Below are positions 1 through 64,000 of a stretch of DNA of 64,000 bases, piece after piece. Each line of letters opens with the position of its first letter. Position 1 is the first letter of the stretch. Origin of the DNA: Rathayibacter sp. VKM Ac-2879 (GTDB lineage Bacteria; Actinomycetota; Actinomycetes; Actinomycetales; Microbacteriaceae); the NCBI RefSeq assembly GCF_015351245.1, contig NZ_JADKSO010000001.1, positions 930,001 to 994,000 on the forward strand, read 5' to 3'. The position numbers and the translations under genes were made by a program. Under the pieces are notes generated by a model that saw nothing but the letters and a program-made list of their open reading frames with translations, was not told the DNA's origin and did not search any database.

Positions 1-198
1 GCGTGCCGCGTGCAGCCGATCGACGATCGCGCCCTCGGAGTTGCTCTGGAAGGTCTCGATCGCGAAGCCGAGCCCGCTCGCGGTGCGCGCGGCGAGCGCC
101 TCCGCGTCGGCGAGAGTGTCGGAGCCGTAGAGCGCGGGCTCGCGCGTGCCGAGCAGGTTCAGGTTCGGGCCGTTGACGACGAGGATCGGGAGCTTCAC
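1..198 (-). CDS. aroQ: 3-dehydroquinate dehydratase, type II (partial)
   Basis: The gene runs off the left edge; 66 N-terminal codons are visible from a GTG start at 198. The protein begins with the type II dehydroquinase signature [13 protein letters not shown], followed by the YGSDTL stretch with the family's active-site Tyr and the [14 protein letters not shown] segment. In this family the enzyme removes water from 3-dehydroquinate in the shikimate pathway, in the cytoplasm, as a dodecamer. The thioesterase gene ends 30 bases upstream on the same strand, so the two could share a transcript. The match is clear despite truncation. Confidence 0.93.
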
Positions 199-228
199 GC
201 CTCCGACCCTAGCGGCGTGTGCCGGCGG

Positions 229-1182
229 TCACCGGGCGACGAGAGTGCCCAGCGGCAGCGGCGGCAGCTCGGCGCGCAGACGGATCAGCTCGCGCGCGTG
301 CTCCTCGAGGCGCCGGTCCTCCTCCGAGCGCACCTCGAGCGGAGGGATCGCGACCGCCGCCCCGTCGGCGCCGCGCGCGACGAACACGCTCATGCACTGC
401 GTCGTCAGCTCGAGATCGCCTGTCCGCGGATCGCCTGAGCGGACGTGCACCGCCAGGTGCATGCTGTGGGGTCCGGTGTGGATGAGCCTGGCCTCGACCT
501 CGACGAGATGCCCGATGCGCACTGGGCGGTAGAAGTGGATGCCGCCGGAGTAGACGGCGACCGCGTCGCGCCCGCACCAGCGCTGAGCGACCGCATCGGC
601 CGCCTCGTCGATCCACCGCATCACGATCCCGCCGTGGGCATTGCCTCCCCAGTTGACGTCGCCCGGCGCGGCCAGGAAGCGGAAGACGGTGCGCAGGCCC
701 GTGCCGGCCTCGGTATATTGCTGCGCCTGCATCACCTCGTGCAGGCGGCGGCGGCCCCGGATGCGGGCTTCGGCCCCTTCGGCGAGCGCGAGGTCGTCGA
801 GCGAGCGCGGACCCCACTCCGGCACTGCGCGCGGTCGCTTCTCGTCATCCACCGCAACGAAGATCAGGAGGCAGTGGGTCGCGTCCTCGTAGCGTCCCGT
901 CCGCGGGTCGGCCTGCGCGACGCGCACCAACACATGCATGCTCGTGCGGCCCGTGTGGATGATCTGCGCGCTCGCCTCGATGAGGTTGCCGACGGTGATG
1001 GGCCGGGTGAAGTGCACGTTTCCGACGTAGGCGGTGACGCAGTAGCCGCCGCTCCAGCCGACCGCGCACGCATAGCCCGCCTTGTCGATCCACTCCAGCA
1101 CACGGCCGGCTTGGGCGCTGCGGCCGTCGGCAGTGGCGTCCTGCGGGGCGGCGAGGAAGCGGAGGGTGATGCGATCGTCCAT
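229..1182 (-). CDS. acyl-CoA thioesterase with two hotdog domains
   Basis: A 317-residue protein built from two homologous halves. Each half carries the hotdog thioesterase pattern: the first has GRVLEWIDKAGYACA (about residues 26-40) and VHFTRPI, the second has GGNAHGGIVMRWIDEAADA and IHFYRP, and both contain an IHTG(R/P)xSMHxxVxV strand. Tandem hotdog proteins of this size hydrolyse acyl-CoA to free acid and CoA in the cytoplasm. Substrate length cannot be read from the sequence. It lies between pckG upstream and aroQ downstream, all on the minus strand, with a hairpin separating it from pckG, so it probably has its own promoter in 1183-1299. Confidence 0.85.
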   Translation of the reverse strand: MDDRITLRFLAAPQDATADGRSAQAGRVLEWIDKAGYACAVGWSGGYCVTAYVGNVHFTRPITVGNLIEASAQIIHTGRTSMHVLVRVAQADPRTGRYEDATHCLLIFVAVDDEKRPRAVPEWGPRSLDDLALAEGAEARIRGRRRLHEVMQAQQYTEAGTGLRTVFRFLAAPGDVNWGGNAHGGIVMRWIDEAADAVAQRWCGRDAVAVYSGGIHFYRPVRIGHLVEVEARLIHTGPHSMHLAVHVRSGDPRTGDLELTTQCMSVFVARGADGAAVAIPPLEVRSEEDRRLEEHARELIRLRAELPPLPLGTLVAR

Positions 1183-1209
1183 GGTGCCCGTCTCGGAGGG
1201 GGGAGTGGA

Positions 1210-1249
1210 CCCGCGGAAGGGGTGCGAGGATGGGATGTCCTCCCGCGGG
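1210..1249 (-). terminator. hairpin downstream of pckG
   Basis: Arms of 11 bases at 1210-1220 and 1239-1249 (CCCGCGGAAGG and CCTCCCGCGGG) pair with one mismatch around an 18-base loop, about 50 bases past the pckG stop codon. There is no U tract, as is common for actinobacterial terminators. It may equally lie in the leader of the thioesterase gene. Confidence 0.45.
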
Positions 1250-1299
1250 CCACAGCGGTACCGACCCGCAAGGAGCCGGCAAGAGGGGGAGCCGTCGCG

Positions 1300-3186
1300 T
1301 CAGGCCGCGACGGACAAGCGCTCGGCCAGGAGGCGCAGGCGCAGCGCACGCAGCTCCTCTGCCAGCTCGCTCGGGAGGCGCTCGCCGAAGCGCGCGAAGA
1401 ACTCCTCGGTCAGCCGGCACTCGTCGAGCCAGGCGTCGACGGGGATGGAGAAGAGTTCCTCCTGAACCTCCGCCGGCAGGTTGAGGCCGTGCACGTTGAG
1501 GTTCACCGGCAGGTCACCGAGCGGGCTGCGCCGCGCCTCCGCCGTGCCCTCGAGGCGACGCACGAGCCACTGCAGCACGCGCGCGTTCTCTCCGAAGCCG
1601 GGCCAGAGGAAGGTTCCGTCCGCATCCTTGCGGAACCAGTTGACCTGGAACACGGCAGGCGCCTTCGGGCCGAGCTCCTCGCCGATCGCGAGCCAGTGCG
1701 CGAAGTAGTCGGCCATGTTGTAGCCGCAGAACGGGAGCATCGCGAACGGGTCGCGACGCAGTTCGCCCACGGTCCCCTCCGCCGCGGCCGTCTTCTCGGA
1801 GGCGATGGTCGCGCCGAGGAAGACCCCGTGCTTCCACGAGGTGGCCTGCGTCACGAGCGGCACGTTGCTCGCCCGGCGTCCGCCGAAGACGATCGCGTCC
1901 AGCGGCACGCCCTCGAAGGCGTCCCAATCGTGCGAGAGGGAGGGGCACTGCTCGGCTGGAGCCGTGAAGCGCGCGTTGGGGTGCGCGGCGGGCGTCCCGG
2001 AGGACGGCGTCCACGGCTGCCCCCGCCAGTCGGTCAGACGCTCGGGGACCTCCTCCGTGAGGCCCTCCCACCACACGTCACCGTCCTCACGGAGCGCCAC
2101 GTTGGTGAAGATCGTGTTGCCCCAGAGCGTTTGCACGGCGTGCGGGTTGGAGCTCTCGCCGGTGCCGGGGGCGACTCCGAAGAAGCCCGTCTCGGGGTTC
2201 ATCGCCCAGAGGCGGCCGTCCTCGCCTGGGCGCATCCAGGTGATGTCGTCCCCGAGGGTCTCGACGCGCCAGCCCGGGAGCGAGGGCTGCATCATCGCCA
2301 GGTTGGTCTTACCGCAGGCGCTCGGGAACGCGGCGGCCACGTGGAAGCGGCGGCCCTCCGGAGAGACGATGCGGATGAGCAGCATGTGCTCGGCGAGCCA
2401 GCCCTCCTCGCGGCCCATCGCGGAGGCGATCCGCAGGGCGAAGCACTTCTTGGCGAGCAGGGCGTTGCCGCCGTAACCGGAGCCGTACGACCAGATCTCC
2501 CGAGTCTCGGGGAACTGCGTGATGTACTTCGTCGCGTTGCAGGGCCACGGCACGTCCTCGTGAATGGTGCCGTCGGCGTCGCGGAGGGGAGCGCCGACCG
2601 AGTGCACGCCGCGGACGAACGGAGTCTCCTCCGTGAACGCGGCCAGCGGCTCGGAGCCGACGCGCGCCATGATCCGCAGATTCGCCACGGCGTAGGCCGA
2701 GTCGGTGAGCTGCACGCCGAGCTGCGAGAGAGGACCGCCGACCGGCCCCATCGAGAACGGCACCACGTACATCGTGCGGCCCCGCATCGACCCCTCGAAG
2801 TAGGGCGCGAGCTCGGCCTTCATCTCGGCGGGGTCGCGCCAGTTGTTGGTGGGCCCGGCGTCCGCTTCGTCGCTCGTGCAGACGAAGGTGCGGTCTTCGA
2901 CGCGGGCGACGTCGTCGGGGTCGGTGCGGGCGAGGAAGGAGCCGGGCCGCCACTCCGGGTTGAGTGGGAGGAGGGTGCCTGCGGCGACCATGCGCTCGGT
3001 CAGGCGGTACCACTCGGCGGGTGAGCCGTCGCTCCACTCGATTGCGTCGGGCTGGAGGATCTCGGCCATCTCACGCACCCAGCGGCGCAGGGCACGTGGC
3101 GCGGGCGGGACGATCGATGCGGGGATCGCGGTGGGCGCGGTCATCGTGCTGGGCTCGAGTCGGACGGTGTTGCTGAAGATGCTCAT
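1300..3186 (-). CDS. pckG: phosphoenolpyruvate carboxykinase (GTP)
   Basis: A 628-residue protein with the GTP-class PEPCK features in order: the WRDPAEM and [11 protein letters not shown] region, the [14 protein letters not shown] segment, and the kinase loop [12 protein letters not shown]. It converts oxaloacetate and GTP to PEP, CO2 and GDP, the entry step of gluconeogenesis. The chosen ATG at 3186 has a GGAG five bases upstream; an internal ATG at 3144 lacks a ribosome site but would give a length closer to some homologues. It is divergent from ramB, with a possible RamB-type site between them, which fits control by carbon source. Confidence 0.95.
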
Positions 3187-3297
3187 GCTGGCTCCGCTTT
3201 CGGTGGTCGTCGTCGACGAGGGTGGGGAGTCGCCGGCCTGGGCCGGAGAGGGGCGATCACTGGCGCCTGAATCCAGAATGGGCGAGGATCGAGGGGT

Positions 3298-3307
3298 ATT
3301 TGCGAAA
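3298..3307. promoter_or_regulatory. candidate RamB operator between pckG and ramB
   Basis: The sequence ATTTGCGAAA in the pckG/ramB divergent gap resembles the RamB site described for Corynebacterium glutamicum, whose core is TTTGC(A/G)AA. The nearby run TTTTTTCGCCA (around 3330) may be a weaker inverted partner. Position and match support autoregulation of ramB and control of pckG, but the motif is short. Confidence 0.4.
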
Positions 3308-3367
3308 GAAGAGCCGTCAAGAACCGCTCTTTTTTCGCCATCGTCACAACCGACCTCGGGAGCCCTC

Positions 3368-4843
3368 GTGACCGACCCCTCCGACGCCCCAGCCTCCGGC
3401 ACGACCACCGGAACCGATGCGGTGCTCCTCGGGCAGCGCATCCGCCACTTCCGTACGCGGCACGCGCTCACGCTCGGCCAGCTCGCCGAACGGGTCGGCG
3501 TCTCGGGCAGCCAGCTCTCCCTGATCGAGACGGGCCGCCGTGAACCCCGGCTCTCGCTCATGCAGAAGCTCGCCTCCGCGCTCGGCGTCGAACTCGCGGC
3601 CCTGCTCTCGGACGAGCCGCCGAGCGAGCGGGCAGCGCTCGAGATCGAGCTCGCCCGGGTGCAGAACGGCTCGCTCTACCGCTCGCTCGGCCTGCCGGAG
3701 TTCAAAGTCAACAAAGGGCTGACCACTCCGGTCCTGGAGGCGTTTCTCGGCGTCTACCGCGAGCTCGCCCGTCGCCGCAGCGAGGCCAGCGCCACTCCGG
3801 AGGAGGCTCGCCGAGCGAACACCGCGCAACGCCTCCAGCTGCGCGACCACAACGCCTATCTGCCCGAGATCGAGGAGGTAGCGGGCGAGATGCTGCGCAC
3901 CGTCGGCCACCGCGGGGGAGCGTTGACCCACAGCTCCGTCTCGAAGATGGCGCGGCACCTGGGCTTCGAGATCATCCACGTGGGCGACCTGCCCCACTCG
4001 GCGCGCTCGGTGATCGACCTCGCCAATGGGCGCATCTACCTCCCGCCGGCCTCGATCCCCGGCGGTCACGGACTGCGGGCGCTCGCGTTGCAGGCGATGG
4101 CCCACCGCCTCCTGGGGCATGAGCGACCGGTCACCTATGCCGACTTCCTCCGGCAGCGGCTCGAGATCAACTACTTCGCGGCCGCGTGCCTCATGCCGCT
4201 CGAGCCGGCCGTCGCGTTCCTCCAGGAGGCGAAACGGGGCCGGGACATCTCGGTGGAGGACTTTCGGGACGGTTTCGGCGTGACGCATGAGGCGGCGGCG
4301 CTGCGGTTCACGAACCTGTTGACCTCGCACCTCGACATCCGCATGCATTTCCTCCGCGTGCTCGGCGACGGCTCGATACAGAAGGCGTACGAGAACGACG
4401 GTCTGCCGCTGCCGACCGACGTCACGGGAGCGGTGGAGGGCCAGATCGTCTGTCGCTACTGGTCGGCACGGTCGGCGTTCAGCCGCACCAATCGCACGAC
4501 CGAGTATTACCAGTACGTCGACACTCCGGCAGGGACGTTCTGGTCGGCGTCGCAGACGGGAACGACCGCGACCGAGGAGTTCTCGATCACCGTCGGCGTG
4601 CCCTTCGCGGAGGCGCGGTTCTTCCGCGGACGGGACACCGATCGGCGTGAGCTCTCGCGGTGCCCGGACGAGTCGTGCTGCCGTCGGGCGCCGGCCGAGT
4701 TGGCGGCCCGCTGGGATGGGAACGCGTGGCCGAGTGCCCGCTTGCACGCCCACGTGCTCGCGCCGCTGCCGTCGGGGACCTTCCCCGGCATCGACGACGC
4801 CGAGGTCTACGAGTTCCTCGACGCGCACGCCCGCGAATCCTGA
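3368..4843 (+). CDS. ramB: RamB-like XRE/IrrE transcriptional regulator
   Basis: A 491-residue protein starting at GTG 3368, with GGGAG six bases upstream. Residues about 19-75 form an XRE helix-turn-helix ([21 protein letters not shown]). A middle IrrE/ImmA-like domain follows, in which the metal-binding helix has drifted to AHRLLGH. The C-terminal part has the Cys-rich CPDESCCRR motif typical of RamB and related short-chain acyl-CoA regulators. RamB proteins control acetate, propionate and glyoxylate-cycle genes. Being divergent from pckG, a gluconeogenic gene, fits this. The exact ligand is unknown. Confidence 0.85.
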
Positions 4844-4861
4844 CGCGCCGCCTGCCTGCCT

Positions 4862-4934
4862 CCCTCCCGCGAGATGCCACTTATGACCGCATCGCGCGGC
4901 GTGTCGCCCTCATAAGTGGCATCTCGCGGGAGGG
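4862..4934. repeat. long palindrome, first copy, left of the DUF559 gene
   Basis: A perfect inverted repeat with 25-base arms at 4862-4886 and 4910-4934 and a 23-base loop. The arm contains CGCGAGATGCCACTTATGA. The same arm recurs on the other side of the next gene (5881-5946) with a different loop. It lies just after the ramB stop codon and could act as its terminator, but two identical arms around a single gene are more than a terminator needs. Confidence 0.9.
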
Positions 4935-4985
4935 GCTGTGGACAACTCGAGCGGGCATCCGTGCGGAGGCGGCACCCTTCTCGGC

Positions 4986-5864
4986 ATGGACGAGACAGAC
5001 AACCGCGGGGTCGTGAACGCCTCGACAAGCTCTTTGGCCAGACACCGACTCGTGGCGGACTACCCCGTCGGCGTGTTCCGGGGCGCCCGCGCGGCCGTCG
5101 CGCCGACGGATGCCGACGAACGGATCGCCGCTTTCTCGGCCATCATGCGACCGGGAGAGTTCTTCTCGCACGGGACAGCGGCCCATCTGCTCGGCCTTCC
5201 CGACCGGACGGTAACGGCGACCACTCCCTTGCACGTCTCGGTCGCCCCGCCGATGCGCGCGGCTCGCCGAGTGGGTGTCCGCTCGCATCATCTCTGGGAC
5301 GAGGCGGTCTCGATCATCGACGTCGGCTATCCGGTAGCGGACCCGGCGTCGACCTTCTGTCACCTCGCCGACTCCCGATCGCTCGACGAACTGGTCATCC
5401 TCGGTGATGCGCTGGTCCGGCCCGACGACGAGGGACGGCGGCGGGGACTCCGGGTCGACCTGGAGGTCCTCGTGCGCCGTGCCGCGACGTTCCGAGGGAG
5501 GGGCGGACGACGGGCGCGCGAGGCGGTCGGCCACGTCCGGGTCGGCTCCGAGTCTCCGATGGAGACGCTGCTCCGCCTGCTCCTCCTGCGCGCCGGGCTT
5601 CCCGAGCCTGAGCTCAACGTCGAGCTGTTCGACGCGGAGGGACGCTTCGTCGCCCGCGTCGACATGCTCTATCGGATCCAGCGGGTCGTCGTGGAGTACG
5701 ACGGTGACCAGCATCGGACGGATGTGGTCCAGTACGAGCGCGACATTGTGCGGATCGAGGCGATCGAAGCGCTCGGCTACCGCGTTCTCCGCGTCCGCGC
5801 CTCCGGAGTGCTGACGGACCCGGCGAGCACGATCGCGCGAGTCCGACGCGCGCTGGCGCTCTGA
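4986..5864 (+). CDS. DUF559 endonuclease-like protein with AbiEi-like N-terminus
   Basis: About 292 residues from ATG 4986; a GTG at 4938 would add 16 residues that begin close to the palindrome, and no start has a convincing ribosome site. The N-terminal part (EFFSHGTAAHLLGLP) resembles the winged-helix region seen before DUF559 domains and in AbiEi antitoxins. The C-terminal part has the DUF559 pattern: E in SPMETLLRLLLL, D in VARVDMLY, and VVVEYDGDQH, equivalent to the PD-(D/E)XK fold shared with Vsr nucleases. Such proteins are frequent in Microbacteriaceae and their function is not established. The gene sits exactly between two matching palindromes. Confidence 0.75.
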   Translation: MDETDNRGVVNASTSSLARHRLVADYPVGVFRGARAAVAPTDADERIAAFSAIMRPGEFFSHGTAAHLLGLPDRTVTATTPLHVSVAPPMRAARRVGVRSHHLWDEAVSIIDVGYPVADPASTFCHLADSRSLDELVILGDALVRPDDEGRRRGLRVDLEVLVRRAATFRGRGGRRAREAVGHVRVGSESPMETLLRLLLLRAGLPEPELNVELFDAEGRFVARVDMLYRIQRVVVEYDGDQHRTDVVQYERDIVRIEAIEALGYRVLRVRASGVLTDPASTIARVRRALAL

Positions 5865-5880
5865 CCGCGCCGCCGCCCCT

Positions 5881-5946
5881 CCCGCGAGATGCCACTTATG
5901 ACGCGCGACACGCCGTGTCGGGCGCTCATAAGTGGCATCTCGCGGG
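5881..5946. repeat. long palindrome, second copy, right of the DUF559 gene
   Basis: Perfect 21-base arms at 5881-5901 and 5926-5946, identical to the inner 21 bases of the arms at 4862-4934, around a 24-base loop. The loop differs from the first copy and holds its own small palindrome (CGACACG, CGTGTCG). It lies between convergent genes, so it could terminate both. Confidence 0.9.
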
Positions 5947-5959
5947 GGAGGGGGCGGGG

Positions 5960-6958
5960 TCAGTGGGAGATCAGGGCGCGGGCGGTGCCCTCGTCGAGGA
6001 TGAGGTCGGTTAGGAGGCCCGCCGCCAGAGCGCCGCGCAGACCCGGCAGTTTCGACGCGCCGGACACGACGCAGATCCGGCGGGAGGCCCGTCGCACCGT
6101 CGAGAGGTCCGGACCGCTTGCACGTTCGTTCATGGGGATGTCGTCCCAGCTCCCGTCGGAGCGGTAGAACACCGTCGCGACGTCGCCGACCACCCCGGAG
6201 GCGCTGAGCGAGGTGAAGTCGCTCGGCTCCAGATACCCGCCGATGTAGACCTTCGACGGCACCGCGGCGAACGGCGAGCCGAGCCCGAAGAGAGCCACGT
6301 CCATCCGCTGCTGGAGCTCGAGGACGCGCTTGGTCGAGCGCTCGCGCCACACCGCCTGCTTGGTCCGTGGATCGTCGAAGAACGCCGGCACCGGGAACTG
6401 CTGCACCTTCGCGGCATAGGCGTCGCCGAAGCGCCGGAGGATCTCGCTCGAGTAGTTGATGCCGGTGGTCTCGGTGTTGCCCGCCCCATTGAGCTGCACG
6501 ATCTGCGTGTTGTGCGTCTCCTTCGCGATGAGATGGCGGCTGATCGCGCTCATCGTCGAACCCCAGGCGATGCCGACGATCATGTTGGAGTCGATGAACT
6601 GGCCCAGGATGCGCGCCGCCGACAGCGCCACCCGCTCGAGACGGTCGATCTCGCTCGTATGGTCGGGCACCGGCACGATGTGCGCGGTGATGTCGAAATG
6701 TGCGCGCACCTCCGCCGAGAGAGCGCTCGCGCGATCGAGCGGCGAGCGGATCTGGATGTCGACCAGCCCGGTCGCCCTGGCGTGCGAGAGCAGACGCGAC
6801 ACGGACGAGCGTGATGTGTGCAGCTCGTGCGCGATGGCATCCATCGTGAGGTCCTGCATGTAATAAAGCTGGGCCGCTCGGAGTGCGTCGCGGGTCTTGT
6901 CCGGATGGGTCGCGTGGGTCGTCTCGTCGAGTTCGACGACCGGTCGGACTGGGGTCAT
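5960..6958 (-). CDS. SorC/DeoR-type sugar-sensing regulator, probably of glp genes
   Basis: A 332-residue protein. The chosen ATG at 6958 has GGGAG six bases upstream; a GTG at 6973 is possible. Residues about 20-65 form a helix-turn-helix (LTMDAIAHELHTSRSSVSRLL), followed by a SorC-type effector domain with the IVGIAWGSTMSA and VQLNGAGN segments typical of sugar-phosphate binding. The gene is divergent from glpD, suggesting control of glpD-glpF-glpK. The family is clear; the ligand (perhaps glycerol 3-phosphate) is inferred from the neighbours. Classical GlpR is a DeoR protein of a different length. Confidence 0.8.
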   Translation of the reverse strand: MTPVRPVVELDETTHATHPDKTRDALRAAQLYYMQDLTMDAIAHELHTSRSSVSRLLSHARATGLVDIQIRSPLDRASALSAEVRAHFDITAHIVPVPDHTSEIDRLERVALSAARILGQFIDSNMIVGIAWGSTMSAISRHLIAKETHNTQIVQLNGAGNTETTGINYSSEILRRFGDAYAAKVQQFPVPAFFDDPRTKQAVWRERSTKRVLELQQRMDVALFGLGSPFAAVPSKVYIGGYLEPSDFTSLSASGVVGDVATVFYRSDGSWDDIPMNERASGPDLSTVRRASRRICVVSGASKLPGLRGALAAGLLTDLILDEGTARALISH

Positions 6959-6986
6959 TACCGCTCCCTGCACGTATTTCCACCCG

Positions 6987-7015
6987 CCTTGACCGGATGT
7001 GATGACGGGTCAAGG
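6987..7015. promoter_or_regulatory. candidate operator in the glp divergent region
   Basis: An inverted repeat CCTTGACC / GGTCAAGG (6987-6994 and 7008-7015) with a 13-base spacer lies just upstream of the SorC-type regulator and about 100 bases before glpD. Its position suits a shared operator. Two similar strings, CGTATTTCC and TGTATTCC, flank it and may be promoter or further operator parts. Confidence 0.45.
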
Positions 7016-7111
7016 ATGGCTGTATTCCTTCGTGAAATCAATCGTCCATCTCAGAGGTGGAGGATCCGCGGAGGCTCGACGAAGCACCTACGACACGAAG
7101 GCGAGTACGAA

Positions 7112-8866
7112 GTGGCACAGTCTGTCGGAACTCCCGGAAACTCCGCCGTCCGCGAGAGCGTCTCCGCTCTGCGCGACACTCCCCGCGCCACGGTGTTGGT
7201 CATCGGTGGTGGCATCAACGGCATCGGCACCTTCCGTGAGCTCGCGCTCAACGGCGTCGACGTGGCCCTCGTCGAGCGCGGCGACTACGTCTCGGGCGCC
7301 TCCAGCGCCTCGAGCCACATGATCCATGGAGGCATCCGCTACCTCGAGAACGGCGAGTTCCGTCTCGTCAACGAGGGCGTGCACGAGCGCAACGGTCTCC
7401 TGAAGATCGCGCCGCACTACGTCAAGCCGCTGCAGACGACCATCCCGATCTACTCGACCTTCTCGGGCATCCTCGCCGCACCGCTGCGTTTCCTGACGCA
7501 CAAGTCGGGCAAGCCGCAGGAACGCGGCGCGCTGCTGATCAAGGTGGGCCTCACGCTCTACGACTTCTTCTCGCGCGACGGAGGCACCGTCCCGCGTCAC
7601 CAGTTCCACGGGCGTCGGCGCTCGCTGAACGAGTTGCCGCACCTCGACCCCCAGATCAAGTACACGGCGACCTACTTCGACGCCTCTGTGCACGAGCCGG
7701 AGCGTCTGGCACTCGACGTGCTGCACGATGCACTCGTCGGCGGCAAGAAGGCTCGCGCGGCCAACTACGTCGAGGCCGTCGGCGCCGACGACACCGGCGT
7801 CGTCCTCCGCGACCGCGAGAGCGGCGAGGAGTTCACCTTCGAGGCCGACCTGGTCGTCAACGTCTCGGGCCCGTGGACGGACTTCACGAACACTGCGCTC
7901 GGCACCGAGACCCGCTTCATGGGAGGCACCAAGGGCTCGCACATCGTGCTCGACAACCCGGAGCTGGTCGAGGCCTGCGAGGGCCGCGAGATGTTCTTCG
8001 AGCACAGCGATGGGCGGATCGTCCTCATCTACCCGCTCAAGGGCCGCGTGATGGTCGGCACGACCGACATCGACGTCGACCCGACGAAGCCGGCCGTGTG
8101 CACCGAGGAGGAGATCGACTACTTCTTCGAGCTCGTCAACCACGTGTTCCCGGCGATCCGCGTGGACCGTTCGCAGATCGTCTTCACGTTCTCCGGCATC
8201 CGCCCGCTGCCGCGTCACGACGACGAGGCCCCCGGTTTCGTCTCGCGCGACTACCGCATCGAGCCCTCGACGCTCCCGGGCAAGGGCACCACCGTCCTGA
8301 GCCTGGTCGGTGGCAAGTGGACGACCTTCCGCGCCCTCTCGGAGCACCTCGCGAACGAGGTCTTCAACCGCATCGGCATCACCCGCCGCGTGTCGACCGT
8401 GAAGACCCCCATCGGAGGCGGCAAGGGCTTCCCGCGCACCGACGCCTCCCGCGCGCAGTGGATCAGCCAGCACCGCTCCGGCCTCTCGTCGGCGCGCACC
8501 GGGCAGCTGCTCGAGCGCTACGGCACTCGGGCCCAGGAGGTCATCGAGGCCCTCGCCGACGGCCACGACGAGGCGTTGGACTTCGACAAGGACTTCACCA
8601 CGGGTGAGATCCGCTACCTGGCGCAGCACGAGAGCGTGGTGCACCTGATCGACCTGGTCATGCGTCGCACCAATCACGCCTTCACCGGCGGACTGAGCCG
8701 CGAGCTCCTCGAGGAGCTCGCCGAGCACACCGGCTCCGTCCTCGGCTGGGATGATGCGAAGCGCGCCCAGGAGGTCGACGCGACCATCGCGCACCTCAAG
8801 ACCCACAACGGAGTCGACGTCGGCGGCACCTCCGTCCAGGCTCCGACCGCCGTCCCCGCCTCCTAG
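7112..8866 (+). CDS. glpD: glycerol-3-phosphate dehydrogenase, FAD-dependent
   Basis: A 584-residue protein from GTG 7112, with a GAAGG about ten bases upstream. The N-terminal FAD dinucleotide site VIGGGINGIGTFRELALNG and the downstream ERGDYVSGASSASSHMIHGG are the GlpD/GlpA signatures. SLVGGKWTTFRALSEH and the C-terminal helical domain complete the family length. It oxidises glycerol 3-phosphate to dihydroxyacetone phosphate and passes electrons to the quinone pool at the membrane. It leads the glpD-glpF-glpK set, although a strong hairpin separates it from glpF. Confidence 0.95.
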   Translation: MAQSVGTPGNSAVRESVSALRDTPRATVLVIGGGINGIGTFRELALNGVDVALVERGDYVSGASSASSHMIHGGIRYLENGEFRLVNEGVHERNGLLKIAPHYVKPLQTTIPIYSTFSGILAAPLRFLTHKSGKPQERGALLIKVGLTLYDFFSRDGGTVPRHQFHGRRRSLNELPHLDPQIKYTATYFDASVHEPERLALDVLHDALVGGKKARAANYVEAVGADDTGVVLRDRESGEEFTFEADLVVNVSGPWTDFTNTALGTETRFMGGTKGSHIVLDNPELVEACEGREMFFEHSDGRIVLIYPLKGRVMVGTTDIDVDPTKPAVCTEEEIDYFFELVNHVFPAIRVDRSQIVFTFSGIRPLPRHDDEAPGFVSRDYRIEPSTLPGKGTTVLSLVGGKWTTFRALSEHLANEVFNRIGITRRVSTVKTPIGGGKGFPRTDASRAQWISQHRSGLSSARTGQLLERYGTRAQEVIEALADGHDEALDFDKDFTTGEIRYLAQHESVVHLIDLVMRRTNHAFTGGLSRELLEELAEHTGSVLGWDDAKRAQEVDATIAHLKTHNGVDVGGTSVQAPTAVPAS

Positions 8867-8875
8867 GACGGGACC

Positions 8876-8909
8876 GGGCCCGGGCGACGTTCTGCGTCGG
8901 CCCGGGCCC
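8876..8909 (+). terminator. terminator after glpD
   Basis: GGGCCCGGGCGACG (8876-8889) pairs with CGTCGGCCCGGGCCC (8895-8909) with one bulged base and a short loop, ten bases after the glpD stop. There is no U tract. It suggests glpD is transcribed partly separately from glpF. Confidence 0.7.
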
Positions 8910-8914
8910 CTCCC

Positions 8915-8953
8915 GCGACAACGCACATACGTGCACGCGCCCCTGCTTGTCGC
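8915..8953. repeat. weak inverted repeat in the glpD-glpF gap
   Basis: GCGACAA and TTGTCGC bracket 25 bases that include ACATACGTGCACG. The sequence just before it, CCCCTCCCGCGA, matches the beginning of the palindromes around the DUF559 gene, so this may be a degenerate relative. The rest of the gap up to glpF probably carries its promoter, which I cannot place firmly. Confidence 0.3.
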
Positions 8954-9046
8954 AGTGACGGGGCGCGGATAACTTCACACTCGTCGGGCATCGAGGCCCG
9001 CAGCGGACGCGGCGTGCGTCCGTCCTACACAGAGGAAATGGTCAAC

Positions 9047-9814
9047 GTGGACAATCTCGGAGTGGTGTTCCTGGCTGAGCTCGTGGGGACGGCGATGCTC
9101 GTCCTCCTCGGCTGCGGCGTCGTCGCCAACGTCGCGCTCGTTAAGAGCAAGGGTCTCAATGGCGGAACCCTCATGGTCAACATCGGCTGGGGCTTCGCGG
9201 TCTTCGCCGGCGTCATCGTCTCGTACAACTCGGGCGCGCACCTCAACCCGGCGGTCACGCTGGGCCTCGTGGCCAGCGGAGCGAAGGAGTTCGGATCGGG
9301 CGTCCCGGTCAACCTCGTCTCGATCCTGGTCTACATCCTCGCCCAGATGATCGGAGCCCTCCTCGGCGCCGTCTTCTGCTGGCTCGCGTACAAGCAGCAC
9401 TTCGACCAGGAGCCCGACGCGGCCAACAAGCTCGGCGTCTTCTCGACCGGCCCGTCCATCCGCTCCTACGGCTGGAACCTCGTCACCGAGATCATCGGCA
9501 CCTTCGTCCTGGTCTTCGTCGTCATCGGCTTCGGTGGCGGACGCCAGGGCGAGAACGGCGGCCTGGCGGCCCTGGGCGCGCTGCCCGTCGCCATCCTCGT
9601 GATCGCGATCGGCGCGTCCCTCGGCGGCCCGACCGGCTACGCGATCAACCCGGCACGTGACCTGGGCCCGCGCATCGCGCACGCTCTGCTCCCGATCAAG
9701 GGCAAGGGCTCCAGCGATTGGAGCTACGCCTGGGTCCCCGTCGTCGGGCCGATCGTCGGAGGCGTGCTCGCGGGCCTGGCCTCGACGCTCCTGCTCCCGC
9801 TCCCGATGGCGTGA
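9047..9814 (+). CDS. glpF: glycerol uptake facilitator, aquaglyceroporin
   Basis: A 255-residue membrane protein with six hydrophobic helices and the two aquaporin half-helices HLNPAVTLG and GYAINPARDLGPR; the Asp after NPAR marks the glycerol-conducting subgroup. It lets glycerol diffuse across the cytoplasmic membrane. GTG 9047 is preferred because the AGAGGA at 9031-9036 stands ten bases before it, while the ATG at 9038 is only one base from that site. It is followed by glpK after 79 bases. Confidence 0.93.
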   Translation: MDNLGVVFLAELVGTAMLVLLGCGVVANVALVKSKGLNGGTLMVNIGWGFAVFAGVIVSYNSGAHLNPAVTLGLVASGAKEFGSGVPVNLVSILVYILAQMIGALLGAVFCWLAYKQHFDQEPDAANKLGVFSTGPSIRSYGWNLVTEIIGTFVLVFVVIGFGGGRQGENGGLAALGALPVAILVIAIGASLGGPTGYAINPARDLGPRIAHALLPIKGKGSSDWSYAWVPVVGPIVGGVLAGLASTLLLPLPMA

Positions 9815-9893
9815 GCCATCACGTCCTCTGAGCCTCGCTCCTCTGAGCCCCGCGCTCCACTCCGCTACACCCGTTACGAAGGAGTAATCATTC

Positions 9894-11408
9894 ATGGCTG
9901 ACTACGTCATCGCTATCGACCAGGGGACCACGTCCTCCCGCGCGATCATCTTCGACAAGAAGGGCTCCATCGTCTCCACCGGACAGAAGGAGCACGAGCA
10001 GATTTTCCCTCGCGCCGGCTGGGTGGAGCACGATCCGATCGAGATCTGGAACAACGTCCGCGAGGTCATCGGCCAGGCGCTGTCCCGAGCCGACCTCACC
10101 CGCCACGACATCGCCTCCGTCGGCATCACCAACCAGCGCGAGACCGCCGTGGTCTGGGACAAGACGACCGGCCAGCCCATCTACAACGCCATCGTCTGGC
10201 AGGACACCCGCACCCAGTCGATCGTCGACCGGCTCGCCGGCGACGAGGGCCCTGACCGCTTCAAGTCGATCGTCGGTCTCCCGCTCGCCACCTACTTCTC
10301 GGGCACCAAGATCGTCTGGATCCTCGAGAACGTCGAGGGAGCGCGCGAGAAGGCCGAGGCGGGCGACCTGCTCTTCGGCACGACGGACACCTGGGTGCTG
10401 TGGAACCTCACCGGAGGAGTCGACGGCGGAGTCCACAAGACCGACGTCACCAACGCCTCCCGTACCCTCTTCCTCGACCTCGAGACCCTCGAATGGCGCG
10501 ACGACATCCTCGAGGCCTTCGGGGTCCCGAAGTCGATGCTGCCAGAGGTGTGCTCCTCGTCCGAGGTCTACGGGCACGTGGAGTCGTCGTCGCTGCTGCG
10601 CGAGGTCCCGATCGCGGGCATCCTGGGCGACCAGCAGGCCGCGACCTTCGGTCAGGCGGCGTTCGATCCGGGCGAGGCGAAGAACACCTACGGCACCGGC
10701 AACTTCCTGATCTTCAACACGGGCACCGAGATCGTGCACTCGAAGAACGGACTGCTGACCACGATCGGCTACAAGCTCGGCGACGGCGAGGTGCACTACG
10801 CGCTCGAAGGCTCGATCGCGGTCTCGGGCTCGCTCATCCAGTGGCTGCGCGACAACCTCGGCCTCATCGGCTCGGCGTCCGAGGTCGAGGCCCTGGCGGC
10901 CACGGTCGAGGACAACGGAGGCGCGTACTTCGTCCCCGCGTTCTCCGGCCTGTTCGCGCCGTACTGGCGCTCGGACGCGCGGGGCGCCCTCGTCGGCCTC
11001 ACGCGATACGTCAACAAGGGCCACATCGCTCGCGCCGCGCTGGAGGCGACTGCCTTCCAGACGCGCGAGGTCCTCGACGCGGTGAACGCCGACTCCGGAG
11101 TGCCGCTGCAGGAGCTCAAGGTCGACGGCGGCATGATCGCCAACACCCTGCTCATGCAGTTCCAGGCCGACATCCTCGGCGTGCCTGTGGTGCGCCCGGT
11201 CGTCGCCGAGACGACCGCGCTCGGAGCGGCCTACGCGGCCGGTCTCGCTGTCGGCTTCTGGGCGAACCTCGAGGACCTGCGCCAGAACTGGCAGGAGGAC
11301 TCGCGCTGGACTCCGCAGATGGACCAGGACGAGGCCGCCCGCCAGTACCGCCTCTGGAAGAAGGCCGTCACGAAGACCTTCGACTGGGTCGACGAGGACG
11401 TGCAGTAG
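9894..11408 (+). CDS. glpK: glycerol kinase
   Basis: A 504-residue FGGY-family kinase with the start [11 protein letters not shown], the substrate region [19 protein letters not shown] and the ATP-domain motifs [12 protein letters not shown] and [19 protein letters not shown]. It phosphorylates glycerol to glycerol 3-phosphate, trapping it after GlpF entry and feeding GlpD. A strong AAGGAG site lies about nine bases before the ATG. Length is usual for the family. A 16-bp terminator stem follows closely. Confidence 0.97.
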
Positions 11409-11421
11409 CAGCCGCGTTCCC

Positions 11422-11465
11422 CGCACGAGGGCCCGCGTACCTGACGGTGCGCGGGCCCTCGTGCG
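11422..11465 (+). terminator. strong terminator after glpK
   Basis: A perfect 16-base inverted repeat, CGCACGAGGGCCCGCG (11422-11437) against 11450-11465, with a 12-base loop, 13 bases past the glpK stop. It isolates the daptide locus that starts 50 bases further on. Confidence 0.85.
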
Positions 11466-11514
11466 TTCCGCGCCAGCTCGTGGCAAGGATGCGACGATCT
11501 GTCACCATATTCGT

Positions 11515-12534
11515 ATGGGAACACTGGAGGGGATGCGGTCGGAGCCAGCGGAAGAGCGCCACGCGGAGGGCGCTCCTCCCGTCTTCGCGCTCGTGGAGGC
11601 ATGGGTCACCGGACGCGAGCTCACGGGTGTCGAGCGCATCGGCTTCGCCGAGCACGAGGTCACCGTCGCGCCGATGATAGACGTCCTTCTCGCTCCGGCA
11701 GGAAGCGCGGCCGGCACCGCATCGCGGGTCATCGAGTACGAGGGGCGCTTCGTCGAGGTCGGCGACGAGATGACGATCGAGGGCCACACACTCGAGCTCC
11801 AGGACTACGCCGCGGCGGGCTTCCTCGAGGTCGTCGGTCCGATGGTGGTCCGCCTCGGCGATACGGCAGGGTGGGAGGCGCTGCTGGAGGACGCCGACCG
11901 CGCCCACTCCGACGGGGAGTTCCCGGCGCACCTCCTCCACCCCGGCGTTCTCCTGGGCGAGCGGAACGCCTTCCTCGCGCGGGCGGCTGGCCGTCCGCGT
12001 GCGCCGCGTCCCGTCTTCGGCGTCGGGGGAGTGCCCCGCCATGCTCCGGAGGGGCCGCCACTCGAGGTGGTCGGGTCGCCCCTCGTCGAGGCCTTCGGCG
12101 GCGTGATCGAGCCCGCCCGGCTCGAGGCCGATGTCGAGGACCGCCCCTGGCTCGGGCGCTACATCGCCGCGACCGAGCTCCTCCGTCGTACCCGCCGCGG
12201 CACGCAGGCCCGCATCAGCGGCGTTAGCGCCTCGCTCCTCGACGACGGACGCGCCGACCGCCCGACACCGATCGATGCCCCATTCCTCAGCGAGGTCGAC
12301 GGCTCGTGGCTGCTCGAAGACCTCGCGACGCGGCGCCGCTTCCGGCTCCAGGAGGATGCGGCGACGATCGTCGAGGCGCTGCACACCTCAAGCGATCACG
12401 ACCTGGCCGCCCGGCGATGGTCGGACGCGTTCGCCCTCAGCCTCGAGGAGGCCGCCGCTCACGTGGCCGCGGTCGCCGCTCGATGGGCGGAGGTCTCGGA
12501 TCCGGCCCTCGCTCCGACGCGGGAGGAGTCGTGA
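11515..12534 (+). CDS. mpaB: daptide accessory protein with C-terminal RRE
   Basis: A 339-residue protein. The first 250 residues match no enzyme family I recognise. Residues about 255-335 form a PqqD-like RiPP recognition element: SEVDGSWLLEDLATRRRFRL (the beta strands), then DAATIVEALHTSS and helices ending in AAHVAAVAARWAEV. In the daptide system of Microbacterium paraoxydans an otherwise unannotated protein with a C-terminal RRE delivers the precursor to the oxidative decarboxylase; this gene fits that role. The ATG at 11515 follows a CATATT string and may be near-leaderless; ATG 11533 sits directly behind GGAGGGG. It overlaps the next gene by four bases (GTGA). Confidence 0.85.
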   Translation: MGTLEGMRSEPAEERHAEGAPPVFALVEAWVTGRELTGVERIGFAEHEVTVAPMIDVLLAPAGSAAGTASRVIEYEGRFVEVGDEMTIEGHTLELQDYAAAGFLEVVGPMVVRLGDTAGWEALLEDADRAHSDGEFPAHLLHPGVLLGERNAFLARAAGRPRAPRPVFGVGGVPRHAPEGPPLEVVGSPLVEAFGGVIEPARLEADVEDRPWLGRYIAATELLRRTRRGTQARISGVSASLLDDGRADRPTPIDAPFLSEVDGSWLLEDLATRRRFRLQEDAATIVEALHTSSDHDLAARRWSDAFALSLEEAAAHVAAVAARWAEVSDPALAPTREES

Positions 12535-13808
12535 CCGGCGTGCCCTCATCCGCGCGCGGACACTCGGTGTGGACGGCCCTGGCACCGGCCGGGAGCACGG
12601 TGTTCCGGGCGGCTTCCGCGCGCGGCGTGCGTGTCACCGGCGCCGACGGCCGCCGCTACCTCTGCGCCGACAGCGGTCTCTGGAACGTGCCGCTCGGGTA
12701 CGGCAATCCCGTCATCGCCGACGCGGTAGCTCGTGCGCTCCACGACTCCTCCTACCTGCCCGTCTTCCGGTCGAGCCACGTCGGCGCAGAGTCGGCGGCC
12801 TCGGCCCTCCTCGCGCTCGCGGGAGGTCGCTACCGGCGAGTGGTCTTCTCGACCTCGGGAGGTGCGGCGAACGATGCCGCGATGAAGCTCGTCCGTCACT
12901 ACTGGCACCTCCGCGAAGCCCCCCAGCGGCGTCTCGTGATCGGGCTCGAGGGCAGCTACCACGGGCTCACCCACGGCAGCCATGCCCTGAGCGGCGACGC
13001 CCTGCTGCACGACGTCTACGCCCTCGACCGTCGGAGTGTGCGTCACGTCCCGTTCGACGACGGCGGGGAGCGCCTCGAGGCGCTCCTGCGACGGGAGGGC
13101 AGCCGGGTCGGCGCCCTCGTGCTCGAGCCCGTCCTCGGATCGGGGTGCCGAGTCGTCCCTGACGAGTTCCTCCGTCGTGTGCAGGAGCTACGCGAGCAGT
13201 ACGGCTTTCTCCTCGTCGCCGACGAGGTCGCGACGGGGTTCCACCGCACGGGGCCGCTGTTCGCCTCCGAGAGGTGGTCGCCCGCGCCCGATGTGCTCGT
13301 GCTCTCGAAGGCGCTCACCCACGGCAGCTGCGCCGCCGCGGTGCTGCTCGTCGGGGAGTCGATCGTGTCGGTCGCCGATCGCTCGGAAGCCGTCTTCGTG
13401 CACGGCGAGACGCAGGCGGGGACACCGTCCACTTGCGCGGCGATCCTCGCGACACTGGCCGAGTTCGAGCGACGGGAGGCCGGCCTCCTCGCCGCGGGCG
13501 TGGGCGATCAGCTCGATCGCCTCGCCGACCGCCTCCTCCGTTCGCCGCTCGTCACCGAGGTCACCGGTGCGGGGTGCTTCCGCGGCGTGCACCTGCGTCA
13601 TGCCGACGGGTCGGCGTTGTCGGGGAGCGAGGTGACCGCTCTCGTGACGAGCGTCCGCGAGGCCGGAGTCCTCGTGCATCCCGGCCCGTCGGCGATCCAG
13701 CTCGTGCCGGCGTTCGTGTTCGACGACGAGAACATCGGCGAACTCGAGAGCACCCTACTGACGGCCTTCGACCGCCCCGAGCGGGTGCTCGACGGAGGCG
13801 CTCCGTGA
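12531..13808 (+). CDS. mpaD: daptide aminotransferase, class III PLP-dependent
   Basis: A 425-residue fold-type I aminotransferase. STSGGAANDAAMKLVRHYW binds the PLP phosphate, the LLVADEVATGFHRTG segment holds the PLP-pairing Asp, and LSKALTHGS carries the Schiff-base Lys (residue 260). In daptides such an enzyme converts the C-terminal ketone left by oxidative decarboxylation of Thr to an amine. GTG 12531 has an excellent GGGAGGAG at the usual distance and overlaps the accessory gene stop. The next gene overlaps by four bases, giving tight coupling. Confidence 0.9.
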   Translation: MTGVPSSARGHSVWTALAPAGSTVFRAASARGVRVTGADGRRYLCADSGLWNVPLGYGNPVIADAVARALHDSSYLPVFRSSHVGAESAASALLALAGGRYRRVVFSTSGGAANDAAMKLVRHYWHLREAPQRRLVIGLEGSYHGLTHGSHALSGDALLHDVYALDRRSVRHVPFDDGGERLEALLRREGSRVGALVLEPVLGSGCRVVPDEFLRRVQELREQYGFLLVADEVATGFHRTGPLFASERWSPAPDVLVLSKALTHGSCAAAVLLVGESIVSVADRSEAVFVHGETQAGTPSTCAAILATLAEFERREAGLLAAGVGDQLDRLADRLLRSPLVTEVTGAGCFRGVHLRHADGSALSGSEVTALVTSVREAGVLVHPGPSAIQLVPAFVFDDENIGELESTLLTAFDRPERVLDGGAP

Positions 13809-15001
13809 GCGCGGCGGCGCTCTGGTGCCCGACGCGGATCATCGCGGGTCGCGGCATCACGGCGGGCGTGCTCGCCGAGCTGCCGCGGGGCGACCGCAGC
13901 CTCGTCGTCGTCGACGAGCGCCTGGTGGGGCGTGTCGACCCTGTCGGGGGTGCGGTGGCGCTGGAGGCGCGGGCCGAGCTGTCGGTCCTCGAGCGCCTGG
14001 TCGATCGGATCGACGGGCAGCGTCCGGAGGTCGTGGTCGCGCTCGGAGGCGGCTCGATCCTCGACCTGGTCAAGCTCGCGGTCGCCGTGCCTCCCGAACG
14101 GTGGCGAGGCTTCAGTCGGCGACTCGAGGGTGGTCTCGTGCTGACGCGGCGCCCCCTTCGCGAGGCCGCGCCACGGGTCGTCGCCGTTCCGACCACGATC
14201 GGGACCGCCTCCGAAGTCAGCCCGGTCGCATGCGTCACGGCTCGGGGCGGGCACCGGCTCGTGGTCGGAGACGACCTCCGCCCCCATACCGCGGTGGTCG
14301 ACCCGGAGCACCTCGATTCGCTGTCGGCGCGCGCGGTGGGGGAGGGAGCGCTCGAGGCGCTGCTGCGCGTCGCAGGCACCGCCGCCTCGGGCTCGCTCAG
14401 CCCGTTCGCCGTCGACCGCGCCGTCGACCTGGGCCGGAGGATCGTGGCCGCGGGCGACGCAGCGCTGCTCGACGGAGCGGGCGAGGCGCGAGGAACGCTC
14501 GCGCTCGTGAGCGCCGAGACGCGGTATTCGTGGAGCGCGCATCCGGCCGACGCCTTCGCCGCCCGGCACTGGTACCCCGCCAATGAGCTTGCCCACGCGG
14601 CGTCGATCGGCAAGATGGCGGCGACGCTCTTCGTGCTGCCCCGCCTCTGGCGACTCCTCCTGGGGGGCGACGCGCGCCTCGGGTCGGCGGAGGCGCTCCG
14701 GCGATTCTGGCGCGGCGTTCGCCCCGACGCCGCCACCCGTCCCGATCGAGACGTACTCACGCTCGCCGCGCGCTGGGGCATCCCCTCCCCTCCCGCGCTC
14801 GACGCGTCGACGCTCGAGCGCGCCGCTGCGGCGACTCGCCATGTCTGGACGGGGACGGGCGCGGCGCTCGCGGGGTGGGACACGGAGCTCACCGCTGCCG
14901 TCGTCGGCACACGCCAGCCGCCATCAGGCCACGGCGCGGCACCCGTCGCGTCGACCGAGCAGACAGCGGAGGAGGTGAACACATGGACACGAACCGCGTG
15001 A
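13805..15001 (+). CDS. mpaC: daptide oxidative decarboxylase, iron-alcohol-dehydrogenase-like
   Basis: A 398-residue protein of the iron-containing alcohol dehydrogenase/dehydroquinate-synthase fold. The nucleotide site GGGSILDLVKL starts at residue 81 and the PTTIGTASEVSPVACV motif follows. The helix that normally brings metal ligands (DALxHAIE) reads GEGALEALLR at residues 179-188, so the usual Asp and first His are absent. In daptides this enzyme oxidises and decarboxylates the C-terminal Thr of the precursor. GTG 13805 overlaps the aminotransferase stop; its own 3' end overlaps the first precursor gene by 19 bases. Confidence 0.88.
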   Translation: MSAAALWCPTRIIAGRGITAGVLAELPRGDRSLVVVDERLVGRVDPVGGAVALEARAELSVLERLVDRIDGQRPEVVVALGGGSILDLVKLAVAVPPERWRGFSRRLEGGLVLTRRPLREAAPRVVAVPTTIGTASEVSPVACVTARGGHRLVVGDDLRPHTAVVDPEHLDSLSARAVGEGALEALLRVAGTAASGSLSPFAVDRAVDLGRRIVAAGDAALLDGAGEARGTLALVSAETRYSWSAHPADAFAARHWYPANELAHAASIGKMAATLFVLPRLWRLLLGGDARLGSAEALRRFWRGVRPDAATRPDRDVLTLAARWGIPSPPALDASTLERAAAATRHVWTGTGAALAGWDTELTAAVVGTRQPPSGHGAAPVASTEQTAEEVNTWTRTA

Positions 15002-15126
15002 GCTCCGGCGCCGCGCTCGCTTTCGTCGAGCTCGACCCTCTCGATGCGCCGTCGGAGGACTCCTACTGGCAAGGGATGGTCGCCGGAGTCGGCGTCCTGG
15101 GCATCGTGGCGATCGTCGCGACCTGA
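14983..15126 (+). CDS. mpaA1: daptide precursor peptide 1
   Basis: A 47-residue peptide. The leader contains ALAFVELDPLDAP (residues 11-23), the motif shared with the next two small genes. The 24-residue tail after DAP is Gly/Val/Ile-rich and ends in IVAIVAT. The final Thr is the residue that daptide enzymes turn into a dimethylated diamine. GGAGGAGG lies seven bases before the ATG. The gene begins inside the last codons of the decarboxylase gene. There is no Cys in the peptide. Confidence 0.92.
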   Translation: MDTNRVSSGAALAFVELDPLDAPSEDSYWQGMVAGVGVLGIVAIVAT

Positions 15127-15176
15127 CCCGACCCGCACACACGACCACACCGCAGTCACGGATGAAGGAGAACAGC

Positions 15177-15305
15177 ATGACGAACGACACCGGCCTCGCC
15201 TTCGAGAGGCTCGAGGCGATGGACGCTCCGGACGACGGCCTGGACTGGTTCCACGGCTTCTCGATCGGCGTCGGCCTCGGCCTCATCGCGCTCAGCGCGA
15301 CCTGA
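15177..15305 (+). CDS. mpaA2: daptide precursor peptide 2
   Basis: A 42-residue peptide with leader motif GLAFERLEAMDAP (residues 6-18) and a 24-residue hydrophobic tail that begins with acidic and aromatic residues and ends in LIALSAT. AAGGAG stands six bases before the ATG. It differs from precursor 1 in most tail residues yet keeps the AP boundary, the Gly-rich helix and the terminal Ala-Thr. Confidence 0.92.
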   Translation: MTNDTGLAFERLEAMDAPDDGLDWFHGFSIGVGLGLIALSAT

Positions 15306-15385
15306 CCGGCGGCTCGACCGCATGGCCGTGAGGCGGGGCCGGCCAGAGGGCACAGGCTCCGCTCGACCAGGCAGAGGGAGGTGAC

Positions 15386-15508
15386 ATGGACAAGACAGCA
15401 CTCGCCTTCGACGAACTCGACGCGCTCGCCGCACCACTGGAGTGGTGGCAGACCGCGGGATACGTGATCGCCGTCGCCGGCGGACTCGCCGCGATCGCCG
15501 CGACCTGA
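15386..15508 (+). CDS. mpaA3: daptide precursor peptide 3
   Basis: A 40-residue peptide with leader motif ALAFDELDALAAP (residues 5-17) and a 23-residue tail starting LEWWQT and ending in LAAIAAT. GGGAGG lies four to five bases before the ATG. Each of the three peptides has its own strong ribosome site, consistent with high and equal translation. None contains Cys, so Cys-derived thiazolines are excluded. Confidence 0.92.
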   Translation: MDKTALAFDELDALAAPLEWWQTAGYVIAVAGGLAAIAAT

Positions 15509-15519
15509 CGATCCGCCTC

Positions 15520-15557
15520 GTCGGGGTCGAGCGGGCTGTGACCCGCTCGGCCCCGAT
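15520..15557 (+). terminator. intercistronic hairpin after the precursor genes
   Basis: A stem of about 16 pairs: CGGGGTCGAGCGGG (15522-15535) with CCCGCTCGGCCCCG (15542-15555), one T/G wobble, extended outward by a T-A and a G-T pair, with a six-base loop. It lies between precursor 3 and the methyltransferase gene. Such stems in peptide clusters often cause partial termination or protect the upstream message, raising precursor over enzyme. Confidence 0.7.
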
Positions 15558-15607
15558 CGGGCCTCCTCCGCGATCCTCCTTCCCCGTCTCGCCCAGAAAG
15601 GAACCTC

Positions 15608-16420
15608 GTGACCGACTCCGCTTCGCCGCCGGTTCCGGTCGTCGGCGTGCCGACCGTCGAGCTGACGCAGCGTTCCCACGCCCTCCTGCGCTCTCGTCGC
15701 GTCGACCGCGTGCGCCTCGAGCCGCTGTACGGCCCGCGCGGCTCGGAGGCGTATGCCGCCCTGACCGCAGGCGACCGCTCCGAGGTTCGCGAGATCATCG
15801 CGATCGCGCGTCGGGTGTCGGGGCGGATCCTCGAGCTCGCGGCCGGGGCGGGCCGCCTGACGGTTCCCCTCCTCGCGCTCGGCCGACCGGTTGTCGCCGT
15901 CGACTCCTCGGCGACGATGCTCGCGCAGCTTCGCCGCGCGGTGCCGGCTCGGCTGGCGGGCCGTCTCCGGACCGTGCTCGCCGACATGACGACCCCCGTG
16001 GAGGGAGAGGCCTTCGGTCTCGTCGTGCTCGGAGCGACCTCCATCACCCTCCTCGACCAGCAGGGGCGCGAGGCGCTGTACGAGGCCGTCGCGCGAAGTG
16101 CGGCGCCCGGCGCGCGCTTCCTCCTCTCGGTCGCGGAGGAGGACGCGCGATCTCCGCAGACGATCCCCGACGAGCCGGACGGTGCCGTGCTCTCGTCCGA
16201 GATCCGCGGAGACCGGCGCCTCGTCAACATCGTGCTCCCCGCCGACGCCGACGGTGCCGTGACGGTGCTCGTCAGCTCCGTGACCCGCCTCGACCGGCCG
16301 GCGCTCGTCGCCGAGCTCCTCGCCCACCGCTTCGAGATCGTCGGCGTGACGCCCGTGCGTCTCGGCGGAGGGAGAAGCACCGGTGTCGTCCTCGTGGAAG
16401 CCGCATGCCCGACTCGGTGA
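15608..16420 (+). CDS. mpaM: daptide SAM-dependent methyltransferase
   Basis: A 270-residue class I methyltransferase with motif I ILELAAGAGRLTVPLL (the SAM-binding glycines near residues 80-82), the acidic VVAVDSSATML strand end and the VVLGATSITLLD motif. In daptides an N-methyltransferase adds two methyl groups to the new C-terminal amine. GTG 15608 is preceded by AAAGGAA at a good distance. It overlaps the YcaO gene by 16 bases. Confidence 0.88.
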   Translation: MTDSASPPVPVVGVPTVELTQRSHALLRSRRVDRVRLEPLYGPRGSEAYAALTAGDRSEVREIIAIARRVSGRILELAAGAGRLTVPLLALGRPVVAVDSSATMLAQLRRAVPARLAGRLRTVLADMTTPVEGEAFGLVVLGATSITLLDQQGREALYEAVARSAAPGARFLLSVAEEDARSPQTIPDEPDGAVLSSEIRGDRRLVNIVLPADADGAVTVLVSSVTRLDRPALVAELLAHRFEIVGVTPVRLGGGRSTGVVLVEAACPTR

Positions 16421-17517
16421 GGACCCTCGACCCGCTGACGGGCATCGCCGAGGCGGTCAGCGTCCTGCCGCCACGGTCCGAGACTCCGCTCTGGCAGGTC
16501 GTCGTGCAGCTGAAGCGCCCGACGGCGCCCACCGTGGCGGGTTCGCTCGGGCTCGTGGGCGCCTCCGACCTCACCCGGCGGGGCGCGATGCGTCGCGCCG
16601 CAGGCGAGGCCGTCGAACGCTTCGCGCTCCTGCCACGACCGGATGAGACGGGCGCGCCACGCGCGACGTCCGGGCTCGAGCTGCTCTACGACGCCGAGCG
16701 CCCGCTCGACGTCGCGGGCGAGGCCACGCCGTCGGGAGCCGCGGCGGGCGGCTCGCACGCGGAGGCGGCGCACGCGGCCGTGCTCGAACTCGTCGAGCGC
16801 GATGCGCTCCTCGTCGCGTGGGGGAGGCAGCTTGCGCTCGCCCGCATCGATCCCTCCCCGTGTCCCGCCGTGGCGCGGGCCGTGCACCGACTCGCCGGGG
16901 CGATGGAGGCGGCGGGCGGCTCGCTCGTCACCGCCGACCTGGCGTGCGAGGTCCCGGGTGTCACGGTCGTCGTCGCAGTCGCCCTCGAAGGGCCGACGGG
17001 CGCCGTCGCCGTGGGCGCGAAGGCCTCGTGCGATCGCGGCAGCGCCGTGCTCGGAGCGGCGCAGGAAGCGATGCAGGCGCTCCACCTCGCCCGGTCCCTC
17101 CGCGCGGCCGGCCGCGCCGACGCCCCGCCCGAGATTCGCACGGAGGAGGACCGCGCGCGATTCTGGGCCTCTGATGCGGGCGTTCCCGCCCTGCGAACGT
17201 GGGTCGACTCCTTCCGCCCTCCCGTCGACGGGCCGCCTCCGCCTGCGGCCGATCCGGCCGAGCTCGGGGATCTGCTCGCGCGGCGAGGGACCCCGGTGCG
17301 CGTCGTCGACCTGACGTGCCGCCTCCCGGCGCCCGCTCGAGAGCTCGGATGGCATGCGGTGAAGGCGGTCGCTCCTGCGCTCCAGCCGTTGCGGATCGAC
17401 GAGACGCGGTCCACGACCTGGCGCGCCGCTCGTCTGGACTCGGCCGAGATCCGCACGCGCTGTCCCAGTGCTCTCGCCGCGGGGGAGGTGTTCGATGTCC
17501 CGCATCCGCTCGTCTGA
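16405..17517 (+). CDS. YcaO-domain protein in the daptide locus
   Basis: A 370-residue YcaO-fold protein. The ATP/Mg motifs are present: GEAVER (E68, E71, R72), LELVERDALLVAW (E128, E131, D133) and QEAMQ (E221, Q224). YcaO enzymes activate peptide amide oxygens with ATP to form azolines, amidines or, with TfuA, thioamides. No E1-like, TfuA or azoline dehydrogenase partner gene is nearby. The C-terminus ends PHPLV, close to the proline-rich tail of azoline-forming YcaOs. It is embedded between the methyltransferase and protease genes, overlapping both. I do not recall YcaO as part of the core daptide set, so its role here is open. Confidence 0.85.
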   Translation: MPDSVRTLDPLTGIAEAVSVLPPRSETPLWQVVVQLKRPTAPTVAGSLGLVGASDLTRRGAMRRAAGEAVERFALLPRPDETGAPRATSGLELLYDAERPLDVAGEATPSGAAAGGSHAEAAHAAVLELVERDALLVAWGRQLALARIDPSPCPAVARAVHRLAGAMEAAGGSLVTADLACEVPGVTVVVAVALEGPTGAVAVGAKASCDRGSAVLGAAQEAMQALHLARSLRAAGRADAPPEIRTEEDRARFWASDAGVPALRTWVDSFRPPVDGPPPPAADPAELGDLLARRGTPVRVVDLTCRLPAPARELGWHAVKAVAPALQPLRIDETRSTTWRAARLDSAEIRTRCPSALAAGEVFDVPHPLV

Positions 17518-19183
17518 GCCTCTCCCCAGCAGCGCCGCGGAGGAGCGACCGCGACTGCGCGATTCCGTCCGGCTGGTCGCGCCCTCGCCGCAGACGGGGG
17601 CCAGCTGGCTCGTGACGCTCGACGACGTTCCCGTTGCGCGCGTCCCGACAGCGACCGCGGAGGTGCTCCGGCTCCTCGACGGCACGCGCCCGATCGCCGA
17701 GGTGCGGCGTCTCAGCGAGGCGCGCCCGGAGGAACTCGACGCCCTCCTCGCGCGGGTGCGAGGCGCGGGTCTCCTCGCGGGGGGCAGGGAGCGCTCGCGT
17801 CGCTGCCCCGTCAGGGTCACTCCGCCGATGACGGTGCAATTCGCGACCGGCCGTCTGACGCCCGCGTTCGCCGCGATCGCGACGCTCCTCCGACGCGCTC
17901 TCCGGCGTCGCGGCGCGCGCCGGGTGGCCGTGGTGGCGCCGGTCGCGCTGGTCGTCGCGGGAATCGTCGCGGCGGCGCTCCAAGCGCCGGGACTCGCCGA
18001 TGTCGTCGATCGCCCAGTGACGGTGCCCTCGCTCGCGGCGGTCGCGGTCGCGCTCGTGCTCGCGACGGCCATCCATGAGCTCGCGCACGGGGTGACGCTG
18101 CATCTCGCGGGAGGTATCGCCCGTCGCGCCGGTTTCATGGTCTTCTACCTCACCCCGGCCTTCTTCGTCGACGTCACCGACAACTGGCGGATCGCGAGTC
18201 GAGGCCGCCGCGCCGCCGTCGCCCTGGCGGGACCTGCCGTGCACGTGGTCCTCGCGTCGGCGTCGGCGGTCGTCGCCCTTGTCGTCGCGCCGGGCGAGGT
18301 GCGGGACGCGGCGCTCACGTTCACGGCCGCCGCGACGGGCATCGCACTGTTCAACCTGCTCCCGTTCGTCCGCTTCGACGGCTACTTCGCGCTCGTGGCC
18401 GCGACCGACACTCCCCGTCTCCGGGAACGATCATTCGAGGCGCTCGACGCCGTGTTGGGAGGAGCGAGAGGAGACCGCCGAGCGTGGCTCCTGCTCCTCG
18501 GAGTGGGCAGCCTGATCACGCCCGCGCTCCTCGTGCTGGCCGCGCTGGACAGGGTGAGACGCTGGACCGACACGACCGGAGTCGTCGGGGCTCTCGTGCT
18601 GGTGGCGCTCGACGCGCTCGTGCTCGTCGTGCTCATCCGCGGCTGTCGGAGGTGGCTTCGCCGACCTGGCGCGAGGGGCCGTCGCTGGGCGCTGCTCGGC
18701 ACGGCCGTCGCGCTCGCGGTCGCGCTCGGTCTGCTCGTGCCCGTGCCGCGCACCGCGGCCGTCGGCTGGTTCGCGACCCCCGAGGGCACACGCCTGGTCA
18801 GCACCGACGCCGCGTCCCTCGCCCGACTCCCGGCCGGCGCGGAGGTGCTGCTCCAGACCCAGGGCCTGCTACACCATCGCGACATCGGCCGGGGAGTCGT
18901 CGGGCCGGCCGGATCGCAGGCTCCCGCGCTGGTGCCGCTCGAGAGCCTCTCGCCGGTGCGCGACCCCACGCTCATTCCGGCGTCCGGGCGTGCACTCGAG
19001 GCGAGCGTCGCGCCTCCCACCCCGAGCGCAGGCGCGGCGCTCGTGCGACTCGGCGGGGACCGCTCCCTCCTCGAGACCGTCCTCGCGCCCGCGTTCACCG
19101 TCTTCGGCGCGCTCGTGCCCGTCCCGGACGCGACTCCTCAGACCATCGTGACCCACCCCGACGACCGTGACGAGAGCAGGTAG
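17495..19183 (+). CDS. mpaP: daptide M50 intramembrane metalloprotease with RRE-like N-terminus
   Basis: A 562-residue protein starting at ATG 17495 (GGGGGAGG six bases upstream). Residues about 15-90 look like a PqqD/RRE-type winged helix (WLVTLDDVPVARV, then EVLRLLDGTRPIAEVRRL). The membrane part has the zinc motif HELAHG (H194, E195, H198) and the second motif LLPFVRFDGYFAL (D295), both typical of site-2-type M50 proteases. A further helix (around 400-425) and an Ala/Val-rich outer domain end the protein. It most likely removes the leader after the DAP/AAP boundary and couples maturation to export. Confidence 0.88.
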   Translation: MSRIRSSEPLPSSAAEERPRLRDSVRLVAPSPQTGASWLVTLDDVPVARVPTATAEVLRLLDGTRPIAEVRRLSEARPEELDALLARVRGAGLLAGGRERSRRCPVRVTPPMTVQFATGRLTPAFAAIATLLRRALRRRGARRVAVVAPVALVVAGIVAAALQAPGLADVVDRPVTVPSLAAVAVALVLATAIHELAHGVTLHLAGGIARRAGFMVFYLTPAFFVDVTDNWRIASRGRRAAVALAGPAVHVVLASASAVVALVVAPGEVRDAALTFTAAATGIALFNLLPFVRFDGYFALVAATDTPRLRERSFEALDAVLGGARGDRRAWLLLLGVGSLITPALLVLAALDRVRRWTDTTGVVGALVLVALDALVLVVLIRGCRRWLRRPGARGRRWALLGTAVALAVALGLLVPVPRTAAVGWFATPEGTRLVSTDAASLARLPAGAEVLLQTQGLLHHRDIGRGVVGPAGSQAPALVPLESLSPVRDPTLIPASGRALEASVAPPTPSAGAALVRLGGDRSLLETVLAPAFTVFGALVPVPDATPQTIVTHPDDRDESR

Positions 19184-19189
19184 ACAGCC

Positions 19190-19915
19190 ATGACCCATGC
19201 CATCCGCTTCGACCACTTCACCAAGGCCTATCGAGGCCGGGAGGTGGTGTCCGGTCTGGATTTCGCGGTGCAGCCGGGAACCATCGTCGGACTCCTCGGA
19301 CCCAACGGAGCAGGCAAGAGCACGGCCCTCAAGGGCCTCGTGGGCCTGCTGCGACCGAGCAGTGGGGCGGTGCTGGTCGAGGGAAGGCGGTTCCAGGATC
19401 TCGAGAACCCGGCGTCGGTCGTCGGCGTCCACATGGACGGCTTCGGCTTCGAAGGGAGGATAACCGCGCGGCGACACCTCCAGATCTGCGCCCTCGCCGC
19501 GGGCGCTCCCGGCTCCCGTGTGCAGGAGGTGCTCGACGAGGTGGACCTCGCGGCGCACGCCACGCTGCGGGTCAAGCACTTCTCGACGGGAATGCGGCAG
19601 CGGCTCGGCCTGGCCGCCGCGCTCCTCGGCCGACCGCGGATCCTCGTGCTCGACGAGCCGGCGAACGGCCTCGATCCCGAGGGCATCCGCTGGCTCCGAC
19701 GGTTCCTGAAGTCCTTCGCCCGTGAGGGAGGAGCGGTGCTGGTGTCCAGTCATCAGCTCGCGGAGCTCGCGCAGACCGTCGACGAGGTCGTGGTGCTGCG
19801 TCATCGCCTGCTCTACTCTGGGCCGCTCGACGAGCTGCTCGGCTCGAGCGACGCCTCCCTCGAGGAGCGCTACTTCGACCTCGTCGACTCGGCGGTCTCG
19901 GGGGAGGCGCGGTGA
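19190..19915 (+). CDS. ABC transporter ATPase, daptide export or immunity
   Basis: A 241-residue ATPase with Walker A LLGPNGAGKSTALK, signature FSTGMRQRLGLAAALL and Walker B ILVLDEPANGLDPEG, followed by the switch His in SSHQLAEL. It is of the type that energises peptide export or bacteriocin self-protection (BcrA-like). It starts seven bases after the protease stop and overlaps the first permease gene by four bases (GTGA). Confidence 0.88.
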   Translation: MTHAIRFDHFTKAYRGREVVSGLDFAVQPGTIVGLLGPNGAGKSTALKGLVGLLRPSSGAVLVEGRRFQDLENPASVVGVHMDGFGFEGRITARRHLQICALAAGAPGSRVQEVLDEVDLAAHATLRVKHFSTGMRQRLGLAAALLGRPRILVLDEPANGLDPEGIRWLRRFLKSFAREGGAVLVSSHQLAELAQTVDEVVVLRHRLLYSGPLDELLGSSDASLEERYFDLVDSAVSGEAR

Positions 19916-20622
19916 GCGCCGCGATCCGGGCGGAGGTGCTGCGCGCCGTCAGCGGCTCGGCGGGCTGGGCGGTGGCCGCCTATGCGGTGCTCGTGCCGTT
20001 CATGCTGCTGATCGTGGCGCCGGGAGGCTCGGCCGCGTCCTCGCCGACCCTCGCGGTCTACTCCGCGTGCGCCGCCTCCTTCGTTGCCGCGATGTTCCTC
20101 GGGAGCTACGGGGTCACCCGCGAGTACTACGACGGCTCTATCGGGCGCGCGCTGGTGCTCACGCGCACACGCGAGCTGCTCGTCGCGAAAGCGGTCGCGG
20201 CGGCGCTCGTGTCCTTCGTCCTCGGCGTGATCGCCTCGGTCGTCTGGCTGGGGCCGACCGCGATCGTCCTCGGCTCGAACGGCGTCGAGTTCGCGCCCGG
20301 CGCCGAGCTCGTGCCGGTCGCGATCGGCTCGGCGGCGGCGTCGACGGTGGGCGGTGTGCTCGGTTCGATGATCGGCTGGCTCACCCGCAACTACTACGTC
20401 GCCAGCGCGATCGTCCTCGGGATCCCGTTCGCGGTCGAGCTCCCGCTCCTGTCCTCCGCTCCCGAGATCGAGCGGTTCCTGCCCTCCGGTGCACTCGCGG
20501 CGCTCGGGGCCCCTCAGGGACTCGGCTTGCTCCCTCCCGTCGCCGCTGCCGGAGTCGCCGCGGCCTGGTGCCTGCTCGCGGGTGCTGCGGCCTGGGCGAC
20601 GATGCGAGGGAGGGAAGCGTGA
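19912..20622 (+). CDS. ABC transporter permease 1 of the daptide locus
   Basis: A 236-residue, GTG-started membrane protein with about six hydrophobic segments, including a first helix (VAAYAVLVPFMLLIVA) and a later LGVIASVVWLGPTAIVL. The segment VTREYYDGSIGRALVLTRTR is the ABC-2 cytoplasmic coupling loop. It should pair with the ATPase and the second permease. Four-base overlaps with both neighbours point to one translation unit. Confidence 0.82.
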   Translation: MSAAIRAEVLRAVSGSAGWAVAAYAVLVPFMLLIVAPGGSAASSPTLAVYSACAASFVAAMFLGSYGVTREYYDGSIGRALVLTRTRELLVAKAVAAALVSFVLGVIASVVWLGPTAIVLGSNGVEFAPGAELVPVAIGSAAASTVGGVLGSMIGWLTRNYYVASAIVLGIPFAVELPLLSSAPEIERFLPSGALAALGAPQGLGLLPPVAAAGVAAAWCLLAGAAAWATMRGREA

Positions 20623-21359
20623 TCGCGAGCGCGCTGCGCACCGAGGCCCTGCGTCTGCGCTCGGATCGACCTCTCGCGGGCCTCGCGCTCGTCGCCCTCG
20701 TGCTTGGGCTGAGCATCCTGCTCGCGGTGCCCGAGAATGTGCGGGAGGCGCCTGCCTCGGCGCGGTCGGCCCTCTTCGATGCCCTCGCGCCGTCCCTGCT
20801 GACCACTGCCGCGGTCGTTGCCGGACTGTATGGCGCGTTCCGATACACCTCCGATCTCGAACGGGGCGTGCTGGCCCGGCAGCTCGGCTTCGTGGGGCGC
20901 CTTCCGCTCCTGTGCGCCCGCGCCGTGATGGCGGCGATCGGAGGCGCGCTGCTCGCCGCGGTGTCCTCCGTGGCCGCGGTGCTCGCCTTCCGTGCGGTCG
21001 CGGCAAGCGACGTCGGGGTGCTTGAGCTCCTTCCGGCGGGCGTCCTCGTCGGCGTCAGCGCTGCGCTCTGGGGTCTCGCGGTCGGCGTCGTGATCGGCCG
21101 GCACGTGCCTGCGCTCGTCGCGGTGTCGGGCGTCCTCGCCGCGTCCCTTCCGCTGTCGGAGTGGCAACCCGACGCACGCCTCGCCACGCCTCTCGGAGCG
21201 TGGCTCGCATCCGTCGCCTACGGCGGCGACCGGAGCGCCGATCTCGGCCTAGCTCTCGCGGCCGGGGTCCTCTGGCTGATCGTGGCGGCCGTTCTGGCCG
21301 TGGTGGTCGTGCTGCGGCGAGACATCGTCTCACCGCTCAGCGCCACCTCGCCCAGATGA
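20619..21359 (+). CDS. ABC transporter permease 2 of the daptide locus
   Basis: A 246-residue membrane protein beginning at GTG 20619, which overlaps the preceding stop (GTGA). It has a first helix (LAGLALVALVLGLSILLAV), then the coupling-loop-like FRYTSDLERGVLARQLGFVGR, and four to five further helices ending in LWLIVAAVLAVVVVLRR. It resembles permease 1 in layout, giving a heterodimeric exporter of the cluster. Confidence 0.8.
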   Translation: MIASALRTEALRLRSDRPLAGLALVALVLGLSILLAVPENVREAPASARSALFDALAPSLLTTAAVVAGLYGAFRYTSDLERGVLARQLGFVGRLPLLCARAVMAAIGGALLAAVSSVAAVLAFRAVAASDVGVLELLPAGVLVGVSAALWGLAVGVVIGRHVPALVAVSGVLAASLPLSEWQPDARLATPLGAWLASVAYGGDRSADLGLALAAGVLWLIVAAVLAVVVVLRRDIVSPLSATSPR

Positions 21360-21394
21360 CCAGACGGGTATGAAAGGATGAAGGCTCGGCTTCT

Positions 21395-21417
21395 GAGCAG
21401 TCGTGTCGCGACTGCTC
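21395..21417 (+). terminator. hairpin after the daptide operon
   Basis: GAGCAGTCG (21395-21403) and CGACTGCTC (21409-21417) form a perfect nine-base stem with a five-base loop, 36 bases after the last exporter gene. There is no U tract. Confidence 0.55.
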
Positions 21418-21463
21418 TCGATGCGGCGTCACCGGGTGGCGTCCAGGAGGGAGAGCGGCGAGC

Positions 21464-21679
21464 ATGATCGACGTCGAGAACGGACCGACGGCACCGGGCG
21501 AGATCGAGCCGGAGCGACGTCGGCGGCGCTGGGCGAACCTCCTCCTTGCCGCCTTCATCGCCCTCGGCGGGGTCCTGTCTGTCACCGGTCCCAGCGTCAG
21601 CGGCTACGGAGTCACGGCTGCCGTGATCTGCGGGGTGTGCGCTCTCGTCGCTCTCGTCGCAGCGCTGCGCGGGCGCTAA
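21464..21679 (+). CDS. small two-helix membrane protein
   Basis: A 71-residue protein with a charged N-terminus (EPERRRRRW), then two hydrophobic segments (LLLAAFIALGGVLSVTG and TAAVICGVCALVALVAAL). GGAGGGAG lies nine bases before the ATG. Nothing identifies its function. It follows the daptide exporter after a hairpin, so it could be a self-protection protein, but it may equally be unrelated. Confidence 0.6.
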   Translation: MIDVENGPTAPGEIEPERRRRRWANLLLAAFIALGGVLSVTGPSVSGYGVTAAVICGVCALVALVAALRGR

Positions 21680-21742
21680 CCCGCTGCACTCGGGCTCCCT
21701 CGACGAGCGGACACGGAACCCCGGCAGCAGCTCGGCACGACG

Positions 21743-21793
21743 GGCGCTGTGCCTCAGACCGGCGCTGTGCCTTAGACGGGCGCTGTGCCTCAG
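21743..21793. repeat. 18-base tandem repeat, about three copies
   Basis: GGCGCTGTGCCTCAGACC-type units begin at 21743, 21761 and 21779, with one or two differences between copies; the third runs into the stop codon of the HAD gene. No function is evident. Confidence 0.8.
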
Positions 21794-22500
21794 GGGTGGA
21801 GGGCGTCCAGGGAGGCGATGCGCCGGACGCCGAGAGCGAGAGCCTCGGCGGGCAGCTCGCGTCCGTGCTCGGGCCCGCCTGCCCGGTCGAGCCAGATGCC
21901 GCGCAGACCGGCCGCCGCAGCGCCCATCGCATCCGTGGCGAGCCGATCGCCGACGTAGAGCGCGTCGGAGGCGGCGACCCCGAATCGCTCGCATGCAAGC
22001 GTGAAGATGCGCGGATCGGGCTTCGTCAGACCGACGTCTCCGGAGGCGACGACGTGCTCGACTCGCCCGGCAAGCCCGACGCGCTCGATCTTGCCCAGCT
22101 GAAAATCGAGCTCGCCGTTCGTGATGATCCCGATCTGCACGCCGGACGCCCGGAACCGGTCGAGCGCGGGAAGGGCGTCGTCGTGAAGCGTCCACGCCTC
22201 GACGTAATGCTCGAGGTACGCGGCGAACCACTCGCTCGCCTCCTCCGGGGAGAGCTCGATTCCGGCCCCGGCCGCGAAGGCGCTCGCGCGGGCGCGGCGC
22301 TGACCCTCGTAGTCGAGCTCACCCGCGAGGTAGCGGTGGTAGTGCTCCTCCTCGAGGAGGTGCCAGCGGCGCTGGACCTCGAGCGGATCGGCCGCGTACG
22401 CCTCCCCGAGCGTGGCCGCGTGCGCGACGATGCCCTCGCGCACGGCGCGGGCGTGCGCGAAGAGGGTGTCGTCGAGGTCGAAGAGCGCGAGCCGCAGCAC
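21790..22500 (-). CDS. HAD-family phosphohydrolase
   Basis: A 236-residue HAD hydrolase with the four motifs in order: FDLDDT near the N-terminus, TNGELDFQ, LTKPDPRIF and YVGDRLATD. The helical cap inserted after motif I makes it a subclass I enzyme like YjjG or other small-molecule phosphatases. Its substrate cannot be told from the sequence. It starts at GTG 22500, seven bases after the trpS stop, without a clear ribosome site, so it is probably translated by coupling to trpS. Confidence 0.85.
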   Translation of the reverse strand: MLRLALFDLDDTLFAHARAVREGIVAHAATLGEAYAADPLEVQRRWHLLEEEHYHRYLAGELDYEGQRRARASAFAAGAGIELSPEEASEWFAAYLEHYVEAWTLHDDALPALDRFRASGVQIGIITNGELDFQLGKIERVGLAGRVEHVVASGDVGLTKPDPRIFTLACERFGVAASDALYVGDRLATDAMGAAAAGLRGIWLDRAGGPEHGRELPAEALALGVRRIASLDALHP

Positions 22501-22507
22501 GGCGGGC

Positions 22508-24410
<1,903 letters not shown>

Positions 24411-24470
24411 TCGTCCAGTCTACGGAGAGGGTCCGACATGCTCGCCCGGCAGCACGCTGCGCGCGACGAC

Positions 24471-24566
24471 GCCGGCGGTGCCCGCCTCCTGTCGCCCTCC
24501 TCAGAGGCCCGCCTCCTGTCGCCCTCCTCAGAGAGGGAAGGGCGACGGGAGGCGGGCACCGCCGGC
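24471..24566 (-). terminator. large hairpin after the fructose operon
   Basis: The 27-base arms 24471-24497 and 24540-24566 pair with one wobble. They start GCCGGCGGTGCCCGCCTCC and end in its complement. The stem lies 28 bases past the fruA stop codon. One side contains a duplicated unit (listed separately), which enlarges the loop. Confidence 0.75.
24480..24533. repeat. perfect 27-base tandem duplication inside the hairpin
   Basis: Two adjacent identical units (24480-24506 and 24507-24533), each beginning GCCCGCCTCC and ending CCTCCTCAGAG. Either copy can pair with the opposite arm at 24540-24557, so two alternative stems exist. It looks like a recent slippage event. Confidence 0.9.
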
Positions 24567-24593
24567 GGGACAGCTCGAGGCGGTCGGAGTCGC

Positions 24594-26402
24594 TCAGGCC
24601 GCGACGGCCTGGGCCGCGGCGGGCTCAGGCACCTCGGCGAGCACCGGGGCGCGCTTGATGCTCTTCGCGATGATGACGCACACGGCGGTCACCACCATGC
24701 CGACGAGGATCGCGACCAGGTAGAGCAGCGGCTGCCCCACGAGACCGGTCACCCAGATGCCGCCGTGCGGGGCGCGCAGGGTCGAGCCGAAGAGCGCGAC
24801 GAGCGCGCCGGTCACGGCGGAGCCGATCATGGCTGAGGGGATCACGCGCAGCGGGTCGACCGCCGCGAACGGGATGGCACCCTCCGAGATGAACGACGCG
24901 CCCAGCAGGTAGGCGGCTTTGCCGTTCTGGCGCTCGGCGTCGGTGAAGAGGCGCTTGCGGAGCGACGTCGCCAGCGCGAGGCCCAGCGGAGGCGTCATGC
25001 CGGCCGCCATCACGATCGCCATGATCTTGAACTGCACCGAGTTCGGGTCGCCGTCGGCGGGCACCGATGCGAGACCGGTGGTGGCGAAGGCGTAGGCGAC
25101 TTTGTTGACCGGGCCGCCCATGTCGAACGCCATCATCAGGCCGAGAATGACCCCCAGGATGATGAGGTTGCCACCCGAGAGACCCGAGAGCCACGACGAG
25201 AGGCCTTCGCTGAGCGCGCGCAGCGGCGCCCCGAGCACCACGAACATCAGGAAGCCGGTGATGAAGGTCGCGATCAGGGGGATGATGACGACGGGCATCA
25301 GTGACTTGAAGGCCGCGGGCAACGAGATCCGCGAGATCCACAGTGCCGCGTAACCGGCGATGAAGCCCGAGGCGAGACCGCCGAGGAAGCCTGCCCCGAC
25401 CGTGACCGCCACGGCGCCGCCGAGGAAGCCGGGCGCGATGCCCGGGCGGTCGGCGATGCCGAAGGCGATGAAGCCCGAGAGGACCGGCACGAGGAACGCG
25501 AAGGTCGCGCCTCCGATGAGGAACATCACGCCGGCCCAGTCGGTGATGTTCGCCACGTTGAAGCCGTTGTCGATGATCTGCTTCGGCGTGTAGCTGACGA
25601 TTTGGTAGCCGCCGAAGAGGAACGACAGCGCGATCAGCAGTCCGCCCGCCGCGACGAACGGGATCATGTACGACACACCCGTCATCAGGTTCTGACGGAT
25701 GCGTGTGCCGACGCCGACCTTCTTCGGTGCGGCGGGTGCCGTGGCCGGGGTCGAGCGGGTGGGGGTCGAGCCGCTGCCGCGCAGCGCGAGGGCACGGTCG
25801 AGCACCTCGTCGGGCTTCGAAAGCGCCTCCGCGACGCCGACCTGGAGGATCGGCTTGCCGGCGAAGCGCTCCTTGCCGCGGATCTCGAGGTCGGCGGCGA
25901 GGATGACGACGTCGGCGGCGGCGATGTCGCCCGCGGTCATCTCGTCTGAGCCCGCGGCACCCTGTGTCTCGACGCGGATCGGGTAGCCGCGCTTCTTCGC
26001 GGCCTGCTCGAGCGCCTCCGCCGCCATGTAGGTGTGCGCGATGCCGGCGATGCAGCTGGTGACGGCGACGAACCGGGGGCCGGAGGCGACGGGCGTGTCC
26101 TGCACCTTCGCGGCGGCCCGGTCGATGACGTCCGCGGCCTTGGCGAGCGCCTCCGAGGTGCCGACCTCGAGGGTCGGCTTGCCGGCGAAGCGCTCCTTGC
26201 CGCGCACTTCGAGGTCGGCCGCGAGGATCACGACGTCGGCGTCGGCGATCGTCTGCGCCGACATCGGGTCGGAGCCCGCGGCGCCCTGGGTCTCGACCTG
26301 GATGTCGTACCCCTTCTTCTTCGCGGCCTGCTCGAGGGCCTCGGCCGCCATGTAGGTGTGGGCGATGCCGGCGATGCAGCTGGTGACGGCGACGATCTTC
26401 AC
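24594..26402 (-). CDS. fruA: fructose PTS EIIB-EIIB-EIIC
   Basis: A 602-residue protein with two tandem EIIB domains (residues about 1-98 and 109-205), both with TSCIAGIAHTYMAAEALE and its phosphoacceptor Cys, then a linker and an EIIC membrane domain of eight or more helices (from about residue 235). It takes up fructose and phosphorylates it to fructose 1-phosphate. The EIIB copies are nearly identical to each other. The gene overlaps the EIIA gene by four bases; no HPr gene follows it here. Confidence 0.93.
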   Translation of the reverse strand: MKIVAVTSCIAGIAHTYMAAEALEQAAKKKGYDIQVETQGAAGSDPMSAQTIADADVVILAADLEVRGKERFAGKPTLEVGTSEALAKAADVIDRAAAKVQDTPVASGPRFVAVTSCIAGIAHTYMAAEALEQAAKKRGYPIRVETQGAAGSDEMTAGDIAAADVVILAADLEIRGKERFAGKPILQVGVAEALSKPDEVLDRALALRGSGSTPTRSTPATAPAAPKKVGVGTRIRQNLMTGVSYMIPFVAAGGLLIALSFLFGGYQIVSYTPKQIIDNGFNVANITDWAGVMFLIGGATFAFLVPVLSGFIAFGIADRPGIAPGFLGGAVAVTVGAGFLGGLASGFIAGYAALWISRISLPAAFKSLMPVVIIPLIATFITGFLMFVVLGAPLRALSEGLSSWLSGLSGGNLIILGVILGLMMAFDMGGPVNKVAYAFATTGLASVPADGDPNSVQFKIMAIVMAAGMTPPLGLALATSLRKRLFTDAERQNGKAAYLLGASFISEGAIPFAAVDPLRVIPSAMIGSAVTGALVALFGSTLRAPHGGIWVTGLVGQPLLYLVAILVGMVVTAVCVIIAKSIKRAPVLAEVPEPAAAQAVAA

Positions 26403-26851
26403 GAGACGACGACCTCTCTGGCGATGATGTCCGCGACCTCCTGGCCGCTGGCGGCGGCGCGGAGGGATCCGGTGAAGGACTCGTGGATCAGCTTGCGGGC
26501 GAGCTGAGCGAGGATCTTCAGGTGTGCCTGATCGGCGCCGTCCGGGGCCGCGATCAGGAAGATCAGGTCGGCCGGGCCGTCGGGAGCGCCGAAGTCGACG
26601 CCCTGTGTGGCGATGCCGACCGCGACGCTCGGCGAGACGACGTGCGCGGAGCGGGCGTGGGGGATCCCGATGCGGCCCGGCATGCCGGTGGCCATCTGCG
26701 ACTCGCGGTCGCGGACGTCGGCGAGGAAGCCGTCGAGGTCGGTGACGCGGCCGGCGTCGGCGAGCGTCTTCGCGAGCTGCGCGGTGGCCTCGTCCTTCGT
26801 GGCGGCGGTGAGGTCGACGATGACCGTCGACGCCTCGGTGAGAGCAGTCAT
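26399..26851 (-). CDS. fructose PTS EIIA
   Basis: A 150-residue EIIA of the fructose/mannitol type. The phosphorylated His is in GIPHARSAHV, and the IFLIAAPDGADQAHLKILAQLA helix-strand is typical. It passes phosphate from HPr to the EIIB domains of the following gene. ATG 26851 overlaps the fruK stop (ATGA), and its own stop overlaps the fruA start. Confidence 0.92.
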   Translation of the reverse strand: MTALTEASTVIVDLTAATKDEATAQLAKTLADAGRVTDLDGFLADVRDRESQMATGMPGRIGIPHARSAHVVSPSVAVGIATQGVDFGAPDGPADLIFLIAAPDGADQAHLKILAQLARKLIHESFTGSLRAAASGQEVADIIAREVVVS

Positions 26852-27807
26852 GCGCTCAGTTCTCCAATCGGGAGGTGGGAATCGGGGTCCTCGACGACGG
26901 TGACGTCGTCGAGGCGGAGGGAGTCGGGTCCCGGGGCTTCGCTGCCCGGGAGCTGGACGGCGGCGGTGCCCCAGGCGACGGCGGTCGCGAGGCGCTCCGC
27001 CTCCGTGGCGTCGACGGCCGAGAGGTAGCCGGCGAGCGTGCTGTCGCCGGCGCCGACCGTGCTGAGGGGCACGACGGCGGGGGCGCCCGCCCACCACGAC
27101 GCGTGCGCCGTGACGAGGAGGGCGCCGTGCTCTCCGAGGCTGACGAGCGCTCGCGCGTCGGGCAGCGTCAGGAGTTCACGGGCTCCCGCGACGGCGTCTC
27201 CGACCGTCGGCAGGGAGCGGCCGAGGAGCTCTTCGAGCTCCTCGAGATTGGGCTTCACCAGCGTGGCGGTGCCGGCCGCGATGATCGCGGCGAGCGGCGC
27301 TCCGGAGGTGTCGACGGCGAGCGGGACGCCGAAGCGCAGGGCGAGCTGCCCGAGGGAGGCGTAGAAGTCTCCGCCGAGTCCCGGGGGGACGCTGCCGCAG
27401 GCGACCAGCCAGCGGGGGGTGGAGGCGACGTGGTCGCCGATGAGCTCCGAGAAGGCCTTCGCCTCCTCGTCGGTCACGGCGGGGCCAGGCTCGTTGATCT
27501 TGGTGGTGCGACCGGTCTGGTCGTCGACGACGGTGATGTTCGTGCGGATCGGCCGGGCGATCGGCGCGCTCGCGGACCGCACTCCGGCCGCTTCGAGCAT
27601 TGCCGACAGGTCGAGGCCCGTGGAGGCGTCGGCGGGGTAGACCGCGGTCGCCTCCACGCCGTTGCGCGCAAGGGCACGGGCGACGTTGACGCCTTTGCCG
27701 GCGGGGTCTCGACGGACGTCGTGTGCCCGGTTCACCTCGCCGACGGCGAAGCCGCTAGTCGAAAGGGTGACGTCGATGCTGGGGTTGGCGGTGACGGTGA
27801 CGATCAT
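26848..27807 (-). CDS. fruK: 1-phosphofructokinase
   Basis: A 319-residue PfkB-family kinase that turns fructose 1-phosphate into fructose 1,6-bisphosphate. The anion-hole motif TVGAGDSTLAGYL holds the catalytic Asp, and VNVARALARNG near the N-terminus binds the sugar. It sits between the regulator and the EIIA gene with four-base overlaps on both sides. Confidence 0.94.
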   Translation of the reverse strand: MIVTVTANPSIDVTLSTSGFAVGEVNRAHDVRRDPAGKGVNVARALARNGVEATAVYPADASTGLDLSAMLEAAGVRSASAPIARPIRTNITVVDDQTGRTTKINEPGPAVTDEEAKAFSELIGDHVASTPRWLVACGSVPPGLGGDFYASLGQLALRFGVPLAVDTSGAPLAAIIAAGTATLVKPNLEELEELLGRSLPTVGDAVAGARELLTLPDARALVSLGEHGALLVTAHASWWAGAPAVVPLSTVGAGDSTLAGYLSAVDATEAERLATAVAWGTAAVQLPGSEAPGPDSLRLDDVTVVEDPDSHLPIGELSA

Positions 27808-28565
27808 GCGCGCACGACCTCCGGTCCGGCCGACTCGATGTCGTCGGCGAGCTCGTCGTCGACGTCGCTGTCGGTGATGACGGTATCGACCGCGGACAGC
27901 GGGGCGACGTGCCCGAAGTCCTGCCGGCCGAACTTGGAGTGGTCGGCGAGCACCACGACCCGTCGTGCGGAGGCGATGATCGCGGACTTCACGACGGCCT
28001 CGTCGAGATCGGGGGTGGTGAGCCCGCGCTCACGGCTGAGGCCGTTGGTGCCGATGAAGGCGACGTCCACCGAGACCGAGGCGATTGCTTGAGCCGCCCA
28101 GGGTCCGACGGCGGCCTGCGTCACTCCGCGCAGGTGCCCGCCGAGGAGGTGGAGGTCGATGGTGGGCCGGCCGACGAGCGCCATCGCGACGGGGAGGGAG
28201 TGGGTGACGACCGTCAGCCGGCGGTCAAGGGGGAGCAGTTCGGCCAGACGCACCGTGGTGGTGCCGGCGTCGATGGCGATCGATCCGCCGTCGGGCACCT
28301 CGGCGAGGGCTGCGGTGGCGATGCGGTCCTTCTCGGCGGCGAGGTGTCCCTCGCGCGCGGCGACCTCTGGCTCGATGCCGAGCCGTTCGACGGGGATCGC
28401 GCCGCCGTGCGCCCGGCGCAGGAGCCCGCGCTTCTCGAGGCTCGTGAGGTCGCGACGGATGGTCTCGGGGGTGACGGCGAGGGACTGCGCGAGATCGCGC
28501 ACCTCCACCCTCCCGTCGGAGCGGGCGCGGTCCAGGATCGCCTGGTGTCGCTCCGGTGCGTACAT
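27804..28565 (-). CDS. fruR: DeoR-family regulator of the fructose operon
   Basis: A 253-residue DeoR protein with the N-terminal helix-turn-helix (VTPETIRRDLTSLEKRG) and an effector domain containing SIAIDAGTTTVRLAE and the phosphosugar-type IGTNGLSRERGLTTPD. It is the first gene of the fru operon, so it probably represses it until fructose 1-phosphate is present. Confidence 0.9.
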   Translation of the reverse strand: MYAPERHQAILDRARSDGRVEVRDLAQSLAVTPETIRRDLTSLEKRGLLRRAHGGAIPVERLGIEPEVAAREGHLAAEKDRIATAALAEVPDGGSIAIDAGTTTVRLAELLPLDRRLTVVTHSLPVAMALVGRPTIDLHLLGGHLRGVTQAAVGPWAAQAIASVSVDVAFIGTNGLSRERGLTTPDLDEAVVKSAIIASARRVVVLADHSKFGRQDFGHVAPLSAVDTVITDSDVDDELADDIESAGPEVVRA

Positions 28566-28641
28566 GTCGACTCCGTCGTCTCGCGGGGGTGATGCGCCGG
28601 ATCCGCGGTGTCGTGTCCGACCTCGAATCTGCGTTTACATC

Positions 28642-28670
28642 TTTTTAGACCCGTTCGTGTGGGAAGTCAA
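28642..28670 (-). promoter_or_regulatory. candidate promoter of the fructose operon
   Basis: On the minus strand TTGACT (28665-28670) and TAAAAA (28642-28647) are 17 bases apart, a good -35/-10 pair in a GC-rich genome, about 75 bases before fruR. The AT-rich stretch around it is the only one in the gap 28566-28727. Confidence 0.55.
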
Positions 28671-28727
28671 CAGAAACGGGCATGTTGGTGTGGCGCGCCT
28701 CTGGGCAGAGCCGCACCCGACATCGGC

Positions 28728-29810
28728 TCAGCCCGCGAGCGTCGTCAGCTCGGCCTCCAGCCGCTCGAGCTGCCGCTCGATCCGCCGCCGCTTGAGCAGG
28801 GAGGCCCCGGCAAGCGCACCCCGGAGGCGCTCCCGCTCCGCGCGCGCGAGTGTCAGCCGCGCGGTCCGTAGCTGCGCCTCCTGCTCGCGCTCGCGCTCCT
28901 CGGGCGTCTGTTTGCGCGCCGAGATGCCGGCATCGCTCATTCCCACGGAGATCCAGGAGGCGGCGACGAGGATCACCTGGCACACGAGGTTGAACCAGAT
29001 CAGCAGACCGATGAGTACCGCGACGGAGGCGAGCAGCGGGTTGCGGGAGGCGCCGCCGAGCAGTTGGGTCCCGAGCACCTTGAGCGCGCCGAGAGCGATG
29101 CCTCCCATCAGGGAACCGGCCCACAGGTTCTTCCACGGGATGGGGATGCCGGACAGGAAGCGGAACGAGCCGGCCAGTGTCGCCGTGTCGAGCGCGAGCA
29201 TGACGAGGAGTCCGATCGCGCCGCCCGCGAGACGGCCGAGCAGGGAGTGGCTGCCGATCCCGAGGACATCGAACGCGACTCCGACCAGGGAGGTCGAGAA
29301 GACCGAGAGCGCCCCCGAGACGACCACGACCACGCTGAACACGAGCGCCAGCCCGGCGTCCTTCAGCTTCAGCAGCACGAACAGGGTCGTCGGACCGGGC
29401 AGCGCGAAGAGGATCCGGACGGCCTGTCGCAGGCTCCCGAGGAAGTTCAGGGCGGTCCAGAGCAGTCCGGCGGCGCCGATGACCCCTGTCCACCCCAGGA
29501 TCGAGGAGTCGAGGAGCGCGTCGACCGAGACGAGGGAGTTCGTGTCTCCGATCAGCCCGGGCACCGATCGCGTCACGACGCCGAGGAGTGAGTCGCGGAG
29601 GACGGGGTTGTCGCGCACCCAGAAGCCGAACACCGCGAAGAAGACGAACAGCGCGGCGAACACCGCGAACAGGGCCTGAAAGGCGAGACCCGACGCGAAG
29701 AGAGGCCCTCCCGCCTCGGAATAGTGCAGCAGCACTCGCGCCGGACGAGTGCGCAGGACGCGCGCCACGAGTCCGGGAAGGCCGCGCGGCGTGTCGGCGG
29801 CCTCCGTCAT
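28728..29810 (-). CDS. YihY/BrkB-family membrane protein
   Basis: A 360-residue protein with about six membrane segments, including FASGLAFQALFAVFAALFVF near the N-terminus and VLIGLLIWFNLVCQVILVAA near the end; these match YihY family signatures. A charged coiled-coil-like tail (EEREREQEAQLRTA) follows. Family members are inner-membrane proteins of uncertain role. It reads away from the sdh operon's end; 139 bases with a terminator lie upstream. Confidence 0.8.
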   Translation of the reverse strand: MTEAADTPRGLPGLVARVLRTRPARVLLHYSEAGGPLFASGLAFQALFAVFAALFVFFAVFGFWVRDNPVLRDSLLGVVTRSVPGLIGDTNSLVSVDALLDSSILGWTGVIGAAGLLWTALNFLGSLRQAVRILFALPGPTTLFVLLKLKDAGLALVFSVVVVVSGALSVFSTSLVGVAFDVLGIGSHSLLGRLAGGAIGLLVMLALDTATLAGSFRFLSGIPIPWKNLWAGSLMGGIALGALKVLGTQLLGGASRNPLLASVAVLIGLLIWFNLVCQVILVAASWISVGMSDAGISARKQTPEEREREQEAQLRTARLTLARAERERLRGALAGASLLKRRRIERQLERLEAELTTLAG

Positions 29811-29883
29811 GGCCCCAGCGTACCCACCGTGCGCGGGCCGCTCGCCGCGGCGCACCCGGCGCGCGAGGCGGCCACCCACGACG

Positions 29884-29933
29884 GACGCCGCCGTGCACGT
29901 CGGACCCGAGGGTCGAGCGTGCACGACGGCGTC
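29884..29933 (-). terminator. terminator after the sdh operon
   Basis: GACGCCGCCGTGCACG (29884-29899) pairs with 29918-29933 with a single mismatch and an 18-base loop, 16 bases past the sdhB stop. Confidence 0.7.
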
Positions 29934-29949
29934 GGCGATGCGGGAGGAG

Positions 29950-30711
29950 TCAGGCTCGGCCGCGGATGACCGCTTGCTTGACCTCGGCGATCGCCTGCGT
30001 GATCTGGATCCCGCGAGGGCACGCCTCCGTGCAGTTGAAGGTCGTGCGGCACCGCCACACGCCCTCCTTGTCGTTGAGGATGTCGAGACGCGCCCCGCCC
30101 GCATCGTCGCGCGAATCGAAGATGAAGCGGTGCGCGTTGACGATCGCCGCCGGGCCGAAGTACTGCCCGTCGGTCCAGAACACCGGGCACGACGAGGTGC
30201 ATGCCGCGCAGAGGATGCACTTGGTGGTGTCGTCGAAACGGGCGCGATCGGCGACCGACTGCACGCGCTCCTTGCCCTGGGGTGCGGGGGTGTTGGCGAC
30301 GAGGAACGGCTGCACCTCACGGTAGGAGGCGAAGAACGGCTCCATGTCGACGACGAGGTCCTTCTCGAGCGGCAGGCCCTTGATCGCCTCGATGTAGATC
30401 GGCTGCGAGATGTCGAGATCCTTGATGAGGGTCTTGCAGGCGAGGCGGTTGCGTCCGTTGATGCGCATCGCGTCGGAGCCGCAGATGCCGTGGGCGCACG
30501 AGCGACGGAAGGTCAGCGAGCCGTCCTGGTCCCACTTGATGCGGTGCAGGGCGTCGAGCACGCGGTCGGTCGCGTACATCTGCACGTCGAAGTCCTCCCA
30601 GCGCGGCTCCGCGTCGACCTCGGGATCGAAGCGGCGGATGATGAAGGTGACGGTGAAGGCCTCCGGCGCCGCGGGGGCGGCGGGCGGCTGCTCGAGGGTA
30701 GCGCTCGACAT
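29950..30711 (-). CDS. sdhB: succinate dehydrogenase iron-sulfur subunit
   Basis: A 253-residue protein with the [2Fe-2S] domain motif CAHGICGSDAMRINGRNRLAC and, further on, the two Cys-rich motifs CILCAACTSSCPV and CRTTFNCTEACPRGI for the [4Fe-4S] and [3Fe-4S] clusters. It carries electrons from SdhA's FAD to the membrane quinone site. It follows sdhA after two bases and ends the operon. Confidence 0.97.
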   Translation of the reverse strand: MSSATLEQPPAAPAAPEAFTVTFIIRRFDPEVDAEPRWEDFDVQMYATDRVLDALHRIKWDQDGSLTFRRSCAHGICGSDAMRINGRNRLACKTLIKDLDISQPIYIEAIKGLPLEKDLVVDMEPFFASYREVQPFLVANTPAPQGKERVQSVADRARFDDTTKCILCAACTSSCPVFWTDGQYFGPAAIVNAHRFIFDSRDDAGGARLDILNDKEGVWRCRTTFNCTEACPRGIQITQAIAEVKQAVIRGRA

Positions 30712-30713
30712 GG

Positions 30714-32552
30714 CTAGTACTTCCTCTCCATCGGCTGGTACCGGGTGATCACGACGGGCTTCCAGTCCAGCCGGATGTGGTCGCCGGCGTCAGAGGAGTG
30801 GGCGTCCCCGGAGAGGTACGCCATCGTGTGCTGCATGTAGTTCTCGTCGTCGCGCTTCGGGAAGTCGTCGCGCATGTGACCACCGCGGCTCTCCTTGCGG
30901 TTGCGCGCCGAGTAGACGACGACCTCGGCAAGGTCGAGCAGGAAGCCCAGCTCGACGGCCTCGAGGAGGTCGGTGTTGAAGCGCTTGCCCTTGTCCTGCA
31001 CCGAGATGTTGCGGAAACGGTCGCGCAGGCGCTGGATCGTTCCGGTCACCTGCTCGAGCGACTGGTCGGTGCGGAACACCTGGGCGTTCTTGTCCATCTC
31101 GTCCTGCAGCTCCTTTCGGATCGCGGCGATCCGCTCGGTGCCCGTGGCGTTGCGGAGGGAGGTGAGCATCTCGCGGATCGGACCGGCCGGGTCTGCCGGG
31201 AGCGGCGTGAAATCGACCGTCTTCGCGTAGTCGGCGGCGTTGTTGCCGCTGCGCTTGCCGAACACGTTGATGTCGAGGAGGGAGTTGGTGCCCAGGCGGT
31301 TCGAGCCGTGCACCGAGACGCACGCGCACTCGCCCGCGGCGTACAGGCCCGGAACCACCGTGGTGTTGTCCGAGAGCACCTCCGCCTTGACGTTGGTCGG
31401 GATTCCACCCATCGCATAGTGCGCGGTCGGCATGACCGGCACGGGCTCGACGACCGGGTCGACACCGAGGTAGGTGCGCGCGAACTCGGTGATGTCTGGG
31501 AGCTTGGTCTCGAGCACCTCGGCGCCGAGGTGGGTGCAGTCGAGGAGCACGTAGTCCTTGTGCGGTCCGGCGCCGCGGCCCTCGGCCACCTCCTGGACCA
31601 TGCAGCGAGCCACGATGTCGCGCGGTGCGAGGTCCTTGATGGTCGGGGCGTAGCGCTCCATGAAGCGCTCACCGGAGGCGTTGCGGAGGATCGCGCCCTC
31701 GCCTCGAGCCCCTTCGGTGAGGAGGATCCCCAGCCCGGCGAGCCCGGTCGGGTGGAACTGGAAGAACTCCATGTCCTCCAGCGGCAGGCCCTTGCGCCAA
31801 ATGATGCCGACCCCGTCGCCCGTGAGGGTGTGCGCGTTGGAGGTGGTCTTGTAGATCTTGCCGAAGCCGCCCGTCGCGAAGATGATCGCCTTCGCCTGGA
31901 ACACGTGCAGCTCGCCGGTCGCGAGCTCGTAGGCGACGACGCCAGAGGGCTTCTGCACGCCGTCGACCTCGGTCATCACGAGGTCGAGCACATAGAACTC
32001 GTTGTAGAAGTTGATGCCGAGCCTGACGCAGTTCTGGAACAGCGTCTGCAGGATCATGTGGCCGGTGCGGTCGGCCGCGTAACAGGCGCGGCGGACGGGG
32101 GCCTTGCCGTGGTCGCGGGTGTGCCCGCCGAAGCGGCGCTGGTCGATCTTGCCCTCGTCCGTGCGGTTGAAGGGCAGGCCCATGTTCTCGAGGTCGATGA
32201 CCGCGTCGATGGCCTCCTTCGCGAGGATTTCGGCCGCGTCCTGGTCGACGAGGTAGTCGCCTCCCTTGACGGTGTCGAAGGTGTGCCACTCCCAGCTGTC
32301 CTCCTCGACGTTCGCGAGGGCGGCGGCCATCCCGCCCTGCGCGGCTCCCGTGTGCGAGCGGGTCGGGTAGAGCTTCGAGATGACGGCCGTCTTCGCCTTC
32401 GGGCCGGCCTCGATCGCGGCGCGCATGCCGGCGCCTCCGGCGCCGACGATCACGACGTCGAACTGGTGGTAGTGGACGCCGTCGGGTCCGACGGTCTGCG
32501 CGAAGGCGCTCTGGTCGGCGCCGCCGGTGGGGGAGTGGCCTGCTGTGCTCAC
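30714..32552 (-). CDS. sdhA: succinate dehydrogenase flavoprotein subunit
   Basis: A 612-residue flavoprotein. [17 protein letters not shown] is the FAD site, [15 protein letters not shown] holds the covalent-FAD His, and the active-site region includes [20 protein letters not shown]. It oxidises succinate to fumarate in the TCA cycle. The start is GTG 32552. It sits in the order C-D-A-B, 70 bases after sdhD. Confidence 0.97.
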
Positions 32553-32622
32553 TGGATGGGTGCTCCGTACGAGTGGGGAGGGCGGGAAGGAGGGGAGGCG
32601 TCGCTCCCCGGAGGACGGCCGG

Positions 32623-33066
32623 TCAGGCCGCGCAGAACGAGGGCAGCAGGTCGGCCGGCGCCCCGGCGGGGCACGGGTCGAACGCGAAGACCACCCAGGT
32701 GCCGAGCGCGATCAGCGCGACGACGGCCACGAGGATCCCGCCCTTGAAGGCACGGGCCAGCAGCGGCGAGGTCGCGTAGTCGTTGACGAGCGTGCGCATG
32801 CCGTTGCCGCCGTGGATCAGCGCCAGCCAGAGCATGAGGACGTCCCACCACTGCCAGAACGGGTTCGCGAGCTTGCCGCCGACGAATCCGAAGTCGATGG
32901 CCTTGATGCCGTCGCCGAGGAGCAAGTTGTAGATCAGGTGCCCGAAGATCAGGACGATCAGCACGACGCCCGAGAGGCGCATGTAGATCCAGCCCCACTT
33001 CTCCCAGTTCGTGCCGGAGGAGCGCGCGGGCGTGTGCGGGGTGCGCGGTGCGGCGACGGTGCTCAA
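32623..33066 (-). CDS. sdhD: succinate dehydrogenase membrane subunit D
   Basis: A 147-residue membrane protein with three helices ([55 protein letters not shown]); the His residues in the first two are likely haem ligands. TTG 33066 overlaps the sdhC stop (TTGA), showing coupling. The family is weakly conserved, but position and topology are decisive. Confidence 0.9.
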
Positions 33067-33497
33067 TGGGCACCTCCCTCGCTGAAGACGTTGATGAGGT
33101 GGCGCGGGGCGAAGCCCAGCATCAGCACGACCCAGAGGCCCATGACCACCCAGAACAGGACGCGCTGGTTGCGGGTCGCCCAGCTCCAGAAGTCGACCAG
33201 GATGATGCGCAGTCCGTTGAGCGCGTGGAACGCGATGGCGCCCACGAGCCCGGTCTCGCCGAGCCCCATGATCGGGTTCTTGTACGTCCCGATGACCGCG
33301 TTGTACGCCTCCGGGCTCACGGCGATGAGAGCCGAGTCGAGGACGTGGACGAGGAGGAAGAAGAAGATGGCGACCCCGGTGACCCGGTGGAGCACCCATG
33401 ACCACATGCCTTCGCGACCTCGGTACAGGGTGCCGGCCGGACGCCGGATCTTCCCCTGCTTCCGGGGTGCGAGGGTGCGAGCAGCTTGAACTGACAC
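33063..33497 (-). CDS. sdhC: succinate dehydrogenase cytochrome b556 subunit
   Basis: A 144-residue protein with three membrane helices and the signature HRVTGVAIFFFLLVHVLDSA followed by FHALNGLRIIL, the latter holding a haem-binding His. GTG 33497 is chosen because GGGAGG stands six bases upstream; a nearby TTG is too close. It is the first gene of sdhCDAB. Confidence 0.93.
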   Translation of the reverse strand: MSVQAARTLAPRKQGKIRRPAGTLYRGREGMWSWVLHRVTGVAIFFFLLVHVLDSALIAVSPEAYNAVIGTYKNPIMGLGETGLVGAIAFHALNGLRIILVDFWSWATRNQRVLFWVVMGLWVVLMLGFAPRHLINVFSEGGAH

Positions 33498-33619
33498 GGA
33501 CAACCCTCCCTGGTTGTGCCCCCGCGACCTGAACGGACCCCCGTCTCGTGGACGGGGAAGGATCGGGGGAGCGACGAGAAACTCGCCCTCCGATCCTAAA
33601 CGGAGGCGCGGTCGGGCGC

Positions 33620-33640
33620 GGCTTAGGCGAGCCTTAGCCG
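33620..33640. promoter_or_regulatory. possible DtxR/IdeR-type iron box before sdhC
   Basis: TTAGGCGAGCCTTAGCC (from 33623) resembles the 19-base IdeR/DtxR box in one half; read on the other strand it is AGGCTCGCCTAA, matching ten of twelve half-site positions. It lies about 125 bases upstream of sdhC and overlaps the end of the glycosyltransferase gene. Iron control of succinate dehydrogenase is known in corynebacteria. The match is partial. Confidence 0.3.
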
Positions 33641-34758
33641 CGGTGGGCGAGGGCGGCACCGGCGCCCGCGGCGACGTAGTGGCCGAGCAGCTCCTCGGTC
33701 AGCACGCTCCAGGTGCGGTGCAGCACGCGGCGCCTCCCCGCCTCGCCGAGCCTGGCGCGCAGCGCAGGGTCGCGCACCAGCCGCTCGACCTGGCGGCGCA
33801 GATCGGAGTCGCTGTCCGGCGCGAAGAGCAGGCCGTCGACTCCGTGCTCGATGAGGTCGGTCGGGCCGCCCGCGTGCGGGGCGACGACCGCGGTGCCGGA
33901 GGCCTGCGCCTCCTGCACGGTCTGCCCGAAGGTCTCTTCGGTGCCGGTGTGCACGAACACGTCGAGCGCGGCGAAGACGGCCGGGAGACGCTCGCCGTCG
34001 AGTCGACCGAGCATCCGGGCGCGAGGTCCGAGGGCGGCGGCGACGCGGGAGGAGGAGGGGCCGTAGCCGCCGACGACCAGCTCGGCGCCGTCGACGCCCG
34101 AGAGCGCGGCCAGTCGCTCCACCCGCTTCTCCGGTGAGATGCGGCCGATGTACCCGACGAGGGCGTCCGTGGCTGACAGCCCGGCGCGGACCTGCTCCGC
34201 GTACGGCGACGAGCGCATTCGCGGGTGGAACCGGTCGCTCTGCACGCCCCGTCCCCAGAGCGCGGTGCGCTCGATCCCCGCCGCGGCGAGATCGTCGAGC
34301 GCGCTACTCGAGGGAGCGAGGGTGAGGTCGGCGCCGGCGTGGATCTGACGGATGACGCGCCACGCGAGGGCCCGTGCCCCTCTGATGCCGTAGCGAGCGG
34401 CGAAGCGTGCGACGTCGGTCTGGTAGATGGCGACGCTCGGCACGCCGAGGCGCCCGGCGGAGGCGATCGCCCGGGCTCCGAGGAGGAACGGCGACGCCAC
34501 GTGCACCACGTCGGGCTCGAAGTCGGCGAGCTCGCGCGTCAACGCGAGGGTGGGGATGCCGACAGGGAAGTCGCGGTAGGCGATCGCAGGATGCTCGACC
34601 ACGCGATGCCCGGCGTAGCGGGAGGGCGCGCCCGCGGCCGGACACACGACGAGCGCCTCGATCCCGCGTGCAGCGAACTCGTCGAGCACCCGCAGCACGC
34701 TCGTGGTGACGCCGTTCAGCGACGGCAGGAAGCTCTCGGTGACGACCGCGACTCTCAC
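33634..34758 (-). CDS. glycosyltransferase family 4
   Basis: A 374-residue GT4 (GT-B fold) enzyme. The N-terminus (VTESFLPSLNGVTTSVLRVL) is the acceptor-domain start typical of mannosyltransferases such as MgtA and PimB relatives. The C-terminal donor domain has VGYIGRISPEKRVE and the EX7E motif in EETFGQTVQEAQASGTAVV. It probably transfers mannose from GDP-mannose to a lipid or glycan acceptor. The divergent neighbour makes GDP-mannose, which supports this. Confidence 0.85.
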   Translation of the reverse strand: MRVAVVTESFLPSLNGVTTSVLRVLDEFAARGIEALVVCPAAGAPSRYAGHRVVEHPAIAYRDFPVGIPTLALTRELADFEPDVVHVASPFLLGARAIASAGRLGVPSVAIYQTDVARFAARYGIRGARALAWRVIRQIHAGADLTLAPSSSALDDLAAAGIERTALWGRGVQSDRFHPRMRSSPYAEQVRAGLSATDALVGYIGRISPEKRVERLAALSGVDGAELVVGGYGPSSSRVAAALGPRARMLGRLDGERLPAVFAALDVFVHTGTEETFGQTVQEAQASGTAVVAPHAGGPTDLIEHGVDGLLFAPDSDSDLRRQVERLVRDPALRARLGEAGRRRVLHRTWSVLTEELLGHYVAAGAGAALAHRG

Positions 34759-34834
34759 CCTCCGGACGCTACGTCGTCCGTGTGAACGGTGACGCGCCCT
34801 CGGGTGAACGGACGGTCGAGGGGGAGTCCCCTTG

Positions 34835-34840
34835 TATCCT
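34835..34840 (+). promoter_or_regulatory. -10 box for a leaderless manC transcript
   Basis: TATCCT ends six bases before the ATG at 34847, exactly where a transcript would begin at the start codon. Leaderless genes with TANNNT at this spacing are common in actinobacteria. A TTG start at 34832 behind GGGGAG is the alternative. Confidence 0.5.
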
Positions 34841-34846
34841 GCGGGA

Positions 34847-35980
34847 ATGACATCACCTGAGACCGATGGCCGCGCCCCGCTCGACCGCTTCTACAGCGTG
34901 ATCCCCGCCGGTGGGATCGGTTCGAGGCTGTGGCCGCTCTCCCGGGCGGACGCCCCCAAGTTCCTCCACGACCTGACCGGGTCGGGCCAGACCCTCCTCC
35001 GCGACACCTGGGACCGCCTCGCGCCGATCTCGGGCCCCGGACGCATCATGGTCGTCACCGGTCGCGCGCACCGCGCGGCCGTCGAAGAGCAGCTCGTGCA
35101 CCTCGAGGACCGCAACGTCGTCCTCGAGAGCGAGCCGCGCGACTCCTCCGCGGCGATCGGCCTGGCCGCGGCGATCCTCGAGCGTCGCGAGCCTGGCGTC
35201 ATCATCGGCTCGTTCGCGGCCGACCACGTCATCAGCGGGCAGGCGCTCTTCCACGACGCGGTGGCGGAGGCGGTCGTCGCCGCCGACGCCGGCTACATCG
35301 CCACGATCGGCATCACCCCGACCGAGCCGGCGGTCGGCTTCGGCTACATCCGCACCGGTGGCGAGCTCGCCATCGACGGCGCTCCGCACACCCTCGCCGT
35401 CGACTCCTTCGTCGAGAAGCCCGACGCCGACACTGCGCGTTCGTACGTCTCAAGCGGCCAGTACCTGTGGAACGCGGGCATGTTCATCGCACGCGCCGAT
35501 CGCCTCCTCGAGGAGCTCGGACGCACGAAGCCGGCCCTGCTCGCTGGTCTGCTCGAGCTGGCGGAGGCGTGGGACACGCCCGAGCGCGGCGCGGCCGTCG
35601 ACCGCATTTGGCCGGGCCTCGAGAAGATCGCGATCGACTACTCCGTCGCCGAGCCGGCCGCTGTGGCGGGCAGGCTCGCCGTGGTGCCGGCCCACTTCTC
35701 GTGGGACGACGTGGGTGACTTCGCGTCGATCGCGAAGCTGCACGCGAGCGGTCTGCGCTCGGACCTCGCGATCCTGGGCGAGGACGCCCGGGTTCTCGCC
35801 GACTCCGCGACCGGCATCGTGGTCAGCGGGGGCAACCGCACGATCGCGCTGATCGGGGTGAAGGACATTGTGGTCGTCGACACCCCCGACGCCCTCCTGG
35901 TCACGACGACGGAGAACGCGCAGAAGGTCAAGGGCGTCGTCGACGCACTCCGGCTCTCGGGGCGCACCGACGTGCTGTAG
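34847..35980 (+). CDS. manC: mannose-1-phosphate guanylyltransferase
   Basis: A 377-residue nucleotidyltransferase with the sugar-nucleotide pyrophosphorylase signature PAGGIGSRLWPLSR, the acceptor-site GSFAADHVI, and the FVEKPD motif. It makes GDP-mannose from GTP and mannose 1-phosphate for cell-envelope glycans. The ATG is preferred for the leaderless promoter upstream. It lacks the isomerase domain of bifunctional enzymes. Divergent from the GT4 gene that likely uses its product. Confidence 0.93.
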   Translation: MTSPETDGRAPLDRFYSVIPAGGIGSRLWPLSRADAPKFLHDLTGSGQTLLRDTWDRLAPISGPGRIMVVTGRAHRAAVEEQLVHLEDRNVVLESEPRDSSAAIGLAAAILERREPGVIIGSFAADHVISGQALFHDAVAEAVVAADAGYIATIGITPTEPAVGFGYIRTGGELAIDGAPHTLAVDSFVEKPDADTARSYVSSGQYLWNAGMFIARADRLLEELGRTKPALLAGLLELAEAWDTPERGAAVDRIWPGLEKIAIDYSVAEPAAVAGRLAVVPAHFSWDDVGDFASIAKLHASGLRSDLAILGEDARVLADSATGIVVSGGNRTIALIGVKDIVVVDTPDALLVTTTENAQKVKGVVDALRLSGRTDVL

Positions 35981-36010
35981 GCGCCGAAGCGTTCTTTCGT
36001 CCGAGCTGCG

Positions 36011-36041
36011 CGAGGGCCCACGACGGTGTCGTGGGCCCTCG
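36011..36041 (+). terminator. terminator after manC
   Basis: A perfect 14-base stem, CGAGGGCCCACGAC with its complement, around a three-base loop, 30 bases past the manC stop. Confidence 0.85.
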
Positions 36042-36187
36042 GCAGATCACGGGAAGATCAACACTGCGTAACGCTTCCCGACCTGGGCCTTCGTGACGGC
36101 TGAGCGACTTGTCACATTAGGTAACGTGAGGGGATCGATGCTCTAGTGCGTTCGTCGCACGGGGCCGCATTCCTGGAGGACGACATC

Positions 36188-37279
36188 TTGACTATCACTT
36201 CGCGTAAGGCCGCGTTCGGCACCCTCGCCGCCCTCGGCGTCACCGCGCTTCTCGCCGGTTGCGCCTCCGCCCCCACCGCGGGCGGTTCCAGCTCCGCCGC
36301 CGCCGCGAACAGCGACTTCTTGCCCTGTATGGTCTCGGACTCGGGCGGATTCGACGACAAGTCGTTCAACGAGCTCGGCTACGACGGCCTGGTGAAGGCG
36401 TCGCAGCAGCTCGGCGTCACCCCCAAGACCGTGACGTCGGAGTCGGAGACCGACTACGCGTCGAACCTCAAGAGCCTCGTCGACCAGGGCTGCAACCTGA
36501 TCGTGACGGTCGGTTTCGCGCTCGCGGAGGCCACGAAGGCCTCAGCGACGGCGAACCCCGACATCGAGTTCGCGATCATCGACGACGCCTCGATCGACCT
36601 GAAGAACGTCAAGCCGATCACGTTCGACACCTCGCAGTCGGCGTTCCTCGCCGGCTACGCGGCCGCCTCCTACTCGAAGACGGGAGTCGTCGGGACGTAC
36701 GGGGGCATGCAGTACCCGACCGTCACGATCTTCATGGACGGCTACGCGGACGGCGTGAAGTACTACAACGAGAAGAAGGGCAAGGACGTTAAGGTCGTCG
36801 GCTGGGACGTCGACTCTCAGACGGGCTCCTTCACCGGCGGCTTCGCAGCGGGCGTCGAGGCGAAGTCGGCCGCGCAGTCGCTCATCGACCAGAACGCCGA
36901 CGTGATCCTCCCCGTCGGAGGCCCGATCTTCCAGTCCGCGATCCAGGCGATCCGCGACTCCGGCAAGGACATCGCGATGGTGGGCGTCGACGCCGACCTG
37001 TACGAGACGTACCCGGACGGCGCGTCGCTCTACCTGACCTCGATCCTCAAGGGGATCGAGCAGGGCACCTCCGACGTCACCTCGTCGGCCGGCGCCGACC
37101 AGTTCGACGCGACCCCCTACGTCGGCACGCTCAAGAACGAGGGAGTGGGCCTCGCGCCGTTCCACGACTTCGAGTCGAAGGTGTCGCCCGACCTGCAGGG
37201 CGAGCTCGACACCATCAAGGAGGGCATCATCGACGGGTCGATCGTGGTGACCTCGAAGTCGGCTCCCGCCGCCTCCTGA
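36188..37279 (+). CDS. BMP-family nucleoside-binding lipoprotein
   Basis: A 363-residue lipoprotein precursor starting at TTG 36188 with GGAGGA seven bases upstream. Its signal peptide ends in the lipobox LLAGC. The mature part has the PnrA/BMP features DSGGFDDKSFNELGYDG, NLIVTVGFALAEAT and GWDVDSQTGSFTGGFAAG. Such proteins bind purine nucleosides outside the cell for the ABC importer. ATPase and permease genes follow, and cdd, deoA and add are downstream, all consistent. A stem-loop follows the stop. Confidence 0.93.
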   Translation: MTITSRKAAFGTLAALGVTALLAGCASAPTAGGSSSAAAANSDFLPCMVSDSGGFDDKSFNELGYDGLVKASQQLGVTPKTVTSESETDYASNLKSLVDQGCNLIVTVGFALAEATKASATANPDIEFAIIDDASIDLKNVKPITFDTSQSAFLAGYAAASYSKTGVVGTYGGMQYPTVTIFMDGYADGVKYYNEKKGKDVKVVGWDVDSQTGSFTGGFAAGVEAKSAAQSLIDQNADVILPVGGPIFQSAIQAIRDSGKDIAMVGVDADLYETYPDGASLYLTSILKGIEQGTSDVTSSAGADQFDATPYVGTLKNEGVGLAPFHDFESKVSPDLQGELDTIKEGIIDGSIVVTSKSAPAAS

Positions 37280-37291
37280 GGCACGGGTCGT

Positions 37292-37337
37292 GAAGAGGCC
37301 CGCCGACCCGAGCGCACTCGGATCGGCGGGCCTCTTC
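37292..37337 (+). terminator. nested hairpin between the receptor gene and the importer
   Basis: GAAGAGGCCCGCCGA (37292-37306) pairs perfectly with 37323-37337; the loop contains CCGAG / CTCGG, so the whole element folds. It should reduce readthrough, giving more binding protein than ATPase and permease. Confidence 0.85.
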
Positions 37338-37398
37338 TCCCGTTCCCGCCATCGTCCGCCCCGGCGCATCGCCGCGCCTCGAAAGTTAGATTGGTCGC

Positions 37399-38919
37399 AT
37401 GAAGCTCGAACTCCGGGGCATCACGAAGCGCTTCGGTGCTCTGGTGGCCAACGATCACATCGACCTCACCGTCGAACCCGGTGAGATCCACTGCCTCCTG
37501 GGCGAGAACGGTGCAGGCAAATCCACTCTGATGAACGTGCTCTACGGCCTCTACCGGGCCGAAGAGGGCGAGATCCTGCTCGACGACGAGGTCCAGCACT
37601 TCTCCGGTCCGGGTGACGCCATGAAGGCGGGCATCGGCATGGTCCACCAGCACTTCATGCTCGTGCCCGTGTTCTCGGTCGCCGAGAACGTCATGCTCGG
37701 CCACGAGGAGACGAAGGCGGGGGGCCGGCTCGACCTCGCTGCCGCGCGCGGCCGAGTGCGCGAGATCTCCGACCGCTTCGGCTTCGACGTCGACCCCGAT
37801 GCGATCGTCGAGGAGCTGCCGGTGGGCGTGCAGCAGCGCGTCGAGATCATCAAGGCGCTCGCCCGCGACGCCCGCGTGCTCGTGTTCGACGAGCCCACCG
37901 CGGTGCTGACGCCGCAGGAGACCGACGAGCTGATCGCGATCATGCGTCAGCTGCGCGAGGCCGGCACCGCGATCGTGTTCATCACCCACAAGCTCCGCGA
38001 GGTCCGTGAGGTGGGCGATCGCATCACGGTCATCCGCCTCGGCAAGGTCGTCGGCGAGGCGTCGCCGACCGCGAGCAACGCCGAGCTGGCCTCGCTGATG
38101 GTCGGTCGCTCCGTCGAGCTGACCGTGCAGAAAGAGGCGGCGCGCGTCGGAGAGGAGGCCCTCGTGGTGAGCGGCCTCACCGTGCGGGACGCCCACGGTC
38201 AGGCCGTCGTCGACGACGTCTCGTTCGAGGTCCGTCGCGGCGAGATCCTCGCGATCGCCGGCGTGCAGGGCAACGGGCAGACCGAGCTCACCGAGGCGAT
38301 CATGGGTCTGCAGGAGCGCGTCGAGGGCTCCGTCACTCTCGACGGACGACGCCTCGACGGCCTGAGCGTGCGTCGAGTGCTCGAGTCGGGCGTCGGCTTC
38401 GTCCCCGAGGATCGCACCGAGGACGGCCTGGTCGCCGAGTTCACCATCGCCGAGAACCTCATGCTCGACCGCAGCGACTCCGGCCCGTTCGTGAAGGGCC
38501 TGAGCCTGCGACTCAAGGAGCTCGAGCGTTTCGCCGAGGAGCGGGTGCGCGAGTTCGACGTGCGCGCCCAGGGCGTGGGCACCCACGTCGGCCGGCTCTC
38601 CGGCGGCAACCAGCAGAAGGTGGTGCTCGCCCGCGAGCTCAGCCGCGAGCTGCGGCTGTTCATCGCCGCTCAGCCGACCCGCGGCATCGACGTCGGCTCG
38701 ATCGAGTTCGTGCACAAGCGCATCGTCGAGACCCGCGACTCCGGAGTGCCGGTGATCGTCGTCTCGACCGAGCTCGACGAGGTCGCCGCGCTCGCCGACC
38801 GCATCGCGGTCATGTACAAGGGCGGGATCATCGGCATCGTGCCCGCCGACACGCCCCGGGAGGTCCTCGGACTCATGATGGCAGGGCAGTCGCCCGCCGA
38901 GAAGGGAGCGGCGGCGTGA
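37399..38919 (+). CDS. nucleoside ABC importer ATPase, two NBDs
   Basis: A 506-residue protein with two ABC domains: the first with [14 protein letters not shown] and a shortened signature, the second with [16 protein letters not shown] and [15 protein letters not shown]. The first domain's [15 protein letters not shown] signature and the second domain's altered Walker A (GVQGNGQTE) are usual for the RbsA/BmpB-type ATPases. It energises the two permeases downstream. It overlaps the first permease by four bases. Confidence 0.93.
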
Positions 38920-40223
38920 GCGACGCGCAACTGCCCGCGGTCGATCCCGACGCGGAGACCGAGAAAGCCTCCGGCCTCGAACCCGGCCAGAAGCCCGGCC
39001 AGGAGCTGCGGTCCGGCCCGATCGAGAGCGGCGCCTCCCGCGTGCTGCGGGAGATCCTCTCGGGTACCGCCCTGATGTCGGTGCTCGCCGTCCTGCTCTC
39101 GCTGATCGCGGGCGGTGTGCTCATCGCCGCGACCGACAAGGGCGTGCAGGCCGCCTCCGGATACTTCTTCGCACGGCCCCTCGACACGATCCAGGCGGTC
39201 TGGCAGGCGGTAGCGGGGGCGTACTCCTCCCTCTTCCAGGGCTCGGTCTACAACTTCCGTCGCGAAGGCTTCGCGACCGGCATCGCGCCGCTGACCGATA
39301 CCCTCGCCTTCGCGACCCCGCTCATCGCGGGTGGGCTCGGTGTGGCGCTGGCCTTCCGTGTGGGCCTGTTCAACATCGGTGGACGGGGCCAGATGCTCAT
39401 CGCGGCCGCGTGCGCGGGATGGGTGGGCTTCTCCTTCGATCTGCCCTGGGGGGTGCACCTCGTCGTCGCGCTCGCCGCCGGCATCCTCGGAGGCGCGCTA
39501 TGGGGCGGCCTCGTGGGGCTGCTCAAGGCACGGACCGGGGCCCACGAGGTGATCCTCACGATCATGCTCAACTACGTCGCGTTCTATCTCGTCTCCTACC
39601 TGTTGCGCACCCCCGGTGCCCTGCAGGCGCCCGGCTCGAACAACCCGAAGTCGCCGGGAATGAAGGAGACGGCGGTCTTCCCCTCGCTCCTCGGCCCGAG
39701 CTACTCGCTGACGCTCGGCTTCGTCTTCGCGGTGCTGGCGACGGTCTTCGTCTGGTGGCTGCTCAGCCGCTCGAGCGTCGGCTTCAAGTTCCGCGCGGTC
39801 GGCGAGAACCCGCACGCGGCGCGCGTCGCCGGCATCGACGTGAAGAACAGCTACATCGGAGCGATGCTGCTCTCGGGCGGACTCCTCGGCCTCGCCGGCA
39901 GCGCGCAGGTGATGGGCACGGTCACGACCGGCTTCACCTCAGGGATCGACGCGGGCATCGGCTTCGACGCCATCACGGTGGCGCTGCTCGGACGCTCGCG
40001 ACCCTGGGGCGTGTTCTTCGCCGGGCTGCTCTTCGGTGCCTTCAAGGCGGGTGGCTACTCGATGCAGGCTGCCGAGGGCGTGCCGATCGACGTGGTGCTC
40101 GTCGTCCAGTCCCTCATCGTCCTGTTCATCGCGGCCCCGCCGCTCGTGCGCGCGATCTTCCGCCTCCCGGCACCTGGCTCCGCACCGAGACGCCAGCGCC
40201 GAGTTTCGGAGGTGTCCGCATGA
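38916..40223 (+). CDS. nucleoside ABC importer permease 1
   Basis: A 435-residue permease of the branched-chain/ribose type (BPD_transp_2), with a long N-terminal cytoplasmic segment of about 40 residues and about ten helices; [16 protein letters not shown] is the family motif after the second helix group. It pairs with the ATPase and the next permease. GTG 38916 overlaps the ATPase stop. Confidence 0.9.
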
Positions 40224-41485
40224 GCGCGGCCGTCGGCACCGCGCCCGCGAAGGTCGTGATCCGCAGCTGGAAGGCGCCGATCGCTTTCGGCGTCTTCGCG
40301 CTTCTCGCCGTCGTCCTCTTCGTGGCCCTCGGTCGCGACGGCACGAGCTCGTTCCGGCTCGCCGCGGGAGGCGACTTCTTCGCCCTCCCCGACGTTCCCT
40401 TCCCGACCCGGGCGACCGGAGTCGTCGTCGCGGTCATCACGGTCGCGCTCGCCGTGGTCGCGACTGCGATGACCCGCGCGGGCCGCCGCCTCCCGCTCGG
40501 GTTGTCCGTCGTGTTCGCCCTGGTGTTCCTGATCGGCTTTCTCGTGTGGGCCTCGGCCGGGGCGGCGCTGCCCGTCTCCGGGCTGCTGCTCGGGACCGTC
40601 GGCCTCGCGGTTCCGCTGATCTTCGGCTCACTCGGAGGAGTGATTTCCGAGCGGGTCGGCGTGGTCAACGTCGCGATCGAGGGTCAGCTGCTCGCGGGAG
40701 CGTTCACCGGAGCGATGGTGGGCTCGCTCACCCGCCAGCCGGTGCTCGGGCTGCTGGCGGCGATGCTCGCGAGCGTGCTGGTGTCGTTCGTGCTGGCCGC
40801 CTTCGCGATCAGATACCTCGTCGACCAGGTGATCGTCGGTGTCGTGCTCAACGTCCTCGTGACCGGTCTGACCAGCTTCCTCTACTCCCAGGTGCTCTCG
40901 GTCGACGCGGCGACGTTCAACTCGCCGGTCCAGTTCGACCGGCTGCCGATCCCCGTGCTCAGCCAGATCCCGATCGTCGGAGCGGTGCTGTTCAACCAGA
41001 CGGCGATCGTCTACCTCATGTACGTGGCGATCGCGGCGGTGTGGTGGGGACTGTTCAGGACCACGTGGGGCCTGCGACTCCGCGCGGTCGGCGAGCATCC
41101 GCAGGCCGCCGACACGGTCGGCATCAACGTCCCCCGCACCCGGTTCTGGAATGTCTCGCTCGCCGGCGCCATCGTCGGGATCGGCGGCGCGTACTACACG
41201 CTCGACGCGGTCGGCGCGTTCGGCAAAGAGATGACGGCGGGAGCGGGCTTCATCGCGCTCGCCGCGGTCATCTTCGGCCGCTGGGACCCGATCCGGGCCA
41301 CGCTGGCGTCGCTGCTGTTCGGCTTCGCCACGAATCTCCAGAACGTGCTCGGAGTCATCGGCTCGCCGGTGCCGAGCGAGTTCATGCTGATGCTGCCCTA
41401 CCTGGCGACGATCTTCGCGGTCGCCGGGCTCGTGGGGCAGTCGCGCGGGCCGGCGGCCGCCGGCAAGCCCTACCTGAAGACCTGA
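40220..41485 (+). CDS. nucleoside ABC importer permease 2
   Basis: A 421-residue permease with the family motif VNVAIEGQLLAGAFTGA and about ten helices, starting with FGVFALLAVVLFVALG. The ATG overlaps the stop of permease 1 (ATGA). It has an extra N-terminal helix pair relative to typical 300-residue members. Together with permease 1 it forms the membrane channel. Confidence 0.9.
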   Translation: MSAAVGTAPAKVVIRSWKAPIAFGVFALLAVVLFVALGRDGTSSFRLAAGGDFFALPDVPFPTRATGVVVAVITVALAVVATAMTRAGRRLPLGLSVVFALVFLIGFLVWASAGAALPVSGLLLGTVGLAVPLIFGSLGGVISERVGVVNVAIEGQLLAGAFTGAMVGSLTRQPVLGLLAAMLASVLVSFVLAAFAIRYLVDQVIVGVVLNVLVTGLTSFLYSQVLSVDAATFNSPVQFDRLPIPVLSQIPIVGAVLFNQTAIVYLMYVAIAAVWWGLFRTTWGLRLRAVGEHPQAADTVGINVPRTRFWNVSLAGAIVGIGGAYYTLDAVGAFGKEMTAGAGFIALAAVIFGRWDPIRATLASLLFGFATNLQNVLGVIGSPVPSEFMLMLPYLATIFAVAGLVGQSRGPAAAGKPYLKT

Positions 41486-41495
41486 GGGAGTCGCC

Positions 41496-41900
41496 GTGAC
41501 CGCTATCGACTGGGAGGCGCTGCGCGCCGCCGCGCTCGCCGCCATGGCCCGGGCGTACGCGCCGTACTCGAAGTTCCCCGTGGGCGCAGCAGCGCTGGTC
41601 GACGACGGACGCATCGTCTCCGGCTGCAACGTCGAGAACGCGTCCTACGGGCTGGGCCTCTGCGCCGAGTGCGCGCTCGTCTCGGCCTTGCACATGACCG
41701 GCGGAGGCAGGCTCGTCGCCTTCACGTGTGTCGACGGGCGCGGCGCCACGCTGATGCCGTGCGGCCGCTGCCGCCAGCTGCTCTTCGAGCACTCGGCCGA
41801 CGGCATGGTGCTCGACACCGTCTCGGGCTTCGCGACGATCGACGAGGTCATCCCCGACGCGTTCGGCCCGCGCACCCTCGAGGCGTACGCGGGCGCCTAG
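41496..41900 (+). CDS. cdd: cytidine deaminase
   Basis: A 134-residue enzyme with the zinc motifs CAECALVSAL (Cys and catalytic Glu) and PCGRCRQLL. It converts cytidine and deoxycytidine to uridine forms. GAGGGAG stands about six bases before GTG 41496. It is ten bases after the importer, so imported nucleosides are degraded at once. Confidence 0.96.
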   Translation: MTAIDWEALRAAALAAMARAYAPYSKFPVGAAALVDDGRIVSGCNVENASYGLGLCAECALVSALHMTGGGRLVAFTCVDGRGATLMPCGRCRQLLFEHSADGMVLDTVSGFATIDEVIPDAFGPRTLEAYAGA

Positions 41901-41940
41901 CCTCGACGCGCCTCCCGCCACCGACCCCCGAGGAACCACC

Positions 41941-43248
41941 ATGACCCGCTCCGCTCTCGTCGAGGCCTTCGACGCCGTCGATCTCATCCGCATCAAGCGC
42001 GACCGCGGCACTCTCTCGAGCGCGCAGATCGACTGGCTCGTCGACGCCTACACGCGCGGCTACGTCGCCGACGAGCAGATGGCCGCGTTCGCGATGGCTG
42101 TGCTGCTCAACGGCATGGACCGCGACGAGGTCCGCGACCTGACGCTCGCGATGATCGCCAGCGGCGAGCGGATGCGCTTCGACGGCCTCGGCAAGCCGAC
42201 CGTGGACAAGCACTCCACGGGCGGGGTCGGCGACAAGATCACCCTGCCGCTGATGCCCCTCGTCGCCTCCTTCGGCGTTGCCGTGCCGCAGCTCTCGGGC
42301 CGCGGTCTCGGGCACACGGGCGGCACCCTCGACAAGCTGGAGTCGATCCCCGGATGGCGGGCAGAGCTCTCGAACGACGAGATACTCAAGCAGCTGCGCA
42401 CGGTCGGCGGAGTGATCTGCGCCGCTGGATCGGGCCTGGCGCCGGCCGACAAGAAGCTCTACGCCCTGCGCGACACGACCGGGACCGTCGAGGCGATCCC
42501 GCTGATCGCGTCCTCGATCATGTCGAAGAAGATCGCGGAGGGGACCGATGCGCTCGTCCTCGACGTCAAGTTCGGCTCGGGCGCCTTCATGGTCGACATC
42601 GAACGTTCCCGGGAGCTCGCTCGGGCGATGGTCGATCTGGGCAACGACGCGGGAGTGCGCACCACGGCGCTCCTGACCGCCATGGACGTGCCTCTCGGCC
42701 TCGCCGTCGGCAACGCCAACGAGGTGCGCGAGTCGGTCGAGGTTCTCGCGGGAGGCGGTCCCGCGGACGTCCGCGAGCTGACGCTGGCCCTCGCTCGCGA
42801 GATGCTCACGCTCGCCGGCCGGCCCGATGCCGATGTCGAGCGTGCGCTCGACGGCGGGGCCGCGATGGACACGTGGCGCGCCGTGATCCGTGCTCAGGGC
42901 GGCGACCCGGAGGCGCCCCTCCCGGTCGCCCGCGAGACGCACGTCGTGCTCGCCGAGCGTGAGGGGGTGCTCCTTGAGCAGAAGGCTCTCCCGTTCGGCA
43001 TCGCGGCATGGCGTCTGGGAGCCGGGCGGGCGAGGCAGCAGGACGCCGTGCAGCACGCGGCGGGCATCGATCTGCACGCCAAGCCGGGCGCGCGGGTGCG
43101 CGCAGGGCAGCCGCTCTTCACGCTGTCAGCCGATGAGCCCGCCCGGTTCGAGCGGGCGCTGGAGGCGCTCGAGGGCGCCTATCGCGTGGGCGGCGAGGAC
43201 GAGGCCGTGAGCGGCGGCGGTCCACTCATCGCCGAGCGCATTTCCTGA
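41941..43248 (+). CDS. deoA: thymidine phosphorylase
   Basis: A 435-residue pyrimidine nucleoside phosphorylase. VDKHSTGGVGDKITL is the phosphate-binding signature, with GRGLGHTGGTLDKLESIPG next. It splits thymidine and deoxyuridine into base and deoxyribose 1-phosphate. A GAGGAA lies upstream of the ATG. The genes around it supply (cdd) and share its substrates. Confidence 0.95.
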   Translation: MTRSALVEAFDAVDLIRIKRDRGTLSSAQIDWLVDAYTRGYVADEQMAAFAMAVLLNGMDRDEVRDLTLAMIASGERMRFDGLGKPTVDKHSTGGVGDKITLPLMPLVASFGVAVPQLSGRGLGHTGGTLDKLESIPGWRAELSNDEILKQLRTVGGVICAAGSGLAPADKKLYALRDTTGTVEAIPLIASSIMSKKIAEGTDALVLDVKFGSGAFMVDIERSRELARAMVDLGNDAGVRTTALLTAMDVPLGLAVGNANEVRESVEVLAGGGPADVRELTLALAREMLTLAGRPDADVERALDGGAAMDTWRAVIRAQGGDPEAPLPVARETHVVLAEREGVLLEQKALPFGIAAWRLGAGRARQQDAVQHAAGIDLHAKPGARVRAGQPLFTLSADEPARFERALEALEGAYRVGGEDEAVSGGGPLIAERIS

Positions 43249-43345
43249 CCCGGACGGTCCCTCGCGAAGGCTCCCCGGGCGGGAGGCGACTGCGTCGACC
43301 CTCTAAGGTGGTCGGCGAACCACCGGCCGAGCCCCGAGGAGCACC

Positions 43346-44467
43346 GTGACCGACACCACCGAGGCGTACCTTCTCGCAGGCGAGGGGATCGCCATCGACG
43401 ATCTCCCCAAAGTCTCGCTGCACGACCACCTCGATGGCGGGTTGCGCCCGAGCACGATCCTCGACCTCGCCCCACGCGCGGGCGTGACGCTCCCCGCGGA
43501 CGAACCCACGGCGCTCGCGGAATGGTTCCGCACGACGGCCGACTCCGGCTCGCTCACCGACTACATCGCGACCTTCGAGATCACGGTCGCCGTGATGCAG
43601 ACCGCGCCAGCCCTCGAGCGAGTGGCGCGCGAGTTCGTGCTCGACCTCGCGGCCGATGGGGTGGTCCACGGCGAGGTGCGCTGGGCGCCAGAACAGCACC
43701 AGCGCGCGGGGCTCTCGCTCGATGCCGCGGTCGAGGCCGTGCAAGAGGGACTCGAGCAGGGCGTCCAGGAGGCGGCGGCGCACGGGCACCACCTCCGAGT
43801 GGGGCAGATCGTGACGGCGATGCGGCACGCCGAGCGATCCCTCGAGATCGCCGAGCTGGCGCTGCGCCACCGCGACCGCGGAGCGCTCGGCTTCGACATC
43901 GCCGGCGCGGAGGCGGGGCACCCGGCCTCGCGGCACCGTCCCGCCTTCGAGGTGCTCGCCGCCGCGCACTTCCCGACGACGGTCCACGCGGGCGAGGCGG
44001 ACGGGCTGGACAGCATCCGCTCGGCCCTGCTCGACGGGCGGGCGCTACGACTCGGACACGGCGTTCGGCTCGCCGAAGACATCAGCATCGAGCGGCAGGA
44101 CGACGAGGCCAGTTACGTGACCCTGGGCGCCCTCGCCGAATGGGTGAAGGACCGCGAGATCGCGCTCGAGCTCAGCCCCTCCTCCAATCTCCAGACCGGG
44201 GCGATCGTGGCCTGGGGCACGGAACTCGCGGACCATCCTTTCGACCTGCTCTATCAGCTCGGCTTCCGCGTGACCGTCAACACCGACAACCGCCTGATGA
44301 GCGCGACGACCCTCAGCCGTGAGCTCGCCCTGCTCGCCGACACGTTCGGCTACGACCTCGACGACCTGGAGGCGTTCCAGCTGCACGCGGCCCAGGCCAG
44401 CTTCCTGCCGCTCGACGAACGCCGCGAGCTGATCGAGACGATCAGCGCCGGCTTCGAGGCGGCCTGA
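43346..44467 (+). CDS. add: adenosine deaminase
   Basis: A 373-residue TIM-barrel deaminase with the metal-binding KVSLHDHLDGG, TVHAGEADG and NTDNRLMS motifs. It converts adenosine and deoxyadenosine to inosine forms for the phosphorylase encoded nearby. GGAGC precedes GTG 43346 at the normal distance. Confidence 0.95.
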   Translation: MTDTTEAYLLAGEGIAIDDLPKVSLHDHLDGGLRPSTILDLAPRAGVTLPADEPTALAEWFRTTADSGSLTDYIATFEITVAVMQTAPALERVAREFVLDLAADGVVHGEVRWAPEQHQRAGLSLDAAVEAVQEGLEQGVQEAAAHGHHLRVGQIVTAMRHAERSLEIAELALRHRDRGALGFDIAGAEAGHPASRHRPAFEVLAAAHFPTTVHAGEADGLDSIRSALLDGRALRLGHGVRLAEDISIERQDDEASYVTLGALAEWVKDREIALELSPSSNLQTGAIVAWGTELADHPFDLLYQLGFRVTVNTDNRLMSATTLSRELALLADTFGYDLDDLEAFQLHAAQASFLPLDERRELIETISAGFEAA

Positions 44468-44469
44468 GC

Positions 44470-44925
44470 ATGCCGCTCAAGCCGCTGCCGGGCTCCGCCG
44501 TCGCGCTCCAGCACCCCGCAGCGACCTGGCGGGAGGCGGTCCTCGCGGCCGGTCGCGGTCTCGAGCGCTGCGGGGCGGTCGACCCGGCATACTCTCGGCG
44601 GATGATCGAGCAGATCGATGTGCTCGGACCGTACATCGTCATCGCGCCCGGCCTCGCCCTCGCGCACGCACGTCCCGGCAACGATGTCCTGGCGGACGGG
44701 CTGTCGGTGGTCACGCTCGCCCGCCCCGTGCCGTTCGGGCATGCCGCCAACGATCCGGTGTCGGTCGTGATCGGCATCGCCTCGACGCGTGCCCACGGCC
44801 ATCTCGGAGTCGTCGCGGGCCTCGCGGACGTCCTCAGTCGGCCCGATGCGGTCGCCGCCCTCGCCGCCGCCCGGACGGTGCGCGGCGTCAACGCCGTCCT
44901 CACCGACGGCGTCCGGCACGAGTAG
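44470..44925 (+). CDS. PTS EIIA, ascorbate/mannitol type (no EIIC nearby)
   Basis: A 151-residue EIIA domain with the active-site region ALAHARPGNDVL (phosphorylated His) and an EALxxAA-like start. It should relay phosphate from HPr to the next gene's EIIB. It starts two bases after the add stop with no ribosome site of its own, so it is coupled to add. Confidence 0.85.
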   Translation: MPLKPLPGSAVALQHPAATWREAVLAAGRGLERCGAVDPAYSRRMIEQIDVLGPYIVIAPGLALAHARPGNDVLADGLSVVTLARPVPFGHAANDPVSVVIGIASTRAHGHLGVVAGLADVLSRPDAVAALAAARTVRGVNAVLTDGVRHE

Positions 44926-44942
44926 CACGGCGGAAGAAGCGC

Positions 44943-45215
44943 ATGAAGATCGTCACCCTCTGCGGAGCCGGTATCGGCACTTCCGCGATCCTGAAGCTCG
45001 GCGCCGAGCGCGCGCTCACGTCCCTCGACCTCGACGCCGAGGTCGTCGCCTCCGACATCGCCTCGATCACCGAGCTCGCCGCTGACGCGCAGGTCATCCT
45101 CACCTCGGGCGAGCTCGCGGGCCGCATCGGCCCCACGTTCGCCGAGGTCGTCATCATCGACAACTACCTCGACCAGAACGAGATCACCGAGAAGATCGAG
45201 CGCGCCCTGGGGTAG
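44943..45215 (+). CDS. PTS EIIB, ascorbate/lactose type
   Basis: A 90-residue EIIB with the nucleophile loop LCGAGIGTSAILK (Cys at residue 7). With the EIIA it is a complete phosphorelay, but no EIIC transporter gene lies within the window. It may serve a membrane domain elsewhere or have a regulatory role. GGAAGAAG precedes the ATG. Confidence 0.87.
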   Translation: MKIVTLCGAGIGTSAILKLGAERALTSLDLDAEVVASDIASITELAADAQVILTSGELAGRIGPTFAEVVIIDNYLDQNEITEKIERALG

Positions 45216-45227
45216 GGAGCGCGGGGG

Positions 45228-46907
45228 TCAGCCGAGCAGAGACTCGGCCCCGGCGCGGAGGGAGCGCAGGCGAGAATCGACGGCGGTGTGGCGCGAGGCG
45301 GCGTCGGGCGCGGCCGACCAGGCGTCGAGGTAGAGCTTCAGCTTGGGCTCCGTGCCGCTCGGCCGCGCGATGAGGCGCGCGCCGTCGAGCGTGAAGCGCA
45401 GCGCATCCGTGGGGGCGAGCGCGCCACCCTCCTCGAGCAGATCCTCCACACGGGTCACCGCGAGACCGCCGATGCTCGACGGAGGCGCGGCCCGCAGCCC
45501 CGCCATGAGGCGTTCGATCTCGGAGAGATCGGACACGCGCAACGAGATCTGCTCGGAGCCGAAGAGTCCGAACCGCTCGGCGAACGCCTCCAGCTCGTCC
45601 TCGATCGTGCGGCCCTCGGCCGCGAGCGCGCTCGCGAGCGTCAAGAACGCGAGCGCCGCCGAGATGCCGTCCTTGTCGCGGACGGTCGCCGGGTTCACCA
45701 GATAGCCGAGCGCCTCTTCGTAGCCGAAGACGAGATCGGGCACGCGCGAGATCCACTTGAACCCGGTGAGCGTCTCGACGAACGAGAGGCCGTAGTCGGC
45801 CGCGACGGCGCCGAGGGCGGGGGAGGAGACGATCGAGCACGCAAGCACGCCGCCTGACCGCCCCTCGACGCGAGCCTGCTCCGCTGCCCGCCAGCCCAGC
45901 AGCGCGCCGACCTCGTTGCCGGTGAGCCGGCGGAAACCGGCCGGCGAGGATGCGTCGGGGACGGCCGCCGCGAACCGATCGGCGTCGGGATCGTTCGCCA
46001 CGATCAGCTCGGCCCGTCCCGCGCGCGCCGTCGCGAACGCGAGGTCGAGGGCGCCCGCCTCCTCCGGGTTCGGAAACGCGACGGTCGGGAACGCCGCGTC
46101 GGGCTCGAGCTGCTCGACGACCACCGCCGGCTCGTCGAAGCCCGCCGCCGAGAGCACCCGGTGCGTCGTCTCCCACCCCACGCCGTGCAGGGCCGTGTAG
46201 ACGACGCGGAGCGGAGCGGACGAGCGGCCGAGCGCCGCCGTCGCCTCGACGTAGGCGGTGACCACCGACTCTGGCGCGAGGCGGTAGTCGCCGCGCGGCA
46301 GCTCGGGCACTCGACGCGTGCCTGCGACCCCGAGGATCCGCTCCGCGATCGCGGAGTCGGCCGGCGGCACGATCTGCGAGCCCTCGTCGCTCCCACCGAG
46401 ATACACCTTGTAGCCGTTGTCCTGCGGAGGATTGTGGCTCGCGGTGACCATCACGCCCGCATCCGCGCCCAAATGGCGGACGGCGAAGGCGAGAACGGGA
46501 GTCGGCAGCAGGCGCGGCAGGAGGACCGCGTCGAGACCGGCACCGGCCATCAGCGCCGCGGAGTCTTCGGCGAAGACACGCGAGTTCTTGCGCCCGTCGT
46601 ACCCGATCACGACAACCGGCCGCTCGAGACCCTGCCCGAGCAGGTACTCCGCCAGACCGACGGCGGCCTGCGAGACCAGCACGCGGTTCATCCGGTTCGG
46701 GCCGGCGGCGATGGCGCCTCGCAGCCCCGCCGTCCCGAAGCTCAGCCGCTGGGCGAAGCGGTCCTCGAGCTCGGCGGTGGCGCGGGCGTCCCCGGCGTCG
46801 GAGGCGCCCAGCAGCCCGAGCAGCTCCTCCCGCGTCTCCGGGTCCGGGTCTTGCGCGAGCCAGTCCTCCGCGAGCGCGCGGATGCTCTCGCCTCCCGTGA
46901 CGCTCAC
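45228..46907 (-). CDS. phosphohexomutase (phosphomannomutase/phosphoglucomutase family)
   Basis: A 559-residue alpha-D-phosphohexomutase with GTAGLRGAIAAGPNRMN at the front, the phosphoserine loop MVTASHNPPQDNGYK, the metal loop VANDPDADRF and a C-terminal phosphate-binding RPSGTEPKLKLY. Such proteins interconvert sugar 1- and 6-phosphates. Next to nucleoside phosphorylases it may process (deoxy)ribose 1-phosphate. GTG 46907 overlaps the upstream PNP stop (GTGA). Confidence 0.9.
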   Translation of the reverse strand: MSVTGGESIRALAEDWLAQDPDPETREELLGLLGASDAGDARATAELEDRFAQRLSFGTAGLRGAIAAGPNRMNRVLVSQAAVGLAEYLLGQGLERPVVVIGYDGRKNSRVFAEDSAALMAGAGLDAVLLPRLLPTPVLAFAVRHLGADAGVMVTASHNPPQDNGYKVYLGGSDEGSQIVPPADSAIAERILGVAGTRRVPELPRGDYRLAPESVVTAYVEATAALGRSSAPLRVVYTALHGVGWETTHRVLSAAGFDEPAVVVEQLEPDAAFPTVAFPNPEEAGALDLAFATARAGRAELIVANDPDADRFAAAVPDASSPAGFRRLTGNEVGALLGWRAAEQARVEGRSGGVLACSIVSSPALGAVAADYGLSFVETLTGFKWISRVPDLVFGYEEALGYLVNPATVRDKDGISAALAFLTLASALAAEGRTIEDELEAFAERFGLFGSEQISLRVSDLSEIERLMAGLRAAPPSSIGGLAVTRVEDLLEEGGALAPTDALRFTLDGARLIARPSGTEPKLKLYLDAWSAAPDAASRHTAVDSRLRSLRAGAESLLG

Positions 46908-47737
46908 AGTGCCGCCGTGATGCCGGCGAGCAGGTGGGCGAGGTCGTCTTCGGCCGCCCGGCCGGCCTCGAGAACCTCCTCGTGGCTGAGGGGGGACTTC
47001 TGGATGCCCGCGGCCAGGTTGGTGATGAGCGACATGCCGAGCACCTCCATGCCCGCCTCCCGAGCCGCGATGGCTTCGAGCGCGGTCGACATGCCGACGA
47101 TGTGTCCGCCGATGATCCGCGCCATCTGCACCTCGGCCGGCGTCTCGTAGTGCGGCCCGCGGAACTGCACGTAGACGCCCTCGTCGAGCTCCGGCCGTGT
47201 CCGGCGGGCGAAGGCCCGCAATCGGGAGGAGTAGAGGTCGGTGAGATCGACGAACGTCGCGCCCTCGAGCGGCGAGTCGGCGGTGAGGTTGATGTGGTCG
47301 CTGATGAGCACCGGCGTCCCGGGCGTCCAGTGCTCCTTGATGCCGCCCGCGCCGTTGGTGAGGATCATCACCGTCGCGCCGGTCGCGGCCGCCGTGCGCA
47401 CGCTGTGGGCGACCCGTCTGACTCCGTAGCCCTCGTAGTAGTGGGTGCGGGCGCCGATGATGAGCGCGCGCTTGCCGGTGGGCAGCAGGACCGAGCGGAG
47501 CGTTCCTCCGTGGCCGTGCACGGCGGGAGCCGAGAAGCCTGCGATGTCGGTCGCGGCGACCGTGGCGGTCGTCTCGCCGATCAGGTCGGCGGCCTTGCCC
47601 CAGCCGCTGCCGAGGGTGAGAGCGACGTCGTGTCGGGCGACACCGGTCGCCTCGGCGATCTGGGCGGCGGCCGTCGCGGCGATCTCGAACGGATCGGCGT
47701 CAGCGGAATCGAGCGGATGGGGGGTCTGGTCGGCCAT
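46904..47737 (-). CDS. purine nucleoside phosphorylase
   Basis: A 277-residue trimeric-type PNP: TLGSGWGKAADLIG (phosphate site), HYYEGYGVRRVAHSVR, LTNGAGGI and the substrate-binding GPHYETPAE. It splits inosine and guanosine nucleosides to base and ribose 1-phosphate, continuing the add reaction. It is translationally coupled to the mutase, which can use its product. Confidence 0.94.
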   Translation of the reverse strand: MADQTPHPLDSADADPFEIAATAAAQIAEATGVARHDVALTLGSGWGKAADLIGETTATVAATDIAGFSAPAVHGHGGTLRSVLLPTGKRALIIGARTHYYEGYGVRRVAHSVRTAAATGATVMILTNGAGGIKEHWTPGTPVLISDHINLTADSPLEGATFVDLTDLYSSRLRAFARRTRPELDEGVYVQFRGPHYETPAEVQMARIIGGHIVGMSTALEAIAAREAGMEVLGMSLITNLAAGIQKSPLSHEEVLEAGRAAEDDLAHLLAGITAAL

Positions 47738-47833
47738 TCCACCACCCTATCCACGAGGCAAGCGGGTGCGCGGTGCGGAGGCCGCCCCCGTCCTCCGGTC
47801 CACGATTGGGCGAACTCCCAGCGAGAGGGGACA

Positions 47834-49279
47834 ATGGCAGTCATGGCTTACGAGTTCGAGCGCACGCAGAGGATCGCCGTACTCGGAGGAGGTCCCGGAG
47901 GCTACGAGGCGGCCATCGCCGGCGCTCAGCTCGGCGCCGAGGTCACCCTGGTCGAGCGTGTCGGAGTGGGCGGGTCCGCCGTCATCACCGATGTCGTCCC
48001 GTCGAAGTCGCTCATCGCGACGGCGGAGGCGACCAACGCGATCGGCGAGGCCGCCGACCTGGGCGTGCAGTTCTTCACGCGCTCCGAGCAGGACAAGCCC
48101 GTGCGGCCGAATGTCGCCGTCAACCTCGCGACGGTCAACAAGCGACTCCTGGGTCTCGCTCGGCAGCAGTCGGAGGACATGCGCGCGAACCTCGTCCACC
48201 ACGGCGTGCGCATCGTCCAGGGTGACGGTCGGCTCGACGGCGCCAACGCTCTCATCGTGTCGACGGCAGCCGGCGGCGAGGGCATGGACTTCGACCGCAT
48301 CGAGGCCGACACGATCGTCGTCTCGGTCGGGGCGAGCCCTCGCGTGCTGCCGACCGCGGCACCGGACGGCGAGCGGATCCTCAGCTGGACGCAGCTCTAC
48401 AACCTCAAGTCCGTGCCCGAGCACCTTATCGTCGTCGGGTCGGGCGTGACGGGCGCCGAGTTCGCCTCCGCCTACCGCGCCCTCGGCGCGCGGGTGACCC
48501 TGATCTCATCCCGTGACCAGGTGCTCCCGGGCGAGGACGCCGATGCCGCGGCCGTGATCGAGAACGTCTTCAAGCGCAACGGCATGGTCGTGCTCTCGAA
48601 GTCGCGCGCCGATCGTGTCGAGCGCACCGAGAAGGGCGTGCGGGCGGTGCTCTCGGACGGTCGCATCGTCGAGGGCTCGCACTGCCTCATGGCCGTCGGC
48701 TCGGTGCCCAACACGGCCGGGATCGGCCTCGAGGACGCCGGGGTGCAGCTGACCGCGTCCGGCCACATCCGCGTCAACCGCGTGGCCCGCACGAGCGTCC
48801 CCTCGATCTACGCCGCAGGCGACTGCACGACTTTCCTCCCGTTGGCGTCCGTCGCCGCGATGCAGGGCCGCACGGGCGTGTTCCACGCGATGGGCGACGC
48901 CGTGAACCCGACGGAGGTGCGCAACGTCGCGGCCAACATCTTCACGCAGCCCGAGATCGCGACGGTCGGCTGGAGCCAGCGCGAGATCGAGGAGGGGCTC
49001 GCGCAAGGGGAGATCTACAAGCTCCCGCTCGCTGCCAACCCCCGCGCGAAGATGATGGGCATCCGCGACGGCTTCGTGAAGCTGTTCGCGCGCACAGGCT
49101 CCGGCACGGTCATCGGAGGCGTCATCGTCGCGCCCAAGGCGAGCGAGCTGATCTTCCCGCTCGCCCTCGCCGTCGAGCACCGCCTCACGGTCGACCAGGT
49201 GGCGCGGGCGTTCACGGTCTACCCGAGCCTCACCGGCTCGATCTCGGATGCCGCCCGCGCGATGCACATCGTCAGCTGA
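47834..49279 (+). CDS. LpdA-like NAD(P)H:quinone oxidoreductase
   Basis: A 481-residue flavoprotein of the disulfide-oxidoreductase fold, with VLGGGPGGYEAAIAG at the N-terminus, a second nucleotide site VVGSGVTGAEFASAY and a C-terminal dimer domain. The redox motif CxxxxC of lipoamide dehydrogenases is missing (GGSAVITDVVPSK in its place), which marks the LpdA-type quinone reductases of actinobacteria. ATG 47834 is close to its GAGAGGGG; ATG 47843 is the alternative. Confidence 0.88.
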   Translation: MAVMAYEFERTQRIAVLGGGPGGYEAAIAGAQLGAEVTLVERVGVGGSAVITDVVPSKSLIATAEATNAIGEAADLGVQFFTRSEQDKPVRPNVAVNLATVNKRLLGLARQQSEDMRANLVHHGVRIVQGDGRLDGANALIVSTAAGGEGMDFDRIEADTIVVSVGASPRVLPTAAPDGERILSWTQLYNLKSVPEHLIVVGSGVTGAEFASAYRALGARVTLISSRDQVLPGEDADAAAVIENVFKRNGMVVLSKSRADRVERTEKGVRAVLSDGRIVEGSHCLMAVGSVPNTAGIGLEDAGVQLTASGHIRVNRVARTSVPSIYAAGDCTTFLPLASVAAMQGRTGVFHAMGDAVNPTEVRNVAANIFTQPEIATVGWSQREIEEGLAQGEIYKLPLAANPRAKMMGIRDGFVKLFARTGSGTVIGGVIVAPKASELIFPLALAVEHRLTVDQVARAFTVYPSLTGSISDAARAMHIVS

Positions 49280-49315
49280 GTCCACTCCTCGTCTCCGAGG
49301 CGCTCGGCGCGACAG

Positions 49316-49377
49316 AACGTCAGCTGAGACGGGGAGTCGCGCACGATGGCGCGCGAGCGGGCGTCTCAGCCGACGTT
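49316..49377. terminator. bidirectional hairpin between lpdA-like and accA3
   Basis: AACGTCAGCTGAGACG (49316-49331) pairs with 49362-49377 with one wobble; the loop has a further GC-rich stem. It separates two convergent genes. Confidence 0.65.
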
Positions 49378-49403
49378 GTGCGCGACGGAGCCCGCGCGCC
49401 CGC

Positions 49404-51167
49404 TCAGACGATGCTGAGCAGCACGTGGCCCGCGGGCACGGTCGTGCCCGGCTCGGCCGAGAGAGAGGTGACGACTCCGTCCTTGTGGGCGGTGAGCGGC
49501 TGCTCCATCTTCATCGCCTCGAGGACGACGACGAGGTCGCCGGCCGCCACGGTGTCGCCCTCGGCCACGGCGACCTTGACGATGGTCGCCTGCATCGGTG
49601 AGGTGACGGAGTCGCCCGTCACCGTGCTCACCGCCGTCGACCCCCGGCGCTTGGGCGATGCGGACGGGCTCGCCGTGCGAGCGGGTGCCGAGCCGGCGAG
49701 GTCGCCCGGGAGGGTCACCTCGACGCGGCGGCCGTCGACCTCGACGACCACGCTCCGGCGAGGCGCGGCCTCGGCGATCGCGCCGGGCGCGGCGCCGTGC
49801 GGCGGGATCGTGTTGACGAACTCGGTCTCGATCCAGCGTGTGTAGATCGAGAAGGGCGCGTCGCCTACCGGAGCGAAGGCCGGGTCGTCGACGATGGCGC
49901 GGTGGAAGGGCAGCACGGTCGGCAGACCGGACACCTCGAACTCCGCGAGGGCCCGCCGCGAGCGCTCCAGGGCCTCTGCTCGGGTGCTGCCGGTCACGAT
50001 GAGCTTCGCGAGCAGCGAGTCGAAGGAGCCCGAGATGACGTCGCCCGCGACGACCCCCGAGTCGACGCGCACGCCCGGGCCGCCGGGCGCGGAGAACGTG
50101 GTGACCGGGCCGGGAGCCGGGAGGAATCCGCGTCCCGCGTCCTCGCCGTTGATCCGGAACTCGAAGGAGTGACCGCGCGGTGCCGGGTCGTCGTAGTCGA
50201 GCGCGCCGCCCTCCGCGAGCCGGAACTGCTCGCGGACGAGGTCGATGCCGGTGACCTCCTCCGAGACCGGGTGCTCGACCTGGAGGCGGGTGTTCACCTC
50301 GAGGAACGAGACCGTGCCGTCCTTGCCGACCAGGAACTCACAGGTGCCGGCGCCCACGTAGCCGACCTCGCGGAGGATCGCCTTGGAGGCGCGGTAGAGC
50401 TCGGCGTTCTGCTCGTCCGTCAGGAACGGCGCGGGCGCCTCCTCGACGAGCTTCTGATGGCGGCGCTGCAGCGAGCAGTCACGGGTCGAGACGACGACGA
50501 CGGTGCCGTGGATGTCGGCGAGGCACTGCGTCTCGACGTGGCGCGGCTGGTCGAGGTACTTCTCGACGAAGCACTCGCCGCGGCCGAAGGCGGCGACCGC
50601 CTCGCGGGTGGCGGAGGCGAAGAGCTCCTCGACCTCCTCGCGCTCGCGGGCGACCTTGAGGCCGCGCCCGCCGCCTCCGAACGCCGCCTTGATGGCGACG
50701 GGGAGCCCGTGCTGGTCGACGAACTCGAGCACCTCGGCGGCACCGGAGACGGGGTTGAGTGTGCCGGGGGCGAGCGGCGCGCCCACCTTCTCGGCGACGT
50801 GGCGGGCCGAGACCTTGTCGCCCAGACGCTCGATCGCGTCGGGGCTCGGGCCGATCCAGACGAGCCCCGCGGCGAGGACGGCGCGCGCGAAGTCGGCGTT
50901 CTCGGCGAGGAACCCGTAGCCGGGGTGCACGGCGTCGGCGCCCGACTGGCGCGCCACCGCGAGGAGCTTGTCGATGACGAGGTAGGTCTCGGCGCTTGTC
51001 GTCCCGCCCAGCGCGTACGCCTCGTCGGCGAGGCGGCTGTGCACGGCGTCGCGGTCCTGGTCGGCGTAGACGGCGACGGAGGCGATCCCGCTGTCACGGG
51101 CGGCACGGATGACTCGGACGGCGATCTCGCCTCGGTTGGCGATGAGCACCTTCGTAATGCGCGGCAT
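49404..51167 (-). CDS. accA3: acyl-CoA carboxylase alpha subunit (biotin carboxylase + BCCP)
   Basis: A 587-residue protein. [20 protein letters not shown] starts the biotin carboxylase domain, with the ATP-grasp glycine loop [10 protein letters not shown] and [12 protein letters not shown]. The C-terminal 75 residues are a biotin carrier with the biotinylated Lys in LEAMKMEQ. It carboxylates biotin for the AccD subunit encoded 8 kb away. ATG 51167 is preferred to a GTG six bases earlier. Confidence 0.95.
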
Positions 51168-51278
51168 GATCACCCACCCTAGGGGGCGGTCTGCGGATGC
51201 CCGTCGCGGCTCACCACAAAGAAGGGCCGACGCTTCGTCGGTTCCTCACAAGCCGGCCGGAGAGTCGGAGCGCGCGCG

Positions 51279-51905
51279 TCAGCGGTTCCAGAGCGAGGTC
51301 CACGGCACCCCGAGCTCGCGCACCAGCGTGCGCACCGCGGGCAGCGACATCCCGATGACGGTGGACGGGTCGCCTTCGACCGCCGTGATGAAGCCTGCCG
51401 CGCGGCCGTCGATGGTGAAGGCGCCGGCCACCTCGAGCGGCTCGCCCGTGGCGACGTAGGCGTCGATCTCGTCGTCGTCGATGTCGGCCGCGAAGCTGAC
51501 CGCGGCCGAGGTGACGACACCGGTCTCGGCGACGACGCTCCCGCCGCGGTGGTCGACCAGCCAGTGGCCCGAGTGGAGGCGCCCGGTGCGCCCACGCTGC
51601 GCCCGCCAGCGTTCGCGTGCCCGCTCGGGCTCGTGCGGCTTGCCGTGCACGACACCGTCCAGCTCGAAGGCGGAGTCGCCGCCGAGCACGAGGCCGTCGA
51701 TCTCGGGCCCGAGCACGGCCCTCGCCTTCGCCCGGGCGAGCAGCGCCACGGTCGCGTCCGCGTCGAGCGGGCCTCCACGCTCGCCCTCGGCGCGGGCGAC
51801 CTCCGCCGGCTCGTCGACCGAGGACGGGACGACCACCGGTTCGATGCCCGAGGCGCGCAGCAGCGCGAGGCGTGCGGGCGAGGTGGAGGCGAGGTAGAGG
51901 CGCAT
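51279..51905 (-). CDS. maf: Maf-family nucleotide pyrophosphatase
   Basis: A 208-residue protein that starts LYLASTSPARLALLRASGI, the family's phosphate-binding loop, and has GGDSAFELDGVVHGKPHEPE and the PxxxIxGMSLPAVR end. Maf proteins hydrolyse non-canonical nucleoside triphosphates. It lies 111 bases upstream of accA3 on the same strand; the gap holds nothing obvious. Confidence 0.92.
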   Translation of the reverse strand: MRLYLASTSPARLALLRASGIEPVVVPSSVDEPAEVARAEGERGGPLDADATVALLARAKARAVLGPEIDGLVLGGDSAFELDGVVHGKPHEPERARERWRAQRGRTGRLHSGHWLVDHRGGSVVAETGVVTSAAVSFAADIDDDEIDAYVATGEPLEVAGAFTIDGRAAGFITAVEGDPSTVIGMSLPAVRTLVRELGVPWTSLWNR

Positions 51906-51949
51906 GCGGGCTCCCTGCGGCCGGGCCCACGCTGTGGGATGCTCGACGG

Positions 51950-53254
51950 ATGGCACAGACTCCGTCCCGCGCGTCCGATCGCCCGGCAGGGCACGACGCA
52001 GCACTCGGGACCGAGGTCGAGCTCGACATTAGCAATGTCGCCCACGGAGGCGTCTTCGTCGCCCGCCACGAGGGCCGCGTTGTCTTCGTCCCCGACGTGC
52101 TCCCCGGGGAGCGGGTGCGGGTGCGGGTGAGCGAGGTGCGTCATGACAGCTTCTGGCGCGGGGAGGCGCTCGAGGTGCTCGACGCCTCCCCGCACCGCGT
52201 CGAGCACGTCTGGCCAGAGGCGGCGCTGGAGCGCCGGCCGCAGGAGCGCGCGGGCGGCGCCGAGTTCGGGCACGCCGAGCTCGCGTACCAGCGCGAGCTC
52301 AAGCGGATGGTCCTGATCGATTCCTTCGCTCGCTTCGCGCGGCGCGAGGTCGAGGTGGCGGTGTCGCCTCTCGCCGGCGACGATGCCTCGGGTGGTCGCG
52401 GGTGGCGCACGCGCAACCGCCTCCACGTCGACGATGCCGGCCGCGTCGGCCCGTATGCGGCGCGCAGCCACCACGTCGTGACGGTGCGGACGCTGCCGCT
52501 GGCGACCGCCGCCTCCGCCGCCGTCGCCCCGCTCGACGGCCGCCTGACCCCGGGCTCGGTCGTCGATCTGGTCGACGCCGCAGGCTCCGACGGGGCGGCC
52601 GTCCTCGTGCACGACCCCTCCGACAAGCGGGCCAGGAGGGATCGCACGGTCGTCACGGAGTTCGTCGCGGACCGGGCGTTCCGCGTCGATCGCACCGGGT
52701 TCTGGCAGGTGCACCGTGGCGCGGCGGCGGTCCTGTTCGACGCCGTCCAGTCAGCGGTCGATCCGGCCTCCGCCGAGGCGAGCGCCGCGAACCACGACCT
52801 CTACGGAGGCGTCGGGCTGTTGGCCGCGGCTCTCGCCGATCGTCTCGGTGCGGGGGTGCGCGTCACGAGCGTCGAGAGCGAGGCGCGCGCGACCGAGCAC
52901 GCCCTCGAGAACCTCGCCGACCACGTCGGTGCCCGTGCCGTGACCGCTCGCGTCGACCGCTACCTGCGCGATGCGATTGCGCAGGCTGATGCGCGCGAGC
53001 GCGAGCGCTGGCGGGCCGCTACGGTCGTCCTCGACCCGCCGCGCTCGGGAGCGGGGCGGCCGGTGACGGACGCCCTCGTCGAGCTTGCCCCCGCGCAGCT
53101 CGTCTATGTGGCGTGCGATCCCGTCGCCCTCGCCCGAGACGTGGGAGCGCTGACGTCAGGGGGGTACGAGCTCGCAGGCCTCGAGGGATTCGACCTGTTT
53201 CCGCACACGTCGCACGTCGAGGCGGTCGCCCGCCTCGTGCGTCGCCCTGCCTGA
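51950..53254 (+). CDS. TRAM-domain RNA uridine methyltransferase (RumA/TrmA family)
   Basis: A 434-residue protein. Residues about 22-80 are a TRAM domain (DVLPGERVRVRVSEVRHDSFWRGEA has the expected pattern). The C-terminal methyltransferase has YGGVGLLAAAL, LDPPRSGAG and the catalytic-Cys motif YVACDPVALARDV. It probably makes 5-methyluridine in rRNA or tRNA. The four iron-sulfur Cys of RumA are absent: the CGGC region reads AGGAEFGHA. Confidence 0.87.
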   Translation: MAQTPSRASDRPAGHDAALGTEVELDISNVAHGGVFVARHEGRVVFVPDVLPGERVRVRVSEVRHDSFWRGEALEVLDASPHRVEHVWPEAALERRPQERAGGAEFGHAELAYQRELKRMVLIDSFARFARREVEVAVSPLAGDDASGGRGWRTRNRLHVDDAGRVGPYAARSHHVVTVRTLPLATAASAAVAPLDGRLTPGSVVDLVDAAGSDGAAVLVHDPSDKRARRDRTVVTEFVADRAFRVDRTGFWQVHRGAAAVLFDAVQSAVDPASAEASAANHDLYGGVGLLAAALADRLGAGVRVTSVESEARATEHALENLADHVGARAVTARVDRYLRDAIAQADARERERWRAATVVLDPPRSGAGRPVTDALVELAPAQLVYVACDPVALARDVGALTSGGYELAGLEGFDLFPHTSHVEAVARLVRRPA

Positions 53255-53311
53255 GCGGTCGCCGGGGGCGGCCCCGCTCGTCGCTACGATGGGGCCTGAT
53301 GGGAGCGACCG

Positions 53312-53998
53312 ATGACCTCTGAGTTCGCCGCGGATCAACCAGTGCGGGTCGCCATCGTCGACGATCACGAGTCGGTGCGCCTCGGCGTCGCCGCGGCCGT
53401 CGAGAGCGCCGGGATGCGCGTCGTCGCGACGGCCGACACGGTCGCCGCGCTCGAGTCGGCCCTGGGAGACGCGGAGATCGAGGTGCTCGTGCTCGACCTC
53501 TCGCTCAACGACGGCTCGAGCATCACGGCCAACGTCAAGTGGGGCCAGGTCCGCGGCTCGGCGGTGCTCGTGCACAGCATCGCCGACCGGGTGGTCGCCG
53601 TTCGGGAGGCGCTCGCCGCGGGAGCGGCGGGAGTGATCCCGAAGTCCTCGCCCATGTCGACGGTCCTCGCTGCCGTGCGCACGGTCGCGGGCGGCGAGGT
53701 GCTGAACAACCTCGAGTGGGCGTCGGCGATCGACGCCGACGACGACTTCGCCCGGGCCGTTCTCGGACGCCGCGAGCGCGACGTCCTGCACCTGTACGCC
53801 TCCGGGCTGCCGCTGAAGCTGGTCGCCGATCGCTTACAGATCTCGGTGTCGACCGCCAAGGAGTACCTCGACCGTATCCGCGACAAGTACGTCGAGATCG
53901 GCAGGCCGGCGCCGACGAAGGTCGACCTGCTGCGTCGCGCGGTCGAGGACGGCATCCTGCCGGGCATCGACCCGGACGACGGCGATGCCGCCCGCTGA
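53312..53998 (+). CDS. LuxR-type response regulator
   Basis: A 228-residue regulator with receiver acidic pair D17/D18, phosphorylated D62 (LVLDLSLNDGS) and the conserved Lys in VIPKSS. The C-terminal helix-turn-helix (LPLKLVADRLQISVSTAKEYL) is of the NarL/FixJ class. It is followed by a sensor kinase gene that overlaps it by 14 bases, so the two form a pair. Confidence 0.9.
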   Translation: MTSEFAADQPVRVAIVDDHESVRLGVAAAVESAGMRVVATADTVAALESALGDAEIEVLVLDLSLNDGSSITANVKWGQVRGSAVLVHSIADRVVAVREALAAGAAGVIPKSSPMSTVLAAVRTVAGGEVLNNLEWASAIDADDDFARAVLGRRERDVLHLYASGLPLKLVADRLQISVSTAKEYLDRIRDKYVEIGRPAPTKVDLLRRAVEDGILPGIDPDDGDAAR

Positions 53999-55310
53999 CT
54001 CCGGTCCGATGACAGGGGCCGCCGAGGCGATCTCGGCGGGCGCCTCCACGCGGGCCCGACCCCACGCGAACCGTGAGCGCATCGACCGCATCATCGGCAC
54101 CGTCGTGTCGTTCTTCGGTTTCGGCTTCGGCCTGCAGACCGTCCCGCCGATCCTCGGGCAGGTGCCGCTGCTCTACCCCGAGGTCGCCTGGCCGGTGCTC
54201 GCGCTCGTGTTCGGCTCGCTCGCGGCCTCGGTCGTCACCGCGGTGCTGCGCCGCGGCATGGCGGTGACCGGAACTCTCGTCGCGCTCGGCATCCTCGTGG
54301 CCCTGTTGACGTGGCCCTCGGCCGTTCTGCCCGGCGTGCAGGTCGTCGAGACGCCGTGGATCTGGTATCTGCTGACGATCGGCACCGCCTTCTGCACGAT
54401 CGTCGCGCCACTCCGGCTCGCGATCGTCTACGCCTGCGGCACGACGGTCCTCTTCGGCGTGCTGCGCGTCACTCCGCCCGGAGGCGGCGCCGAGCCGACG
54501 CGCGCGATCCTGGATGCCGTGTACGTCGGGATCGTCGGCATGGCGATGCTCGTGCTCATCACCGTGCTCCGCCAGTCCGCCGACGGGGTCGACCGCGCGC
54601 AGGCGACGGCGACCGCCCAGTACGAGGCTGCGATGCGCCAGCACGCGGGCGAGGTCGAGCGCGTGGAGGTCGACGCGCTCGTGCACGACAACGTGCTCGC
54701 GACCCTCCTCGCTGCCGCGACTGCCGAGAGTGAGGCCGAGCGAGCCCTCGCCTCCTCGATGGCGCGCCGGACGCTCTCGGTGCTCCTCCCTGACCGCGAG
54801 ACGGAGCTGGGCGACGGAGAGGTGCCGCTCGAGCGCCTCGAGCGCCAGCTCGCGCACGCGGCTGCCACTTTCGCGGCCGAGGCTCGACTCCGGGTCGCCG
54901 AGGGCGTCGACCCTTGGGCGGCGGGTGTGCCGCGCGGGGTGGCGGAGGCGGTGCTCGGCGCGGTCTGGCAAGCGCTCACCAACAGCATCCAGCACGCGGG
55001 ACCGAACGAGGAAGTGCGGCGCATCGTCCGAGCCGAGCTCGCCGACGGCTCGGTCGCGGTCTCCGTGGAGGACGACGGCCGTGGCTTCCGGCTCTCGGAG
55101 GTGCCCCGCGAGCGGCTGGGCATTCGCCTCTCGATCCTCGGTCGGATGCACAATGTGCGCGGCTCGGCGCGGGTCGAGGCGGCCCCGGGTGTGGGCACCC
55201 GGGTCGTGCTGGGCTGGCCCGTCGGAGGAACGGCTCCCGTCGAGGTCGTGAAGCCTGCGGAGGGGTCTCCCCGCCGCCGGGCGAGAACGGCGAGAGGGGG
55301 CCGCGGGTGA
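53985..55310 (+). CDS. sensor histidine kinase
   Basis: A 441-residue membrane kinase. About six helices (residues 35-200) form the sensor, then a cytoplasmic region with the H-box LVHDNVLATLL (H234) and an ATPase domain with the N-box ALTNSIQHAG and G-box VEDDGRGFRL. It should phosphorylate the regulator encoded just before it. ATG 54009 is a second possible start. Confidence 0.87.
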   Translation: MPPADSGPMTGAAEAISAGASTRARPHANRERIDRIIGTVVSFFGFGFGLQTVPPILGQVPLLYPEVAWPVLALVFGSLAASVVTAVLRRGMAVTGTLVALGILVALLTWPSAVLPGVQVVETPWIWYLLTIGTAFCTIVAPLRLAIVYACGTTVLFGVLRVTPPGGGAEPTRAILDAVYVGIVGMAMLVLITVLRQSADGVDRAQATATAQYEAAMRQHAGEVERVEVDALVHDNVLATLLAAATAESEAERALASSMARRTLSVLLPDRETELGDGEVPLERLERQLAHAAATFAAEARLRVAEGVDPWAAGVPRGVAEAVLGAVWQALTNSIQHAGPNEEVRRIVRAELADGSVAVSVEDDGRGFRLSEVPRERLGIRLSILGRMHNVRGSARVEAAPGVGTRVVLGWPVGGTAPVEVVKPAEGSPRRRARTARGGRG

Positions 55311-56350
55311 TCGCGTATCCGCGCCCGCTACTGTCCGCTCTCGGCGGAGGCTTCTCGCTGTACCACGTGGTGCTCGCCTTCTTCTCGTTCCGCACCTCTC
55401 CGGCGACCCCCGCCGACCTGGTCGCCGTCGCCCTGTACTCGCTCGCCACGATCGTCGCACTCTGGCCCGGGTCGACGACCCGGATGAGCGTCCCCGTCGC
55501 CGCGGGGATGACCGCCGTCGCCGTGGCGCTGCCGCTCCTGGTCTCCTCGTCGCTCGATCCCGCGGCCTCGAACGGCTATTCCACGTGGTACATCGCTGCG
55601 GTCGGCACCCTGATGACGATCGTCTGCGCCCGGCGACGCCCCTGGTGGGCGTGGGCCGGTGTCGCCTTCCTCATCGTCCACACCACGCTGTGGGCGGGTC
55701 CGATCGCGCTTGCGACCCTCGGGGTGGTCGGCGGGGTCGCGTGGGTCGCGATCGCCCAGTTGCTCATCATCGAGCTCGGGCGTGCCGGTTCGGAGGCGCG
55801 CGTGCTCGAGGCGGCGGAGCGTGCGGCCGTCTCGTGGCGGGCGGCGGAGGAGGCGCATCTCACCGAGCGCGAGGTGCGGCTCGAGCAGACCCGCGCCATC
55901 GCCTCCGACATGCTGCGCCGTCTTGCCGCGCCCGGCGCCGGCCTGAGCGATGAGGAGCGCCGGGAGTGTCGGCTGCTCGAGGCCTCGGTGCGCGACGAGA
56001 TCCGCGGGCGGAGGCTGCTCGACGATGACGTCCGACGGCTCGTCCTCCAGGCCAGGCGTCGTGGGGTGACTGTCTCGATGCTCGACGACGGCGGTCTCGA
56101 TCACACCTCGGAGGAGGAGGGTCGCCGTGTCCTGGGTGAGCTCGCCCGTGCCCTCGGCGCGATCCGCGAGGGAGTGGACCGCGTGGTCGTCAGGACGGCG
56201 TCGGCGGACTCTCCGTCGGCGGTGACCGTCGTCGGGTTGCGGACCGCGGGTGACGGGAGTGCGGGGGCGCTCGGATCGGACGACTCGGCCGACGAGGTCG
56301 ACCTCTGGGTCGAGATCCGCCGCGACGAGCGCGTGAGCCGGGCCGTGTAG
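55307..56350 (+). CDS. kinase-like membrane protein lacking catalytic motifs
   Basis: A 347-residue protein, GTG 55307, overlapping the kinase stop. Six hydrophobic helices (about 5-165) are followed by a coiled-coil-like segment (EAHLTEREVRLEQTRAIASDML) and a C-terminal domain that resembles the kinase layout but has no H-box His or N/G boxes. It may be a dimerisation or sensing partner for the kinase. I know no named family. Confidence 0.7.
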   Translation: MIAYPRPLLSALGGGFSLYHVVLAFFSFRTSPATPADLVAVALYSLATIVALWPGSTTRMSVPVAAGMTAVAVALPLLVSSSLDPAASNGYSTWYIAAVGTLMTIVCARRRPWWAWAGVAFLIVHTTLWAGPIALATLGVVGGVAWVAIAQLLIIELGRAGSEARVLEAAERAAVSWRAAEEAHLTEREVRLEQTRAIASDMLRRLAAPGAGLSDEERRECRLLEASVRDEIRGRRLLDDDVRRLVLQARRRGVTVSMLDDGGLDHTSEEEGRRVLGELARALGAIREGVDRVVVRTASADSPSAVTVVGLRTAGDGSAGALGSDDSADEVDLWVEIRRDERVSRAV

Positions 56351-56417
56351 AGGGGCACCCGCCGTGTGAGCGGAGCGGGCGAATCGCCTGGACGCCGGCA
56401 ATGCGGTTAACGGAGTG

Positions 56418-56460
56418 CGGCGGGCCGTCCACTCCTCCGAAGAGGGGGCCCGGCCCGCCG
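56418..56460 (+). terminator. hairpin after the two-component operon
   Basis: CGGCGGGCCG (56418-56427) and CGGCCCGCCG (56451-56460) form a perfect ten-base stem, 67 bases past the last gene. Confidence 0.6.
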
Positions 56461-56468
56461 TCAAACCC

Positions 56469-56505
56469 CGAGTGAGGGCAACAACCCGAATATCGCCCTC
56501 ACTCG
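56469..56505. repeat. second inverted repeat, possible operator
   Basis: CGAGTGAGGGC (56469-56479) and its exact complement at 56495-56505, with a 15-base AT-richer spacer (ACAACCCGAATATC), follow the first hairpin by nine bases. It may be a second terminator or a protein-binding site. The rest of the 350-base gap holds only the direct repeat below. Confidence 0.6.
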
Positions 56506-56635
56506 CCCCCAACACACCCGCCTGCTTACCCTGGTCGGCGGGTGATTGGCGGTGCCCCTCTCGACGAGCGAGCACCTCACGGGTCAATGATGCTCAGTCT
56601 GAGCCTGCCGGGGTAGTCGGCACTTTAGGGGACTA

Positions 56636-56688
56636 ATCGGGGGACAAAATCGGCATCGACGGGCCGATCGGGCCGCATCGGGGGACAA
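56636..56688. repeat. direct repeat ATCGGGGGACAA
   Basis: Two exact copies (56636-56647 and 56677-56688), 41 bases apart, about four helix turns, upstream of neither plus-strand gene start but 10 bases past the 3' end of the epsilon-subunit gene. The spacing suits two binding sites; no factor is known. Confidence 0.5.
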
Positions 56689-56697
56689 GCGCGGGGG

Positions 56698-56919
56698 TCA
56701 GGCCGAGAAAGAGCGCCAGGCGCCGGGCGCCGGATGCAGCGGCGAGCGCACAGCGGCGGCGCGGTCGTTCCAGCCGCCATGCGGCTCCGGGGGGGCCTCG
56801 GAGGCCGGCTCGCCGTGCGCGACGACGGCGGAGACGACGGCGGTCACCGCGGCGAGCTGTCGGGCGTCGAGACCGGGCGTCCTGATGATGACCGCGGGGG
56901 CGGAGTCGAGATCGCTCAT
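56698..56919 (-). CDS. accE: acyl-CoA carboxylase epsilon subunit-like
   Basis: A 73-residue protein. The N-terminal helix region TPGLDARQLAAVTAVVSAVVA and the C-terminal PGAWRSFSA fit AccE, a small partner that stabilises actinobacterial acyl-CoA carboxylase. The family is short and poorly conserved, so the call depends partly on the accA3 and accD genes on the same strand on either side. Confidence 0.65.
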   Translation of the reverse strand: MSDLDSAPAVIIRTPGLDARQLAAVTAVVSAVVAHGEPASEAPPEPHGGWNDRAAAVRSPLHPAPGAWRSFSA

Positions 56920-57029
56920 CCGGTGACGCTATCGCATGCGCTTCGCGACGCGACTCCCCAGAGCCCGATTATGCTGGCGCCGGACCTCGCCGGAGGTCCT
57001 CCGCCCTTCCGACTGAGGAGTCCTCCCGC

Positions 57030-59627
57030 ATGCCGACGTGGTTACCGAGGAGCGGCGCCTCCGTCGTCCGCCCCCTGCGGCTGCTGCTCCGGCGTCCCGC
57101 GACGGTCGGACTGACGCTCGTCCTCCTCGTCGCGAGCGCCATCGCGGGGACCCTGTTCGGCCCGGCGAGCGCCGAGACGCAGTCCTGGTGGGCGGCGAGC
57201 GCCGACACGACACTCGACGGGCGACCGTGGACGGCCGTGACGGCCCTGCTGGTCGCCTCCGACCCGGTGCAGCTCCTGCTCGACGTCGTCCTCCTCCTCG
57301 CGATGCTGGTCGCCGCCGAGCATCGGCTGGGCGCGCGCCGCACCGTCGTCGCCTTCCTCCTCACCGGTGCCGTCGGCGCGGCCCTCGGCACCGCGCTGCA
57401 GAGCATCGGCGACGCCGCGGGGGAGTGGTGGGCCAGCGACACCATCGGCGACCACACCTTCGACCCGCTCATCGGCGCCGTCGGAGCCCTGACCGCAGCC
57501 ACCGCGTTCATGGGCGCGCTGTGGCGCCGGCGACTCCGGGTCGCGATCTTCGCCATGGTGCTCATGTTCGTGCTCTATGCCGGCGACTCCGCCGACGTCT
57601 ACCGTCTTCTCGCAGGAGGTGCCGGGCTCGCCGTCGGCGCGGTCATGGCCAGCGGAGTCGGTGCGCTGCGGCCCCAGCGGCCGGCACGCAGCTCGCACCG
57701 GGAGTCGCGCGCTCTGCTGGCGGCCGTCGTCGCCGTGACCGCCATCGGCCCGCTCGTCGCTGTCCTCTCCGACTCCGGGTATGGCCCGTTCTCCTTCCTG
57801 GGCAAGCTGCTGCAGAGCGCCTTCACGGGGACGACCGATCTCGAGGACCCGTGCAGCCGCGCCGTGCGCCACTGCGCCCACCACGTGCGCCTCAGCCTTG
57901 TCGCCCCGGGGCCGATCTTGCTCACCTTCGTCCCCCTGATCCTCCTGCTCGTCGCGGCCTACGGGCTGCGGTCGGGCCGGAGGCTCGGGCTGTGGCTCGC
58001 GATCGGCGTGAACCTCGCGATCGCCGTGCTCGAGATCTTCTCGCTGCAGCGCGCGGCCAGGCACCCGGAGTTCCGCTACTACGCCGAATACCTGCTCTGG
58101 GTCGCGACGACCGTGCTCGTCCCCCTCGCCGTCGTCGCGGTGCTGATCGCCGGGAGACGGCACTTCCGGATCCGCGCTCCGCGTCGCGCGACGCGATTGT
58201 GGTCGCGGGTCGTCGCGGCGGGCTTCGTCATCACCCTCGGCGGGTATCTCATGCTCTCGTCGAGCGTCCGCACGGGCGGCGAGCCGATAGTGGGGCTTGG
58301 GCGCCTCCTCCTCGACGGCCTGCTCCGTTTCGTGCCCGTCAGCTTCCTCGGCGGCGCGGGCCTTCTCGCGGTGCCGCGGCAGCCGCTCGCGCGCTTCGTG
58401 TTCGAGTGGGCGGGGCCGATCTTCTGGCTGGTGGTCATCGTGGCGGTGGTGGCCCTGCTGCACGCCACCGACGTCCAGCGGGTGAGGGGAGACGAGGCGC
58501 GCTATCGCCATCTCCTCGCGCGCCACGGCGCGGGGAGCCTCGGCCATCAGGGCACGTGGGAGGGCAACGCGCATTGGATCGCGGCCGACGGCGAGGCCGG
58601 CGTCGCCTACCGGGTCGTGGGAGGTGTCGCGATCACGCTCTCCGATCCGGCGTGCGCGCCCGAGAGGCGGGCGAGGACCGTGGCCGAGTTCGTGCGTTTC
58701 TGCGACGAGCGCAGCTGGACGCCGGTCTTCTACAGCGTCCACGACGAGCTTCTGCCGATCTTCGACGAACTCGGCTGGTCGCGCGTCTCGGTCGGAGAAG
58801 AGACGATCATCGAGCTCGGCAATTTCGAGCTGACCGGCAAGCACTGGCAGAAGGTGCGCTATCCGCTCAACCGCGGCATCAAGCTGGGCATCGAGGCCGT
58901 CTGGACGAGCTGGCCGGAACTCTCGCTCGGGATGGCCAGCCAGATCGTCGACCTCTCGGAGCGCTGGGTGGCCGAGAAGGCGCTGCCCGAGATGGGCTTC
59001 ACCCTCGGAGGCATCGAAGAGGTGCGCGACCCGGACGTCGCGCTCCTGCTCGCGGTCGGCCCCGACGGCGTGCTGCAGGGCGTGACGAGCTGGCTGCCCG
59101 TGCACCGAGAGGGTCGCATCGTCGGGTGGACCCTCGACTTCATGCGCCGCTCCGATGACGCGATGCCCGGGATCATGGAGTTCCTCATCGCCTCCGCTGC
59201 CCTGCACGCGCAGGAGGAGGGCGCCGAGATGCTCTCGCTCTCGGGAGCCCCTCTCGCGACCGCTCCCGTGGCCGAGGGCGAGGAGCCGCCCGAGCCGACG
59301 GCTCTCTCGCGGCTGCTCGAGTTCCTCTCGCGCACGCTCGAGCCGGCTTACGGATTCACGTCCCTCTTCCGCTTCAAGGCGAAGTTCCATCCGCGCTACG
59401 TCGGCCTCTGGATGGCGTACCCGGACGCGTTGCAGCTGCCGCGGATCGGCGCGGCCCTCGGGCGCGCCTACCTGCCCGACCTCACCGCGCGCGAAGCGCT
59501 CGCGTTCGCACGCACGCTCGGCGCCCGCCCCGACGAGAAGGCTGCAGAGCGGCCAGCGGCGAAGACCCCGGAGAAGCCGGCGGGGCCGAACGAGACCGCC
59601 GCGAAGGAGCCCGACAAAGCGGGTTGA
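57030..59627 (+). CDS. MprF-like aminoacyl-phosphatidylglycerol synthase with rhomboid-like N-terminus
   Basis: An 865-residue protein. Residues about 20-210 look like a rhomboid-type six-helix domain (LGARRTVVAFLLTGAVGAALG, then PLIGAVGALTAATA) in which the GxSG Ser and the catalytic His are not where expected. About 280-480 hold further helices. From about 490 on lies the DUF2156/LPG-synthase domain (RYRHLLARHGAGSLGHQGT and WTLDFMRRSDDAMPGIMEFL). The C-tail is a charged, Pro/Lys-rich linker. It should transfer an amino acid, probably lysine, from tRNA to phosphatidylglycerol. Confidence 0.83.
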   Translation: MPTWLPRSGASVVRPLRLLLRRPATVGLTLVLLVASAIAGTLFGPASAETQSWWAASADTTLDGRPWTAVTALLVASDPVQLLLDVVLLLAMLVAAEHRLGARRTVVAFLLTGAVGAALGTALQSIGDAAGEWWASDTIGDHTFDPLIGAVGALTAATAFMGALWRRRLRVAIFAMVLMFVLYAGDSADVYRLLAGGAGLAVGAVMASGVGALRPQRPARSSHRESRALLAAVVAVTAIGPLVAVLSDSGYGPFSFLGKLLQSAFTGTTDLEDPCSRAVRHCAHHVRLSLVAPGPILLTFVPLILLLVAAYGLRSGRRLGLWLAIGVNLAIAVLEIFSLQRAARHPEFRYYAEYLLWVATTVLVPLAVVAVLIAGRRHFRIRAPRRATRLWSRVVAAGFVITLGGYLMLSSSVRTGGEPIVGLGRLLLDGLLRFVPVSFLGGAGLLAVPRQPLARFVFEWAGPIFWLVVIVAVVALLHATDVQRVRGDEARYRHLLARHGAGSLGHQGTWEGNAHWIAADGEAGVAYRVVGGVAITLSDPACAPERRARTVAEFVRFCDERSWTPVFYSVHDELLPIFDELGWSRVSVGEETIIELGNFELTGKHWQKVRYPLNRGIKLGIEAVWTSWPELSLGMASQIVDLSERWVAEKALPEMGFTLGGIEEVRDPDVALLLAVGPDGVLQGVTSWLPVHREGRIVGWTLDFMRRSDDAMPGIMEFLIASAALHAQEEGAEMLSLSGAPLATAPVAEGEEPPEPTALSRLLEFLSRTLEPAYGFTSLFRFKAKFHPRYVGLWMAYPDALQLPRIGAALGRAYLPDLTAREALAFARTLGARPDEKAAERPAAKTPEKPAGPNETAAKEPDKAG

Positions 59628-59658
59628 GCTCCGCTGATTGCCCAACGCGCCGCACGCG

Positions 59659-61263
59659 TCAGAGCGGGATGTTGCCGTGCTTCTTCGCGGGGAGGCTCGC
59701 ACGCTTCGTGCGGAGCGCCCGGAGCGCCTTGACCACGGCGACCCGGGTCGCGGAGGGCTCGATGACTCCGTCGAGCTCGCCGCGCTCGGCGGCCAGGAAC
59801 GGGCTCGCGACGTTATAGGTGTACTCGTTCGCGAGGCGGGTACGCACCGCGGCCACGTCCTCTCCCGCCTCCTCCGCCTTGCGGATCTCGTTGCGGTAGA
59901 GGATGTTGACCGCGCCCTGGCCGCCCATGACCGCGATCTCGGCCGTCGGCCACGCGAGGTTGATGTCGGCCCCCAGCTGCTTGGAGCCCATCACGATGTA
60001 GGCGCCGCCGTAGGCCTTGCGCAGGATGACCGTGACGAGCGGGACCGTCGCCTCTGCGTAGGCGTAGAGGAGCTTCGCGCCTCGTCGGATCACGCCGGTC
60101 CACTCCTGATCGGTGCCCGGCAGGTAGCCCGGCACGTCGACCAGGGTCAGGATCGGGATCGAGAACGCGTCGCAGAACCGCACGAAGCGCGAGGCCTTCT
60201 CTCCGGCCTCGATGTTGAGCGTGCCGGCCATCGCGCTCGGCTGATTGGCGATGATGCCCACCGAACGCCCCTCCACGCGGCCGAAGCCGATGACGATGTT
60301 GGGCGCGAAGAGGGGCTGCACCTCGAGGAAGTCCCCGTCGTCGACGATGTGCTCGATGACGACGGTGACGTCGTAGGGCTGGTTGGGGCTGTCCGGGATG
60401 ACCGTGTCGAGGAATCGATCGGCGTCGGTGGACTCGAGGTCGACCTCGCCGTCGAAGACGGGAGTCGGTGAGAGGTTGTTGTCCGGGAGGAACGAGAGCA
60501 GGGTTCGCGCGTAGTCGAGTGCGTCGTTCTCGTCGCTCGCGAGATAGTGCGAGACCCCCGAGATCTTGTTGTGGGTGAGCGCACCCCCGAGCTCCTCCAT
60601 GCCGACGTCCTCGCCGGTGACGGTCTTGATCACGTCGGGGCCGGTGACGAACATCTGGCTGGTCTTGTCGACCATGATGACGAAGTCGGTGAGGGCGGGG
60701 GAGTAGACGGCGCCTCCCGCCGCGGGACCGCAGATGATCGAGATCTGGGGGATGACGCCGCTCGCCGCGGTATTGCGGCGGAAGATCTCGCCGTACTTGC
60801 CCAGGGCGACGACGCCTTCCTGGATGCGCGCCCCGCCGGAGTCGAGGATGCCGATGATCGGCACGCCCGTCTTGAGAGCGAGGTCCATGACCTTGATGAT
60901 CTTCTCGCCCGCGACCTCGCCGAGGGAGCCGCCGAAGATCGTGAAGTCCTGCGAGTAGACCGCCACCTGGCGTCCGTGGATCGTCCCCGTGCCGGTGACG
61001 ACCGCGTCGCCGTAGGGACGCTTCTTCTCCATCCCGAAGGCGTGCGTGCGGTGGCGCACGAACTCGTCGAGCTCGACGAACGACCCCGCGTCGAGGAGGG
61101 TGTCGATCCGCTCGCGTGCGGTCATCTTGCCCTTGGCGTGCTGCTTCTCGATCGCCGCCTCGCCGCTGGCCGTGACGGCCTCGTGGTAGCGGTTCCTGAG
61201 ATCCGCGATCTTCCCCGCGGTCGTGTACAGATCGGGCGCGGGACGTTCGGTGTTCGCGGTCAC
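59659..61263 (-). CDS. accD: acyl-CoA carboxylase beta subunit (carboxyltransferase)
   Basis: A 534-residue crotonase-fold enzyme. The two oxyanion segments are [20 protein letters not shown] and, in the second half, [20 protein letters not shown], with the adjacent [19 protein letters not shown]. Family length is 520-550. It moves CO2 from biotin to acetyl- or propionyl-CoA, working with the alpha subunit at 49404. GTG 61263 is the start. It is convergent with the MprF-like gene. Confidence 0.95.
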
Positions 61264-61339
61264 CCGCTCACCTTACCGGCGGCTTCGAGACCCCCACTTG
61301 TCGGGGCGGTACAGCGGACGGCGGCCACTTCGGGAGGAT

Positions 61340-61371
61340 CGCCACAAGCGGCGTCGGTACTGCTTGTGGCG
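61340..61371. repeat. hairpin in the accD-birA divergent region
   Basis: CGCCACAAGC (61340-61349) and GCTTGTGGCG (61362-61371) pair perfectly with a 12-base loop. It lies between divergent starts, so a regulatory site is more likely than a terminator. A biotin-linked operator is conceivable but not shown. Confidence 0.5.
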
Positions 61372-61406
61372 TGCGGGCCTGGGAGGGCCCTCGCGGGAGA
61401 CGCCGC

Positions 61407-61412
61407 TACCCT
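61407..61412 (+). promoter_or_regulatory. -10 box for a leaderless birA transcript
   Basis: TACCCT ends six bases before the birA ATG, the same layout as TATCCT at manC. No ribosome site is present, consistent with a leaderless message. Confidence 0.5.
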
Positions 61413-61418
61413 CGGGCC

Positions 61419-62186
61419 ATGCAGCTCCCGCTCTCGCGCTCCGTCTCACCGCACGTCCTCTGGCTCGACAGCGCGGGCTCGACGAACGACGAGCTCCGCG
61501 AGCGCGCGATCGCCCGGCCGGAGGCGTGGCCGCACCTGAGCGTCGTCGCCACCACCGACCAGCGGGCCGGCCGGGGGCGGCTCGGCCGCGTGTGGGAGGC
61601 GCCTGCGGGGCGCACCCTCGCGGCCTCGACCCTGGTCGACGCCTCCGCCGTGCCGCCGACCGCGCTCGGCTGGCTGCCGTTGCTCGCCGGGGCCGCGCTC
61701 GCACGATCGCTCGCGCCGCTCGTGGCGGCCCCCGTGACCGTCAAATGGCCCAACGACGTCCAGATCGACGGGAAGAAGGTCGCGGGCATCCTCGCCGAAC
61801 GCCTCCCCGACGGGCGGGTCGTCGTCGGCACCGGCGTGAACCTGCTCCTGAGCGCGGAGGAGCTGCCCGTCCCGACGGCGACATCGCTCACGCTCGCCGG
61901 GGCGGGGGAGGTGGGCGCCGACACGGTGCTCGCCGGCTTCCTCCGCGAGTTCTCGGCGCTGCTCGCGCCGCTGCTGGCGGGCGACGACGCCTGCCTCGAC
62001 GCCTCGGCCGAGGCCGTCGGGGCCGTGTGCTCCACGCTCGGCACCCGCGTGCGGGTCGAACTGCCCGGCGGTACGGTCGAGGAGGGTGCGGCCGTCGCTC
62101 TCGACGACGAGGGCCGCCTGGTGCTCGAGCGCGACGGTGCGCGTCTGGCGTTCTCGGCGGGCGACATCACCCACCTCCGGTCCTGA
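61419..62186 (+). CDS. birA: biotin-protein ligase
   Basis: A 255-residue BirA without the N-terminal DNA-binding domain. GSTNDELRERA, the ATP/biotinyl-AMP loop QRAGRGRLGRVWEAP, VKWPNDVQIDGKKVAGILAE and the C-terminal SH3-like part are all present. It attaches biotin to the AccA3 carrier, whose beta-subunit gene is its divergent neighbour. Confidence 0.95.
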   Translation: MQLPLSRSVSPHVLWLDSAGSTNDELRERAIARPEAWPHLSVVATTDQRAGRGRLGRVWEAPAGRTLAASTLVDASAVPPTALGWLPLLAGAALARSLAPLVAAPVTVKWPNDVQIDGKKVAGILAERLPDGRVVVGTGVNLLLSAEELPVPTATSLTLAGAGEVGADTVLAGFLREFSALLAPLLAGDDACLDASAEAVGAVCSTLGTRVRVELPGGTVEEGAAVALDDEGRLVLERDGARLAFSAGDITHLRS

Positions 62187-62190
62187 CGCC

Positions 62191-62685
62191 GTGGTCCGGC
62201 CGCACGACCCTCCCCCGCGCGAGCTCGCCCGGCTGACCCCGCGGGCGCGCGCGACCGTGCTCCCGGTGGCGGGATTCCTCCTGCTGACGTGGGCCGCGTT
62301 CTATTTCGCCGCGCAGTTCGAGCTCGCGGTGCAGCGCTGGATCATCGGGGTCGGCACGGCGGTGCTCGTGCTGCTGCTGTGTGCGCCGCCGCTCGTGCGG
62401 TGGGCGAGCATCCGCTATCGAGTGACGACCCGCGGGCTGTCCGCGCGTCGGGGGGTGCTGCACGTCCGTCGCGCCGAGCTGGTGTTCGACCCGCGCATGA
62501 GTGTCAGGGTCGAGCGGAGTCTCGCCCAGCGGCTCGCCCGATGCGGCGACGTCCGCATCGAGCAGGGCGGGGTGGAGGCGTTCACCGTGCGCGACCTCCC
62601 CGACCCCGAGCTCGCGGCCGCGGTGCTGCGCGACGCGATCGCGGCCGCGCCGCCTCCTGCCTGGCCGGCGCCCGAGGAGGCGTGA
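62191..62685 (+). CDS. PH-domain membrane protein
   Basis: A 164-residue protein with two membrane helices (about 20-60) and a bacterial PH (bPH2, YdbS-like) domain: IRYRVTTRGLSARRGVLHVRRAEL and a later GVEAFTVRDLPDPE. The GTG start lies five bases after the birA stop. Function is unknown; the family often sits at this locus in actinobacteria. Confidence 0.8.
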   Translation: MVRPHDPPPRELARLTPRARATVLPVAGFLLLTWAAFYFAAQFELAVQRWIIGVGTAVLVLLLCAPPLVRWASIRYRVTTRGLSARRGVLHVRRAELVFDPRMSVRVERSLAQRLARCGDVRIEQGGVEAFTVRDLPDPELAAAVLRDAIAAAPPPAWPAPEEA

Positions 62686-62741
62686 GCGCGCGGATACCAT
62701 GGAGCCGCCCCGCGACTGCGGGCGGAGACGGAGGGTGCGCG

Positions 62742-63872
62742 ATGCGTGTCGGCGTGATCGGAGGCGGCCAGCTCGCCCGGATGATGATCCCAGCGGCGGT
62801 GGAGCTCGGCATCGAGATCGCGGTGCTGGCCGAGACCGAAGGAGCCCCGGCTGGCCTTGCCGCGACCCGGGTCGGCGACTACCGCGACGCCGAGACCGTG
62901 CTGGCCTTCGCCGAGACGGTCGATGTGGTGACGTTCGACCACGAGCACGTGCCGCAGCCGATCCTCCGCGAGCTCGTCGCGCGCGGCGTCGCCGTGCATC
63001 CCGGACCCGATGCCCTGCTGTTCGCGCAGGACAAGCTGATGATGCGACGACGGTTGAGCGAGCTGGGCGTCCCCGTGCCGGACTGGGCCGAGGTCTCGTC
63101 GCCCGACGACCTCGAGGCGTTCCTCGACGAGCACGGCGGACGTGCGGTCGTCAAGACGGCGCGGGGCGGCTACGACGGCAAGGGCGTGCGCGTGGTGCGC
63201 GGTGCACACGACGTCGACGACTGGTTCACGGCGCTCGCCGAGGACGGCCGCGGCGGCTCGCTGCTGGTGGAGGAGCTCGTCGAGTTCCGCCGCGAGCTCG
63301 CTCAGCTGCTGGCCCGGCGTCCCTCTGGCGAGAGCATCCTCTGGCCCGTCGTCGAATCGGTGCAGCGCGAGGGAGTCTGTGCCGAGGTGATCGCGCCGGC
63401 TCCCGCCTCGGCAGGCCGCGTCGCCATGGCCGCCGCCGAGATCGCCGAGACGATCGCCGAGAGCCTCGGCGTCACCGGCGTCCTCGCCGTCGAACTGTTC
63501 GAGACGACCGACGAGCGGATCCTCGTCAACGAGCTGGCGATGCGCCCGCACAACAGCGGCCATTGGAGCATGGACGGCTCGACCACCTCGCAGTTCGAGC
63601 AGCACCTGCGTGCGGTCCTCGATCTGCCGCTCGGCGCGACAGGCTGCCGCGAGCGGTGGGCCGTGATGGTCAACGTCCTCGGCGGGCCGGTGGGGGAGTC
63701 GCTGACGGACCGCTATCCGCAGGCGCTGGCCCACCATCCCGCCGTGAAGGTGCACAACTACGGCAAAGAGACCCGGCCGGGCCGCAAGGTCGGACACGTC
63801 ACGGCGACGGGCGAGGAGCTCGACCTGGTGGTGTACGAGGCGCGCGCCGCAGCGGCTCTTCTCACGGACTGA
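62742..63872 (+). CDS. purK: 5-(carboxyamino)imidazole ribonucleotide synthase
   Basis: A 376-residue ATP-grasp protein with IGGGQLARMMIPAAVELG at the N-terminus, the ATP loop KTARGGYDGKGVR and the metal/substrate region ELAMRPHNSGHWSMDG. It carboxylates AIR with ATP and bicarbonate in purine synthesis. GGAGGG lies about seven bases before the ATG. purE follows. Confidence 0.96.
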   Translation: MRVGVIGGGQLARMMIPAAVELGIEIAVLAETEGAPAGLAATRVGDYRDAETVLAFAETVDVVTFDHEHVPQPILRELVARGVAVHPGPDALLFAQDKLMMRRRLSELGVPVPDWAEVSSPDDLEAFLDEHGGRAVVKTARGGYDGKGVRVVRGAHDVDDWFTALAEDGRGGSLLVEELVEFRRELAQLLARRPSGESILWPVVESVQREGVCAEVIAPAPASAGRVAMAAAEIAETIAESLGVTGVLAVELFETTDERILVNELAMRPHNSGHWSMDGSTTSQFEQHLRAVLDLPLGATGCRERWAVMVNVLGGPVGESLTDRYPQALAHHPAVKVHNYGKETRPGRKVGHVTATGEELDLVVYEARAAAALLTD

Positions 63873-63933
63873 CACCTATCATGGGGCGCGTGACGCGCCA
63901 CAACCCTGCACCCGACTCCTCCGGAGCCCTCTC

Positions 63934-64000
63934 GTGAGCGCGGAGGCGCTGGTCAACGGGCCGTCGCCGCTCGTCGGCGTCGTGATGGGCTCGGACTCGG
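63934..64000 (+). CDS. purE: N5-CAIR mutase PurE (N-terminal part)
   Basis: The window ends after 22 codons. From GTG 63934 the frame gives a short leader then GVVMGSDS, the PurE phosphate-binding motif. purK precedes it by 61 bases, as in most bacteria. A short 18-codon frame (63881-63937) overlaps its start and is probably non-coding. Confidence 0.9.
   Translation, partial: MSAEALVNGPSPLVGVVMGSDS

What the first reader, a model, noticed from the sequence alone, without database searches (positions are those of the whole stretch)
11515..21359. A complete daptide-type RiPP locus
Twelve closely packed genes match the published daptide scheme: an accessory protein with a C-terminal RRE, class III aminotransferase, iron-ADH-like decarboxylase, methyltransferase, M50 protease, exporter, and three precursors ending in Ala-Thr. 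From the sequence: motifs, overlaps and strong ribosome sites. From literature: daptide enzymes convert the C-terminal Thr to (S)-N2,N2-dimethyl-1,2-propanediamine. The inference is that this strain makes three hydrophobic peptides with two positive ends.
Basis: partly seen in the sequence, partly recalled or inferred. Interest (0 to 1): 0.85.

Follow-up and report, generated by a model that had tools for sequence, protein, structure and literature searches.

The report
Daptide gene cluster with a YcaO

Summary
The daptide locus is real. NCBIfam daptide models match the RRE accessory protein, aminotransferase, methyltransferase and all three precursors above cut-off; decarboxylase (233.5/300 bits) and protease (290.1/300) match below theirs. 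Each precursor matches a different Mpa family (MpaA1, MpaA2, MpaA3) best or above cut-off.

The finding's text omits one gene: an intact YcaO (16405-17517). Reconstituted daptide YcaOs turn the monomethyl-diamine intermediate into a C-terminal dimethylimidazoline (Diz; PMC12338566).

New here: (1) 14 of 14 complete YcaO tails from the window and its relatives end PxPx[V/I]; 2 of 2 from a large-genome genus end PxPxP. (2) The kinase-trpS interval holds a same-way YcaO+ cluster in 2 of 15 genus genomes (plus the window), a reversed YcaO-less one of another lineage in 3, a deletion remnant in 1, none in 9. (3) The A2 core (92-100%) is more conserved than all eight cluster proteins compared, in 10 of 10 pairs. 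(4) A 71-aa two-helix protein past the stated end may belong.

All chemistry is inferred.

The parts
11515..12534 (+). DapB: accessory protein with RRE
   Evidence: NF041823 169.7 bits, cut-off 150
12531..13808 (+). DapD: class III aminotransferase
   Evidence: NF041821 526.4/450; PF00202
13805..15001 (+). DapC: iron-ADH-type oxidative decarboxylase
   Evidence: NF041822 233.5/300, best match but below cut-off; PF00465 75.5/31.3
14983..15126 (+). precursor A1, core SEDSYWQGMVAGVGVLGIVAIVAT (predicted cut after Pro)
   Evidence: NF041805 40.1/40, NF041808 44.6/25
15177..15305 (+). precursor A2, core DDGLDWFHGFSIGVGLGLIALSAT (predicted cut after Pro)
   Evidence: NF041806 46.7/40
15386..15508 (+). 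precursor A3, core LEWWQTAGYVIAVAGGLAAIAAT (predicted cut after Pro)
   Evidence: NF041807 77.9/40
15515..15562 (+). hairpin after the last precursor
   Evidence: fold of 15509-15607: -47.7 kcal/mol, z -3.39; predicted at this place in 17 of 17 loci examined
15608..16420 (+). DapM: N-methyltransferase
   Evidence: NF041820 198.4/175
16405..17517 (+). DapY: YcaO, predicted imidazoline-forming cyclodehydratase
   Evidence: PF02624 93.6/25.7; profile and fold match solved YcaOs
17495..19183 (+). DapP: RRE-M50 leader protease
   Evidence: NF041824 290.1/300, just below cut-off
19190..19915 (+). DapT1: ABC ATPase
   Evidence: PF00005 97 bits
19912..20622 (+). DapT2: probable ABC permease
   Evidence: no family match; homologue in the same place in related clusters
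20619..21359 (+). DapT3: probable ABC permease
   Evidence: no family match above cut-off; homologue in the same place in related clusters
21464..21679 (+). gene X: 71-aa, two-helix membrane protein, candidate 13th gene, possibly immunity
   Evidence: three matches under E 1e-5 in 15 genus genomes, all at this site
9894..11408 (+). left flank of the site: FGGY carbohydrate kinase (probably glpK)
   Evidence: PF00370, PF02782; matched in 15 of 15 genus genomes
21790..23533 (-). right flank of the site: HAD-like gene (named by eye) and trpS
   Evidence: PF00579; trpS stretch matched in 15 of 15 genus genomes

Best explanation
A YcaO-bearing daptide cluster. Leaders (LAF..L...AP) are bound by the RRE domains of DapB and DapP. 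DapB with DapC oxidatively decarboxylates the C-terminal Thr to aminoacetone; DapD aminates it; DapM adds one methyl; DapY then uses ATP to close that amine onto the carbonyl of the preceding Ala, giving 3,4-dimethylimidazoline (Diz). A part may escape to the dimethyl form (Dmp). DapP cuts after the conserved Pro and DapT1-T3 export three hydrophobic peptides that probably act together on membranes. Gene X may protect the producer. The cluster sits at a chromosomal site where daptide clusters of different lineage have replaced one another. Shown here: gene content, families, intact motifs, site comparison. Inferred from characterised relatives: every chemical step, cleavage, export and activity.
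For: NCBIfam and Pfam matches. YcaO intact, with family residues kept and YcaO fold: Foldseek best 4v1v E 1.3e-9 (TMq 0.64) and 6ci7 E 7.4e-9. YcaO lies between M and P in 10 of the 29 compared clusters, window included. Diz chemistry of daptide YcaOs: PMC12338566. Site: kinase 98/98/98% but aminotransferase 68/67/49% identical in L037/L043/L041; reversed YcaO-less clusters form a separate clade; remnant in G407.
Against: No product was measured. DapC and DapP fall below the NCBIfam cut-offs. DapY lacks the third Pro of the PxPxP motif reported for TfDapY and SaDapY, and a stretch near residues 83-106 is short and modelled with low confidence. The fold matches have rmsd of 5.5 A or more. In S. 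azureus one of four peptides ended as Dmp despite a YcaO, and another gave Mmp and Dmp besides Diz.
Confidence: 0.75

Rival explanations
1. Plain daptide: all three peptides end in Dmp, and the YcaO is inactive, unexpressed or outcompeted by DapM.
For: Precursors belong to the MpaA1-A3 families, whose M. paraoxydans members end in Dmp (PMC10036551). DapY tail departs from PxPxP. One S. azureus peptide stays Dmp.
Against: The YcaO reading frame is intact, its invariant residues are kept and it is present in all five YcaO+ Rathayibacter-type clusters with its tail conserved, which suggests selection for function.
Confidence: 0.17
2. The YcaO does something else, such as thioamide or azoline formation inside the core.
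For: YcaOs are versatile; some daptide-associated YcaOs are azoline-forming types tied to thiopeptides (PMC12338566).
Against: No Cys in the three cores; the C-terminal Thr is the shared feature; the YcaO lies inside the daptide operon between M and P.
Confidence: 0.05
3. For the site: the clusters were inherited vertically and only evolve fast, or one cluster was inverted in place.
For: Same site in related species; the occupied-or-not state needs only 3 changes on the flank tree.
Against: Reversed clusters form their own clade on a branch of 1.04, while the same-way ones group with Microbacterium-type clusters (quick method); kinase 98% but aminotransferase 68/67/49% in the same three loci; G123 (reversed) sits among same-way genomes on the flank tree, though weakly (62/97).
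Confidence: 0.12

Closest known systems
mpa daptide cluster, Microbacterium paraoxydans DSM 15019 (PMC10036551)
   Same: DapB, C, D, M, P and transporter genes; three precursors of the MpaA1, A2 and A3 families
   Different: mpa was picked among clusters with primary enzymes only; the window has a YcaO between M and P. The mpa sequences themselves were not compared here.
saDap (Streptomyces azureus) and tfDap (Thermobifida fusca), YcaO-bearing daptide clusters that make Diz (PMC12338566)
   Same: daptide core enzymes plus a YcaO
   Different: TfDapY and SaDapY are reported to hold PxPxP, here PxPxV; tfDap also has LanKC and luciferase-like genes, not seen here. Their sequences were not at hand for a direct comparison.
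Cluster of Rathayibacter sp. VKM Ac-2857 (L001, L037)
   Same: same gene order, same site, same orientation, YcaO+, A2 core 96% identical
   Different: cluster proteins only 54-76% identical, flanking kinase 98%

Membership tests
Daptide | RRE accessory protein DapB | tested here: met
   NF041823 169.7/150
Daptide | oxidative decarboxylase of the PF00465 type | tested here: met
   PF00465 75.5/31.3; but daptide model NF041822 233.5, below its cut-off of 300
Daptide | class III aminotransferase and N-methyltransferase | tested here: met
   NF041821 526.4/450, NF041820 198.4/175
Daptide | RRE-linked M50 protease | tested here: inconclusive
   NF041824 290.1/300 and PF02163 24.1/27.2, both just below cut-off; best NCBIfam match is the daptide protease
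Daptide | precursors with leader motif and C-terminal Thr | tested here: met
   three precursors, NF041808 44.6, 46.1, 49.1 against 25; all end in Thr
Daptide | C-terminus converted to an amine | not testable with these tools
   needs mass spectrometry
DapY (imidazoline-forming daptide YcaO) | YcaO domain encoded in a daptide cluster | tested here: met
   PF02624 93.6/25.7; position between M and P
DapY (imidazoline-forming daptide YcaO) | PxPxP at the C-terminus (reported for TfDapY and SaDapY, not stated to be class-defining) | tested here: not met
   window ends PHPLV; 14 of 14 complete tails in this set end PxPx[V/I], 2 of 2 from the large-genome genus end PHPLP
DapY (imidazoline-forming daptide YcaO) | same sequence-network group as TfDapY and SaDapY | not tested
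   their sequences were not at hand
DapY (imidazoline-forming daptide YcaO) | makes Diz or Miz | not testable with these tools
   needs an enzyme assay

The most novel reading that the evidence does not exclude
The interval between the kinase and HAD genes of Rathayibacter is an exchange site for daptide clusters: ring-making (YcaO+) and amine-making (YcaO-) clusters of separate lineage displace each other there in opposite orientations, leaving small two-helix membrane proteins at the HAD edge that act as immunity, while a nearly fixed peptide A2 is kept by purifying selection. The YcaOs form a sub-type whose last residue is Val or Ile instead of Pro.
Probability: 0.35. Interest if true: 0.66.

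Novelty: new member of a known kind. Interest (0 to 1): 0.5.

Why it matters
Daptides are a recent class, and the paper that described the Diz branch leaves open what decides between Diz and Dmp (PMC12338566, Discussion passages). Mpa-type precursor trios with a YcaO (Rathayibacter) and without one (the Microbacterium-type sister group) are a natural comparison for that rule. The replaceable site, with a decayed copy and a retained small membrane protein, is a handle on what daptides do for their makers and on self-protection; the word 'immunity' does not occur in the main text of either daptide paper.

Tried and rejected
Rejected: in-place inversion as the cause of the two orientations (tree); a link between YcaO and the penultimate residue (Ala, Ile and Leu all occur before Thr in YcaO+ loci). 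Not settled: how clusters move; I saw no transposase or integrase by eye but ran no search for one. Led nowhere: single-sequence PDB search with DapY (0 matches); Rfam on the window (0); promoter scan (0 found); papers holding both 'daptide' and 'Rathayibacter' (0); papers on cluster swapping (listing only, none opened). Repeats seen in L037 and in several short gaps are absent from the window for the four strings tried.

Weak points: YcaO absence in L058 and L059 is unsure because the fetched stretch ends inside the locus; the cluster tree is a quick one with some long rows; the flank tree has weak inner branches; the G123 edge ORF resembles X only weakly (E 0.003, 0.028); six YcaO+ loci (L006, L008, L009, L038, L040, L066) showed no small two-helix ORF after the last cluster gene.
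Full report
OBSERVATION. The twelve genes are there, open, in one direction and tightly packed. NCBIfam daptide models identify the RRE accessory protein (169.7 bits, cut-off 150), aminotransferase (526.4/450), methyltransferase (198.4/175) and precursors A1 (MpaA1, 40.1/40), A2 (MpaA2, 46.7/40) and A3 (MpaA3, 77.9/40). Decarboxylase (233.5/300) and protease (290.1/300) have daptide models as best match but stay below cut-off. T2 and T3 have no family match above cut-off. This is not chance.

WHAT THE FINDING LEFT OUT. 16405-17517 is a YcaO: PF02624 93.6 bits, cut-off 25.7. A profile of eight daptide YcaOs, window included, matches solved YcaOs (MJ1094 6pe3, 6ci7, TruD, MusD, LynD), whereas the single sequence finds none. 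The AlphaFold2 model (pLDDT 83.1, pTM 0.85) matches 4v1v (E 1.3e-9, TMq 0.64, rmsd 8.4) and the M. kandleri YcaO 6ci7 (E 7.4e-9). Residues invariant in the family are kept. Of PMC12338566 I read the abstract, section 5 parts 1 and 2 of 3, and passages: DapY turns the monomethyl intermediate into 3,4-dimethylimidazoline (Diz, -49 Da) and competes with the second methylation that gives Dmp (-17 Da); in S. azureus three of four azuritides were Diz, one Dmp. Of PMC10036551 I read the abstract, section 5 part 1 of 3, and passages: the M. paraoxydans cluster was chosen after filtering for clusters with only primary modifying enzymes. So its Dmp product is not the best template here.

MECHANISM. As in Best explanation. 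In DapC, at two columns aligned to metal ligands of solved iron-type alcohol dehydrogenases (which residues are ligands is recalled), Asp is Glu and His is Arg; both replacements, and a later Lys, are kept in 29 of 29 DapC. PMC12338566 reports lost metal ligands and metal-independent activity for TfDapC. A long hairpin follows the last precursor (15515-15562; the spacer 15509-15607 folds at -47.7 kcal/mol, z -3.39). A hairpin was predicted there in 17 of 17 loci examined, though z-scores against mononucleotide shuffles range from -0.6 to -4.4; 15 of 17 have a stem of at least 12 pairs against 4.2% of 1020 random windows, and the other two, L037 and L043, have longer stems with interior breaks. 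It has no U-run, so I read it as an RNA stabiliser or attenuator that favours precursor over enzyme (inference).

RELATIVES. No genome is held for the window. One genome scan with the aminotransferase gave 16 loci, best Rathayibacter sp. VKM Ac-2857 at 69%; L001 and L037 are that same place, and the seven most distant (L010-L016, 26-31% identity) were not examined. NF041823 was found in 7 of 15 genomes of the genus of G001 (6 over cut-off), 9 of 398 of its family (6), 13 of 396 of an order sample (11), 4 of 396 of a phylum sample (3) and 13 of 199 of a large-genome genus, probably Streptomyces by inference (13). These samples overlap. I put 29 loci, the window included, in the cluster tree; L042 was dropped because only B and a weak M match were found, and of the large-genome genus only G802 was used. 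YcaO is present in 16 of 29. The tree puts the window with L037/L043 (100*), then L038/L040 (100*), all YcaO+, as sister to four YcaO-less clusters including a Microbacterium (100*); YcaO needs at least five changes (quick method).

YCAO TAIL. Complete tails are PHPLV, PHPLI, PHPFI, PHPVI or PQPLV in 14 of 14 (L007 is cut by its contig end) and PHPLP in 2 of 2 from the large-genome genus (G802, G1268). [quoted passage not shown] Here the last Pro gives way to Val or Ile at the same distance from the end.

THE SITE. The flanks are a MIP channel and a FGGY kinase (probably glpF-glpK) on the left and a HAD-like gene (named by eye) plus trpS on the right. In 15 of 15 genus genomes the kinase and trpS markers lie on one contig, 75 bp to 12.1 kb apart. 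Between them: same-way YcaO+ clusters in G001 and G406, as in the window; reversed YcaO-less clusters in G123, G390 and G308; in G407 a T3 fragment (48% identity, E 1.5e-33) and an X-like gene, no other daptide protein matching the interval under E 0.01 and no NF041823 in the genome; MFS- and TetR-like ORFs (named by eye) in G178, and no HAD match in G228, whose daptide clusters lie elsewhere; in the other seven, 335-820 bp between kinase and HAD. Protein identity to the window in L037/L043/L041: kinase 98/98/98%, trpS 90/90/90%, HAD 77/79/77%, aminotransferase 68/67/49%, B 53/55/33%. The reversed clusters form their own clade on a branch of 1.04, so they are not the same cluster flipped. On a kinase+trpS tree G123 falls among the same-way genomes, weakly (62/97), while G390/G308 stand apart (100/100*). 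I infer replacement, perhaps by recombination in the conserved flanks. That the host is Rathayibacter is inferred from these flanks.

PEPTIDES MORE CONSERVED THAN ENZYMES. Among five YcaO+ Rathayibacter-type clusters (10 pairs) the A2 core is 92-100% identical, A1 62-100, A3 70-100; B 38-84, C 40-95, D 56-95, M 42-93, Y 45-92, P 36-88, T1 64-90, T2 43-90 (T3 not included; for the split DapM of L040 one piece only). A2 exceeds all eight proteins in 10 of 10 pairs; A1 and A3 do not always.

GENE X. 21464-21679 encodes 71 aa with two hydrophobic stretches. In 15 genus genomes its matches under E 1e-5 are three, all at this site (G001, G406, G407); a weaker one (E 0.003) is at this site in G123; the other listed matches are weaker still. 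G390 and G308 also have small ORFs with hydrophobic stretches (seen by eye) at the HAD edge. Five of five Arthrobacter-type clusters (L003, L004, L005, L063, L065) have a 61-aa two-helix ORF just after T3, but six YcaO+ loci, L038 and L040 among them, have none after their last cluster gene. Immunity is a guess from size, place and retention.

VERDICT. Observation confirmed; interpretation partly supported.

Noticed in passing
L040:10167-10991 (minus strand): DapM of this YcaO+ cluster is split over two adjacent open frames; either a broken gene or a sequencing error.
   Followed up: no
window:11490-11518: DapB has no Shine-Dalgarno-like run; the bases just before its ATG are partly alike in the window, L037 and L043, so a leaderless start is possible.
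   Followed up: partly
window:11422-11465: A 20-pair hairpin follows the kinase gene (z -7.31 for 11405-11480). It is matched in five of the 15 related sites (L037, L041, L043, L103, L111) but in none of the seven short gaps.
   Followed up: partly
A2 precursors: window:15177-15305 and relatives: A2 reads FHGF in 5 of 5 YcaO+ Rathayibacter-type clusters, while the four YcaO-less sister clusters (L002, L035, L062, L064) have Arg at that place.
   Followed up: no
L037, between the cluster and the HAD gene: An 86-bp partial copy (88% identity) of the HAD 3' end lies 566 bp inside the right edge of the site, with palindromic repeats between the copies.
   Followed up: no
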